Shown here piece after piece: positions 1-47,171 of a DNA stretch of 47,171 nt. How positions within the stretch are numbered: the first letter of the stretch is position 1; the number at the start of each line of letters is the position of its first letter. The position numbers and the translations under genes were made by a program. The stretch is from the NCBI GenBank assembly GCA_009903405.1, contig PRCZ01000007.1, positions 1 to 47,171 on the forward strand, in the 5' to 3' direction. The notes under the pieces were generated by a model. It did not search any database. It was given only the letters and a program-made list of their open reading frames with translations, and had not been told where the DNA came from. The DNA is from Candidatus Methanophaga sp. AG-394-G06. GTDB lineage: Archaea; Halobacteriota; Syntropharchaeia; Alkanophagales; Methanospirareceae.

Positions 1-39
1 GTATTAGACACATTAAGAAAAATAGGAAGGAAGAAATAA
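1..39 (+). CDS. C-terminal tail of an upstream gene (partial)
   Basis: The first 13 codons read open from the window edge to a TAA at 37-39, giving a basic tail (VLDTLRKIGRKK), and the MMP5 start follows after one base. This spacing fits the last gene of the same operon. In several methanogens MMP5 and MMP15 sit with MMP6 or other marker genes, so MMP6 is a guess from context; the tail is too short to identify. Confidence 0.4.
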   Translation, partial: VLDTLRKIGRKK

Positions 40-40
40 G

Positions 41-487
41 ATGAAAGTACTGGTGTATCCACCGAATAGCATGATACTAGCGGATTTGGTGGAAAGAGGC
101 GGGCATGAGCCCGTAGTATTAATGAAAGAAATAGGAGAACACGTGAGGGAGGCTGAGATAGACGCACCACCGCTGAATATCACCGAGGAGGACTTGAAAA
201 GGGCGTTGAGATATGTCTCCGTGGAAGAACCAGCAGGCCTAAAAGGGCGAATAGGGCTGCTTGCACCTCTACTGGAGGCGGCAGAAGCTTCGATTATATT
301 GCGCGATGCACCCCCTACTTTTGGCTGCATGGGCTGCGCAGTTGCAGACGAATTCTTCAAGTATCTGATAAGGCGGCGCGAGATACCGACATTAGAAGTG
401 ACGTATGAAGGCGGCGAGAAAGTGGAAGAGATGGTATCGGAAGTAATGACGTTTTTAGAGCAGTTAAAGAAGGAAGGGCAAAGATAA
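41..487 (+). CDS. methanogenesis marker protein 5 (MMP5)
   Basis: A 148-residue cytosolic protein with no signal peptide or membrane segment. It resembles the MMP5 family: the N-terminal stretch with PPNSMILADLVERGGHEP and a central PTFGCMGCA motif (Cys96 and Cys99) are what I recognise. MMP5 has no assigned enzymatic role; the family is restricted to MCR-containing archaea and its genes cluster with other markers near MCR-maturation genes. It starts one base after the preceding stop and ends one base before MMP15, so the two are almost certainly co-transcribed and probably work together. Length is normal for the family. Binding of a metal or Fe-S cluster by the CxxC is inference. Confidence 0.82.
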   Translation: MKVLVYPPNSMILADLVERGGHEPVVLMKEIGEHVREAEIDAPPLNITEEDLKRALRYVSVEEPAGLKGRIGLLAPLLEAAEASIILRDAPPTFGCMGCAVADEFFKYLIRRREIPTLEVTYEGGEKVEEMVSEVMTFLEQLKKEGQR

Positions 488-488
488 A

Positions 489-1706
489 ATGGAGAAGGTG
501 AGAGTTGCACAGATATCTTGTGGTACCGAATACAGTGGTATCCAATGGATATTTGACGACATAGCAGAGCGGGTAGGTATAGAACTGGTCTATCCAGAGA
601 TGGAATTGTCGGAGGTGGAACTAGCCTGTAAAGAGTTTGGATTCGAGGTAGAAAGCCCCAGCCTGAATATGATGATGGCAAGAGCGATATCCATGTTAGA
701 TGACCCTACGATAAAGGGTGCCTTACTCCTCACTTGCTTCAAATGTGCTGAGGGCACAATAGTAAAAGATACGATAAGAAGGTTCCTGCAGGAGAGAATT
801 GATATACCAATTATAGTATATTCAAATGTGGAGAAGCCGAAGGAGATAGAGATATATTCGAGGCTGGAAGCGCTGAGGACGTTAATAGCGCGGAAGTCGC
901 TTTTAATGCGTGAGAAGCAGGAAGGGATCACAATTGGCGTTGATTCCGGCTCTTCTACCACAAAAGCGGTGGTGATGAAGGATAATGAGATAGTGGGGGA
1001 AGGCTGGATACCAACAACAGACCCAGTAGAAAGTGCGGATGAAGTGATAGAATCGGCGTTAAAGGGTGCGGGTATTTCGAGAACGGATGTGGATGCGATT
1101 GGTGTTACAGGTCATGGACGTGAACTTGTAGGCAAGCATGTGAAGGCGGCACTCAATTTAGAAGAGGTGAGTGTAATCGCGAAAGGAGCGGCTTTGCTTT
1201 CTCGACAGCATAAAGGCGATGCAACAGTGATTGATATAGGTGGAATGAACAATAAGTTGATACTGATGCGAGATGGTATAGCAACTAGTTTCAATTTAGG
1301 CGGTATTTGTGGTGGCTCATCCGGGCGGTTTCTGGAAGTGGCATCGAATAGATTGGATGTGGACATCTCGAAGTTGGGACAACTGGCGCTGAAGTCAAAA
1401 GTGAAACACGTGTTGCAGAGCTATTGCATGGTATTTGGAATACAAAGTCTTGTCGTTGCTCTTGGTTCCGGGGTGAAGCCAGAAGACGTAGCTGCTGCTG
1501 CTTGCAGGTCGGTTGCGAACCAGGTGTATGAAAATCAGATACAGGAGATGGAGATGAGACCACCGATTATCTTTGTTGGCGGTGTATCGCTAATAGAAGG
1601 GGTGACGCACGAATTTGAGACTATGCTCGGCATTGATATTACGGTCCCGCCTAATTCACAGTACGCAGGTGCAGTAGGTATTGCTACGCTGGCGTCCGGC
1701 GTTTAA
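489..1706 (+). CDS. methanogenesis marker protein 15 (BadF/BcrA/HgdC-like ATPase)
   Basis: 405 residues in two parts. Residues 1-145 are the extension typical of MMP15 (starting VRVAQISCGTEYSG, with a TCFKCAE motif). Residues 148-405 form an ASKHA-fold ATPase of the 2-hydroxyacyl-CoA dehydratase activator type: phosphate loop VDSGSSTTKA at 151-160, VIDIGGMN, and two cysteine motifs, GGICGGSSGRF and SYCMVFG, equivalent to the cysteines with which dimeric activases hold a bridging 4Fe-4S cluster. Known activases use ATP to drive low-potential electron transfer; for MMP15 the substrate is not established, but activation of methyl-coenzyme M reductase or its modification machinery is a reasonable inference. 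It follows MMP5 directly and its TAA abuts the stop of the convergent pmbA-like gene. Confidence 0.88.
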   Translation: MEKVRVAQISCGTEYSGIQWIFDDIAERVGIELVYPEMELSEVELACKEFGFEVESPSLNMMMARAISMLDDPTIKGALLLTCFKCAEGTIVKDTIRRFLQERIDIPIIVYSNVEKPKEIEIYSRLEALRTLIARKSLLMREKQEGITIGVDSGSSTTKAVVMKDNEIVGEGWIPTTDPVESADEVIESALKGAGISRTDVDAIGVTGHGRELVGKHVKAALNLEEVSVIAKGAALLSRQHKGDATVIDIGGMNNKLILMRDGIATSFNLGGICGGSSGRFLEVASNRLDVDISKLGQLALKSKVKHVLQSYCMVFGIQSLVVALGSGVKPEDVAAAACRSVANQVYENQIQEMEMRPPIIFVGGVSLIEGVTHEFETMLGIDITVPPNSQYAGAVGIATLASGV

Positions 1707-3062
1707 TTACGACACTACCTGCAGCTTTGATACCATAATTGATGGCGTGACCACATTAGATATCTGCCGTGTATCGGTCCCAACCAATTCCACATGTTTC
1801 AGCACCTCTTGCATGTTGCCTGCGAGCATCACCTGCGTAATGGGATACAACTCACCATTTTTAATGCCAAGAGCATTCTGAGTAACGACAGAGAAATCAC
1901 CGGATGCTCTTGATGCGGTATGTGCACCGATTACATCATTTATAAATAGGCCAGCGCCTGTTTCGCGGATCATTTCGTCCGTAGAAGCTCTGCGCCCACT
2001 TATAGTGAAATTCGTTGCCCCAGGTGCGGGTAAACTGTCAAAACCTCTTATTGCATTACCCGTGCTTTTCACATTGTCTTTACCTGCGGTGTAGGAATCA
2101 TAGAGGAAATTCTTTAGCACGCCCTTATCAACCAAACGTGTAGCTTCTGAGCGGACGCCTTCGCCATCCATCTGCCTACTATTTATCCCTAACGGCATCG
2201 TAGCATTGTCAATAATCGAAAGATTCTCAGACGCTATTTCCTCTCCTTTCTTTCCCTGGTATGGTGATTGTCTCCGCTGCACGCTCTCAGCGCTAAGTTG
2301 CGGGATCAGAGTATAAGCGAAAAGACTTTGCACCGCTCTAGGAGAGAAGATAACGGGTATCTCCTTCGTTTCTAGTTTCTTACCACCTAAACTATCCGCC
2401 GCTATTTTCACTGCGGACCGACCAATCCAATCAAAATCTATCTCACTGAGCATCCTACTGGTTTTTCCCTCCCAGCCAGAAGTTTCTTCGCCATCATCTT
2501 CACTTGCCACAATCGCTATTCCGGCAGCGACATAAGTGCCGGTATCACTCGTCTCGATACCCTCAGAATTCAAAATGTATGTTTCGTCATGTGCAGCGGC
2601 GAAGCTGCCTTCTGTTGGTATGCAGGTAACGCTTTTTCTTACCGTATACGCTTCCATTCCCGTTAGCAGCTCTTTACAATGTTCTATTGCATCACCGGTC
2701 CCACTCTCGAGAAGGTCAATTATTCGTGGATCAAACGTCTTTTTCGGCTTCGTGTAGCTCTGTGTTGATCGTGCCGGTAAGCACACGAAATGAGGATCCG
2801 GATCAGACACCCGCGCTTGTTTTATTGCATGTTCTACGCATGTTTCTATCGCCTCTGATTCCAAAGCCGTGGTGGACGAGAACCCGATTTTATTTGATAA
2901 TACTACTCGCACGCCAATGCCTGCGCTTTTAACGTGCTTCACCTTTTTGACTTCCTCGCGCTCAAGGTCAATGCTTAACACATTGCCCCGCTCACCATAG
3001 ATCTCTACCTGATCACAGCTCTCCAACGCCTTTTTCAATGCTTTATGCATGATGTTGAACAT
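1707..3062 (-). CDS. pmbA: TldE/PmbA-family protein
   Basis: 451 residues, matching the PmbA/TldE half of the TldD/TldE metalloprotease pair in length and layout (N-terminal alpha/beta domain, C-terminal beta domain with GINSRQMDGEGVRSEATR and the late ASRASGDFSVVTQNA region). In characterised systems TldD carries the HExxxH zinc site and TldE is the partner; I see no HExxxH here, which supports TldE. The heterodimer degrades unfolded peptides and matures some peptide natural products. No tldD copy is in the window; the cognate gene must lie elsewhere. The start is supported by a TATA-like element about 25 nt upstream, implying a leaderless or nearly leaderless transcript. It converges on MMP15 with zero spacing. 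Confidence 0.85.
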   Translation of the reverse strand: MFNIMHKALKKALESCDQVEIYGERGNVLSIDLEREEVKKVKHVKSAGIGVRVVLSNKIGFSSTTALESEAIETCVEHAIKQARVSDPDPHFVCLPARSTQSYTKPKKTFDPRIIDLLESGTGDAIEHCKELLTGMEAYTVRKSVTCIPTEGSFAAAHDETYILNSEGIETSDTGTYVAAGIAIVASEDDGEETSGWEGKTSRMLSEIDFDWIGRSAVKIAADSLGGKKLETKEIPVIFSPRAVQSLFAYTLIPQLSAESVQRRQSPYQGKKGEEIASENLSIIDNATMPLGINSRQMDGEGVRSEATRLVDKGVLKNFLYDSYTAGKDNVKSTGNAIRGFDSLPAPGATNFTISGRRASTDEMIRETGAGLFINDVIGAHTASRASGDFSVVTQNALGIKNGELYPITQVMLAGNMQEVLKHVELVGTDTRQISNVVTPSIMVSKLQVVS

Positions 3063-3078
3063 TTTTCTTTCTTGTTGT

Positions 3079-3092
3079 TGTATATAAAGTAT
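3079..3092 (-). promoter_or_regulatory. TATA-box-like promoter of the pmbA-like gene
   Basis: On the minus strand the sequence reads ATACTTTATATACA, an archaeal TATA-box-like element centred about 24-26 nt upstream of the ATG at 3062. At that distance transcription would begin at or next to the start codon. Assigned by sequence appearance and spacing only. Confidence 0.45.
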
Positions 3093-3117
3093 AGCTTCTA
3101 CATACTTAATTTAGTTT

Positions 3118-3178
3118 AGGACGCGGATTTACACGGATTTAATTTCTTCTGCGCTAATCTGCGTTAATCTGTGTCAAT
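3118..3178. repeat. interspersed ATCTGTGT/GCGGATTTACACGG-type repeat
   Basis: The 220-base gap between pmbA and the polymerase gene has no ORF of note. It holds reiterated short words (GCGGATTTACACGG, ATCTGCGTTAATCTGTGT). Related wording (GAAATCTGTGTAATCTTGTGG) recurs near 19363 in another intergenic space. The rest of the gap shows nothing else I can interpret. Confidence 0.35.
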
Positions 3179-3283
3179 AATCAATTTTAGTTGGATATTA
3201 TGAACTTTGCTCGGCACACACTCTCTTACCCGCAAGAATAAACATGTGGCCGGGAGGGTTGATAAGGGGGGCCTGGCCCCTTA

Positions 3284-6200
3284 TTACATGAAATCTGTCA
3301 AAGCCTTCTGCTGCTTCCCGGCATCAGGAAAGAGCGAATTCACATCCTTCTGCAACAGCTCCAGCCGTTGTCGCGTGTAATCAGAAAGATGATACTCATT
3401 TGCCATACGCAGCGAGACGTCAAGATACTTTTTCACACTTGCTATATGTACTGTAGGGAGTATCTTACTGCCGCACCGCGTGCATTTGCCACTCAGCGGA
3501 ATCCGCCTGTATTTAGCATTACATTTACTGCACCTCATCCTCTGAGATCCAAACGCTCTGAGGTTACCCTTTATATCACGTAGGAAATGGTTTTCTATGA
3601 CCGCTTCCGCCACTTCAGGTGCATCCACAGCCCTTATTATCCGCGCTAGTTTTAACTGCGCATCCAATTTCTCCATCATAGTTCCCAAACTCTTATATAA
3701 CGAATTTAAAGGACCTGCTGCGATGTCTGTTGTCTCATGTGTATAAAGGAATCCATAAACATCCTTTGGCTCTTCTATTCTGGTCGACGCAGTCTCTATA
3801 TCCACCTCTTTTGGAAGCTTCTCCAAGCAAGCAGCCTCGTAGAATTCCAATGGGTATTCACGCGCGATAGAAACGTTACGTGCCTCTTTATCTACCTCCT
3901 TCGGATTGATGAATGGAATGAGAACAAGAGGCGCATCCATTCTGCCACCGCGTTTCTCAGGTAAAAAGAAGAGCGAGAAATTGATAAGAGCATCCAACAG
4001 AAGGAGGACGGAGTCCTCGTCACCGTCACAGTTCCTCCTCTTCGCTGCATGGAAGAAAGGATGCGCGTAACAGGCCGAAGCCTTTGTGAAACCTATTATC
4101 CGACCCAAGATCCCAGCAGATGTATGTGGTGCCAGTCCAAGCACGAGTTCACCTAAAAGGTCCTCTTTGTTTGATGCACCATAATAAGGCGATAAGCCAT
4201 AGAATTTAGAGAGCAGAGAGTCCAGAAATTGGGTCACCTTTAGCAAATACGATGCCGCATCAAGCGAAATAACAATATCCTGCTGCTTGAGCTCTATTAC
4301 CTGTGTCTCATTTACCAATTCCTTACCGAAGGTATCATGCGAATAGCCCAGTTCCTTCGCCTTCTCCAGGCCCAAACCTATCTCTTTGGGCTTGAAATGC
4401 GTTAACGGTAGATTCGTGAAATCATATCTTATCGTGCCATCCTTGAACACAAACACGCCATGTTTTGCCCTTAATATACCCTTACCTAAATGCTCAGCCA
4501 CTTTATGCTTTGAAATAAGCCCCTGCACGCATTTCACGTTCTGTTTGTTAGGCGATTCACCCAGTTTCTTTATTGTCGCATGATAATAATTCCACAGATC
4601 TATGCTCTTTTTAGCTCTAGAACCCGTTTTTAGCCGGGATCTTGCATCTTGCATCAAGCCAGGAGTTTTAAAGTTTGAAGAGCCGCACTTATCACAGATG
4701 CATGAAGATGATATGAATTCATTACCGCATTCGTTGCACCGTCTCATGCCGATTTCTACCTCTATCACCTTCTTCTTTAATGCTTCCTTCAGCAACCTGC
4801 TCTTTCCTCCGTATTCGCCTACCGGGAAGATAGAATGCGGTGCAGGAGTCATCCGCCGCTCTTTCGATTTCTCCGGTCGACCCATGCGAACACCGATTCT
4901 TGTCGGTGCTTTGTTCCTCGTCTTTACCCGCGTAAATTCGTCTCGCCTCAAATCTCCGGTTATCCCTAAAGACCTTAACAGAGCATCTGGCTCCTCTATC
5001 GCTAAAGAACCATTTTCAATGTGATGCAGGACAAGCAAATCCTCTAGAATCGCCTTTACTCTGCCTCCATCATCAGAGTGAATAAAGAGCATATTCTTTT
5101 CCAAAGTGCCCTTCTCGCATATAGAGTCCGCTAAATATGCGTTAGCCTCTTCTGTTATGTCCGCCCAGAGATACGTATATGCAGGATGTAACGGTACATC
5201 GAAGCGGGATGCAAGCTCTATTGCTTCTGCTTGATTAGGCGGCTTCAAACACCATTTAGCCGCTTCTTCATTTGATTTCACTTCCAATTCCCGTAACCAC
5301 CACTCATGCGAGTATGCACCGGGCATTAAACGATGTCCGGTCTCTAAAAAATCGCCATAATCTATGAGTATCTCGCCTACATCCACTATCTCTGCCACTT
5401 CGTCTCTTAGTTTAGTGACAGTCTCTGCGGAATCTAACCTGACAAGGGAACCATCTTTCAATTTCACTGTTGCCCCGTCAATAGAATCAACAGGTACAAC
5501 ACAGCCCGCTTTACCTGGTAGTTCGGGCTTTATCTGTGTGCCCGCAGCGACGAATCCAAGCAATGACATTGTAGCGGGGTTTAACCCGACAGTTTCGAGG
5601 CCCGTATTGCGAGAACGTCCATAACGGAGACTGAAGGAGCCTTTTGCCGATGGTCGTCCAAATACGGGTCTACCGGCGATTAAATCGCCTAAGAACTTCT
5701 TCTTTTTCTTCTCGCCTTTTGATTTCACCAACTTTGCTAAGAAGTCCCAGCCTTCGAGTCCAAGTCGGTCAACATGCCGTTTTATCTTCGTTGCCTTCAT
5801 TGCGATCCCCTCGATGAGTACGAGCACCATACCACCACGTATTTTATTCGTCGCGACCCTTTGGAGATCTTTAAAGCCGCCTACCTCCATATCTTCGGTT
5901 GCGTCTCCATCAATACAAATAGGGCAACCACGCACTATCTCCTTTATCTCTTCGTCCGTAGGCTTGTATTGCAAGCCGCTTATTCGCTCGTATACTGAAA
6001 CTTCTAATACGTACCGACCTATTTCATTTTCGCGTGGCTGATAAGCGGCAAAGCCCATTCTACACCTTATATAATCCGCAACCAGTACAGATAGCGCCTG
6101 TGCAGTTCCACCTGCACTTCTTATCGGACCTGAATAAAAGACTTTTATATACTCGCTACCATCATCGTTTCTATCTGATTCGACACGGGATATACCTTCG

Positions 6201-6547
6201 ATAGGTGCCGCAACTACGCCTTCGGTGAGAATCGCAACTGCGGTTCTTACAGCAAGCTCTACTATCTCTATCCGTCTATACTCACCAAACTTATTCTCTA
6301 CGAAGTCATAGCCGATTTTCAATGCCAACTCCTCTCTGCTATTACCTGCTTGCTCTAGTTCCCTTATCCTCGCACTCAAACCTTTTACCCCTATGAGTGC
6401 TTCGACCCGCTCTGCAAGGTCTTTTGTTATGTTGATTTCAGAAGTCGGAGCGGGGTCAAGGCCCTTTTCCCTCGCCGCTAGTGCTATATTTAGCTCAGTA
6501 TCTAATTTTTCCTTTAACGTGCTATGATAGATCGAAGTTGTAGCCAT
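3284..6547 (-). CDS. polC: DNA polymerase D large (catalytic) subunit DP2
   Basis: 1087 residues, the archaeal replicative polymerase subunit DP2, which synthesises DNA with the exonuclease subunit DP1 (not in this window). Landmarks: conserved N-terminal part with YSGPIRSAGGTAQALS, the catalytic aspartates in RRNCDGDEDS near residue 840, a zinc-ribbon (CNECG...CDKCG) near residue 600, and a Cys4 module (CSKCNAKY...CTRCGSK) near residue 1005. The protein ends QKALTDFM, which fits a PCNA-interacting PIP-box (Q-x-x-h-x-x-F-a) and is known from other DP2 C-termini. The frame is continuous and of normal length, so no intein is present. A coiled-coil gene lies 18 bp upstream on the same strand and is probably co-transcribed. 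Confidence 0.97.
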   Translation of the reverse strand: MATTSIYHSTLKEKLDTELNIALAAREKGLDPAPTSEINITKDLAERVEALIGVKGLSARIRELEQAGNSREELALKIGYDFVENKFGEYRRIEIVELAVRTAVAILTEGVVAAPIEGISRVESDRNDDGSEYIKVFYSGPIRSAGGTAQALSVLVADYIRCRMGFAAYQPRENEIGRYVLEVSVYERISGLQYKPTDEEIKEIVRGCPICIDGDATEDMEVGGFKDLQRVATNKIRGGMVLVLIEGIAMKATKIKRHVDRLGLEGWDFLAKLVKSKGEKKKKKFLGDLIAGRPVFGRPSAKGSFSLRYGRSRNTGLETVGLNPATMSLLGFVAAGTQIKPELPGKAGCVVPVDSIDGATVKLKDGSLVRLDSAETVTKLRDEVAEIVDVGEILIDYGDFLETGHRLMPGAYSHEWWLRELEVKSNEEAAKWCLKPPNQAEAIELASRFDVPLHPAYTYLWADITEEANAYLADSICEKGTLEKNMLFIHSDDGGRVKAILEDLLVLHHIENGSLAIEEPDALLRSLGITGDLRRDEFTRVKTRNKAPTRIGVRMGRPEKSKERRMTPAPHSIFPVGEYGGKSRLLKEALKKKVIEVEIGMRRCNECGNEFISSSCICDKCGSSNFKTPGLMQDARSRLKTGSRAKKSIDLWNYYHATIKKLGESPNKQNVKCVQGLISKHKVAEHLGKGILRAKHGVFVFKDGTIRYDFTNLPLTHFKPKEIGLGLEKAKELGYSHDTFGKELVNETQVIELKQQDIVISLDAASYLLKVTQFLDSLLSKFYGLSPYYGASNKEDLLGELVLGLAPHTSAGILGRIIGFTKASACYAHPFFHAAKRRNCDGDEDSVLLLLDALINFSLFFLPEKRGGRMDAPLVLIPFINPKEVDKEARNVSIAREYPLEFYEAACLEKLPKEVDIETASTRIEEPKDVYGFLYTHETTDIAAGPLNSLYKSLGTMMEKLDAQLKLARIIRAVDAPEVAEAVIENHFLRDIKGNLRAFGSQRMRCSKCNAKYRRIPLSGKCTRCGSKILPTVHIASVKKYLDVSLRMANEYHLSDYTRQRLELLQKDVNSLFPDAGKQQKALTDFM

Positions 6548-6565
6548 TGTGATTATAAATAATAT

Positions 6566-6967
6566 TTAGATAATTTTTTTCATTTCTGATTCCAGTCGTT
6601 CCGCTTCTTTAATTGCATTATCACGTTTTTTCTTCAGTTCAAGCCATTCCGGATATTTTTCATGTTCTATCAAAGCCTTCAACTGCTTTTCCTGCTGCGT
6701 CAACGCACGCTGTTCCGTTTTGAGCTCGTTCAACCGCTTTTTAAGCGCGACCTGTTTATTTCTTAGCCGCGCTATTGCTCGTTCTTCCAATCGCTGGAAT
6801 TTAGCATCCCCCTCGGCGTCTTCTTCACGTTCCATATCGGCCTTCAACTGCTTTTCCTCTATCACAAGCGCTTCCACATTCCTTTCAAGCTCGGCCATCT
6901 TCTCGTCGAGCTTTTCACGCTCGTTTTTGAGCGGCGCTTTTTGCTTGTCGCTCCAATTGCTATCCAT
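6566..6967 (-). CDS. small coiled-coil protein, unknown function
   Basis: 133 residues with about 60% charged or glutamine residues and heptad-like spacing through nearly the whole length (for example EKMAELERNVEAL, LKKRLNELKTEQRAL, LESEMKKII). It has no signal peptide, membrane segment or catalytic motif, so a long alpha-helical coiled coil or helical bundle is expected. It lies 18 bp upstream of DP2 in the same orientation, which suggests co-transcription with the replicative polymerase. Low complexity makes homology assignment unreliable. It could be a structural or scaffolding partner, but nothing in the sequence establishes that. The ATG at 6967 is the first methionine and gives the full helical region. 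Confidence 0.65.
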   Translation of the reverse strand: MDSNWSDKQKAPLKNEREKLDEKMAELERNVEALVIEEKQLKADMEREEDAEGDAKFQRLEERAIARLRNKQVALKKRLNELKTEQRALTQQEKQLKALIEHEKYPEWLELKKKRDNAIKEAERLESEMKKII

Positions 6968-7031
6968 AACAATCAGTTATGTTATACTTGCTGAAATAGT
7001 TAATAGCTACAAAATATTATGTGTATATTTT

Positions 7032-7258
7032 TTACCCTGAAATTGACTGTATTACTATTCCTGTCCGCCCCTCAAGTGTCTTAACGATAAACTCGGGCCG
7101 GCATACAAACAACAGCTCTCTCCCCGCCGTGTTCCACAAACTCCACCGCCGCTTCTATCTTGGCACCCATACTCCCAGGCGGAAACAGACCCTCACTGAG
7201 ATATTGTTTGGCTTCATTCAGGCTCAGCCGTTCCAGTTCTACTTGCTGTTTCTTTGTT
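7032..7258 (-). pseudogene. C-terminal remnant of carbamate kinase, frameshifted
   Basis: Minus-strand translation gives LERLSLNEAKQYLSEGLF followed by PPGSMGAKIEAAVEFVEHGG, the unmistakable C-terminal signature of carbamate kinases (family pattern EGHFPPGSMGPKIEAAI). The frame then reaches a TAA, while a one-base shift near 7095 restores EFIVKTLEGRTGIVI before a final TAA at 7032-7034, again as in the family C-terminus. About three quarters of the gene is absent. No intact copy is in the window. This explains part of the roughly 500-base gap between the coiled-coil gene and wecB. Confidence 0.75.
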
Positions 7259-7480
7259 CATCTTCTCAACAATCACTATCTCCGGAATGGTAGAGTTGAC
7301 GCATTTTGCTCTTTCACGCTCCCTATCACCCTGTTGACTTTTATCTGTGTAGAAGGCATTACTTCTATTGTATTTATGAACTGAAAAGGATGGTACATAT
7401 ATCCAATGTGCTGATCTCCAAGAGCCTTACCACAGGCGGGACATTTATCTTTAAATGGTACAGAGTTGATAATGAGAAAG
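7214..7480 (-). pseudogene. remnant of a CxxC zinc-ribbon protein, frameshifted
   Basis: Minus-strand reading gives INSVPFKDKCPACGKALG, then HIGYMYHPFQFINTIEVM and IKVNRVIGSVKEQN. After a one-base shift near 7285 it continues NSTIPEIVIVEKMNKE and stops at 7214. The composition and CPACGK motif look like real protein, but the frame is broken and the beginning runs into the divergently oriented wecB gene. I do not recognise the family. The end overlaps the carbamate kinase remnant in a different frame, so the junction probably arose by deletion. Confidence 0.45.
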
Positions 7481-7484
7481 AGCC

Positions 7485-8573
7485 ATGAAAATAGCAGTAA
7501 TATTAGGAACACGGCCAGAGATAATAAAGATGTCTCCTGTGATACGGGAATGCGAAAGACAAAATTTGGATTATTTTATCTTGCACACCGGTCAGCATTA
7601 CTCATATAACTTAGATAGTATCTTCTTTGGCGATTTAGAGCTGCCCGCAGCAAAATACAACCTGGATGTCGGCTCAGGCACGCATGCAGAAGAAACGGGG
7701 AAAATGCTAACTGGGATAGAAAAGATACTAAAAGAAGAAAAACCGACTGTCGTACTGGTTGAGGGCGACACAAACACGGTCTTAGCAGGTGCTTTAGCGG
7801 CTTCTAAGCTACATATATCGGTAGGTCATGTAGAAGCGGGTTTGCGCTCTTATGATAGAGCAATGCCAGAGGAAATAAACCGTGTTTTAGCTGATCATGC
7901 ATCTGATTATTTGTTTGCACCAACGGAAAGGGCAAAGGCGAATCTGTTACGAGAAGGGATACCCCAAGACAAGATTTTTGTCACGGGAAATACGATCGTG
8001 GACGCGGTTTTTCAGAATTTGGCGATTGCCAAAAGGAAAGTGGGTGTTCTAAATACACTTGGTTTAGAACGCGGTGGCTATTTTCTTATTACTGCACACA
8101 GGCAAGAGAATGTGGATATAGAAGAGCGATTAAGAAGTATTTTTGACGGATTAGAATCGGTTTACAAAGAGTTCCATCTTCCTATACTATACCCAATTCA
8201 TCCGAGAACGACGAAACGGATAGCAGAATTCGGATTGGAAATCCCAGAAGGCGTGGACTTAATCGAGCCGCAGGGTTTCCTCGAGTTTCTAGAATTGGAA
8301 GCAAATGCAAAGTTGGTTTTGACGGATTCCGGTGGTGTGCAAGAAGAAACGAGCATATTAAAAGTTCCTTGTGTTACGTTGCGAGACAATACGGAAAGAC
8401 CAGAGACGTTAGAAGTCGGAAGTAATGTTCTGGTTGGCGTAAATCAAACTAATATTTTGGATGGTGTTAAGAGCCAGCTAAGTAAAGAACGAAACTGGCA
8501 GAATCCATTTGGCGATGGTAACGCAGGAAGTATGATTGTGAAGCTATTAATGCAACCCCAAACATTAGATTAA
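7485..8573 (+). CDS. wecB: UDP-N-acetylglucosamine 2-epimerase (non-hydrolysing)
   Basis: 362 residues, full length for the WecB/MnaA family, which interconverts UDP-GlcNAc and UDP-ManNAc for surface polysaccharide or glycoprotein glycan synthesis. Visible motifs: N-terminal GTRPEIIKMSPVI, VEGDTNTVLAGALAA, HVEAGLRSYDRAMPEEINR, ITAHRQENVD, and the nucleotide-binding TDSGGVQEETSIL with downstream RDNTERPE. The enzyme is cytosolic. No sugar-nucleotide dehydrogenase or glycosyltransferase lies beside it, so it stands alone at the edge of the accessory island. The reading frame continues open after its TAA into a winged-helix remnant. Confidence 0.95.
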   Translation: MKIAVILGTRPEIIKMSPVIRECERQNLDYFILHTGQHYSYNLDSIFFGDLELPAAKYNLDVGSGTHAEETGKMLTGIEKILKEEKPTVVLVEGDTNTVLAGALAASKLHISVGHVEAGLRSYDRAMPEEINRVLADHASDYLFAPTERAKANLLREGIPQDKIFVTGNTIVDAVFQNLAIAKRKVGVLNTLGLERGGYFLITAHRQENVDIEERLRSIFDGLESVYKEFHLPILYPIHPRTTKRIAEFGLEIPEGVDLIEPQGFLEFLELEANAKLVLTDSGGVQEETSILKVPCVTLRDNTERPETLEVGSNVLVGVNQTNILDGVKSQLSKERNWQNPFGDGNAGSMIVKLLMQPQTLD

Positions 8574-8798
8574 TTAAGTGAAGAGACCCAGGAAGTATTT
8601 AGGGCTATTGCGGACTTAAGCTCCGGCTCACCAACATCTTTAAGTAAGGCAATAGGGAAACCCCCCTCTACTATTCAATACCATTTGAATACACTAAAAC
8701 AGGCAGGACTCCTTGTAACTAAAGGAAAACCACCTACAACTAAATATTACATTAAAAGAGATGAAGATATAGGTGAACTAAAAAATATCTCCAAATAA
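8574..8798 (+). pseudogene. winged-helix (ArsR-like) regulator remnant without a start
   Basis: Directly after the wecB stop and in the same frame, 74 codons encode a clear DNA-binding fold: EETQEVFRAIADL, SLSKAIGKPPSTIQYHLNTL, KQAGLLVTKGK and TTKYYIKRDEDIG, ending at TAA 8796-8798. There is no in-frame ATG, GTG or TTG before the recognition helix, and upstream in frame lies wecB itself. It is therefore either a 5'-truncated regulator gene or a readthrough extension of wecB; truncation is more likely. A copy of its last codons recurs at about 11245-11290 as part of the duplication described below. Confidence 0.6.
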
Positions 8799-9059
8799 AA
8801 TTAGTGGCACCCCTTCATTTTATGTGTAAAAAACGAAAAGCATTTAGATATGCTGAGCATATATTGTTAAGATATACGGCAATCCTGCGATATCAATGAG
8901 GAGGCGAAGATGATGGTAAATCATACGGCAATCAGTATTATTATTTATGGGTTCACCAAGCGGTCTAGCAGAAGAGTGCGCACGGTTCATGAAATTGTTG
9001 CGGGAGTGATGGCAATGATGTCAAGGGCTAGGAAGGTTTGATAATAAGGGGTTAAAAGC
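8757..9059 (+). repeat. duplicated Roco upstream segment, copy A
   Basis: This segment (tail of the winged-helix remnant, an AAAATTAGTGGC-type spacer, TTCATTTTATGTG, GGCAATCCTG, a GAGGAGGCGA ribosome-binding site, the small ORF and the GATAATAAGGRGTTAAAAGC leader) is repeated with moderate divergence at 11249-11551 before the second Roco gene. With the LRR genes that follow, the whole unit of about 2.4 kb looks like a tandem duplication. Confidence 0.75.
8910..9041 (+). CDS. 43-residue leader ORF upstream of Roco gene 1
   Basis: ATG at 8910 is preceded by a strong GAGGAGGCG ribosome-binding sequence and the frame runs to TGA 9039-9041, 18 bases before the Roco start. The product is short, basic and partly hydrophobic (MMVNHTAISIIIYGFTKR...). 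The same position, ribosome-binding site and N-terminal residues (IIIYGFTRRSS) are kept before the second Roco gene, but there a one-base insertion changes the C-terminal half. No known family. It may be a leader peptide coupling translation to the Roco gene, or the remnant of a displaced gene. Confidence 0.4.
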   Translation: MMVNHTAISIIIYGFTKRSSRRVRTVHEIVAGVMAMMSRARKV

Positions 9060-11126
9060 ATGCAAAAGCACAAGGTTTTGCAACTTATCGCGGAAGCGGC
9101 AAGAAAGAAGCAAACTGAATTGGAACTATCCTGGAATGAACTGAAGACATTGCCGGCGGAGATAGGCGAGCTAACGAACCTTACCAAGCTTGACCTATCC
9201 TATAATCAACTGAAGAGATTGCCAGCGGAGATAGGAAAGCTAACGAACCTTACCACGCTTGACCTATCCCTCAATGAACTGACGAGATTGCCGGCAGAGA
9301 TAGGGAAGCTAACGAACCTTACCGAGCTTGACCTATCCAGCAATCAACTGAGATCATTGCCGGCGGAAATAGCGGAGCTAAAAAACCTTAGCGCGCTTGA
9401 CCTATCCAACAATCAATTGAAGACATTGCCGGCGGAGATAGTGGAGCTAAAAAACCTTACCCTGCTTAACCTATCCGAAAATCCCCTGGAATCCCCCCCT
9501 CTGGATATTGCCAACAGGGGGATTGAAGCAATAAGATCTTATTTCAAATCATTGGAAGGAGAAAAACAACCATTAAACGAAGTAAAAGTGTTGTTGGTAG
9601 GTGATGGCGGAGCAGGAAAGACCTCATTGGTAAAACAAGTGTTGGGTGAAGAATTTGATAAGCATGAATCACAAACGCATGGTATAAATTTAAGAGATTG
9701 GAAAGTGGAAGAAATACATGTCCATTTCTGGGATTTTGGCGGTCAGGAGATTATGCACGCCACACACCAGTTCTTCTTATCAAAACGGAGCCTTTACCTT
9801 TTGGTTTTGGACGGTAGGAGAGACGAAAAGACCGAATACTGGCTCAAACATATAGAGAGTTTCGGCGGTGATTCGCCTATTTTAGTGGTTCTGAACAAAA
9901 TAGATGAGAATCCGAGCTTTGAAGTGAACCGTAAATTCTTACAGGAGAAATACAAGGGCATAAAGGGCTTTTTTCGTGTTTCGTGTGCTGAGGGCCAAGG
10001 AATAAAAGATTTTACCGGCGCTCTGAGCAAAGCAGTGGCAAACGTAGAGCTTATCGAAACCATGTGGCCAAAAACATGGTTCAATGTAAAGACGCAATTG
10101 GAAGAGATGACAGAAAATTTCATCAGTATTGACAAGTATAAAGAAATGTGCACGAACGAAAAGATAACAGAAAAAACTGATCAGGATACACTTGTAGATT
10201 TTCTGAACGATTTGGGCGTGATACTACATTTCAAGGATTTTGAGTTGCTAGACACGCATGTGCTAGAACCGAAATGGGTAACAAACGCCGTGTACAGGAT
10301 AATCAATTCAAAAGAATTAGCAGCGTGTAATGGCGTTTTAAAATTAGATTTATTAGATGAGATATTGAAAAAGGAAGCGGAAGACGATTATTATTACCCC
10401 TCTGGGAAATACAGGTACATCATAGATTTAATGAAGAAATTTGAGTTGTGCTATGAGATAGATAAAGAGACAGTACTGTTACCAGACCTGTTAGAAGTAC
10501 CAGAGCCCGAATTTGATTTTGACTATGGTGCGGCTTTGAAATTTGTCATTGACTATGATTTCTTACCCAGGTCCGTTATGCCGCGGTTTATAGTAAAGAT
10601 GCATAACGATATAGCGAGTGAATTGCGTTGGAGAACGGGCGTGGTGCTGGAAGAGAAAGCTTTTCGTTCTACTGCAGTTATTAAAGCAGATGAACGGGAT
10701 GAGAAAATATATATTTATGTTGATGGGGAACAAAAAAGAGATTATTTCTCCGCAATCTTATTTACTTTCCGGGGAATAAATAGAAGCTTCGAAAAATTAA
10801 AAGCAATCGAAAAAGTTCCTTTGCCGGATGAACCAGAAGTAACAGTGAGTTATGAGCATTTAATCAGATTGGAGAAAAAGGGTATTGAAGAGTTTATGCC
10901 AGATGGTTCAGAAAACGAATATAAGGTAAAAGATTTGTTGGGAACAATATACGTAGAAAAGAAGACAGAAGAAGAGATTATAACGATTTTAAGAGAACTT
11001 AAAGATAAATCGGATACTGAAGAAACTTTGCTACAAAAGGCGGAGGATGTTGTTATATTACAGCCAAACTTCATGGGGCTAGGGATAGATGTGAAAAAAG
11101 TGATTAAGAAGTTATTTCGTAAATAA
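9060..11126 (+). CDS. LRR-Roco GTPase (LRR-Roc-COR protein)
   Basis: 688 residues. Residues 20-150 hold about six 23-residue leucine-rich repeats of the LPAEIGxLxNLTxLDLSxNxL type. Residues 175-345 are a Roc GTPase: P-loop GDGGAGKTS (181-189), switch region WDFGGQE, and NKID for guanine specificity. Residues 350-600 match the COR dimerisation domain. The tail is acidic/coiled and ends PNFMGLGIDVKKVIKKLF. Roco proteins are dimeric GTPases; prokaryotic members have no settled pathway. No membrane segment or signal is visible. The unit is preceded by a small ORF and followed by a decayed paralog, so it is probably expressed as a monocistron or with the leader ORF. LRR units are nearly identical at DNA level, indicating recent repeat exchange. 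Confidence 0.92.
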   Translation: MQKHKVLQLIAEAARKKQTELELSWNELKTLPAEIGELTNLTKLDLSYNQLKRLPAEIGKLTNLTTLDLSLNELTRLPAEIGKLTNLTELDLSSNQLRSLPAEIAELKNLSALDLSNNQLKTLPAEIVELKNLTLLNLSENPLESPPLDIANRGIEAIRSYFKSLEGEKQPLNEVKVLLVGDGGAGKTSLVKQVLGEEFDKHESQTHGINLRDWKVEEIHVHFWDFGGQEIMHATHQFFLSKRSLYLLVLDGRRDEKTEYWLKHIESFGGDSPILVVLNKIDENPSFEVNRKFLQEKYKGIKGFFRVSCAEGQGIKDFTGALSKAVANVELIETMWPKTWFNVKTQLEEMTENFISIDKYKEMCTNEKITEKTDQDTLVDFLNDLGVILHFKDFELLDTHVLEPKWVTNAVYRIINSKELAACNGVLKLDLLDEILKKEAEDDYYYPSGKYRYIIDLMKKFELCYEIDKETVLLPDLLEVPEPEFDFDYGAALKFVIDYDFLPRSVMPRFIVKMHNDIASELRWRTGVVLEEKAFRSTAVIKADERDEKIYIYVDGEQKRDYFSAILFTFRGINRSFEKLKAIEKVPLPDEPEVTVSYEHLIRLEKKGIEEFMPDGSENEYKVKDLLGTIYVEKKTEEEIITILRELKDKSDTEETLLQKAEDVVILQPNFMGLGIDVKKVIKKLFRK

Positions 11127-11248
11127 TTATAGTGGGATCCTGTTTTTAGAAAAGAACGCAGTTATAGATTAGATCTATATACGAAATTCGCATATACTAA
11201 ATAGAATATACGAAAACTGCATAAGATGGGAGGCAATAAGATATTGCT

Positions 11249-11551
11249 TTAAAGATGAAGATATAGGCAAAAAAATATCCCCAAATAAAATTAGTGGCCA
11301 CACTTCATTTTATGTGGAAAAAAAACGAAAAGTTTTAAGATATGGGGGGTATATACTTTAGGATATACGGCAATCCTGTAATATCAATGAGGAGGCGATG
11401 ATGACGGCAATTCGTAAGGGAATCAGGATTATTATTTATGGGTTCACCAGGCGATCTAGTGGAAGAGCGCGCACTGTTTCATGGAATTGTTGCGGAAGTG
11501 ATGGCAAAGATGTCAAGAGGCAGGAAGGTATGATAATAAGGAGTTAAAAGC
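11249..11551 (+). repeat. duplicated Roco upstream segment, copy B
   Basis: Second copy of the segment at 8757-9059. It begins inside the codons matching the C-terminus of the winged-helix remnant (GATGAAGATATAGG) and keeps the same order of spacer, ribosome-binding site, small ORF and leader before the next Roco ATG. Bases 11127-11248 before it hold no gene that I can see. Confidence 0.72.
11398..11547 (+). CDS. leader ORF copy B (frameshifted relative to copy A)
   Basis: Starts ATGATG after GAGGAGGCG as in copy A and encodes IIIYGFTRRSSGRARTV. GTTTCATGG replaces GTTCATGA, so the frame then differs from copy A (SWNCCGSDGKD...) and ends at TAA 11545-11547, four bases before the Roco 2 ATG. 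Retention of the start region but not the C-terminus means either only the 5' part matters or this copy is decaying along with the Roco gene it precedes. Confidence 0.25.
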   Translation: MMTAIRKGIRIIIYGFTRRSSGRARTVSWNCCGSDGKDVKRQEGMIIRS

Positions 11552-14173
11552 ATGGAAAATGACATGATTTTGCGTGTTATCGAGAAAGCTGCAAGAAATA
11601 AGCAAACCAAATTGGAACTATCCGGAAATCAACTGGAGAGATTGCCGGCGGAGATAGGAGAGCTAAAAGACCTTACCACGCTTTACCTGACCAGAAATCA
11701 ACTGGAGAGATTTCCAACGGAGATAGGAGAGTTAAAAAGCCTTACTACGCTTTACCTATCCGAAAATCGACTGACTTCATTGCCAGCGGAGATAGGAGAG
11801 CTAAAAAACCTTACCGAGCTTGACCTATCCGGGAATAAACTGAAGAGATTGCCGGCGGAGATAGGGAAGCTAAAAAACCTTACCTGGCTTAACCTATCCC
11901 TAAATAAACTGGAGAGATTGCCGGCGGAGATAGTGAAGCTAAAAAACCTTACCTCGCTTGACCTATCCGGGAATCAACTGAAGACCTTGCCGGGGGGGAT
12001 AGTGAAGCTAACGAACCTAACCAAGCTTTTCCTATCCGACAATCAACTGAAGACATTGCCGGCGGAGATAGAGGAGCTAACGAACCTTACCATGCTTAAC
12101 CTATCCGAAAATCAACTGAAGAGATTGCCGGCGGAGATAGTGGAGCTAAAAAACCTTACCATACTTTTCCTATCCAAAAATCCGCTGGAATCGCCACCAC
12201 CAGAAATAGCAGAACAGGGAATAGAGGCAATTTTTGAGTATCTGCGTCACCTCCCAGAGGAAGCAATAGAGCACAATGAAGCAAAGATGATCTTGGTAGG
12301 TCAATGAGATGTAGGAAAGACCTGCCTTGCAAAACGATTGATTTATGATGAATTCATAGAAGATAAAAGCACAGAAGGAATAGACATCTTAAAATGGGCA
12401 ATTACTGCACCCACAGCAGACGAGGAAGAGATAAAACTAAATGTATGGGACTTTGGAGGTCAGGAGATTTATCACGCCACGCATCAGTTCTTTCTCACCA
12501 AACGATCACTCTATCTACTAGTTTGGAATGCACGCAAGTCGCAGGATTATGAACATATTTACTACTGGCTGCATACAATAGAGGCTTTCGGAGAGGACAG
12601 CCCGATAGTATTAGTGCTGAGCAAATTGAACGAGCGGGACGATGATCTGAATATGAAAGAGCTAAGAGAAAAATTCCCGCAAATTGTCGGCTTATACAAA
12701 GTGGATAGCGAAGACGGAAAAGGAATTCCCACCTTGAAGGACATAATAAGTGAAACCGCCTGGCACCTGCCGCACATGCGGACTCCCTGGATCGAGTCAT
12801 GGTACAAGGTACGAGAACGATTAGAGCATGACGGACGGAATTGGATAGAATACGAAGAATTCAAGCAAATCTGCCAGTCAGAGGGATTGGATAACAAACA
12901 AACGGATATTTTAGATAAATCCCTGCACTATCTGGGCGTCATTATTCATTTCCAAGATAGATTGGAACTGCGCGACATGGTAATTTTAAATCCAGAATGG
13001 GCAACAAAGGCAGTGTATAAGATTCTGGATACGCAATCGATTTTAGATCGAGGCGGGATCTTATTGCACAGTGAATTAGACCAAATCTGGGATTCCAATA
13101 TTTATCCGCTGGATATTTTCCCAAAATTACTGGGACTGATGAAGAAATTTGAATTGGCGTTTGAACTGCCAGATAAGAAGAGCCACCTGGTTGCGGAACT
13201 ACTACCCAAAACAGAACCGGAATTTGAGTGGGATGAAACGAACAACTTGCGGTTTTATTACCGCTATGATTTTCTGCCTGCAGGAGTGATAACTCGCTTC
13301 ATTGTACTTATGCATGAGGATTTGGAGGATAAACCAGATGGGACTCATTTATGCTGGCGTGAAGGTGCGGTCTTGCAACGGGAAGATACACGTGCTCTTG
13401 TTAAGGTCATGCCACTGAAAAAACTGATTGAGATAAAGATCAATGGCAGCAGAAAACGGGAATTACTGGCTATCCTCCGCAACCAGTTTGACCACATTAA
13501 TAGTAAGATAAAAAAAGTAGCGGTTGCGCAAGAAATACCGTGTAATTGTTCAGAGGGATGCCCACATAGATTTGATTATATCCAATTATTAAATGCAGAA
13601 AACAAAGGTAAAATAACTGTTGATTGTCCAGAGAGCTGGGAAGAAGTACAGGTTTCGTTATTGTTAGACGGCTACAAAAAGAAAGAAGATAGAATGAAAG
13701 AAACAGAGGATATTTTTAAAGTTTTTAAAGAAAAAGGCATGCATGTTGAAATAAGCCCACAGATAGATGTAAATGTAAACTCTAAAGTAATCCAAAAAAC
13801 AGAAGTAGAAGCAAAAGCAAAAGCAGAAACAAATATTGAAATAAATTTAAAAATAGATTTACCTGCAATCCAAACGGAATTTCGTGAATTTAAAAGAGAA
13901 GTGACAAAATTGGATGACAAATTGGATGAAGAATTAGAAGATTTAGAAGACGATCTTTTAGAAATTACTCCTGCTTCTGAAGAAGGCAAGGTAAACAAAG
14001 CAATAAATAAATTATCGCTTTTTATGCAGAAACTAAAAGATAAAAATTCTAGATTTAGTAGAATAGTCAAAGGTACCAAAAAAGGAATAGAATTGGCACA
14101 AAAACTTGCTGTGACGTATAATAAATTTGCACAAGCGCTAGGATTAGATCCAGTCCAAGATTTATTTTTGTAA
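11552..14173 (+). pseudogene. second LRR-Roco gene, interrupted by TGA in the P-loop
   Basis: One frame of 873 codons broken by a single TGA at 12305-12307; the ORF track splits it into 11552-12307 and 12338-14173. The first part has about nine 23-residue LRRs. The stop falls in LVGQ-*-DVGKTCLAKRL, where GGA (Gly) would give a normal Walker A motif, so one GGA-to-TGA change explains it. Downstream follow WDFGGQE, a COR domain, a Cys-rich CNCSEGCPH segment, a coiled-coil acidic region and a C-terminal helix ending LAQKLAVTYNKFAQALGLD. Without readthrough the cell would make an LRR-only protein and possibly a P-loop-less Roc-COR from ATG 12338. Other genes here use TGA as stop, arguing against recoding. 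The rest is not visibly degraded, so the mutation is recent or a sequencing error. Confidence 0.8.
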
Positions 14174-14194
14174 TACATAACAATTTTATAAAGA

Positions 14195-14280
14195 CAAGAC
14201 AAAGAATACAAACAAGACAAACAAGACAACCGGAAACAAGACAAACAAGACAACACAAACAACACAAAAAAGACAAAGCA
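14195..14280 (+). repeat. AAACAAGAC / ACAAGACAA low-complexity repeat tract
   Basis: The 5' region of the AAA+ ATPase gene is made of imperfect AAACAAGAC units (9 nt) interrupted by AACCGG and ACACAAACAAC. The same wording recurs inside the gene at about 14474-14495 (AAAAGACAAATAAGACAAAA) and 14976-14998 (ATAACAAGACAAACAAGACAA), in different reading frames, so it spreads as DNA and not as a conserved peptide. Confidence 0.65.
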
Positions 14281-14407
14281 AGACCTGTGGTACGAAAGAT
14301 TTGGCTGGCGGGAAAATGTATTAACGACCAGGCCGAGTCCAAACCTGATAGGTCTGGAGCGAGAACGGCAAGAGCTAAAAGAATCCGTAGAGTCAGGCAG
14401 GATTTTA

Positions 14408-15193
14408 TTGATAAGAGGTGAAATAGGCACAGGCAAGACAAGTTTATTGCTCTGGTTAACGAATACACTGAAAAAGACAAATAAGACAAAACCTGTTATC
14501 CTTGAAGGCATAGAAACAAGAACAAAAGAGATTTTATTGTCTTCCTTGAGAAGACAAAGGACTTTGCGGGATAAGCTGATGCTGAGGTCGTATCCAAAGA
14601 ATCTTGTAGTGTTTTTAGACGAAGGGGAGAAGTTCCCCGAAGAGATAACCGAACATTTAAGGTTAATGTGGGACCGGAAAGACTTGTATTCAATTGTAAT
14701 AGCGACAACGGATCCCGCATTGGAGAATTTTACACCTGCTTTTAAGGACCGAATAGGAAAGACAATGGTCTTATCGTCTATAGCAAGAGGCGATCTGGTA
14801 GAAATAATAAGGAAAAGGGCGGGAGATAATAACCCTTTCACGTCCGAAGCGATGATAATCCTGGCGGAGAGATATAACTCGCCCAGACGACTCCTGGAAG
14901 GCTGTGCAGAAGTATGCATCTATTGTGCAGATGAAGGATTGGGTGAGGTAACAGAAGCTGTTGTTGAGGGATACATAACAAGACAAACAAGACAAGATGT
15001 AAGACTCTCTCCGGAGCAGCAGAAGATTGCAGATTTGGTGGGGCGAGGGGTGAATACGGTGAAGGAAATCGCGAAAGAATTGGATATGGGTGAGGCGGCA
15101 ACCAGGACACAGATAAAGCGAATGATTGAAAAAGGTTGTGTGGAGGTCGTTAGCAGTGAGCGACCAAAGAAGTATGGGTTGAAGTTGAGATAG
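14408..15193 (+). CDS. Cdc6/Orc1-like AAA+ ATPase with C-terminal winged helix; 5' end unresolved
   Basis: The ORF-track start is a TTG at 14408, but the frame is open back to 14192 and the residues just upstream (WYERFGWRENVL, PSPNLIGLERERQELKESV) look like the normal beginning of this ATPase type. Only CTG codons, no ATG/GTG/TTG, occur in that extension, so the true start is unclear. Features: Walker A GEIGTGKTS, Walker B VVFLDEGEK, sensor-1 region IVIATTDP, arginine-bearing FKDRIGK, and a C-terminal winged helix with TVKEIAKELDMGEAATRTQI and RMIEKGCVEVV. Such proteins resemble origin-binding ATPases but many are accessory or plasmid/virus derived. It follows the broken Roco gene and carries repeat insertions. 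A role in replication is not established. Confidence 0.7.
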   Translation: MIRGEIGTGKTSLLLWLTNTLKKTNKTKPVILEGIETRTKEILLSSLRRQRTLRDKLMLRSYPKNLVVFLDEGEKFPEEITEHLRLMWDRKDLYSIVIATTDPALENFTPAFKDRIGKTMVLSSIARGDLVEIIRKRAGDNNPFTSEAMIILAERYNSPRRLLEGCAEVCIYCADEGLGEVTEAVVEGYITRQTRQDVRLSPEQQKIADLVGRGVNTVKEIAKELDMGEAATRTQIKRMIEKGCVEVVSSERPKKYGLKLR

Positions 15194-15200
15194 CTTTTAC

Positions 15201-15593
15201 TCAGTCACTAAAAATCTTTAAATTCTCCACTCTCTCGAACTCATTTATGTTATAGGTAAGAAGTGTTAAATTGTAGCAAAGACCAGTAGAAGCAATTAGA
15301 AGATCGAAATCACCAATAAGTTTACCCTGCGTCCTTAACTTCGCTCTAAGCTCTCCGAACTTCTTGCTGATTTCCTCATTTATTTCCAAAACCATAACGC
15401 CACTCAAGAAATCTTTTAAAACCGTTTCATTGGAAATAGGGTCAGCAGAGCGGTAAACGCCCTCATAAAGTTCAGCTAAAGAGATCACGCTTATTGCTAA
15501 ACCGTCCTTTTTTAATTCAAGGAGTTTCGTTACTTCTTTCTCTTTCCCATGAAGAGCATGAATTATCCAGTCGGTATCAACGAGATAATTCAT
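15201..15593 (-). CDS. VapC-type PIN-domain toxin ribonuclease
   Basis: 130 residues, full length for a PIN domain. Acidic residues of the Mg-dependent RNase site are visible: Asp in LVDTDWII near the N-terminus, Glu in SLAELYEG, Asp pair in IGDFDLLIAST, and the final Asn/Asp region LLTYNINEF. VapC toxins cleave tRNA or rRNA and are silenced by the cognate antitoxin. The ATG overlaps the antitoxin stop by four bases (ATGA), which indicates translational coupling. The gene converges on the AAA+ ATPase with 7 bp between the stops. Confidence 0.88.
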   Translation of the reverse strand: MNYLVDTDWIIHALHGKEKEVTKLLELKKDGLAISVISLAELYEGVYRSADPISNETVLKDFLSGVMVLEINEEISKKFGELRAKLRTQGKLIGDFDLLIASTGLCYNLTLLTYNINEFERVENLKIFSD

Positions 15594-15826
15594 AACTCAA
15601 CTGCCGGTCTTTTAGTAGATAATTGTCTGCTTTTGTAAATATCATTAATCAGCTTCTCGCAGTCAATCTTCCCTTTCCAGCCCCCCATTGCCATTTCAAA
15701 AGCATCTTTTGTCTCATTTGTGACTTCTCTTATTGTTACTGTAACCTCTTTTCCCTCTTCAAGTTCCACTCTCTCCAAAGGCTTAAAAGCGCCCTCCAAG
15801 AACCTAGCCTTTATTACTTTTTCCAT
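15590..15826 (-). CDS. DUF104/AF2212-like antitoxin partner of VapC
   Basis: The likely product starts at the internal methionine (15826): MEKVIKARFLEGAFKPLERV, then ELEEGKEVTVTI, the small beta-rich N-terminus of AF2212-like antitoxins, followed by a C-terminal acidic/basic region that would wrap the toxin. The ORF-track version beginning at 15940 adds 38 Ser/Lys-rich residues that do not belong to the family, so I prefer the shorter 78-residue form. It overlaps the toxin gene by four bases. Antitoxin-toxin complexes of this kind commonly autoregulate their operon; no operator is evident here. Confidence 0.8.
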   Translation of the reverse strand: MEKVIKARFLEGAFKPLERVELEEGKEVTVTIREVTNETKDAFEMAMGGWKGKIDCEKLINDIYKSRQLSTKRPAVEL

Positions 15827-15966
15827 GTTTCCTGTTGCTTTTACTTTTGAAGTTTTCATATAAAAACTTGATGATCTCTTCGAGCTTTTTGCTATTTTTT
15901 TACTCATTGTCCGATTGCAAATGGCAAGCGTGGTATTCAAATCTTAAGAAATATTTTGGCAACAAC

Positions 15967-16026
15967 CTTTCTTTGGAAAAGAAAGTTTAACCAAAGAAAC
16001 AGGTTTTCTTTTTTCTAAAAAGAAAA
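15967..16026. repeat. two short T/A-rich hairpins upstream of the PP-loop gene
   Basis: CTTTCTTT-GGA-AAAGAAAG (15967-15985) and TTTTCTTTTT-TCT-AAAAAGAAAA (16004-16026) are perfect 8- and 10-bp stems with three-base loops. The second ends four bases before the ATG at 16031. The same 10-bp stem with another loop (TAC) recurs at 19269-19291. They could be terminators for divergent transcription, a 5' UTR structure, or a small interspersed repeat family. Confidence 0.55.
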
Positions 16027-16030
16027 AGTA

Positions 16031-17002
16031 ATGAAAGCGTTAGCATTATTATCCGGCGGTTTGGATTCGATATTGGCGACTAAGCTTGTCATAGATCAGG
16101 GAATAGAAGTCGTAGCATTGCAACTTATTTTGCCATTTACAGCGGAAAAGACGGACTATGCAGGTGCAGTAGCCAAGAGGTTTGAGATACCGATTATACA
16201 TGTAGAAGCAGGAGCCGAGTATTTGGAGATAATAAGAAACCCTAAGTATGGCTATGGCTCGGGAATGAACCCCTGTATAGACTGTCATAGTTACATGCTG
16301 CGCGAAGCGAAAAGGATCGCGGAAGAAATAGGTGCCGACTTCATCTTCACGGGCGATGTTCTCGGAGAAAGACCAATGAGCCAGCACAAGAAAGCATTAG
16401 AAATAGCGGATAGGGAAGCGGGATTAGAAGGTATGGTCTTGAGACCGCTATCAGCAAAACTATTGCCAAAAACTATTCCAGAGTGCGAAGGCTGGATAGA
16501 CCGTAGCAAGCTATTAGATATAAAGGGTAAAGGCAGAAAGGTTCAGATCGCACTCGCAACGAAGTTTAATCTGGACTATCCCTCGCCTGCTGGCGGTTGT
16601 CTCCTAACAAACAAGGAATTTGCATCGAAAGTCAAGGATTTATTCGCGCATAAGGAGACAGTAACAAAGATAGATCTCGCGTTACTTAAGATAGGCAGGC
16701 ATTTTAGGCTCGCTTCGTCTAAACTCATAGTGGGTAGGAATGAAGCGGAGAATAGGCTTCTATCCGTTTTGAAGCGTCCGGAAGATTATGTTTTTGAGGT
16801 GCCTGGTTACGGAAGCCCAACAACGATTTTAGAAGGTTCTAAGAACAAAGAAGCAATTGAACTCGCAGCACGGCTGACCGCGCGATATTCTGATGCTCGT
16901 GCCGAGGAAGAGGTGTTGGTGGAATACCGAGATGGGAAAAGGAAATGGCGATTAATTGTTCCGCCTTTTGATTCTGACTCTAAAAGCGTTTTACGACTTT
17001 AG
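16031..17002 (+). CDS. MnmA/ThiI-like PP-loop tRNA thiolase domain with NFACT-R-like C-terminus
   Basis: 323 residues. The N-terminal 215 residues carry the ATP-pyrophosphatase loop LLSGGLDSILA, a NPCIDCH cysteine pair near residue 82 and GGCLLT near residue 190, as in 2-thiouridine synthases that adenylate tRNA and pass sulfur through paired cysteines. Residues 220-323 (IGRHFRLASSKLIVGRNEAEN, PTTILEG) resemble the RNA-binding DUF814/NFACT-R module. The fusion suggests a tRNA or other RNA substrate; which nucleoside is modified cannot be read from sequence. The gene has a hairpin just before its ATG and a stem-loop just after its TAG. Another thiolase-type gene faces it. Confidence 0.8.
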   Translation: MKALALLSGGLDSILATKLVIDQGIEVVALQLILPFTAEKTDYAGAVAKRFEIPIIHVEAGAEYLEIIRNPKYGYGSGMNPCIDCHSYMLREAKRIAEEIGADFIFTGDVLGERPMSQHKKALEIADREAGLEGMVLRPLSAKLLPKTIPECEGWIDRSKLLDIKGKGRKVQIALATKFNLDYPSPAGGCLLTNKEFASKVKDLFAHKETVTKIDLALLKIGRHFRLASSKLIVGRNEAENRLLSVLKRPEDYVFEVPGYGSPTTILEGSKNKEAIELAARLTARYSDARAEEEVLVEYRDGKRKWRLIVPPFDSDSKSVLRL

Positions 17003-17030
17003 CTTAGCTGCCTTTGCATTGCTAAGCTAA
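16999..17030. terminator. stem-loop between convergent genes
   Basis: TTAGCTTAGC pairs perfectly with GCTAAGCTAA across a 12-base loop, starting in the stop codon of the PP-loop gene. A further GCTAAGC follows, then AAAAAGC. Position between convergent genes suggests a bidirectional termination or mRNA 3'-end structure. Archaeal terminators are usually T tracts, so this is a structural call only. Confidence 0.5.
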
Positions 17031-17079
17031 GCTAAGCAAAAAGCACACTTGCAAGTATTTAATGCTGCAGTATGTTCGC

Positions 17080-17988
17080 TCAGTTCATCATCCCTATTAT
17101 CTCGCAAGTCTTGCATATCCGTGATGCAGATGCTTCACCACATAGTTCACAGCGCAAAAGCTTTCGCTCTGTTTGCACCGCCGGCAAGAACTCAGACACT
17201 CTTGCATAGCCTCGCAACAATGAATATTTCGTCCCCGAATGCTTTCTCTCTAACTCGTTCAGCATACTCTTCACCGTGGAACGGAACGAAAGCGAAGCGT
17301 AAGGACAATGAATTGTATGTATCGGTATTCCAGCTACAAGCGCATACAGAGCAGCCTCCTTCTCATAAACGTCTCGTAACGGCTTAACTCGTGGAACGAA
17401 CTCCGCCCGACGTCCTTGCAACCGCCCTAAACGCTCAATATCGCCGCGTAGATAATTGATTAGAATCGTTTGCACTTCGTCGTCCAGATTATGGGCGGTT
17501 ACAACTTTCGTAGCGCCCATTTCCTTCGCCTTTACATCTAATATCCGCCGTCTCAGGACGCCACAGAACGTGCACGGCGCCTGGTCGAACCCTTTCGCCA
17601 CGATTTCGTCCAGTGTAAATCCAAACTCATGTGCGAAAGAATAAATAAAACAGTCGATTTCTAATTCCTTTGCCACCCTTTCCGCATTTCGTAGTGTTGC
17701 CGAACGGAATCCTTTTATGCCCTCATCCACGGCAATTGCAAAGAATTCTAAATCGTTTCGATCATGAAAAATCTTCTCCTTTAGCATATACAAAAGGGCT
17801 GAACTATCCTTCCCCCCGCTTAATGCTACTGCAATTCTATCTCCATACTCTATCATCAACTGCTTCCGCATCGCCTTTTTCACTTTCCGCTCTACAGCAG
17901 CAATAAAATGTGGTTCGCATAAGTGCAGCCCCGAATATCTCTGATATATTATTGCAGGGTTCGTGCATTTGCCTCTACTGCATCTCAT
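17080..17988 (-). CDS. TtuA/Ncs6-family tRNA 2-thiolation protein
   Basis: 302 residues with the complete TtuA/Ncs6 architecture: N-terminal zinc finger (CSRGKCTNPAI...LCEPHF), PP-loop VALSGGKDSSALLYML around residue 55, catalytic cysteine region APCTFCGVLRRR, TAHNLDDEVQT, and a C-terminal Cys4 zinc finger (CELCGEAS...CKTC). These enzymes thiolate uridine in tRNA (U34 or U54) using ATP and, in TtuA, an Fe-S cluster bound by three cysteines. Archaeal members use a ubiquitin-like SAMP protein as sulfur carrier; none is visible in the window. The start is the first Met and includes the N-terminal cysteines required by the family. It converges on the MnmA-like gene. Confidence 0.92.
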   Translation of the reverse strand: MRCSRGKCTNPAIIYQRYSGLHLCEPHFIAAVERKVKKAMRKQLMIEYGDRIAVALSGGKDSSALLYMLKEKIFHDRNDLEFFAIAVDEGIKGFRSATLRNAERVAKELEIDCFIYSFAHEFGFTLDEIVAKGFDQAPCTFCGVLRRRILDVKAKEMGATKVVTAHNLDDEVQTILINYLRGDIERLGRLQGRRAEFVPRVKPLRDVYEKEAALYALVAGIPIHTIHCPYASLSFRSTVKSMLNELERKHSGTKYSLLRGYARVSEFLPAVQTERKLLRCELCGEASASRICKTCEIIGMMN

Positions 17989-18170
17989 GATCTTTTCATA
18001 ACCTCAAGTTTCCGTCATACAATCGCGACCTACTCCCTTAACGTACATATAATATTAATTGTATCAGTTGTTATCAAACCCATTTTTCTGATCACCTTGT
18101 GACCTATTATATTCACTACTGGATATGACATAAAAGAATAGGTTTGTATGATTGTAAAATAGAAGCCAAA

Positions 18171-18182
18171 AGTATAATATAT
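18171..18182 (+). promoter_or_regulatory. TATA-like promoter of the ridA-yjjX operon
   Basis: AGTATAATATAT lies about 26-30 nt upstream of the ATG at 18207, the spacing expected for a leaderless archaeal transcript. It also argues against the longer ORF-track start at 18144, which lies upstream of this box. Confidence 0.5.
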
Positions 18183-18206
18183 GTTCCGATTTCCATTGTA
18201 TCTACA

Positions 18207-18680
18207 ATGAAGAAAAGAATAGCTCTCGTTTATGTGCTTTCGATGTTCGCCCTCACAGGGATAACTGGCTCTTTGGTACGCTCAGAGGAAAACCCAGCCA
18301 AAGAAGTCATTACAACGACTGATGCGCCTAAGGCTATCGGCCCGTATAGTCAGGCTATAAGGGTAGGGAACATGCTCTTCTGTTCGGGCCAGATCCCGAT
18401 CAATCCCGAGACAGGCGAGATAATTTATGATGGCACAATAGAAACGCAGACGCAGCAGGTGCTTGACAATCTCGGTGCCGTGCTCAAGGAAGCTGGTATG
18501 GACTACACAGACGTGGTCAATGTCACAGTATTCATAGCTGACATGGACAACTTCGACCGAATAAACAAGGTATATGCAGGATACTTCAAGGATCGCCCAC
18601 CGGCACGCTGTGCGGTAGAAGTGGCGCGGCTGCCAAAGGAAGTCGGTATCGAAATCGCGTTAATCGCGATTGAGACGTAA
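18207..18680 (+). CDS. ridA: RidA/YjgF-family protein with N-terminal signal peptide
   Basis: From ATG 18207 the product is 157 residues: [18 protein letters not shown] begins a signal sequence (positive n-region, 15-residue hydrophobic core), followed by a normal RidA domain: [32 protein letters not shown], and the [13 protein letters not shown] motif carrying the arginine that binds the substrate carboxylate in enamine/imine deaminases. RidA usually acts in the cytosol on 2-aminoacrylate released by PLP enzymes; an exported form is uncommon. No lipobox cysteine is visible, so the protein would be released or remain anchored by the uncleaved helix. The ORF-track start at 18144 adds residues before the TATA-like element and is less likely. 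The gene is followed after 7 bp by a yjjX-type gene. Confidence 0.85.
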
Positions 18681-18687
18681 TCAATAA

Positions 18688-19254
18688 ATGAAAGTGCTAG
18701 TCGGATCTCGGAACCCAGTGAAAGTGGCAGCGACAGCGGAGGCATTCTCCAAATATTTCGATACCGTTGATGTAGTGGGTATCAGTGTGAATAGTAACGT
18801 CCCCAATCAGCCAGTCGACACAGAAACCTTTGTGGGAGCAAAGAATAGAGCGTTTGAATTGAGTATGATAAACGAAGCGCGTAATTTCGGTGCCGAGTTC
18901 TTTGTCGGTATCGAAGGCGGGATAAAGAAATTATATGACCGGTGGTTCACTTTTGGCGTGATGTGTATCATGGACAATACTGAGCGAGTGGGTTATGGGA
19001 CCGCCCCTTTCTTTGAATTACCCGCGCATATCACCAAAGAGCTTTTAAATGGTGTCGAACTCGGCGATGTGATGGATACTTTGATTGGTGAACGGAATAC
19101 AAAAGAGAGACAGGGCGCTGTTGGGCATTTCACTAACGGCGTCATGGACAGGAAAGCGTATTATGTAGCGGGTTTAGTGGTTGCTTTGATCCCGTTTTTG
19201 AATCCCGATTTGTATTTCGAGTCAATCAAAAACCACGAGATTTCACAACCTTAA
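18688..19254 (+). CDS. yjjX: inosine/xanthosine triphosphatase (YjjX/NTPase I-T family)
   Basis: 188 residues. The N-terminus VLVGSRNPVKVAATAEAF and the central FFVGIEGGI with surrounding acidic residues match the ITPase-like fold that hydrolyses ITP and XTP, keeping deaminated purines out of nucleic acids; LPAHITKELLNGVELGD and the late GAVGHFTNGVMDR are family-typical. It starts 7 bp after ridA, so both probably form one damage-control operon. The protein has no signal sequence and should act in the cytosol, unlike its exported neighbour. A shared regulation is implied by spacing only. Confidence 0.88.
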   Translation: MKVLVGSRNPVKVAATAEAFSKYFDTVDVVGISVNSNVPNQPVDTETFVGAKNRAFELSMINEARNFGAEFFVGIEGGIKKLYDRWFTFGVMCIMDNTERVGYGTAPFFELPAHITKELLNGVELGDVMDTLIGERNTKERQGAVGHFTNGVMDRKAYYVAGLVVALIPFLNPDLYFESIKNHEISQP

Positions 19255-19268
19255 CACAACACTATAAT

Positions 19269-19355
19269 TTTTCTTTTTTACAAAAAGAAAATTTAGCCTG
19301 TGCTAAAAGAAAAACAAATAAGTTCTTTTGGTAAAGCTTTTCTTTCTAAGAAAAG
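19269..19355. repeat. two T/A-rich hairpins between convergent genes
   Basis: TTTTCTTTTT-TAC-AAAAAGAAAA (19269-19291) and CTTTTCTT-TCT-AAGAAAAG (19337-19355) are perfect stems. The first repeats the stem found just before 16031. They separate yjjX from the convergent DUF1015 gene and may terminate both. The remaining bases show an AATCTGTGTAATCTTGTGG string shared in wording with the 3.1 kb intergenic space. Confidence 0.55.
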
Positions 19356-19384
19356 GTTTGTGGAAATCTGTGTAATCTTGTGGT

Positions 19385-20695
19385 TTAAACCAACTTCCCG
19401 AACCGGCGCATCACAACACCCTCGGCGACCTTAGGCAGGAATAGCGTTGACTTCTGCGGGAACACCTTCTTCTCTACTTCTGTTTTATATTCCACATCTG
19501 CGATACGCAGCGGTTTAAGGAAAAATGCAACCTGATAAGCGCCCGTATCCACATTTGCCATTGCATCTTCCGGACTGGCGGTAAAAAGGATGTCCTCGGG
19601 CTTGCCAATAAGCGTTGGATTGATAAGCCATTCATGCAGGCTTATTACGTCCAGTCCAATTCGCTCGTCTCGCGCCTCCGCCAACTTCCTTATCCGGTCA
19701 GGATCAGCACGCAGCAAATAGAATTTCTCACCGTCATACATGCCCAACCGGACGTCATCATTGCAGCATTCACGGAGTTTCGTATTGATTGCGATCATTG
19801 CATCCGCGCAGTTACGCACATCATAGTCTTCAACAACAAAATTAGCACGTATTCGCATCCATAAATCCTCCTTGTGACACCTTTTTACACATCTGTGCCA
19901 GGGCAGCAATACAAGCGCTCTATCGCCTCCTTCTAAGAGCATCATCAACGTATAGTCTTCCATTCGATCTCTACTCAACTGATAAGATGCTGTATATCTG
20001 TGATGCCCATCGAGGATCATAACTCTTCTGTCGGTCATCAGCCGCATAATCTTATCTATAAGCGCTTCATCTGAAACTTCCCAGAGCAAGTGGCGTGCAC
20101 CGTCTAATACAACATCTATAATTGGCTCGTTCCGCGCATCTATCTTCAAATCCGGCCTGTGGAAGCCCAGATAATCCTCGAATATGTTGTTTAGCTCATG
20201 TCCCGGCATGTTGTATTCCGCAATTATAGGCGAGAAATTCATACCACATTCTTTCATCAGATGGTATCGCTCCTGCGTGCTCGACTCGAATGTCTTTTCG
20301 TGCCCCAACACATTGTGTTCATTGAGCTTCTCTACTTTCATCAGTGCAACTAATCCAAAAGCGAAATAGGTATCTTTTCGGGCTTCTTCCTGGATTTGTT
20401 CCGTAATCGCTTCTGATAGTCGGTATCTGATCCCATAGATGTAGAAGGAGCTCTTTTTTGTCTCTATTAATGTCCCATCGCGGAAAAAACGAGTGAGATT
20501 CTGTTTCGCATAATCGACAAAATCTTCCTCCTCCACTCCCGCCCTTCTCGTGGTGAAATGGATCACATTGTTTCGCTTCGCGGAATAATTGTCGTACCCT
20601 GATGCATCTACGGTATCGTAAACCGGGCAAACAAGTTCAGCACGGTTATCCAGTTTCGGGTTCAGTATTGTCGCCTTAAAGGATTTGAGTTGCAT
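19385..20695 (-). CDS. DUF1015 family protein (SerC-associated type), unknown function
   Basis: About 436 residues from the methionine at 20695 (MQLKSFKATILNPKL, the usual DUF1015 beginning); the ORF-track start adds six residues. The diagnostic motif is ILDGHHRYTASYQL near the middle. Other conserved parts are CPVYDTVDASGY near the N-terminus and GAYQVAFFLKPL with KSTLFLPKVAEGVVMRRFG at the end. DUF1015 proteins are widespread in bacteria and archaea, often near serine metabolism genes, and lack an experimentally settled reaction; the HHR motif recalls nucleotide- or nuclease-type active sites but that is speculative. It is cytosolic and transcribed divergently from the HisA/HisF-related gene with about 100 bp between. 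Confidence 0.85.
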   Translation of the reverse strand: MQLKSFKATILNPKLDNRAELVCPVYDTVDASGYDNYSAKRNNVIHFTTRRAGVEEEDFVDYAKQNLTRFFRDGTLIETKKSSFYIYGIRYRLSEAITEQIQEEARKDTYFAFGLVALMKVEKLNEHNVLGHEKTFESSTQERYHLMKECGMNFSPIIAEYNMPGHELNNIFEDYLGFHRPDLKIDARNEPIIDVVLDGARHLLWEVSDEALIDKIMRLMTDRRVMILDGHHRYTASYQLSRDRMEDYTLMMLLEGGDRALVLLPWHRCVKRCHKEDLWMRIRANFVVEDYDVRNCADAMIAINTKLRECCNDDVRLGMYDGEKFYLLRADPDRIRKLAEARDERIGLDVISLHEWLINPTLIGKPEDILFTASPEDAMANVDTGAYQVAFFLKPLRIADVEYKTEVEKKVFPQKSTLFLPKVAEGVVMRRFGKLV

Positions 20696-20773
20696 GATCC
20701 TATGTATACCCAATATTTTTTATTTACCTTTCAACGGTTTTGTTGCCTTATTAATTTAGCATCACTAACTAAT

Positions 20774-20785
20774 ACAATATATATC
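20774..20785 (+). promoter_or_regulatory. TATA-like promoter of the HisA/HisF-related gene
   Basis: ACAATATATATC lies about 22-27 nt before the ATG at 20802, consistent with a leaderless transcript. No ribosome-binding sequence is present before the ATG, which agrees. Confidence 0.45.
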
Positions 20786-20801
20786 GCATATACCGAAAAA
20801 A

Positions 20802-21518
20802 ATGGACTTCCGATTGATCTTTGTAATGGACTTGCTTGATGGCGTGGTAGTGCATGCGAAGCGAGGCGAGCGTGAGAAATACGTGCCGATTCACCGTTTC
20901 AGCTCTATCGTTACGTCGTCAGATCCTGCTCGTGTGATAGAAACGATAAAGCCCAAGGAAGTTTATATCGCTGACCTCAACAGACTCATGAGCACAGGCA
21001 ATAACAGACCGATTTTGAAAGATCTAAGAACTCGAAACCGGGATTTGAGGATTATGCTGGATTATGGAGTAAAAGGTATGGAAGACCTGAAAGAAGCTAT
21101 TGACGCGGAAATGGCCGATAAGTTCGTTTTAGGTACGGAAACCATATCCATTGAGCTATTAGAGGAAGCATCTAAGAGCGATATTATAAATGATATATGT
21201 ATAAGCCTTGACCTCTTCAATAACGAAGTGCTGACAAGCGATACAAGGATGAAGATAGACCCTCTGCGGTTAATAGAAGAGCTGAACAAATTCCCCGTTC
21301 GGGACGTGATAGTGCTGGAACTGAACAGGGTAGGCACGAAAAGCGGAATAGATTTTGAGTTCCTCGCTCGTGCAGTTGAACTCTCGGAACATGAGATTCT
21401 ATGCGGCGGCGGCGTGCGGAATTGCGAAGACGTACATAAAATGGCGGCGATCGGTGTAAAGGGCGCACTGGTCGCTACTGCGGTACATGATGGAGGTATT
21501 CCGTCATTTGAAGTATAA
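20802..21518 (+). CDS. HisA/HisF-related (beta/alpha)8 protein of methanogens and methylotrophs
   Basis: 238 residues with a HisA-like barrel: FVMDLLDGVVVHAKRGER at the start, VYIADLNRLM in the first half, DYGVKGMEDLKEAI, and the phosphate-binding ILCGGGVRNCEDVHKM plus GVKGALVATAVHDG near the end. It belongs to the HisA/HisF-related family found mainly in methanogens and methylotrophs, distinct from true HisA, whose catalytic context it lacks. In methylotrophs such genes sit near tetrahydromethanopterin/methanofuran functions, so a role in C1-cofactor synthesis is plausible but not shown. The window has no other his genes, against a histidine role. It has its own TATA-like element and stands alone. 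Confidence 0.78.
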   Translation: MDFRLIFVMDLLDGVVVHAKRGEREKYVPIHRFSSIVTSSDPARVIETIKPKEVYIADLNRLMSTGNNRPILKDLRTRNRDLRIMLDYGVKGMEDLKEAIDAEMADKFVLGTETISIELLEEASKSDIINDICISLDLFNNEVLTSDTRMKIDPLRLIEELNKFPVRDVIVLELNRVGTKSGIDFEFLARAVELSEHEILCGGGVRNCEDVHKMAAIGVKGALVATAVHDGGIPSFEV

Positions 21519-21647
21519 ACGTAATCGCTCAATATTAACACAGTTGGAAATTGGTTTTTAATACTAGAATATCAACGACAAAACTTGTTTTGCCTTCTCT
21601 CCATCCTTAAAGTGCACCTTTTTAACGCTATAAATTTATTATTGAAA

Positions 21648-22790
21648 TCAGGGGCAATACGGCATATCCGACGAGTTAGACATATTAGACGTAGATGTTG
21701 ATCTTGCATCATCTATTTTTATAACCTGAGAAACATTGAACCGCCCAAAATAATCCTCAGAAATTCTTGTCTCAGTTGTTCTTGCACCTACATGAATAGA
21801 GTCATTGAACGAAGTTTCAAACGCCATTGACGACTTAGTCGCAGTTGTATCATCCTTCATAGTGGCGGCATTGCTTATCTTCTTATGTATCGCAGTGCCT
21901 GCCTTTTTGTCCTTACTGCAGATGCTCTGCATCCAGTTAGAAGAGAAGTTCACACTGAAACCGTCCGAGAAGTTAAATGTAGTGGGCTGGTATTCCGCTT
22001 CTGTGCTCTTATTCAGTCGTTGTGAGTTAAAATCAGTGTCAGAGGAATAGATTCCGCTTCCATGCTCTACGACCTGGATATGACCGTAAGCGAGTTCATT
22101 ATCCACCATCACATAGCCCTCTCCGTCCACACTTTCTGATATTTTCCTCTGTCTGCAATCGTATACGTTTAGCGTGCCGTCCTCGGTCCTAACATCTAAG
22201 ACGTAGATTGTCTCATTACCTACTTTTACCGTTGCCGTTTCATTATTGGCAGCCAATATTACTTCGGCAGAGTGCCAATCGATAGAAATGTTGATGATCC
22301 TATCGTCATCGGATTTGGTAATGGTTGCATTCTCGGCCCAATAAAGGTTAATATCAGGATTATCAACGAGGAACTGTATCAGATTCTCGCTATCGTTTCC
22401 CGGAACACGGCTCCAGTTGAAAAGATACTGGCACTCTTCTTTTGCGGCCCAAAATATCTTGAACTCGCCGATGTAATCTTCTGATGTCGTTACGTCCTTT
22501 GATACCGCACCTATGTGTGCCGCACCCTGGAAAGAAGACGCAAATTCCATAGATGTGCCATATTCGCCCGTTTTCGTTTTCGTTTCGTCCTTGATGTATG
22601 TGGCATCCTTTATGCCTGCCGATTATCCCGCATCGAGAAATGCTAGGGTATGTAACGGGCTTATATCGCAGAAAGCCAGCCCTTTCCAGCGGCATCGCAC
22701 AGAAAGAGACGGTCATTCTTCTCCCTCACTATCTCAGACTTCGATATAAGTTCCTTTGTTATCGCCTCCTTTCAATTTCGCGATTAGCTG
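21648..22790 (-). pseudogene. decayed secreted repeat protein
   Basis: The longest intact frame (21648-22550, 300 residues) begins mid-domain. It contains two related modules, FASSFQGAAHIGAVSKD-TSEDYIGEF and FETSFNDSIHVGARTTE-ISEDYFGRF, rich in Asn/Ser/Thr as in exported archaeal proteins. Upstream on the same strand the pattern continues through stops and frame changes: AGIKDATYIKDETKTKTGEY after a TAA, LAFCDISPLHTLAFLDAG before it, and EDVVQLIAKLKGGDNKG in another frame. There is no signal peptide at the ORF-track start. I interpret it as the 3' part of a larger surface protein gene that has lost its 5' region. Family not recognised. Confidence 0.55.
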
Positions 22791-23021
22791 CACGACATCC
22801 TCTGCCATCTGCTCTACAACCACTCCGGTCAAGTCAAGTCAATTCATTTTCATATGAATTTTTATGCAACGAATTCACCACACGAAAAGAAGAGATGATG
22901 GCTTTGTCCCCTGTTGCTCTTGCAAGCCTGCTCACATCACAAAAGCCCACAAAGCACCGTGCTGCTCATTTTCTTATTTCGCCTCTTATTTTTTAGGTCA
23001 ACGCTCACACCGGAAGCTTAA
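22791..23021. other. gap with only fragmentary coding traces
   Basis: Minus-strand reading gives a short protein-like stretch (FVGFCDVSRLARATGDKA, SSFRVVNSLHKN) that ends at a TGA near 22832 and has no clear start. I see no intact gene or RNA here; it is probably debris of the same decayed region. Confidence 0.3.
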
Positions 23022-23181
23022 TCATTCAAACCTCTCTATCAAGTCATCATCAGTGTAAATATCTTCCTCCTCGCTTTTCAAGATTTACATCCAAAGGCGG
23101 GGTCTGACTATGGATATTAACTTCCGAAATCTGTATTTTCCCGCCATCATAAATGGTTTCCACGGATAACAGACGATTCAT
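23022..23181 (-). pseudogene. small gene with strong ribosome-binding site, frameshifted
   Basis: ATG at 23181 is preceded by AAGGAGGAGATATTC, an excellent ribosome-binding site. The frame encodes MNRLLSVETIYDGGKIQI and continues to LDVNLEKRGGRYLH before TGA at 23050. Shifting one base near the AAAAGCG tract restores SEEEDIYTDDDLIERFE and a TGA at 23022, which looks like the natural acidic end. The N-terminal pattern recalls small beta-rich antitoxin-like proteins, but I cannot assign it. A sequencing error in the short A tract would make it an intact gene of about 52 residues. Confidence 0.4.
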
Positions 23182-23492
23182 GAATATCTCCTCCTTTGGT
23201 GGCCATCCCTAAAGTATCAGGAACTAGTATATTTACCGTGTGCGCGAGACGATAGAAAAGGGAAAGAAGAAGAAAGTAAATTGTACACCGCATTACGCGG
23301 CGATACATAAAGTCAGAAAAAAAGGTGAACGGCGATTTGAATACGCTGCACGGTTATGACTTATGTAGCGGATGCCCGAGTTTCTGATATTTAAGAGAAA
23401 GATTATTTATTTTTGTAACGCTTTTAAAGCTTTTTGAAAGAGATGTTTTTTATAGAAGTTCACCGTTTAAACAAAAGAGGGGGCACAAAAGA

Positions 23493-24686
23493 ATGAGGGA
23501 TGTAGCGATAATAGGAATTGGACATACTAAGTTTGGGCGCGCATCGAAAGCGTCACTTGAATTGTTCTCTGAGTCGGTATTGCAAGCAATTGACGATGCA
23601 GGCGTGGAATTAAAGGACATAGAAGCTCTATTCCAGGGCGCTGCACTCGCAGGCTTTGAAGAAGGGCAGGTAATGTCTGCGGCATTTTCTGCCGCTGACC
23701 TCAACTTAGGGCCGATACCTGCAACGCGATATGAAGGTGCATGCGCATCCGCATCAATTGCGATACGAGATGCCGCCATGTGGGTCGGTTCCGGGGAATA
23801 TGATATGGTTATTGCAGGCGGCATGGAGAAAGCACTGACAATGGGTACGCTATTTGCAACACGGACTTTCGCGATGGCATGTCACGCGCCAACAGAAGGG
23901 CCTGTGGGACTCACGTTCCCGGCAGTGTTCGCAATGGCGGCAATGCGGTATGCCAAGAATTATGACATACCATTAGAGAAACTGCGAGAGAAAATGGCGC
24001 ACGTTTCGATAAAGAATCACAAGCATGGCGCTTTAAACCCGTTGGCGCAGTTTTATAAGAAGTTAGGTGCTTTGAAGCTAGAAGAAGTAATAGACTCGAA
24101 GATGGTAGCAGACCCGCTGTCGCTTCTGGATTGCTGTCCCTTCTCCGATGGTGCATCTGCACTTGTGCTCTGCGCCGCCGAGGAAGCGCGGAAATATACT
24201 GATGAGCCTGTTTATATCTTGGGTACCGGACAGGGCTCAGGAGGTCCGTTATCCAAGATGGAAGACCTAACAAAGCCCGTTTCTCGCATAAGTTCTGCGA
24301 AGGCCGCATTTAAACAAGCAGGACTCACACCAAAAGATATAGACCTCGTAGAAGTTCACGATTGTTTTACTATTGCTGAACTGATCGCACTCGAGTGTAT
24401 GGGCTTCTTTGATTGGGGCGAAGCAGCAGATGCAGTCGAAGAAGGGCAAACGGAGCTTGGCGGTAAAATACCCGTTAACATGTCTGGCGGATTAATAGGT
24501 AAAGGGCATCCGATAGGCGCAACCGGGGCGTCTCAGATTTACTGGATCATTAAGCAGATGCGGGGCGAAGCAGCAAAAGGGAATCAAATTGACCCTGTTC
24601 CTGAGTATGGCATGACCGATACACTTGGTGGTGACTTCGGGACATTATGTCATATTATACTCGGAAGGTCGAAGCGAAAGAAATAA
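23493..24686 (+). CDS. thiolase family protein (acetyl-CoA C-acetyltransferase type)
   Basis: 397 residues of the archaeal/SCPx-type thiolase group. The nucleophilic cysteine is in YEGACASASIA (Cys84), a catalytic histidine in VEVHDCFTIAE, and the C-terminal GKGHPIGATG loop supplies the second histidine; the final Cys of mitochondrial thiolases is replaced, as usual in this group. Thiolases join or cleave acetyl-CoA and acyl-CoA. A DUF35 protein follows after 16 bp, as in archaea where DUF35 bridges thiolase and HMG-CoA synthase for mevalonate synthesis, but no HMG-CoA synthase is here; instead a 3-hydroxyacyl-CoA dehydrogenase completes the operon. A GAGGGGG ribosome-binding sequence precedes the ATG. 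A beta-oxidation-like or acetoacetyl-CoA reducing module is therefore the better inference. Confidence 0.9.
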   Translation: MRDVAIIGIGHTKFGRASKASLELFSESVLQAIDDAGVELKDIEALFQGAALAGFEEGQVMSAAFSAADLNLGPIPATRYEGACASASIAIRDAAMWVGSGEYDMVIAGGMEKALTMGTLFATRTFAMACHAPTEGPVGLTFPAVFAMAAMRYAKNYDIPLEKLREKMAHVSIKNHKHGALNPLAQFYKKLGALKLEEVIDSKMVADPLSLLDCCPFSDGASALVLCAAEEARKYTDEPVYILGTGQGSGGPLSKMEDLTKPVSRISSAKAAFKQAGLTPKDIDLVEVHDCFTIAELIALECMGFFDWGEAADAVEEGQTELGGKIPVNMSGGLIGKGHPIGATGASQIYWIIKQMRGEAAKGNQIDPVPEYGMTDTLGGDFGTLCHIILGRSKRKK

Positions 24687-24702
24687 TAAAGGGTGATAAA
24701 AA

Positions 24703-25158
24703 ATGGCTGGAATGGCGCAAGAGGAGATAGAAAAGGAGTTATCTAGGGTATATACCGTTTTAACCTATGAGGATTATGAAGCGGGCTTGAAAGAAGGGCG
24801 ATTATTTGGGCTGAAATGTGCATCGTGCGGTAAAATAACTTGCCATCCTATGCACGTTTGCCAATGGTGCAGTAGTCGGAGCCTTGAAAGAACAAAGTTG
24901 TGTGGCGAAGGAGAGTTGACGACGTTTACGGTAATCCGTGTGCCACCGGAAGGATTTGAAGCAGATGTCCCTTATATCCCCTGCATAGTGGAGACAAAAG
25001 AGGGACCTTGTGTTATGGGGCGGCTCGATTATGATGCTGAACGTGCCACACCAGAACTAATCGGCATGCAGGTGAAACTGAGTGGTGCATATACCTATGA
25101 AGGCGATAAGTACTCTGGCGGGGCGCACACATGCCCGGTTTTTAAGGTTGTAGGATAA
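24703..25158 (+). CDS. DUF35 OB-fold acyl-CoA-binding protein with zinc ribbon
   Basis: 151 residues. The N-terminal helix is followed by a rubredoxin-like zinc ribbon (LKCASCGK...CQWCSS) and an OB fold (GEGELTTFTVIRVPPEGF, VPYIPCIVETKEGPCVMGRL), the standard DUF35 layout. In characterised archaeal complexes DUF35 binds CoA intermediates and channels them between thiolase and HMG-CoA synthase. Here it sits between a thiolase and a hydroxyacyl-CoA dehydrogenase, with gaps of 16 and 36 bp, so a scaffolding or acyl-transfer role in this operon is likely. It has no signal peptide. All four zinc-ligand cysteines are present. Confidence 0.9.
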   Translation: MAGMAQEEIEKELSRVYTVLTYEDYEAGLKEGRLFGLKCASCGKITCHPMHVCQWCSSRSLERTKLCGEGELTTFTVIRVPPEGFEADVPYIPCIVETKEGPCVMGRLDYDAERATPELIGMQVKLSGAYTYEGDKYSGGAHTCPVFKVVG

Positions 25159-25194
25159 ATTTTTATAGTAATAGGAAAGGATGATGTAAGTGCC

Positions 25195-26055
25195 ATGAAC
25201 AAAAAGAAAGTTTGTGTTGTAGGTGTTGGTATAATGGGGAGTGGAATAGTGCAGACATGTGCACAAGCGGGTTACGATGTGTCCGCAGTATACAAGACAG
25301 AAGAATCTTTTGAAAAAGGGCTTGGAACGATAAAAAAGAACCTCTCGAGACTTGTAAAGAAGGAGCGTATGGAGCAAGCGGAGGTAGATAGACTTCTGTA
25401 TTCGATACGTGCAAATGCAACTATGTATTTAGAAGAGGGAGCAAAGCACGCGGATTTCGTGATAGAAGCAGTATCTGAAGATTTAGAACTGAAGAAGGAG
25501 CTATTTCGGATATTTGGTCTGATCTGTCCGGAACATACCATCCTTGGGAGTAATACATCTACATTTCCTATTACTGCTTTAGCGGCGGCAACAACGAGAC
25601 CCGATAAGGTAATTGGGGTCCATTTCATGAATCCCGTGCCTCAGATGCGTGGTGTGGAGATAATAAAATCGTTGCGGACTTCAGAAGATACGCTAAATAG
25701 CACGTTGGAGTTTGTCCATTCGCTGGGTAAAGAGACAGTGGTTGTGAATGATTCTCCTGGTTTCGTCACAAGCCGAATGATGTGTCTCATACTAAACGAG
25801 GCGGTAAAGATGCGTGAATGCGGGCTCGCATCCGTAGAGGATATAGATAAGATACAAAAACTCTCTTTCAACTGGCCTCTTGGCCCTTTTCAACTTTTGG
25901 ACTTGATCGGGATAGACATTGTGGTTGCAGTGCTCAATACAATATATAACGAGACGGGCTTTGAGCGATTCAAACCCGCTGTTCTTATGGTGCAGATGGT
26001 AAGAGCAGGATGGACAGGACAAAAAGCAGGGAAAGGTTTCTATGATTATAAGTGA
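25195..26055 (+). CDS. 3-hydroxyacyl-CoA dehydrogenase
   Basis: 286 residues, a single-function dehydrogenase interconverting 3-hydroxyacyl-CoA and 3-oxoacyl-CoA. Visible: Rossmann motif VGVGIMGSGIVQTCAQAG, NTSTFPIT, the catalytic His region VHFMNPVPQMRGVEII, NDSPGFVTSRMM, and the C-terminal domain ending AGKGFYDYK. The MRG in place of the common MKLVE is a small deviation. Length equals that of FadB2x/PaaH-type enzymes without a hydratase domain. It is the third gene of the operon after thiolase and DUF35. Together they can run the last two steps of beta-oxidation, or the reverse reactions; no enoyl-CoA hydratase or acyl-CoA dehydrogenase is in the window. Whether the cofactor is NAD or NADP cannot be read. 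Confidence 0.93.
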   Translation: MNKKKVCVVGVGIMGSGIVQTCAQAGYDVSAVYKTEESFEKGLGTIKKNLSRLVKKERMEQAEVDRLLYSIRANATMYLEEGAKHADFVIEAVSEDLELKKELFRIFGLICPEHTILGSNTSTFPITALAAATTRPDKVIGVHFMNPVPQMRGVEIIKSLRTSEDTLNSTLEFVHSLGKETVVVNDSPGFVTSRMMCLILNEAVKMRECGLASVEDIDKIQKLSFNWPLGPFQLLDLIGIDIVVAVLNTIYNETGFERFKPAVLMVQMVRAGWTGQKAGKGFYDYK

Positions 26056-26079
26056 GCTATTATTTGTTCATAAACAAGA

Positions 26080-26859
26080 TTATAGCTTGAGTTTCTCAAC
26101 TGCTACTTCCGCCGCTTTCTTTCCCGACATCAACATAGAGCCAAATGTAGGGCCCATCCTCGGAAGCCCGTATGCAGCGGAAACCGCCATGCCTGTGACT
26201 ATCAGTCCGGGATAGAATTCGGATGTGTGCTCTACTACGAGCTCTTCAGATCTGTCAACCCACATTGCACCCTGCCCCTTTATCTTAAGCAGCCCTCTCT
26301 CCTCTAACTTCTTCACCACTGTCGCATCATGACCTGTTGCATCAATAACAAGCTCAGATTCCAATGAAATCGGATCAACACAAGCTACTTCTCGTGGCAG
26401 AGCCGCAACAGCAGCCCAATTTATCACTACCCCGCTCACTTTATCGTTATGCAGAACTACATCATCCAGAGCCACCATATTCAATATCTTCGCACCGGCA
26501 TCGCATGTTGCAGCAATTAATTTCGAGCATGCTTGTGGCGCATCTGCAACGTATAACCCTTTACTATATTCCTTATGTGGCACTCCAAGTTCAGCTAAGA
26601 CACTTTCTGCTGGTGATCTAACCGTGAGCTTATTCATTAAAAACCCGCCCAGCCAGAACCCACCGCCCAAATAGTTGTTCCGCTCTATAATCAATACCTT
26701 TACACCGCGGGATGCCAGTTCCTTCCCTGCTATTAATCCCGATGGGCCCCCCCCTACGATTATTACGTCTGTCTTCACGCAGTCCGCAAATTCTTTTGTG
26801 TATTCCGTTACTATCGCTCTCGTAATCTGACTTTCTGATGCGGGCGAAAATTTCATCAT
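26080..26859 (-). CDS. thi4: Thi4-family thiazole synthase / ribulose-1,5-bisphosphate synthase type
   Basis: 259 residues. FAD/NAD-binding [17 protein letters not shown] near the N-terminus, [31 protein letters not shown] and the C-terminal [20 protein letters not shown] are diagnostic. Thi4 makes the thiazole precursor of thiamine from NAD and glycine. In yeast a cysteine gives up its sulfur; methanogen enzymes characterised so far have histidine there and use sulfide. In this protein the equivalent position reads REVACVDP, that is Cys160, so it looks like the Cys-type form. Alignment is from memory and should be verified. It converges on the hydroxyacyl-CoA dehydrogenase. The ORF-track Met is used; the second Met would also fit. 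Confidence 0.9.
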
Positions 26860-27006
26860 ATCCTACCTATTCTAGTTACGTCTTTATAGTATTTGTGTAA
26901 ATGCACAACAAATATCTTGTGAATTGTCGTGGTTTTTAATATTAGCTTAGCGATACATTCAAATACTTTAGATGTATCTATTCTTGTGGTTCTATAGATA
27001 TACAAT

Positions 27007-28056
27007 TCAACCCTTCCTGATACAATTCGCTTCCGTAAGCGCATTGTTCAATATCTCCGTGGTTTCGTCCATCGTCTTCTTATCCACTGGATATGGCACA
27101 CCATCTTTACCGCCAAATGCGAACGAGAATTTAACTGGGTCCTGCCAACTTGGCTTCTCACCATATATCAACTCGGCAATAAGCGCTAATGCACGCACTG
27201 TCGCAGGCCCTATACCCTTTATGCAGAGGAACTGCTCATAATTTGCCGGCTGCTTGTCATAGGCTACACGAAGTGCATCCCAGTTCACTCTTCTCGGTAA
27301 CCGGTAAATAACGTCTTCTACGTTTTTGCATGTATTCGCCTCTTTTGATACTATATCAAACTCAGAAAGAGTCTTCTGACCGCGCTGTATCATTTTTATA
27401 CTATTCATGCTGCCTTCAAGCTCTTTATATGCTCGCTCTAATTCGTTAGGTTTGGCATTTGCAAGGTCTACTGTTGTATCTCTACATCCCCCGCTCTCTT
27501 TTGAAGTCATGTCTAGCACATTATCCTGCAAAAAACCTACTATACCCTGGTGTGGCTCTTCGTCATACCTCTTTACCGCGGATGAGAGCCAGTGGTATCG
27601 CCGGGCATATCGGTTGCCGGAGTTCATCCCTTGCTGGATCACCGCCCATTCTCCCTTCTCTGTGACGAACATCGAATGATGATAGAGCTGATAACCATCC
27701 TGTATACATGCATTATCCACCTTTGCTGATATTCGACTTGCGTATTTCAACTCTTCTATCTTACGATCGCTGAGCTTTAACTTCTCACCTATTGCATCTA
27801 TGTCCGATAAGGTATTCCGCGATGCTTTTCCTTTTCCTCCCGCCACACCTATACCAAACTCCTCCGGGTCAATAACCGACTTCAAAACGCCGCAGACCAC
27901 TGTTGTGGTTCCACTGCTATGCCAGTCATAAGCCAGTGCACAGGATAGCGATTGAAACCAGAGCGGATCTGATAATTTCTCTATCGCACCATTAACACCA
28001 TATTCGTCTACTATCGTCTCGAAGATAGCATGAGCTAATTTCTTCATCCGCTTCAC
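27007..28056 (-). CDS. DUF763 protein; expected N-terminus lies upstream without a start codon
   Basis: DUF763 proteins begin with a Met followed closely by a PLHxGxAPxWL motif. The ORF-track start (GTG, 28056) lies after that motif, but the same frame reads RGAVDLPLHGGKAPYWLVKR just upstream, open back to 28125 with no ATG, GTG or TTG. The annotated protein (349 residues) shows GGKGKASRNTLSDI, YHHSMFVTEKGEWAVIQQGM and a C-terminal helix-hairpin-helix (FLCIKGIGPATVRALALIAE), typical of the family. Function is unknown; the HhH suggests nucleic-acid binding. It follows L15e with overlapping ends (L15e TGA 28118-28120), so translation may depend on coupling from L15e, a non-standard start, or a sequencing error has hidden the start. 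Confidence 0.8.
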   Translation of the reverse strand: MKRMKKLAHAIFETIVDEYGVNGAIEKLSDPLWFQSLSCALAYDWHSSGTTTVVCGVLKSVIDPEEFGIGVAGGKGKASRNTLSDIDAIGEKLKLSDRKIEELKYASRISAKVDNACIQDGYQLYHHSMFVTEKGEWAVIQQGMNSGNRYARRYHWLSSAVKRYDEEPHQGIVGFLQDNVLDMTSKESGGCRDTTVDLANAKPNELERAYKELEGSMNSIKMIQRGQKTLSEFDIVSKEANTCKNVEDVIYRLPRRVNWDALRVAYDKQPANYEQFLCIKGIGPATVRALALIAELIYGEKPSWQDPVKFSFAFGGKDGVPYPVDKKTMDETTEILNNALTEANCIRKG

Positions 28057-28117
28057 TAACCAGTAAGGTGCTTTTCCTCCGTGAAGCGGTAAATCTACCG
28101 CGCCTCTTTTATTCCGT

Positions 28118-28648
28118 TCAGCGAACTAAACCCCTCCCCTTTTTTCCTGCTGAGGTCAGCCCTCTAAAAACCCTTCGTGTATTCGCGGGATTAGCAACCC
28201 AATTCAGATTCTTATCCGATTTTATCACGGGATTAGTAGGCTCGACGAGGATTATTTCATACCATTTCCTCTTTCCATCCTCCGCCACCCAGTAGGAATT
28301 AAGGACCTCCATGTTTGGATATTTTCTTGAAGTTCGCTCTTCTGCAATCCGCTGCAAGCTCTTCCCGGGCGTCAATTTATGTACGCCCATACCTTTAGTT
28401 GTCCTACCGTGTTTTGGTCGTGATTTCCTCCGCCCGCCTCTTCTTACCTTTGCTCTAACTATGATGATGCCCTGTTTCGCTTTATATCCTAAAGAGCGTG
28501 CTCTATCAAGTCTCGTTGGCCGTTCTAATCTTATAACTGCTGGCTCTCTCCTCCATCCCACTAATCTTTTCAGCCGGAGTTCTCGCATATGTGCTGCTAC
28601 TGGCCTCTTCCACGTATCGCTTATATATCCATAAAATGACTTTGCCAT
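28118..28648 (-). CDS. rpl15e: ribosomal protein L15e
   Basis: 176 residues of the archaeal/eukaryotic L15e family, a 23S rRNA-binding large-subunit protein. [38 protein letters not shown]-type [32 protein letters not shown] and [20 protein letters not shown] are all recognisable. It is very basic, as expected. It is divergent from the LSm-L37e operon with 141 bp between. The DUF763 reading frame overlaps its 3' end, so the two genes are probably co-transcribed. Length is at the short end for L15e, but both ends look complete. Confidence 0.95.
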
Positions 28649-28768
28649 TTTTTCTGTTCTCCCTGAACTTTAATAATATAATATAAGAAAGGAAAATAAA
28701 GATATATGCTATCCTATTATTCTATACTACTATAAAATACTCGATACGGGTAGCAAGTAGCGCAGTAA

Positions 28769-29259
<491 letters not shown>

Positions 29260-29271
29260 AGCAAAGAAGCG

Positions 29272-29357
29272 GCCGAGGTAGCTTAGCGGACTAAAGCGCC
29301 GGCCTTGAGAGCCGGTGTCCCACAAGGGACACAGGGGTTCGAATCCCTTCCTCGGCG
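29272..29357 (+). tRNA. tRNA-Ser (anticodon UGA)
   Basis: Acceptor stem GCCGAGG pairs with CCTCGGC, discriminator G at 29357. The anticodon arm CCGGC-CTTGAGA-GCCGG places TGA at 34-36, reading UCA serine codons. A long variable arm (TGTCCCACAAGGGACAC) marks a class II tRNA and distinguishes it from others. T loop TTCGAAT is standard. There is no intron and CCA is not encoded. It lies between L37e and aIF2-beta and is probably co-transcribed. Confidence 0.95.
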
Positions 29358-29403
29358 TTCGCTCAGGGTATAACTCGACTATTGTGCAGGTGCAAAAGTA
29401 AAA

Positions 29404-29829
29404 ATGGATGAATATATCAAATTCTTAGATAGGGTTTTGAAGCAATTACCAAGTACGAAAACTACGGATTCTCGTTTCTCTATACCTCAACTAAAGGTAT
29501 TTGTAGAGGGAAAGACCACCATATTCGACAATTTTGATGTTGTTTGCAATTACATAAATCGGGAACAGGAGCATGTAATGAAATTTTTATTAAATGAACT
29601 GGGGACAGCGGGTAAGATAATAGGAGATAGGGCAATTTTCCAGGGACGATTCAACACAAGTGAAATAGAGCATCAAATTCAGCGCTATTTGGATGAGTAT
29701 GTGCTGTGCTGGGAGTGTAAGAAGCCAGATACACACTTCACGAAGATGGATCGTGTGTGGGTGCTGAAATGTGATGCATGCGGCGCTATTCGACCTATTA
29801 TAAAAAGAAAAGGCATGAAAGTCAAATAA
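29404..29829 (+). CDS. eif2b: translation initiation factor aIF2 subunit beta
   Basis: 141 residues, full length. The N-terminal helix and central alpha-beta domain (GKTTIFDNFDVVCNYINRE, HVMKFLLNELGTAGKIIGDR, AIFQGRFNTSEIEHQI) are followed by the Cys4 zinc-binding domain (CWECKKPDT...CDACGAI). With the alpha and gamma subunits it carries initiator Met-tRNA to the small ribosomal subunit. It follows the tRNA-Ser gene in the plus-strand translation cluster, and its 3' end overlaps the end of the convergent MMP12 gene by eight bases. Confidence 0.96.
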   Translation: MDEYIKFLDRVLKQLPSTKTTDSRFSIPQLKVFVEGKTTIFDNFDVVCNYINREQEHVMKFLLNELGTAGKIIGDRAIFQGRFNTSEIEHQIQRYLDEYVLCWECKKPDTHFTKMDRVWVLKCDACGAIRPIIKRKGMKVK

Positions 29830-30787
29830 TCCCTTTTTCTACTTCTATGCCCAATATGTCCCTCTCGCCGTAGAAAACGTCCTTAGCTATTTCTGCACAG
29901 CCTATCGCAGCACTGTACCTTGTCAATGTCTTGCTTTTAACATCCAAAAGTCGATTTATTCTCGCCGTTATACCTGCTTTTTCTCCCTCCGAGCCGGTCA
30001 AGAAAACTTCACCGTTGGGTACATCGTAATCACGCATGAGAACGCGCATCGCGGAAATCTCCATTGCAACAAACAAAGACAGTGCATCGGAAAACAACGC
30101 CTCGTCCTTTTCTTTCTGCCATCTCTTACGTAAGATGCCGGCATTCGAGAAAGCTTCGTTTGCGCTTAGCTCACCCTCGTCAATCAATCTCAAAAGCTGA
30201 AGGTCAATTGGTCCTTGATACAAGCCAGGTGCGAGGATACATGCATCTATCGCCCCTATTATTGTCCCTTTTGCAACAGCCATCGTAACGGTATTAGAGC
30301 TGATGTCAGAGAAAATGAAGTTCTCATTTCCCTTTTTATATATGTTATATGCAACACCCACCTTTTCTGGGCTCGCGCAATGAGAAAAGAACTTCATCCG
30401 AGGGTCTATTTTTTCGCTACCTGCATGTATGCCCGGTATCATTATCGTGGGTACTCCTGCATCTTTTATCGCATCAAACACCTTAGTGCCACCACCGATC
30501 CTTGTACCAGCACCTTTTTCACTTTTTAGCCCTCTATTCTTTACCTTTTTTATATTCTTTATAATGGAAAAATCATCACCCATAGAATAAGTCATGGCCG
30601 TTAATTTTATCTCTTCTATATCTAATCCAACCTCTACCGCTCTTATTATCTTCTCGCCGCTCATCTCTGCGGCAGCCTTTCGCGAAAGCTCGAAAACCGC
30701 TATATCTCGCCTTTTCCCATCTTCTAACCCTGCGAATCTTATTCCGACAGTACCATGATCCACGCCCACGAAAGTAGTATTAGACAT
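29822..30787 (-). CDS. methanogenesis marker protein 12 (UPF0285)
   Basis: 321 residues. FVGVDHGTVGIRFAGLED near the start, MTYSMGDDFS, KVKNRGLKSEKGAGTRIG, FSDISSNTVTMAVAKG, GAIDACILAPGLYQGPIDL and ANEAFSNAGIL match UPF0285, an ASKHA-fold (sugar kinase/actin-like) family found in methanogens and relatives. The family has no known substrate. The N-terminal DHGT and the DISSN phosphate motifs suggest ATP binding. It is the last gene of a minus-strand block with UPF0179, egsA, an RPA-associated gene, MEMO1 and rpsB, not next to mcr or other marker genes. The 3' end overlaps aIF2-beta. Confidence 0.9.
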   Translation of the reverse strand: MSNTTFVGVDHGTVGIRFAGLEDGKRRDIAVFELSRKAAAEMSGEKIIRAVEVGLDIEEIKLTAMTYSMGDDFSIIKNIKKVKNRGLKSEKGAGTRIGGGTKVFDAIKDAGVPTIMIPGIHAGSEKIDPRMKFFSHCASPEKVGVAYNIYKKGNENFIFSDISSNTVTMAVAKGTIIGAIDACILAPGLYQGPIDLQLLRLIDEGELSANEAFSNAGILRKRWQKEKDEALFSDALSLFVAMEISAMRVLMRDYDVPNGEVFLTGSEGEKAGITARINRLLDVKSKTLTRYSAAIGCAEIAKDVFYGERDILGIEVEKGII

Positions 30788-30825
30788 TGTTTTATTCCTA
30801 TGCTATCTATACTGCCACAATTCAC

Positions 30826-31281
30826 CTATTTGCGTTCTCGGAGCATTTTCACTACTTTTAAGGTTCGCCCTTTTTTGCATGCAACACTAGGATCATCGGT
30901 CACTTCTATTATAGTACCGCTATCCCCTTCTCTCAAACCCGCGGGGTGGCAAGAGTCATAAAGCTCGCAATCGGTTTCTTCGCATTTCGGTGATGTAAAA
31001 ACAATTTTAGAATTTTTGAAAGCGAATTTAGCATCTATCGCTACCGTTACAGGTGGTTCTATTACTTCTACTACACATACACCATTTTCGTGGATGTAAC
31101 AGTCATGCTTTATCACATCTCTTACTTTCTCTATCCGATATCTTCTGTCAATCGCGAGGGTCATGCAAGAATGTTTTAACTTGCACAACTCGCATCGCTC
31201 CGACAGCCCTAAAAAAAAGAACTCTTCTCCTACTTTTGCATATTTTGCACCGATTAACGTTACTATCCTTCCTTCTTCCAT
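30826..31281 (-). CDS. UPF0179 protein
   Basis: 151 residues with cysteines in the family pattern: ERCELCKLKHSC and KCEETDCELYDSCHP, likely a metal or Fe-S site. The start MEEGRIVTLIGAKYAKVGEEF and the GDSGTIIEV segment are typical. UPF0179 is limited to archaea and uncharacterised. It lies 2 bp downstream of egsA and 38 bp upstream of MMP12 in one transcription unit. A nucleic-acid or redox role is possible, but nothing here decides it. Confidence 0.88.
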   Translation of the reverse strand: MEEGRIVTLIGAKYAKVGEEFFFLGLSERCELCKLKHSCMTLAIDRRYRIEKVRDVIKHDCYIHENGVCVVEVIEPPVTVAIDAKFAFKNSKIVFTSPKCEETDCELYDSCHPAGLREGDSGTIIEVTDDPSVACKKGRTLKVVKMLRERK

Positions 31282-31283
31282 CT

Positions 31284-32363
31284 TTATCCGGTCACCTCGG
31301 TAGCGAGTGCAAGTCTTTCTGCCGCTTCATGTGTGAGTCCCAAATCGCCTAATATCGTATACCTGCCAGGGTTTATCTCATGAGCGTGTGTCAGTGCTTC
31401 TACTATCTCTTCATCTGTAACGCCTAATTCTTTTGCGGTCGTTGGAGCGCCAATCTTACTCAGCACTTCTCGGATCCGCTGCCAGTTATTGCCATACAGA
31501 TAAGTCATCATTATGGTACCGACACCGCATTGTTCGCCATGTAACGCTGGTTTTTCCGCTATCATATCCAGAGCATGACTGAATTTATGCTCTGAGCCAG
31601 AAGCAGGTGCGGATGACCCGGCGATGCTTATTGCAACACCACTGGAAACCAATGCCTTTACTACCGTCCCGGTTGATTTTTCATCTTTTTTCATTATCTC
31701 ATTGACGTGCTCCATAATCATATTTGCAGTCATCTCAGAGAGGGCCGCGGCGTAACTGCTGAATTCCGCGTTCTTTATGCGGTCTGCAAGTTGCCAATCC
31801 CGGACAGCAGTATAGTTGGCAAGAATATCGCCACAGCCCGCAGCAGTAAACCTGTACGGGGCCGAAGCTAATATGGCTGTATCGGCAACAACCGCCAGTG
31901 GTGCATGCGTCTGAATGGAAACAGGACTGTTGCCCCTCTCCTTGTCCTTTATAGATGCCCTTGGCGATGCTATTCCATCGTGAGAAGCGATAGTAGGAAC
32001 AGCGATAAATGGTACGTGTAGCTCAAAAGCGGCTATTTTGCCTGTATCTATTTTAGTTCCTCCACCCACGCCGAGCATGAACTCAGCTTTATCTTCCAGA
32101 GCCCTTTTTTTCACGCTTTCTATACTTTCCCTATTTATAGAACTCACTTCTACCAGGTTGATTTCGTATCCTGAATCAGATAAAATCTCAAGCACACTCT
32201 CTCCCGCTATCTTTCTTGTCTTCCTGCCGGTAACAATAATGGCTCTTTTACCCATATCTAACTGCTTACACACGGTACCCACCTCTTGTAGCACGTCATG
32301 ACCAATCAGAACCTCTCGTGGTAATTGCATCCATTTCCCCTTTCCTATCACTTCTACGGTCAT
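31284..32363 (-). CDS. egsA: sn-glycerol-1-phosphate dehydrogenase
   Basis: 359 residues from the ATG at 32363, which overlaps the upstream stop by four bases (ATGA); the ORF-track start adds 14 residues inside the preceding gene. GVGGGTKIDTGKIAAF is the nucleotide-binding loop, PTIASHDGIASPRASI and AAGCGDILANYTAV are family-specific, and EHKFSHALD with HGEQCGVGTIMM carries zinc-binding histidines. The enzyme reduces dihydroxyacetone phosphate to sn-glycerol-1-phosphate, the first committed step to the archaeal lipid backbone. Both family zinc motifs are intact, so activity is expected. Confidence 0.95.
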   Translation of the reverse strand: MTVEVIGKGKWMQLPREVLIGHDVLQEVGTVCKQLDMGKRAIIVTGRKTRKIAGESVLEILSDSGYEINLVEVSSINRESIESVKKRALEDKAEFMLGVGGGTKIDTGKIAAFELHVPFIAVPTIASHDGIASPRASIKDKERGNSPVSIQTHAPLAVVADTAILASAPYRFTAAGCGDILANYTAVRDWQLADRIKNAEFSSYAAALSEMTANMIMEHVNEIMKKDEKSTGTVVKALVSSGVAISIAGSSAPASGSEHKFSHALDMIAEKPALHGEQCGVGTIMMTYLYGNNWQRIREVLSKIGAPTTAKELGVTDEEIVEALTHAHEINPGRYTILGDLGLTHEAAERLALATEVTG

Positions 32364-33127
32364 CCTTCTACAACCTCCAGCATTCCTACCTCGGGTGCAT
32401 AGCAATGCCCGCCCTCAATAAGCTCGTCAATTAGTTCCTCTACCCACGCTTCCTCAAACCCTTTCTTCATAAGCTCTTTTATTAATTTATCATGCTCCAT
32501 ACACTTAGTATTTTTTAATATCTCTAATATCATCTCCCTCGTCGTTTTACTGTGTTTCTGCCACACGTCATTTACCGCCGTTATCGCCATCTTCGCTAGT
32601 TCATCTAGCTTGTCATCACAAATCGCATAGTGCTCCTGCGCTTTCATAAAAGCGCCCGTTTTAGCATTGTCTTCACCAATGGCTAGGCTTTGGCAATCAA
32701 AAGAACGAGTTCGAAGCAATTCTAGACGCTCCATTGTCCTCTTTGCAGTGGTTAGTACCCAATTATTTCTTGTGTTTTCCTCTACCACCTCTACCTCTTC
32801 AGCCAGTACGCTAAAGTTCCCGGCACCTTCACGAGCATGCACGATACCGCTAAAAGCAACGAAGTCTCTTTTCTCGACTGTACTGTTGGTTATATATTGT
32901 TTATTTGTGTAGATATTAAGAGCGGCGGTCAAATCGTTTATTTTTATCCTGGCTATATTCCCCCTTTTCTCTACTTCTTCAACTTCTCCAACGCCAAAGA
33001 GTCTATTGCATCTCGCACAGGTAGGGGTAATAATGGTCGTCATCCCATTTTCCTTTATAATATAGTCGCTCTCCGATAGCTCTTCAAAAAACACTCTACA
33101 ATCGTACTTCCTCTTTTTCCCTCGCAT
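32360..33127 (-). CDS. RPA-associated OB-fold protein (COG3390-like)
   Basis: 255 residues. TIITPTCARCNRLFGVGEV followed by VEKRGNIARIKINDLTAAL and VAFSGIVHAREGAGNFSV is the OB-fold pattern of archaeal replication protein A-associated proteins, which are normally encoded beside RPA. The C-terminal third (TTREMILEILKN...MKKGFEEAWVEELIDELIEGG) looks like a winged helix. Such proteins interact with the single-stranded DNA binding protein RPA in repair and replication. No rpa gene is adjacent here; instead the gene is translationally coupled to egsA. An NMD3-like or other OB-fold reading was considered and fits less well. Confidence 0.72.
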   Translation of the reverse strand: MRGKKRKYDCRVFFEELSESDYIIKENGMTTIITPTCARCNRLFGVGEVEEVEKRGNIARIKINDLTAALNIYTNKQYITNSTVEKRDFVAFSGIVHAREGAGNFSVLAEEVEVVEENTRNNWVLTTAKRTMERLELLRTRSFDCQSLAIGEDNAKTGAFMKAQEHYAICDDKLDELAKMAITAVNDVWQKHSKTTREMILEILKNTKCMEHDKLIKELMKKGFEEAWVEELIDELIEGGHCYAPEVGMLEVVEG

Positions 33128-33145
33128 GTCACAACTAACTAAAAA

Positions 33146-33946
33146 TTAAGAAAATGTGATGGCTGCGTATCCGACAACGCTGGACCGATCACCAGTGCTG
33201 TCACCGCTTGTTGCGTATCTCACTAATTCCCCTGCCCTTGCACCGAGTCTTTTTGCCGCGTGCATCACTGCTGCAATCGGTCCAATGCCACATGCTGTCA
33301 CATTTCGTGCATAGACCCTATTGTAGAACTTAGATACATCTAACTCTTTTATCGCTTCGATTACGTATTCGTCCTTATCCCTTGCTATCCCCTCGGGTTC
33401 ATAATGGGTAAAATCCGAAGATGCGAGCATAACCACTTTCTTATCCGTTTTTGCAATTGTGTCTGCTAACTCATTTCCTACCTCTTTCGCAGTCTCTTCG
33501 TCGCTTAAACTCATGCAAATAGGGACGAAAGTGAATTTTTCATGGAAGAGAAATTGAAGAAAAGGGAGTTGAACTTCTATGGCGTGCTCGTACCTATGCG
33601 CATTTTCATCAAGGTCTATAATCCGTTTTGGTAGTGCATCTACAAATGCTCTGTCTACATCTACCGCACCTAAAGGCGTTTCCCAGGTGTCCGTGGAAAC
33701 AGCAACGAGCGACCCTATGCCTTGATGATTAGGACCGAGGATAACAAAGATGTCCGCACTGGGAAGTTTGGCGTAGGCTCCCGCAGCTACACTGCACGAA
33801 TGCATATACCCTGCGTGAGGAACTACCGCACCGATAACACGCTCGTCTTCCTCTCTCGTTAGACCGGCGAAGCAATCATTTAACTGCCTTTCCAAACCTG
33901 CTCTTTCACCTTCATAAAAGGCTCCCGCCACTACCGGTCTTCTCAC
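33146..33946 (-). CDS. MEMO1 family protein
   Basis: 266 residues. MRRPVVAGAFYEGERAGL, VVPHAGYMHSC, FVILGPNHQG, the SSDFTHYEPE metal-ligand motif and ATSGDSTGDRSSVVGYAA define MEMO1, a family structurally related to extradiol dioxygenases. In archaea it is a conserved neighbour of ribosomal and mevalonate genes; its reaction is unknown. It lies between rpsB (42 bp) and the RPA-associated gene (18 bp). All family histidines are kept, so metal binding is likely. Confidence 0.93.
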   Translation of the reverse strand: MRRPVVAGAFYEGERAGLERQLNDCFAGLTREEDERVIGAVVPHAGYMHSCSVAAGAYAKLPSADIFVILGPNHQGIGSLVAVSTDTWETPLGAVDVDRAFVDALPKRIIDLDENAHRYEHAIEVQLPFLQFLFHEKFTFVPICMSLSDEETAKEVGNELADTIAKTDKKVVMLASSDFTHYEPEGIARDKDEYVIEAIKELDVSKFYNRVYARNVTACGIGPIAAVMHAAKRLGARAGELVRYATSGDSTGDRSSVVGYAAITFS

Positions 33947-33988
33947 TTCTCAGCTCCCTATCCTACTCTAAGCCTACCCTAGCCTACC

Positions 33989-34612
33989 TTACATATCAGC
34001 CTCAAAATCCTCTACCGAGTAATTGAATATGAATTCTTCTTCTTTACCTACGCTACGGAGCCTCTCCCGCAGCATTTCTCTTGCAAGCAGCCAATAAACA
34101 GTGGCAAGCGCTTTCCTACCTTTGTTATTCGTGGGAATGATAAAATCTAAGTCAGAAGTAGAATTGTTTGTATCACATAGCGCCACGATGGGTAGACCTG
34201 CAGCCACGCCTTCCCTTAATGCCTGCTCGTCGGTCATTGGATCGGTCACGACCAGTATGGCAGGCTCAGTGAAGTATTCGCATCCGGGATTCGTTAAAGT
34301 TCCTGGTATGAACCTTCCGACTATTGCCGCAGCCCCCGTAACCTCCGCGAACATGCTCACTGGACGATGCCCATATTCTCTTGACGATACAACTAATATG
34401 GAGGGCGGATCATAATTTGCCAAAAACCCTGCTGCTGACTTCAGTCGATCATCTAATGTTTCTATATCTAATAGATACAAACCGTCGGGTCTTGCCTGGT
34501 AGATAAATCTCTTCATATCTCCTGTTTTTTGCTGCGTTCCTATATGAACACCACTGGCTAAGTAATCAGGACTGGGTATTAATGTCTCTGTTTTTTCCGC
34601 TTCTTCTGCCAT
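33989..34612 (-). CDS. rpsB: ribosomal protein S2
   Basis: 207 residues, archaeal S2 of the small subunit. [59 protein letters not shown] and [11 protein letters not shown] are all standard. A TATA-like element (minus-strand TTTATATATTA at 34651-34661) and GAGGT before the ATG suggest the promoter and ribosome-binding site of the six-gene operon rpsB to MMP12. It is divergent from ligA with 50 bp between. Confidence 0.96.
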
Positions 34613-34653
34613 GTTTCTTTTACCTCATTCTATTAATCATAATACTGGCTTAA

Positions 34654-36666
<2,013 letters not shown>

Positions 36667-36748
36667 TTTTGATTGAACTTCCGGGAAAAGTTTAAAATTA
36701 TCAATGGCAGGGTAATAGCGATGAATCAATAATATTGAAGAATTCAAA

Positions 36749-36768
36749 AGGGGCGGTGGTTAATAGGA
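36749..36768 (+). repeat. 20-bp direct repeat, left copy
   Basis: AGGGGCGGTGGTTAATAGGA. A 17/20 match (AGGGGCGGTGATTAAAAGGG) lies at 39230-39249 in the same orientation, with the thermonuclease remnant and NosD-like gene between them. The flanking direct repeat could mark a mobilised or inserted segment of about 2.5 kb, or be two copies of an interspersed element. Confidence 0.4.
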
Positions 36769-36798
36769 CACCCATAGTAAGCGATACTGAATATTAGC

Positions 36799-36969
36799 TT
36801 AGCGGTTGTTTATGTTGATGAAACAAATGTTAATGAGAAGCTGCTAAGAGACGGATATGCAGAGGTTATGTATATTCCACCTTCTGAGTTCGATTTCCTG
36901 GAGTAGGTAGCGGATTATACGCCTTCGTCAAGTCCAATGCTTTCGCCAACACCTACCCTTTTGGATTAG
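36799..36969 (+). pseudogene. C-terminal remnant of a thermonuclease (SNase)-like secreted protein
   Basis: The frame reads LAVVYVDETNVNEKLLRDG and YAEVMYIPPSEFDFLE, typical of the end of a staphylococcal nuclease domain, then TAG at 36904-36906, then VADYTPSSSPMLSPTPT to TAG at 36967-36969, like the Thr/Pro linker of exported archaeal nucleases. The N-terminal two thirds are absent. The surrounding 440 bases between ligA and the NosD-like gene contain only this, the direct repeat, and AT-rich sequence. Confidence 0.6.
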
Positions 36970-37107
36970 GCGAAGAGGTCATGTGTATTAATTTAATAAA
37001 ATAACACGCATTGATCTTGCAGATAAGCTAAAAATAGGAAAATATACTTATATGGGATGAATACCCAAGATAAAATCAAAATGATTGTTAATTGAGTGAT
37101 ATGAAAG

Positions 37108-38940
37108 ATGGATAAAAGATATGGTATACTAATTGTAAGCGTTACGACTTTGGTTCTATGCTTTGTGGGAACTGCATCGGCAACGAACTGGTCTGTGGAT
37201 GGCAGCGGCGGGGCAGATTTCATAGGGATACAAGATGCGATAAATAATGCTAAGGATGGCGATACGATATTAGTTTATTCCGGTATTTACTACGAGAATA
37301 TGTATGTGGATAAATCGGTTACGCTAAGGGGGATTGATCAACCAGTTGTGGATGCCAGAGGAAGTGATAGTGCGATTACATTAACTGCGGATGGAATTAC
37401 GCTTGTAGGATTCAATGCAACAAACTCTGGAAGTTCGTGGAGCGATGTTGGGATCAAGGTAGCCTCAAGCAATAACACCATAACAGGCAACAATGTCCGC
37501 AACAACAATGGGTACGGAATCAGCCTCTCCTCTTCCAGCAACAACACAATTACAGGCAACAATGTCTGCAACAACAGCTATAACGGCATCTACCTCTCCT
37601 CTTCCAGCAACAACACAATTACAGGCAACAACACAATTACAGGCAACAATGTCTGCAACAACAATGGCGTCGGCATCAGCCTCTTCTCTTCCCGTAACAA
37701 CACCATAACAGGCAACAATGTCAGCAACAACAACTATGACGGCATCCGCCTCTACTATTCCAGCAACAACAACACAATTACAGGCAATGTATTTGTAAAT
37801 GATGGTCTTTTTGTTCTTTATTCCTATCAAAATACCGTGGAAGACAATACAGTAAATGGTAAACCTCTTGTTTATCTTGAAGAGGTATCGGATTACAAAG
37901 TTGAAGATGCTGGACAGGTCATAATTGTTAATTGTAACAATATCACTATAGAAAATCTTGATTTATCTAATACATGCGGTGGCATCGCACTCTGGAAGAC
38001 AGAAAACAGTAAAATGTCAAACAACACAGTATGCAACAACAACAGGGGCGGCATCTCCCTCAAATCTTCCAGCAACAACACAATTACAGGCAACAATGTC
38101 TGCAACAACAACTGGGACGGCATCAGCCTCTCCTATTCCAGCAACAACAACACAATAACAGGCAACAATGTCTGCAACAACAACAGGGGCGACCTCAGCC
38201 CCTCCTGGGGCGGCATCGGCCTCTACTATTCCAGCAACAACAACACCATCACAGGCAATGTATTTCTAAATGATGGTCTTTCTGTTTATTCTTCCTATCA
38301 AAATACCGTGGAAGACAATACAGTAAATGGTAAACCTCTTGTTTATCTTGAAGAGGTATCGGATTACAAAGTTGAAGATGCTGGACAGGTCATAATTGTT
38401 AATTGTAACAATATCACAGTGGAAAATCTTGTTTTATCTAATACAAGCCGTGGCATCGCACTCTGGAAGACAGAAAACAGTAAAATATCAAACAATAAAG
38501 TATGCAACAACAGCGGTGACGGTATCGGCCTCGACGATTCCAGCAACAACACAATCACAGGCAACAATGTCAGCAACAACGAGGAAGGCATCAGCCTCGG
38601 CGATTCCAGCAACAACAGCATAACAGGCAACAATGTCAGCAACAACGAGGAAGGCATCAACCTCTGGGATTCCTGCAACAACACAATCTACTTCAACAAC
38701 TTCATAAACAACACCGATAATGTCGATTATTATAAATCAACCAACATCTGGAACTCGACATTGGAAATAACCTACACTTATGATGGAACAACTTACAAAA
38801 GCTACTTAGGCAACTACTGGGATGATTACGAAGGAACTGATGCAGATGGAGATGGAATTGGAGACACACATTACAGCACATATTCTAAAAGTGATGATTA
38901 TCCCTTAATGAAGCCTATTGAGAACTATATTCTTCCCTGA
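37108..38940 (+). CDS. exported NosD-like parallel beta-helix protein
   Basis: 610 residues. A signal peptide (RYGILIVSVTTLVLCFVGTA, likely cleaved after ASA) precedes GGADFIGIQDAINNAKDGDTI, the start of pectate-lyase-like periplasmic beta-helix proteins. Then come many NNTITGNNVxNN coils in which Asn ladders stack. Two long modules (NGKPLVYLEEVSDYKVEDAG...) are nearly identical at DNA level (37815-38010 and 38290-38480). The C-terminus (YLGNYWDDYEGTDADGDGIGD, PLMKPIENYI) matches the terminal module of such archaeal proteins. It is presumably at the cell surface, in adhesion or carbohydrate binding; catalytic residues are not evident. There is no transmembrane anchor at the C-terminus. Confidence 0.85.
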   Translation: MDKRYGILIVSVTTLVLCFVGTASATNWSVDGSGGADFIGIQDAINNAKDGDTILVYSGIYYENMYVDKSVTLRGIDQPVVDARGSDSAITLTADGITLVGFNATNSGSSWSDVGIKVASSNNTITGNNVRNNNGYGISLSSSSNNTITGNNVCNNSYNGIYLSSSSNNTITGNNTITGNNVCNNNGVGISLFSSRNNTITGNNVSNNNYDGIRLYYSSNNNTITGNVFVNDGLFVLYSYQNTVEDNTVNGKPLVYLEEVSDYKVEDAGQVIIVNCNNITIENLDLSNTCGGIALWKTENSKMSNNTVCNNNRGGISLKSSSNNTITGNNVCNNNWDGISLSYSSNNNTITGNNVCNNNRGDLSPSWGGIGLYYSSNNNTITGNVFLNDGLSVYSSYQNTVEDNTVNGKPLVYLEEVSDYKVEDAGQVIIVNCNNITVENLVLSNTSRGIALWKTENSKISNNKVCNNSGDGIGLDDSSNNTITGNNVSNNEEGISLGDSSNNSITGNNVSNNEEGINLWDSCNNTIYFNNFINNTDNVDYYKSTNIWNSTLEITYTYDGTTYKSYLGNYWDDYEGTDADGDGIGDTHYSTYSKSDDYPLMKPIENYILP

Positions 38941-39415
38941 TCAGCACCCACATAACTGCCTACAACCGGCTGATTTTTTGTTTGCTATTGCATTGAACTT
39001 ATTATTATGTAACAAGGTTAATTTTTGTGGTGCCAGGCCTGCTGATCCACCAGAGCTCATGATCCCGATCCAAAACAAATTATACATTTGTAGAACAGCA
39101 AAAAGTGCGCAGTTTTTAACATGTTGAAAACGGTCGCAAAACGGTCATAGAATGGCGGAGCGAAGAGAGAAGAAAAAGAAAAAATGACGAGTTTAATGGG
39201 ATTTGGAGTGATTATAGAAGAATAAACATAGGGGCGGTGATTAAAAGGGGTACTTTTTAAGTTTTTCTACCTGATTCTCTTGAGGCATATGTTTTAATGT
39301 CCCTAAGAGCGGTTTAAATATTGAAAAGATAAGTTTTATAAAGGGTACTGCTCAATTTGTACAATGAGTGGTGAATTTTAACAAAACCCCACCATAAACG
39401 TAGTTAAGAGGTAAA
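38941..39415. other. 475-base gap without a recognised gene
   Basis: No ORF here resembles a protein. The second copy of the 20-bp direct repeat is at 39230-39249. TTTAAATATT (39316-39325) and TTTTATAAAGG (39334-39344) are TATA-like and could serve the small gene starting at 39416, which has GAGGT before its ATG. Confidence 0.35.
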
Positions 39416-39829
39416 ATGGCAAAAAATAAAATGTATTGGTTCTACAATCCACCTAAACCGCCCAAACCCAAAGTTCCAGAGTTAATGAAAATTGAAGTAA
39501 AGAAAGTAGGTGATGAACTCATTGAATCAGTTTTGAAACCTAAATTCATTGAGCCTAATCCAAAAGAAAAGCGCTTTAATTACATCGTGGATATTTTTAC
39601 GAAGTGGTATCGCAACTATTTCTATTTTTATGCAAAATATCATTCCCCTGGCCCAGATGCCATAGAACCTTTTTTTGAGACAGGGTTTGCCCTGATGGAA
39701 TTTGTCAGTAAAAACCGGTTTAATTTGTCGTATATGAGGCACACAGGGAAGTGGTGGGAGATTTATCCGGATTTGACTCTAGATGAATGTATGAACGCTA
39801 TTAGGGAAGAGCCACATTTTATGCCATAA
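39416..39829 (+). CDS. conserved hypothetical protein
   Basis: 137 residues, soluble, with a proline/lysine-rich beginning (NPPKPPKPKVPEL) and a tyrosine/tryptophan-rich body (FNYIVDIFTKWYRNYFYFYA, SYMRHTGKWWEIYPDLTLDE). I recognise it as a small family seen across unrelated bacteria and archaea without a named function. Ribosome-binding sequence AAGAGGT precedes the ATG. It has its own TATA-like element upstream and lies 35 bp before the antitoxin-like gene. The patchy distribution that I recall for this family suggests horizontal spread. Confidence 0.6.
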   Translation: MAKNKMYWFYNPPKPPKPKVPELMKIEVKKVGDELIESVLKPKFIEPNPKEKRFNYIVDIFTKWYRNYFYFYAKYHSPGPDAIEPFFETGFALMEFVSKNRFNLSYMRHTGKWWEIYPDLTLDECMNAIREEPHFMP

Positions 39830-39864
39830 ATATCTCAATATATTTAGATTACATAGTTTATACT

Positions 39865-40086
39865 ATGTCTGAAGTATTCTCAATTCGTATACCAGGAGAG
39901 CTGAAGGGGATGATGCGTGAAGAGGAAGTAGATTGGGCGAGCTTTGTAAGAGGCACGGTGGAGGCGAAGGTGAGAGAGGAGAAGAGGAAGAACGCGATGA
40001 AGTTGATGGATGAGTCAAGGAGAAAGACGAGAAGTGTAAAATTTAACGCCGTTGAAGTCATCAGAACTTTAAGGAACGAGAGATGA
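39865..40086 (+). CDS. VapB-type antitoxin
   Basis: 73 residues with the archaeal VapB pattern: VFSIRIPGELKGMMREEEVD, WASFVRGTVEAKVREEKRKN, then a basic toxin-binding tail. The N-terminus is a ribbon-helix-helix-type DNA-binding fold. The stop overlaps the ATG of the truncated toxin by four bases (ATGA), the normal coupling of VapBC operons. With the toxin lacking its N-terminal part, the antitoxin may be a relic or may act on another VapC. Confidence 0.78.
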   Translation: MSEVFSIRIPGELKGMMREEEVDWASFVRGTVEAKVREEKRKNAMKLMDESRRKTRSVKFNAVEVIRTLRNER

Positions 40087-40238
40087 AGAATGTCTTCGAG
40101 CATGGCAGGAAGTTTGGAATAACGTTTTACGATGCCGTATATGTTACTTTAGCGGAGAAGGAAGATTGCAAACTAATAACTGCGGATGCTAAGCTTCAAA
40201 GGAACGTGGGGGGGCGCACAGATGTGGAGTTATTGTAA
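40083..40238 (+). pseudogene. truncated VapC toxin (C-terminal third only)
   Basis: 51 codons from ATG 40083, overlapping the antitoxin stop, encode KFGITFYDAVYVTLAEKEDC and KLITADAKLQRNVG, the C-terminal part of a PIN domain with the third and fourth acidic positions. The first two thirds of the domain, with the leading Asp and Glu, are missing, so nuclease activity is unlikely. An internal deletion that kept the translational coupling is the simplest explanation. Too short for the ORF track. Confidence 0.72.
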
Positions 40239-40241
40239 AAG

Positions 40242-41972
40242 ATGATAAACCTCGACATGGCACGGATTTTTGACGAAATAGCAGACATTTTTGAGGTGAA
40301 AGGTGAGAACCCGTTCAAAATAAGAGCGTATAGACGAGCAGCCCGTACGATAGAATCGCTTACGCAGGACCTGAAAGTGATAGCGGAGCGAGGCGGCGTG
40401 AGTGAATTGAAGAAGATACCTGGGGTGGGCGAGGGGATAGCGAAGAAGATAGTGGAAATCGCTCAGACCGGCGATTGCAAGAAACATCGGGAGCTCACAC
40501 AAGAAGTGCCATCTGGCGTGCTTGAACTCCTGGCTATTCCGCGCGTCGGGCCGAAGACAATTGCAAAAGTGCATGACGAGCTTGGTATCGGCAGCATAGC
40601 TGACCTGGAAGAAGCTGCCAAGTCACATAAGTTAGAAAAGCTTCCAGGATTAGGTGCCAAAGTGGAAGAGAACATATTGAAAGGGATAGCGCAATATAGA
40701 AGCTATAAAGGCCGTGTTCTGCTTTCCGAAGCGCTTCCACGTGCGGAATCAATAGTAACCGAATTGAAGAAGCTAGATGCAGTGGCGAAAATAACCATTG
40801 CCGGTAGCTTGCGCAGGATGCGTGAGACGATAGGCGACATAGACATATTAGTGGTCTCAAATAGGCCAAGGGCGGTAATGGATGCGTTTACGTGTCTAGA
40901 CGGCGTCGAGGACATAGTGGCAAAAGGCGATACGAAATCATCCATTCTATTACGGGGTATAAATGTGGACTTGCGGGTTGTAGATGAAGCATCTTTTGGT
41001 GCCGCTGCTCATTACTTCACGGGCTCCAAGCATCATAACATAAGAATACGGGAGTTGGGCATGAAGCAAGGGTTAAAAATAAACGAATATGGCATCTTCA
41101 GAGGTGATGAGCGGATAGGCGGGGAGGATGAAGCGGACGTGTTCGCGAGTGTAGGTCTAGCATATATACCACCGGAGTTGAGAGAAGATCGGGGCGAGAT
41201 AGAAGCCGCTAAGGCGAATAGGATACCTGAATTGGTGGCGGCGAACGATATAAAAGGCGATCTGCACGTGCATACAAACTGGAGCGATGGTAAGAACAGC
41301 ATAGAAGAGATGGCTCTGACTGCTATTTCCTCAGGTTATGAGTATATTGCGGTAGCGGACCATTCTCCTGCGGTTGGTATTGCCGGTGGGATGAATGAGG
41401 ATAAGATAACGAAACGGGAGGTGGAGATAGAGAAGGTAAACAAACGATTTGAAGATGAAGGCACCAATTTCAAGGTTTTATCGGCATCAGAAGTAGATAT
41501 AAAGTCCGATTTCTCTATGGACTTTCCTGATGATGTATTAAAATCATTAGACGTGGTCGTGGGTGCAATCCATACTAAATTCACGCAAGATCGTGAGACT
41601 ATGACAAAGCGGATTGTTACCGCAATGGAGAACCCCAACGTGGACATAATTGCGCATCCCACAGGTCGTCTCCTGGGGAAGAGGGACCCATATGAAGTGG
41701 ATATGGAGCAGCTTATGGAATCGGCAAAGGCTACAGGCACCGTCATGGAGCTTAATTCGTTCCCCGGTCGGCTAGACCTCAACGATGTCCATTGCAAGAT
41801 GGCGAAGGATTACGGTGTGCTCATTGCTATCTCAACGGATGCACATGATGCGATGCAGATGCGCGATGTGATAAAATATGGGGTGGCAACTGCAAGAAGA
41901 GGTTGGCTTGAACCGAAGGATGTGGTGAATACGAGGGGGTTGGAAGACGTGATGAATGTGATGAAGAGATGA
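40242..41972 (+). CDS. polX: family X DNA polymerase with PHP domain
   Basis: 576 residues. N-terminal helix-hairpin-helix lyase region (GENPFKIRAYRRAARTIESL, IPGVGEGIAKKIVEI), nucleotidyltransferase site GSLRRMRETIGDIDIL (188-203, Asp199 and Asp201) with the third carboxylate in NVDLRVV, and a C-terminal PHP phosphoesterase (DLHVHTNWSDG from about residue 342, VADHS, GAIHTKF, IAHPTGR, STDAHD) with all metal ligands. PolX enzymes fill gaps in base-excision repair, and the PHP domain gives 3'-5' exonuclease or phosphatase activity. The ATG is 4 bp after the truncated toxin. Full length and intact. Confidence 0.95.
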   Translation: MINLDMARIFDEIADIFEVKGENPFKIRAYRRAARTIESLTQDLKVIAERGGVSELKKIPGVGEGIAKKIVEIAQTGDCKKHRELTQEVPSGVLELLAIPRVGPKTIAKVHDELGIGSIADLEEAAKSHKLEKLPGLGAKVEENILKGIAQYRSYKGRVLLSEALPRAESIVTELKKLDAVAKITIAGSLRRMRETIGDIDILVVSNRPRAVMDAFTCLDGVEDIVAKGDTKSSILLRGINVDLRVVDEASFGAAAHYFTGSKHHNIRIRELGMKQGLKINEYGIFRGDERIGGEDEADVFASVGLAYIPPELREDRGEIEAAKANRIPELVAANDIKGDLHVHTNWSDGKNSIEEMALTAISSGYEYIAVADHSPAVGIAGGMNEDKITKREVEIEKVNKRFEDEGTNFKVLSASEVDIKSDFSMDFPDDVLKSLDVVVGAIHTKFTQDRETMTKRIVTAMENPNVDIIAHPTGRLLGKRDPYEVDMEQLMESAKATGTVMELNSFPGRLDLNDVHCKMAKDYGVLIAISTDAHDAMQMRDVIKYGVATARRGWLEPKDVVNTRGLEDVMNVMKR

Positions 41973-42001
41973 ATTTATTATCGGTATGCAAAATTTTTAT
42001 G

Positions 42002-44941
42002 CTATATCTCTTTTGTCCAAAGTCGTGTTCCATCGTATCCTCTTAGGGCGTCAATTCTGCAACATCCAATCCGTACTGTTAAATCAGTTGCACCATCGCC
42101 CGTTAAATCATCTGCGGGGCTAAAAGTTGCTACATCCGGGTAGTGATTGCTCCAGATCTCTATGCCATTACTCCCATTTATCGCGATTACATCAGGTGTC
42201 GTAGTATTCATTCCCTCTTCTGGCATGCCTATTACCACTTCATCTTTTCCATCATTACTTAAATCTACTGGAACTCCAAATACTAGACTGTCGGTAAAAG
42301 ACTTTTCCCAGAGTTCTGAGCCATCACTTCCGTTTATTGCCGTTATTTCTGTTCTGGATCCATAAAGAGAAGAGTATTTTGATTTTCCTTTATTTTCGTT
42401 CCATACACGATACTCTTTTGGGTTATACCGCGATATTTTTGGTGGTTTTTCAAAATCCTCAGAAAGCGTTAAAGTGCTTATAACTACATCAGTCCTATTT
42501 GTAGAAGTTAAATTTGCTGCGACACCTACCATCACTACCACTCCGTACTTAGCTCCTGTTTTCGATTTGTTCCAAAGCTCCACGCCATTGCAGCCATTTA
42601 CGCCTATTACTTTTGCAGAAGACCCCGTTGAAATTGGATCAATATACACTAAATTTAGGACAATATCTGTTTTATTGTCGCCATTTAGATCCCCTGCTGA
42701 TAATGTAACTGCAAGGCAATCCTCAAAACTTTTGTTCCATAGCGTTTCGCCATTACTTCCATTTACTGCTTCTATATCAGACAATATTGTGTGCTCGCCT
42801 GTAGCGGGGTCAACGGTATATGAAAACACCAATATGTCATTAATTGAGTCTCCGGTTATATCGCAATGTAAAAGAGACAAGACGGAAGCTTCAGGTACAT
42901 CAAGTGGTGACACAAGCATTTCTACGGTCGCTGTATCGGTGTTCCCTTCACCATCGTCTGCTTTAAGTGTGTAAACTCCTGGAACAGCACCCATAGTCTC
43001 AATTGTCGCTGTGAATACACCATGATCCGCGGTTGGCCATTCAACCATGGTTATAACTGCGGGTAGAATCGTAGAGCCTTCAATTACCCATATCGCGATC
43101 TCTGTACCAGATTCTCGGTTTGTTTTACCTGTTATCGCTAAAGGCTCTCCGATCCTAACATTTTCAATTGGATTGAAACTAACATATGCTGGCTCAATAG
43201 TGAAATTAAATAGCATGAATAAATCATCACTCCCTGCTGATCCATCCGTAAGAATTGCCACTTGTTCCTCTAAGGTCTTGTTTTTGCCACCTATTACCCA
43301 CTTACCATTTTCTATTACATTTGTTCTCCCATCTCGGCCTTCACAAAGAGCAATCACAGCATAATCGCCAATATCGAGCTCGCCAATAATTTCAGTCCAC
43401 TCACCGTCCTCAACAGGGGTCCTTGCTGCAGTTACCACACTTGCATTTTTACTTGCAGGGAATATTACTTCCCCTTTGTAGTTGATAACGATAATATAAA
43501 TGTGGTCTGTCCCAGTAGTTATGCCGCTTATTATAACGTCATCACTCTCAGCTATGTGTTTTGGAACAGTCATGCTTAACATTGGAGGAAACAAGAATAG
43601 GGATGCCGATGCATCCACACCCTCTTTCCTCTGCCAATCCTCACTGACGTTCTCACCAATGGAGAATGGAACATGCTCGCACAATATAAAAACCTTAATT
43701 TCTTTTCCGCCTTCGAGTTCGCCGCTCGTGTCCCAATACCATTTGAAATCATCATCGCTTATTGGCACTTCGCCTTTAAAAACATCATCAATTATAAAGA
43801 CTGCCAAATCACCATACTCTGAAATCCCTTCTATAGGGACAATATCACCAACAATTGCAATTTTTGGCACTTTTATGCTCGTTTCACATTTCTTTATCAC
43901 CACATATTTGGTATCTCGCAAGCCGCAAACCTCAACCGTTACCCTGTACCTGCCGTAATCTATATCTTCTGTGGGGATCGTTACCTTCTTCTTGCCTTCT
44001 TCGTCAAGAGTTAATGATTTATTGTAAAATGTTCCGACTTTTACATCTACTTCTTCCTCGTAGAACGAACTCTCTATTTCTATCTCTATGTCCTTGCCTT
44101 TCAACACCGCCTCATCGCACGCAACTTCCAGATAAATCTTCTCGACCTCGATATCTACATCCTCCTTCTCCCCTGTTGCATGGTCTTTCAGGATTATCGA
44201 ATATTTACCCGCGTTCATGTTCAACTGCGAGGTATTAAAAACAAGCTCCCCCCCGGCATCGTATACTAGCCCACACACATGCTTACCTCCTGTATCAACA
44301 GGATCAGAGTCAAAGGTCCTCCCCGTGAAATGCACGAGAACCTTGTATATGTCCTGGGCGTTGTCATTCATTATTGAATATCCATCCAGGTCTTCGATGG
44401 TGAGCTCCATCACTCCCTGCTCCTTGTTGTTCGTTTTTAATGATAGGTCGAAACTCTCTTTCTCTTGCACTTTATCTTTCTCAAGCTTCAAGCTAAAAGT
44501 ATGTCTATCCAAACCGAACCAGCAACCGATTTCTGGTCTTGCTTTCTCGACAACTTTGAAGAAGTAGCCAGTTCTCATCCCACTTGAATCCCATGACTTG
44601 TTCGCTTTCACCGGGTAGTCCATACAGCCGGACCTCTTATCGGCATCTCCCTCATAGGCTCCGGTGACGATGACATCTACGTAATCCCCTGCCGCATTCT
44701 TAAAGCGAATCTCTTCACCTTCATACACGGGAATACTTCTTGGCTCGTGATTTGCACTCCTTGGAAACGTCCCTTCGTATGTCAGCACGCCGCCTACTCC
44801 GTCATAGGTTCGTCCAACGGCAGATGCTGATGCTAAAGAAGAAAATGCAATAAGCACCAGGATTGCTGCTACGGGAAAAATTGATGCAGCCGTTACAATT
44901 CCCTTTAGCTCTTTCTCCATCCTAATTTTTTTTTTCTTCAT
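42002..44941 (-). CDS. large exported surface protein with FG-GAP/PQQ-like repeats
   Basis: About 979 residues from Met at 44941 (or 972 from 44920); the ORF-track start at 45019 lies ahead of the signal sequence. The signal peptide is GIVTAASIFPVAAILVLIAF followed by SSLASASA. Then come Ig-like beta domains (DRHTFSLKLEKDKVQEKESF, EVEKIYLEVACDEAVLKG, repeated) and, in the last 300 residues, beta-propeller-like repeats with calcium-type loops: CDITGDSINDILVF, GDLNGDNKTDIVLN, DLSNDGKDEVVIG, DLTGDGATDLTVR alternating with INGSNGxExW. No C-terminal anchor is visible. Likely a cell-surface adhesin or S-layer-associated protein; many N-x-S/T sites. It is in the same orientation as mat but 29 bp beyond that gene's end, so independent transcription is possible. 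Confidence 0.75.
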   Translation of the reverse strand: MKKKKIRMEKELKGIVTAASIFPVAAILVLIAFSSLASASAVGRTYDGVGGVLTYEGTFPRSANHEPRSIPVYEGEEIRFKNAAGDYVDVIVTGAYEGDADKRSGCMDYPVKANKSWDSSGMRTGYFFKVVEKARPEIGCWFGLDRHTFSLKLEKDKVQEKESFDLSLKTNNKEQGVMELTIEDLDGYSIMNDNAQDIYKVLVHFTGRTFDSDPVDTGGKHVCGLVYDAGGELVFNTSQLNMNAGKYSIILKDHATGEKEDVDIEVEKIYLEVACDEAVLKGKDIEIEIESSFYEEEVDVKVGTFYNKSLTLDEEGKKKVTIPTEDIDYGRYRVTVEVCGLRDTKYVVIKKCETSIKVPKIAIVGDIVPIEGISEYGDLAVFIIDDVFKGEVPISDDDFKWYWDTSGELEGGKEIKVFILCEHVPFSIGENVSEDWQRKEGVDASASLFLFPPMLSMTVPKHIAESDDVIISGITTGTDHIYIIVINYKGEVIFPASKNASVVTAARTPVEDGEWTEIIGELDIGDYAVIALCEGRDGRTNVIENGKWVIGGKNKTLEEQVAILTDGSAGSDDLFMLFNFTIEPAYVSFNPIENVRIGEPLAITGKTNRESGTEIAIWVIEGSTILPAVITMVEWPTADHGVFTATIETMGAVPGVYTLKADDGEGNTDTATVEMLVSPLDVPEASVLSLLHCDITGDSINDILVFSYTVDPATGEHTILSDIEAVNGSNGETLWNKSFEDCLAVTLSAGDLNGDNKTDIVLNLVYIDPISTGSSAKVIGVNGCNGVELWNKSKTGAKYGVVVMVGVAANLTSTNRTDVVISTLTLSEDFEKPPKISRYNPKEYRVWNENKGKSKYSSLYGSRTEITAINGSDGSELWEKSFTDSLVFGVPVDLSNDGKDEVVIGMPEEGMNTTTPDVIAINGSNGIEIWSNHYPDVATFSPADDLTGDGATDLTVRIGCCRIDALRGYDGTRLWTKEI

Positions 44942-45048
44942 TTTTCTCAATCTACTATACCAGCCGAGAAAATCGGCCAAATAGCCACAGCGATCAGAAA
45001 TAGATGAATCACATCCCAAAGCTTCATGACAATAAAAAAGATATGTCT

Positions 45049-46257
45049 TTAAAACGTTTTCAATTCCTCTCTTATCACCATCTCCGTTATCTCAGTTATG
45101 TTTGCGAGCCATTCATCGGTTATCCGCTCCACCTTCTTTTTTATTGCCCCCAAGTTCACATCGCTTTTTGGAACAATCTGAGCATTTGCCACCTTCGGGT
45201 CGTCTATACTCCTGCCTATCTCAGAGAGGATCTTTATATACACCTCCTGTATTCCGTCCACCTTCGCCACTACTTCGTTCGCTATTGTATTAGCAAGCAA
45301 ATTGTATATCTTCCCTGTATGGTTAACCGGATTTTTTCCCGGTGTTGCTTCCATGCTCATCGGTCTGTTTAATGTGATAAGTCCATTGCTCCTGTTACCG
45401 CGACCCTCAGCCCCGTCATCACCCATCTCCGCTGATGTCCCGGACACAGTGATAAAAACAGAGTCAGGCGAGTCAGCCACGTTTATCATGGTATTTACTT
45501 CCCTGGAGGTATAAGCTTCCGCAACACCGTTTATATATTCCTTTAATCCGCGCCTTATATCCTTATAATGCTCGTAATCATCCACGTATTTGGATACAAA
45601 GGCATCACCTATCGTTAATGAAATCTTATCCTTTTCTCTAAGTGCCATCACCTTCATATCCTCACCTATCGCTTTCTCCTTGTTGCGCAAGTCAGCCATC
45701 ACTTTATTTTCTGCATTAAGAGTTATGGACTCTATTTCAGAAAGGGGTGCATGGGCAACACCGAAAGAGGTATCATTTGCCATTGGCACTTCAGTATTAC
45801 TCTTAAAAACTTCTATAAGGTCTGATGAGCCATCACCCATTCTACTCTCTATTATAACGTGGTTATCCACGTCCAAGTTCCTTATGTTCCGCAAATAGTC
45901 CCTAGCAGCTCTCGTTGCTACGATGTCTACCGCGATCTCTTCGCCTTCAAACCTTCTTGTTGCCCGACCGCCCAACAATATGTAAATCGGAGAGATGACC
46001 TCACCGCCACCATATCGCGGATTTGACCTGCCTGCAACGAGTTGCACCTTATCGGTATTATGATGCAGTATCAATCCGTACTTCCTTCTATACTCCTTGC
46101 AGAGCGCAACACTAACAGCCTCTGCTATGCCATCGCATAAGCTGTCCGGATGTCCCAAACCTTTCCTTTCCACTATCTCTATCTCTTGCTCTTCTACTGG
46201 TTCCGTGCTTACAGTCTCAACTTTTATATTCCTCTTTACTGACCTGTCCCCACTCAT
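45049..46257 (-). CDS. mat: archaeal S-adenosylmethionine synthetase
   Basis: 402 residues. EIVERKGLGHPDSLCDGIAE, HHNTDKVQLVAG, YGGGEVISPIYILLGGRATR, MGDGSSDLIEVF, ANDTSFGVAHAPLSE and GRGNRSNGLITLNRPMSMEATPGKNPVNHTG define the archaeal MAT family, which condenses ATP and methionine to SAM. The enzyme supplies methyl groups for corrinoid, methyltransferase and MCR-modification reactions. It follows ZPR1 by 38 bp on the minus strand. Length is normal. Confidence 0.97.
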   Translation of the reverse strand: MSGDRSVKRNIKVETVSTEPVEEQEIEIVERKGLGHPDSLCDGIAEAVSVALCKEYRRKYGLILHHNTDKVQLVAGRSNPRYGGGEVISPIYILLGGRATRRFEGEEIAVDIVATRAARDYLRNIRNLDVDNHVIIESRMGDGSSDLIEVFKSNTEVPMANDTSFGVAHAPLSEIESITLNAENKVMADLRNKEKAIGEDMKVMALREKDKISLTIGDAFVSKYVDDYEHYKDIRRGLKEYINGVAEAYTSREVNTMINVADSPDSVFITVSGTSAEMGDDGAEGRGNRSNGLITLNRPMSMEATPGKNPVNHTGKIYNLLANTIANEVVAKVDGIQEVYIKILSEIGRSIDDPKVANAQIVPKSDVNLGAIKKKVERITDEWLANITEITEMVIREELKTF

Positions 46258-46295
46258 TTTTTACACCTCTTCTTACTATGACAAATGAACTAAAT

Positions 46296-46808
46296 TTAAA
46301 TCCCTTTAGTAAAACTATCTTTACTAAAGAAAAGTTTATTGGGTATTATCGCACTGTTACCCGTAGGGTCATCTATTATTAATGTCATACTTGCTTTACC
46401 CGCTTTTATTCTCTCTATCTGCTCCAAAACCGTCTCGGCACGCTTCTTCGCAGTACCTTCTACCTCTCGAGCCAACATCTTCACCACCCCTTCCACTCGA
46501 TTTAATACGCCTTCAACAGTGGAAATAAATGCGTCACCCCTTTTTGGCTCTACGCTTACAAACAATTCTGGTATCTCAATGGTTCCAAACGGCGACCTTA
46601 TAACAATTGCATTTAAATCATCTGTAGAAGAAATAACCATCTCACATCTTGTTCTCTTCTTCTCTGTGAGCACCATTACATCGGTACTATGATACCCGCA
46701 TGATGAACAAACCGCAGTAGTTATCATTATTTCGCCGAAGAAAGGGATTTTATAGGGCACAAAATGTAATTCACTTTCCGCACCGCAAAGAGGGCATTCC
46801 TCTTTCAC
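46296..46808 (-). CDS. ZPR1 zinc-finger protein
   Basis: 170 residues starting with GTG: CPLCGAESELHFVPYKIPFF, CSSCGYHSTDV, then the C-terminal beta domain DLNAIVIRSPFGTIEIPEL and TVEGVLNRVEGVV, TLIIDDPTGNSAIIP. It is the archaeal one-domain ZPR1; in eukaryotes ZPR1 binds eEF1A and assists its folding, and the archaeal role is unknown but a translation-factor link is plausible. The last codons contain a perfect inverted repeat (46304-46329). It sits between SepF and mat on the minus strand. Confidence 0.9.
   Translation of the reverse strand: MKEECPLCGAESELHFVPYKIPFFGEIMITTAVCSSCGYHSTDVMVLTEKKRTRCEMVISSTDDLNAIVIRSPFGTIEIPELFVSVEPKRGDAFISTVEGVLNRVEGVVKMLAREVEGTAKKRAETVLEQIERIKAGKASMTLIIDDPTGNSAIIPNKLFFSKDSFTKGI
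46304..46329. repeat. inverted repeat at the 3' end of ZPR1
   Basis: CTTTAGTAAA and TTTACTAAAG form a perfect 10-bp stem with a six-base loop (ACTATC), within the last codons of ZPR1 and 38-45 bp ahead of mat. It may be a processing or attenuation structure. AT-rich like the other short hairpins in the window. Confidence 0.45.
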
Positions 46809-46832
46809 CGCATTGCAACTCCGAGGTAAGAG

Positions 46833-47171
46833 CTACCGCCCACTCAGTTTTTTCCGCTCTATCTTAATTCCTTCTGGTGCTATAACTACCATGTCATCAC
46901 CGATACCGGCAATGTCTCCGCCCACATCAAATGCTGCCAGCTTCAAGTCTTTTATCGCTTTCTCTACCAGGACTCGATCCTGCCTTGCCAGCGATATATC
47001 AAGAATCAGTATATTGCCCGCATATATCTCCTTTTTCAATTCAGGGACATCAAATAAACCGGTCAATTCCGAAGTCTTTATGTACAGCTTTACGCCTTCT
47101 TCATCCATCATATCTGCTTCATACTCTTCTATGTCCAGGTCTAGATAAGGTGCAACTCGTTGCAGGCAGGT
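46833..47171 (-). CDS. sepF: SepF-like cell division protein (partial, 5' end cut by window edge)
   Basis: The frame is open from the right edge: CLQRVAPYLDLDIEEYEADM precedes the ORF-track Met at 47111, so at least 112 residues are present. VKLYIKTSELTGLFDVPELK, AGNILILDISLA, DRVLVEKAIKDLKLAAFDVGG and GDDMVVIAPEGI match archaeal SepF (DUF552), the FtsZ membrane anchor. The N-terminal amphipathic membrane-binding helix should lie outside the window. It is followed by ZPR1 in the same direction (24 bp gap). Confidence 0.85.
   Translation of the reverse strand, partial: TCLQRVAPYLDLDIEEYEADMMDEEGVKLYIKTSELTGLFDVPELKKEIYAGNILILDISLARQDRVLVEKAIKDLKLAAFDVGGDIAGIGDDMVVIAPEGIKIERKKLSGR

Follow-up and report, generated by a model that had tools for sequence, protein, structure and literature searches.

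How archaea attain the very low potential for reduction of the F430 nickel in methyl-coenzyme M reductase (MCR) is a long-standing question, and the locus described here asks whether two adjacent methanogenesis marker proteins have a part in it. The window, a stretch of 47,171 nucleotides that forms the start of contig C97, comes from the 1.53 Mb metagenome-assembled genome (MAG) of Candidatus Methanophaga sp. AG-394-G06, which is 75% complete. On the forward strand, MMP5 (methanogenesis marker 5, DUF2112; 41..487), a protein of 148 residues with a single alpha/beta domain, is followed by the 405-residue MMP15 (methanogenesis marker 15; 489..1706). The initial annotation had described the two genes as directly adjacent with one base between them, and the ORF coordinates agree: the TAA of MMP5 ends at 487 and the ATG of MMP15 begins at 489. 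The family assignments, for which sub-threshold profile scores had been named as the refuting outcome, stand above the curated cut-offs. MMP5 scores 178.6 bits against TIGR03271 (cut-off 140.25) over profile positions 1-142 of 142 and 170.6 bits against Pfam DUF2112 (cut-off 25), and MMP15 scores 536.9 bits against TIGR03286 (cut-off 455.75) over positions 1-403 of 404. The earlier observation of an MMP5-MMP15 pair is confirmed. A further suggestion was to check whether the upstream gene is MMP6, MMP17, or McrC. Just 40 bases of contig precede MMP5, and its congeners L033 and L034 carry RadB upstream of it with an MgtE-like transporter before RadB, so the upstream gene is none of the three. 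Downstream of MMP15 lies a TldD/PmbA-type gene on the opposite strand; between these neighbors, none of A2, mmp3, mmp6, mmp17, and mmp7 is adjacent to the pair in the window's genus. A sigma-70/terminator scan of positions 1-2000 returned no more hits than shuffled sequences, and the promoter type is the wrong one for archaea.

The rest of the genome provides some context. One mcrA is present, on contig C90, with a score of 739.5 bits that is just below the methanogen cut-off. Its product contains the cysteine-rich stretch CCAAAGCGSAVACATG, which is typical of ANME-1 McrA. Together with the two MMP15 copies of the family and the several divergent McrA copies of its sister family, both described below, this stretch leads us to class the genome as ANME-1-like. 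The window itself holds a third methanogenesis marker, MMP12, at 29822-30787 on the reverse strand (TIGR03281, 336 bits; cut-off 181), and a gene resembling MMP12 is also found near the mmp cluster in another locus (L051, 626-1588, reverse strand). A Roco-type protein is split into an LRR part (11552-12307) and a Roc-COR part (12338-14173), two forward-strand ORFs 30 bases apart that adjoin an intact LRR-Roc-COR gene (9060-11126) and are either a fragmented duplicate or the product of misassembly. Genes for a thiolase-family protein (23493-24686) and a 3-hydroxyacyl-CoA dehydrogenase (25195-26055) lie near each other on the forward strand and are possible beta-oxidation remnants of an alkane-oxidizing ancestor. 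Additionally, this archaeal genome encodes an NAD-dependent DNA ligase of bacterial type (34663-36666, forward strand).

Residues 147-405 of MMP15 (927..1703) make up a BcrAD_BadFG/HgdC-type activase ATPase domain (PF01869, 193.8 bits), and residues 147-400 score 276.5 bits against the activase family TIGR00241 (cut-off 125.4). The initial annotation had credited MMP15 with the ATP loop and both cysteine motifs of the activases, and all of these are there. The ATP-binding loop DSGSSTTK (residues 152-159; 942..965) is kept in all 36 tested sequences of the two MMP15 copies, a and b, discussed below, and a second activase motif reads DIGGMNNK (residues 249-256). Alignment with HgdC predicts C274 in GGICGGSSGRF (1308..1310) and C313 in SYCMVFG (1425..1427) as ligands of a subunit-bridging [4Fe-4S] cluster; both residues are invariant in 51 sequences. 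The activase half of the AF2 model (pLDDT 88.8, pTM 0.88 for MMP15) matches HgdC, MbdP/MbdQ, and DCCP-R in Foldseek with TMt values of 0.81-0.92, and the same proteins are matched by sequence, which supports the reading of MMP15 as activase-like. The closest solved structures are 1hux, 9gai_D, 4eht, and 7yyl_E, with the highest quoted TMt, 0.92, belonging to 9gai_D. Judged from sequence and model together, the fold is that of an ASKHA ATPase with a DxGS loop. MMP15 has the ATPase fold, the DxGS and GG loops, and both bridging-cluster cysteines in common with the HgdC/HadI activators (1hux, 4eht), but it adds a 146-residue N-terminal cysteine domain and is encoded in a genome without a dehydratase partner. 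The ATP-dependent electron activation module of class I benzoyl-CoA reductase (MbdONPQ/BzdNOPQ) is also homologous to the C-terminal domain; unlike MMP15, however, it belongs to a substrate-reducing enzyme with HGD-D subunits and no link to MCR. A search for HGD-D proteins (PF06050) came up empty in the window genome and in 23 of the 24 genomes searched in its family; the single match, in the remaining genome, was weak and did not reach the cut-off. The canonical dehydratase partner being absent, MMP15 is unlikely to serve one, and the generic dehydratase activase was rejected as a candidate.

The N-terminal domain of MMP15 (residues 1-146; 489..926) has no Pfam match and does not reach the PF06050 gathering score. 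It contains three invariant cysteines that had escaped the earlier description: C11 in an SCG motif (519..521) and C83 and C86 in a CxxC motif (735..746), all conserved throughout 51 sequences. By hhalign, the domain aligns with the HGD-D C-terminal domain with a probability of 87, an E value of 4e-6, and a score of 46 against a set of 21 HGD-D proteins, the maximum among 72 unrelated decoy families being 22; the probability with half HGD-D sets was 52-82. C86 aligns with a cysteine conserved in 95% of the 21-protein set. From these alignments, the domain probably adopts an HGD-D/double-cubane-like alpha/beta fold and is likely related to the HGD-D C-terminal domain and the double-cubane proteins. 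MMP5 had been noted to have a CxxC of its own, and this motif (C96, C99; 326..337), in a loop after strand 83-88, proved to be invariant in 45 diverse MMP5 sequences. Modeled by AF2 with a pLDDT of 88.7 and a pTM of 0.84, MMP5 aligns with HGD-D in hhalign with a probability of 53 and a score of 36.8, dropping to 11-24 with half HGD-D sets, and C96 falls on the same conserved HGD-D C-terminal-domain cysteine column in the profile alignment. A double-cubane protein came near the top of an hmmsearch profile search of the PDB at a nonsignificant E value of 0.13, and Foldseek placed DCCP at ranks 3 and 5 and BzdNO at rank 12, all nonsignificant. We regard a relationship of MMP5 to the HGD-D/double-cubane proteins as a lead. 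Neither MMP5 nor the MMP15 N-terminal domain appears to be a relative of McrC/Mmp7, with probabilities of at most 2.3 where the McrC-Mmp7 comparison gave 96. A likeness of MMP5 to FtsH (PDB phmmer, E 0.02) covered 40 residues, was gone when a profile was used, and is taken as chance.

Among characterized systems, DCCP:DCCP-R (7yyl/7yzm) can be compared with both proteins, since the MMP15 activase matches DCCP-R (TMt 0.81) and MMP5 is weakly like DCCP. DCCP, however, is a three-domain protein apart from its activase, whereas MMP15 appears to fuse one such domain and MMP5 is a single domain. A free-standing HGD-D-type Fe-S domain has a precedent in a sulfur-transfer enzyme without an ATPase, likened here by its description.

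Both families had been described as limited to MCR-bearing archaea, and the gene pair turning up in genomes without MCR had been named as a refuting outcome. Across 295 sampled Halobacteriota genomes MMP5 tracks MCR almost perfectly, and the proposal survives this test as well. MMP5 occurs in 175 genomes and McrA in 174, with both in 167 (Fisher p 4e-62, a value that ignores shared ancestry). All 8 genomes with MMP5 and no McrA are incomplete MAGs (61-89%), and one of the 7 with McrA and no MMP5 is a weak match (E 2e-4). When only genomes at least 90% complete are counted, MMP5 is found in 137 and McrA in 140. Within one family (f9), MMP5 accompanies McrA in 5 of 5 genomes, and the listed genomes lacking McrA also lack MMP5.

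The neighbors of the pair in other lineages connect it to MCR activation more specifically. The order A2-mmp3-mmp6-mmp5-mmp15-mmp17-mmp7 recurs in loci of many lineages, and in Methanobacteriales nifB comes after mmp17 in the arrangement mmp3-mmp6-mmp5-mmp15-mmp17; nifB is outside the cluster in most lineages seen. In JdFR-42, acr alpha, a small gene, and mmp3-mmp17-mmp7-mmp6-mmp5-mmp15 share one strand, and a cfbC-like gene on the opposite strand is next but one to mmp15. A Nezhaarchaeota contig has the pair near mcrA and a gene for an MCR glutamine methyltransferase. Markers 7, 17, 15, 5, 6, and 3 together with AtwA were already reported as consecutive in Methanohalophilus in the 2011 ProPhylo study (PMC3226654). 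The 2025 cryo-EM study of the M. maripaludis MCR activation complex identified McrC, Mmp7, Mmp17, Mmp3, A2, and DUF2098 as its components, with three [8Fe-9S-C] clusters and neither MMP5 nor MMP15 in the purified complex (PMC12176620). Supplied with Ti(III) citrate and ATP, this complex can activate MCR in vitro, and A2 already explains the need for ATP. Ti(III) could not be replaced by DTT, from which its authors inferred missing auxiliary proteins, and the further Mmps of the nifB-followed cluster were presumed to be needed for physiological MCR activation; nifB follows the mmp cluster in M. marburgensis as well (PMC12176620). The A2, mmp3, mmp17, and mmp7 genes of this complex are the ones that cluster with mmp5 and mmp15 in many lineages. 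The two-component activation or maturation role proposed in the initial annotation is supported in part: a link of the pair to MCR activation has strong backing from synteny. As an idea it is not new: the gene order appeared in print in 2011, and the 2025 study already suggested that the other Mmps take part in activation.

ANME-1 departs from this arrangement. Its cluster is dispersed, with mmp3, mmp6, mmp7, and nifB sited elsewhere in the genome, and yet mmp5 and mmp15 are neighbors in all 21 ANME-1 genomes with coordinates listed. Compared with the consecutive ProPhylo cluster of Methanohalophilus (PMC3226654), only mmp5-mmp15 is kept joined. The other components have not disappeared from the window's family: MMP3 is above the cut-off in 41 of 45 genomes, MMP6 is matched in 42 of 45, NifB is above the cut-off in 36 of 45, and full-length MMP7 occurs away from the pair. 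In the window genome, at 75% completeness, nifB was not found. The MMP6 matches in many ANME-1 genomes run across in-frame stop codons, perhaps at match ends.

MMP15 also differs in number. All 133 MMP15-bearing genomes outside the window's order have a single copy (180 genomes have MMP15 in all), while within the order the window's family has two copies in 37 of 45 genomes and its sister family f2 in 2 of 2. In the window genome, copy b alone is seen, probably because the bin is incomplete. A 58-sequence MMP15 tree groups this divergent copy b with Syntropharchaeia and JdFR-42 (support 100/97) and puts copy a among the methanogens (100/97). The MMP5 tree matches the position of copy b, at lower support (82/91). 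AU tests rejected copies a and b as one clade, the result of a lineage-specific duplication (p 0.0034), and also an arrival of copy a with a Methanofastidiosa-type mcr operon (p 0.0023). Catalytic motifs are intact in 15 of 15 copy b sequences, and 21 copy a sequences keep all motifs save for the SYC pattern, missing in one. The contexts of copy a vary (L177-L194, L196, L197, L198) and include ribosomal-protein genes, antiporter-like membrane subunits, and nifB, which is next to copy a in one ANME-1 genome (G076). In the two sister-family genomes (L040, L041), MMP5 adjoins neither MMP15 copy, so the pair is separated there. Several divergent McrA copies were also observed in this sister family. 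Published work traces the MCR of ANME-1 to transfer and holds that an ancestral ACR was lost (PMC10989977, PMC9576274, PMC9894754), and each ANME-1 genome has a single mcr operon (PMC9894754). Given this loss and the tree placement, copy b and MMP5 look like an older pair of the alkane-oxidizer type. Since f2 also has copy a, the latter is not simply a marker of acquired MCR.

We tentatively favor a model in which MMP5 and MMP15 form a two-component, ATP-gated Fe-S module of the MCR/alkyl-CoM reductase activation machinery. It draws on the family scores, the activase fold and cysteines, synteny, the shared distribution with MCR, the persistence of the pair after cluster break-up, the lack of HGD-D proteins over the cut-off, the MMP15 N-terminal domain, and the reported failure of DTT to substitute for Ti(III) (PMC12176620). 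MMP15 would combine, in one chain, an ATPase of the HgdC or 'archerase' type with one HGD-D-like Fe-S domain, and MMP5, the second small alpha/beta CxxC protein, probably completes or docks to that domain. Two activase domains would share a bridging [4Fe-4S] cluster that takes up ferredoxin-level electrons and whose potential is lowered by ATP binding and hydrolysis. By way of a cysteine site of the MMP15 N-terminal domain and MMP5, the electron could then reach the [8Fe-9S-C] relay of Mmp7/McrC and finally F430, where Ni(II) would be reduced to Ni(I). Cluster binding, physical interaction, electron direction, and acceptor are what we infer in this model. Several observations weigh against it. 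The purified M. maripaludis complex works with Ti(III) and ATP without MMP5 or MMP15, and A2 covers the ATP dependence (PMC12176620). The likeness of MMP5 to HGD-D is weak, with Foldseek giving no significant MMP5 match, and the nifB linkage in Methanobacteriales suits cluster maturation equally well.

Cluster maturation is the main rival to electron delivery, and the present data fit both. Although we consider it rather doubtful, the pair might assemble or insert the [8Fe-9S-C] clusters of McrC/Mmp7, with MMP15 acting as an ATP-gated reductant or as a carrier/insertase of NifB-made clusters and MMP5 as a scaffold or carrier. The position of nifB after mmp3-mmp6-mmp5-mmp15-mmp17 in Methanobacteriales, M. 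marburgensis included (PMC12176620), and beside copy a in G076 would suit such a role, as would the absence of the pair from the purified activation complex, and the superfamily of the HGD-D-like domain holds [8Fe-9S] double cubanes (PMC11971306). However, nifB stands apart from the cluster in most lineages and is unlinked to the MMP5 pair in ANME-1, and activases are known as electron donors rather than cluster insertases. We think it quite improbable that the pair works instead in F430 or CoM/CoB metabolism, in the repair of oxidized MCR, or at some other redox step linked to MCR. Co-occurrence with MCR alone does not discriminate against such a step, and a cfbC-like gene does lie near mmp15 in JdFR-42, but the conserved neighbors are genes of the activation complex and not of cofactor synthesis.

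Copy b could be a relict, left over from the alkyl-CoM reductase system of the ancestor, with methanogen-type copy a serving the ANME-1 MCR, as its grouping and that of MMP5 with Syntropharchaeia and JdFR-42, the transfer of MCR with loss of ACR (PMC10989977, PMC9576274, PMC9894754), and two MMP15 proteins to one mcr operon (PMC9894754) might suggest. Against this stand the intact catalytic motifs in 15 of 15 copy b sequences and the adjacency, retained in 21 of 21 genomes, to an MMP5 that has no second copy and is maintained; the Alkanophagales-like f2 genomes, moreover, hold both copies, and copy a does not simply follow acquired MCR. These points leave a relict a very improbable explanation. 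That MMP15 is an ordinary activase of a 2-hydroxyacyl-CoA dehydratase or benzoyl-CoA reductase, as the sequence and fold of its C-terminal domain could be taken to mean, is the least credible reading of all. MMP15 tracks MCR, and since neither the window genome nor 23 of the 24 family genomes encodes a PF06050 protein, this reading is refuted unless a divergent dehydratase is hidden in the quarter of the genome that the assembly lacks.

A more speculative extension of the electron-delivery model, unlikely as a whole, would make MMP5 and the MMP15 N-terminal domain a minimal double-cubane-type Fe-S module, driven by the activase and charging the [8Fe-9S-C] wire. ANME-1 and its sister family would then run two such pumps of different origin, one inherited along with MMP5 from alkane oxidizers and the other methanogen-like, dividing labor as in no other sampled Halobacteriota lineage. 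In the literature searched, which excludes most subscription journals and all supplements, we found no paper specifically on the function of MMP5 or MMP15, nor any account of the two-lineage MMP15 complement, the retention of the pair after cluster break-up, or the HGD-D-like N-terminal domain. We take these findings, together with the lack of a canonical dehydratase partner in these genomes, to be new. The published activation complex still depends on the artificial reductant Ti(III), and a dedicated ATP-driven donor universal with MCR, if the model is true, would offer a direct candidate for the physiological reductant that is missing. It would also tie MCR activation to the archerase and double-cubane chemistry of anaerobes, and the two ANME-1 MMP15 lineages would offer a natural comparison of alkane-type and methanogen-type activation factors.
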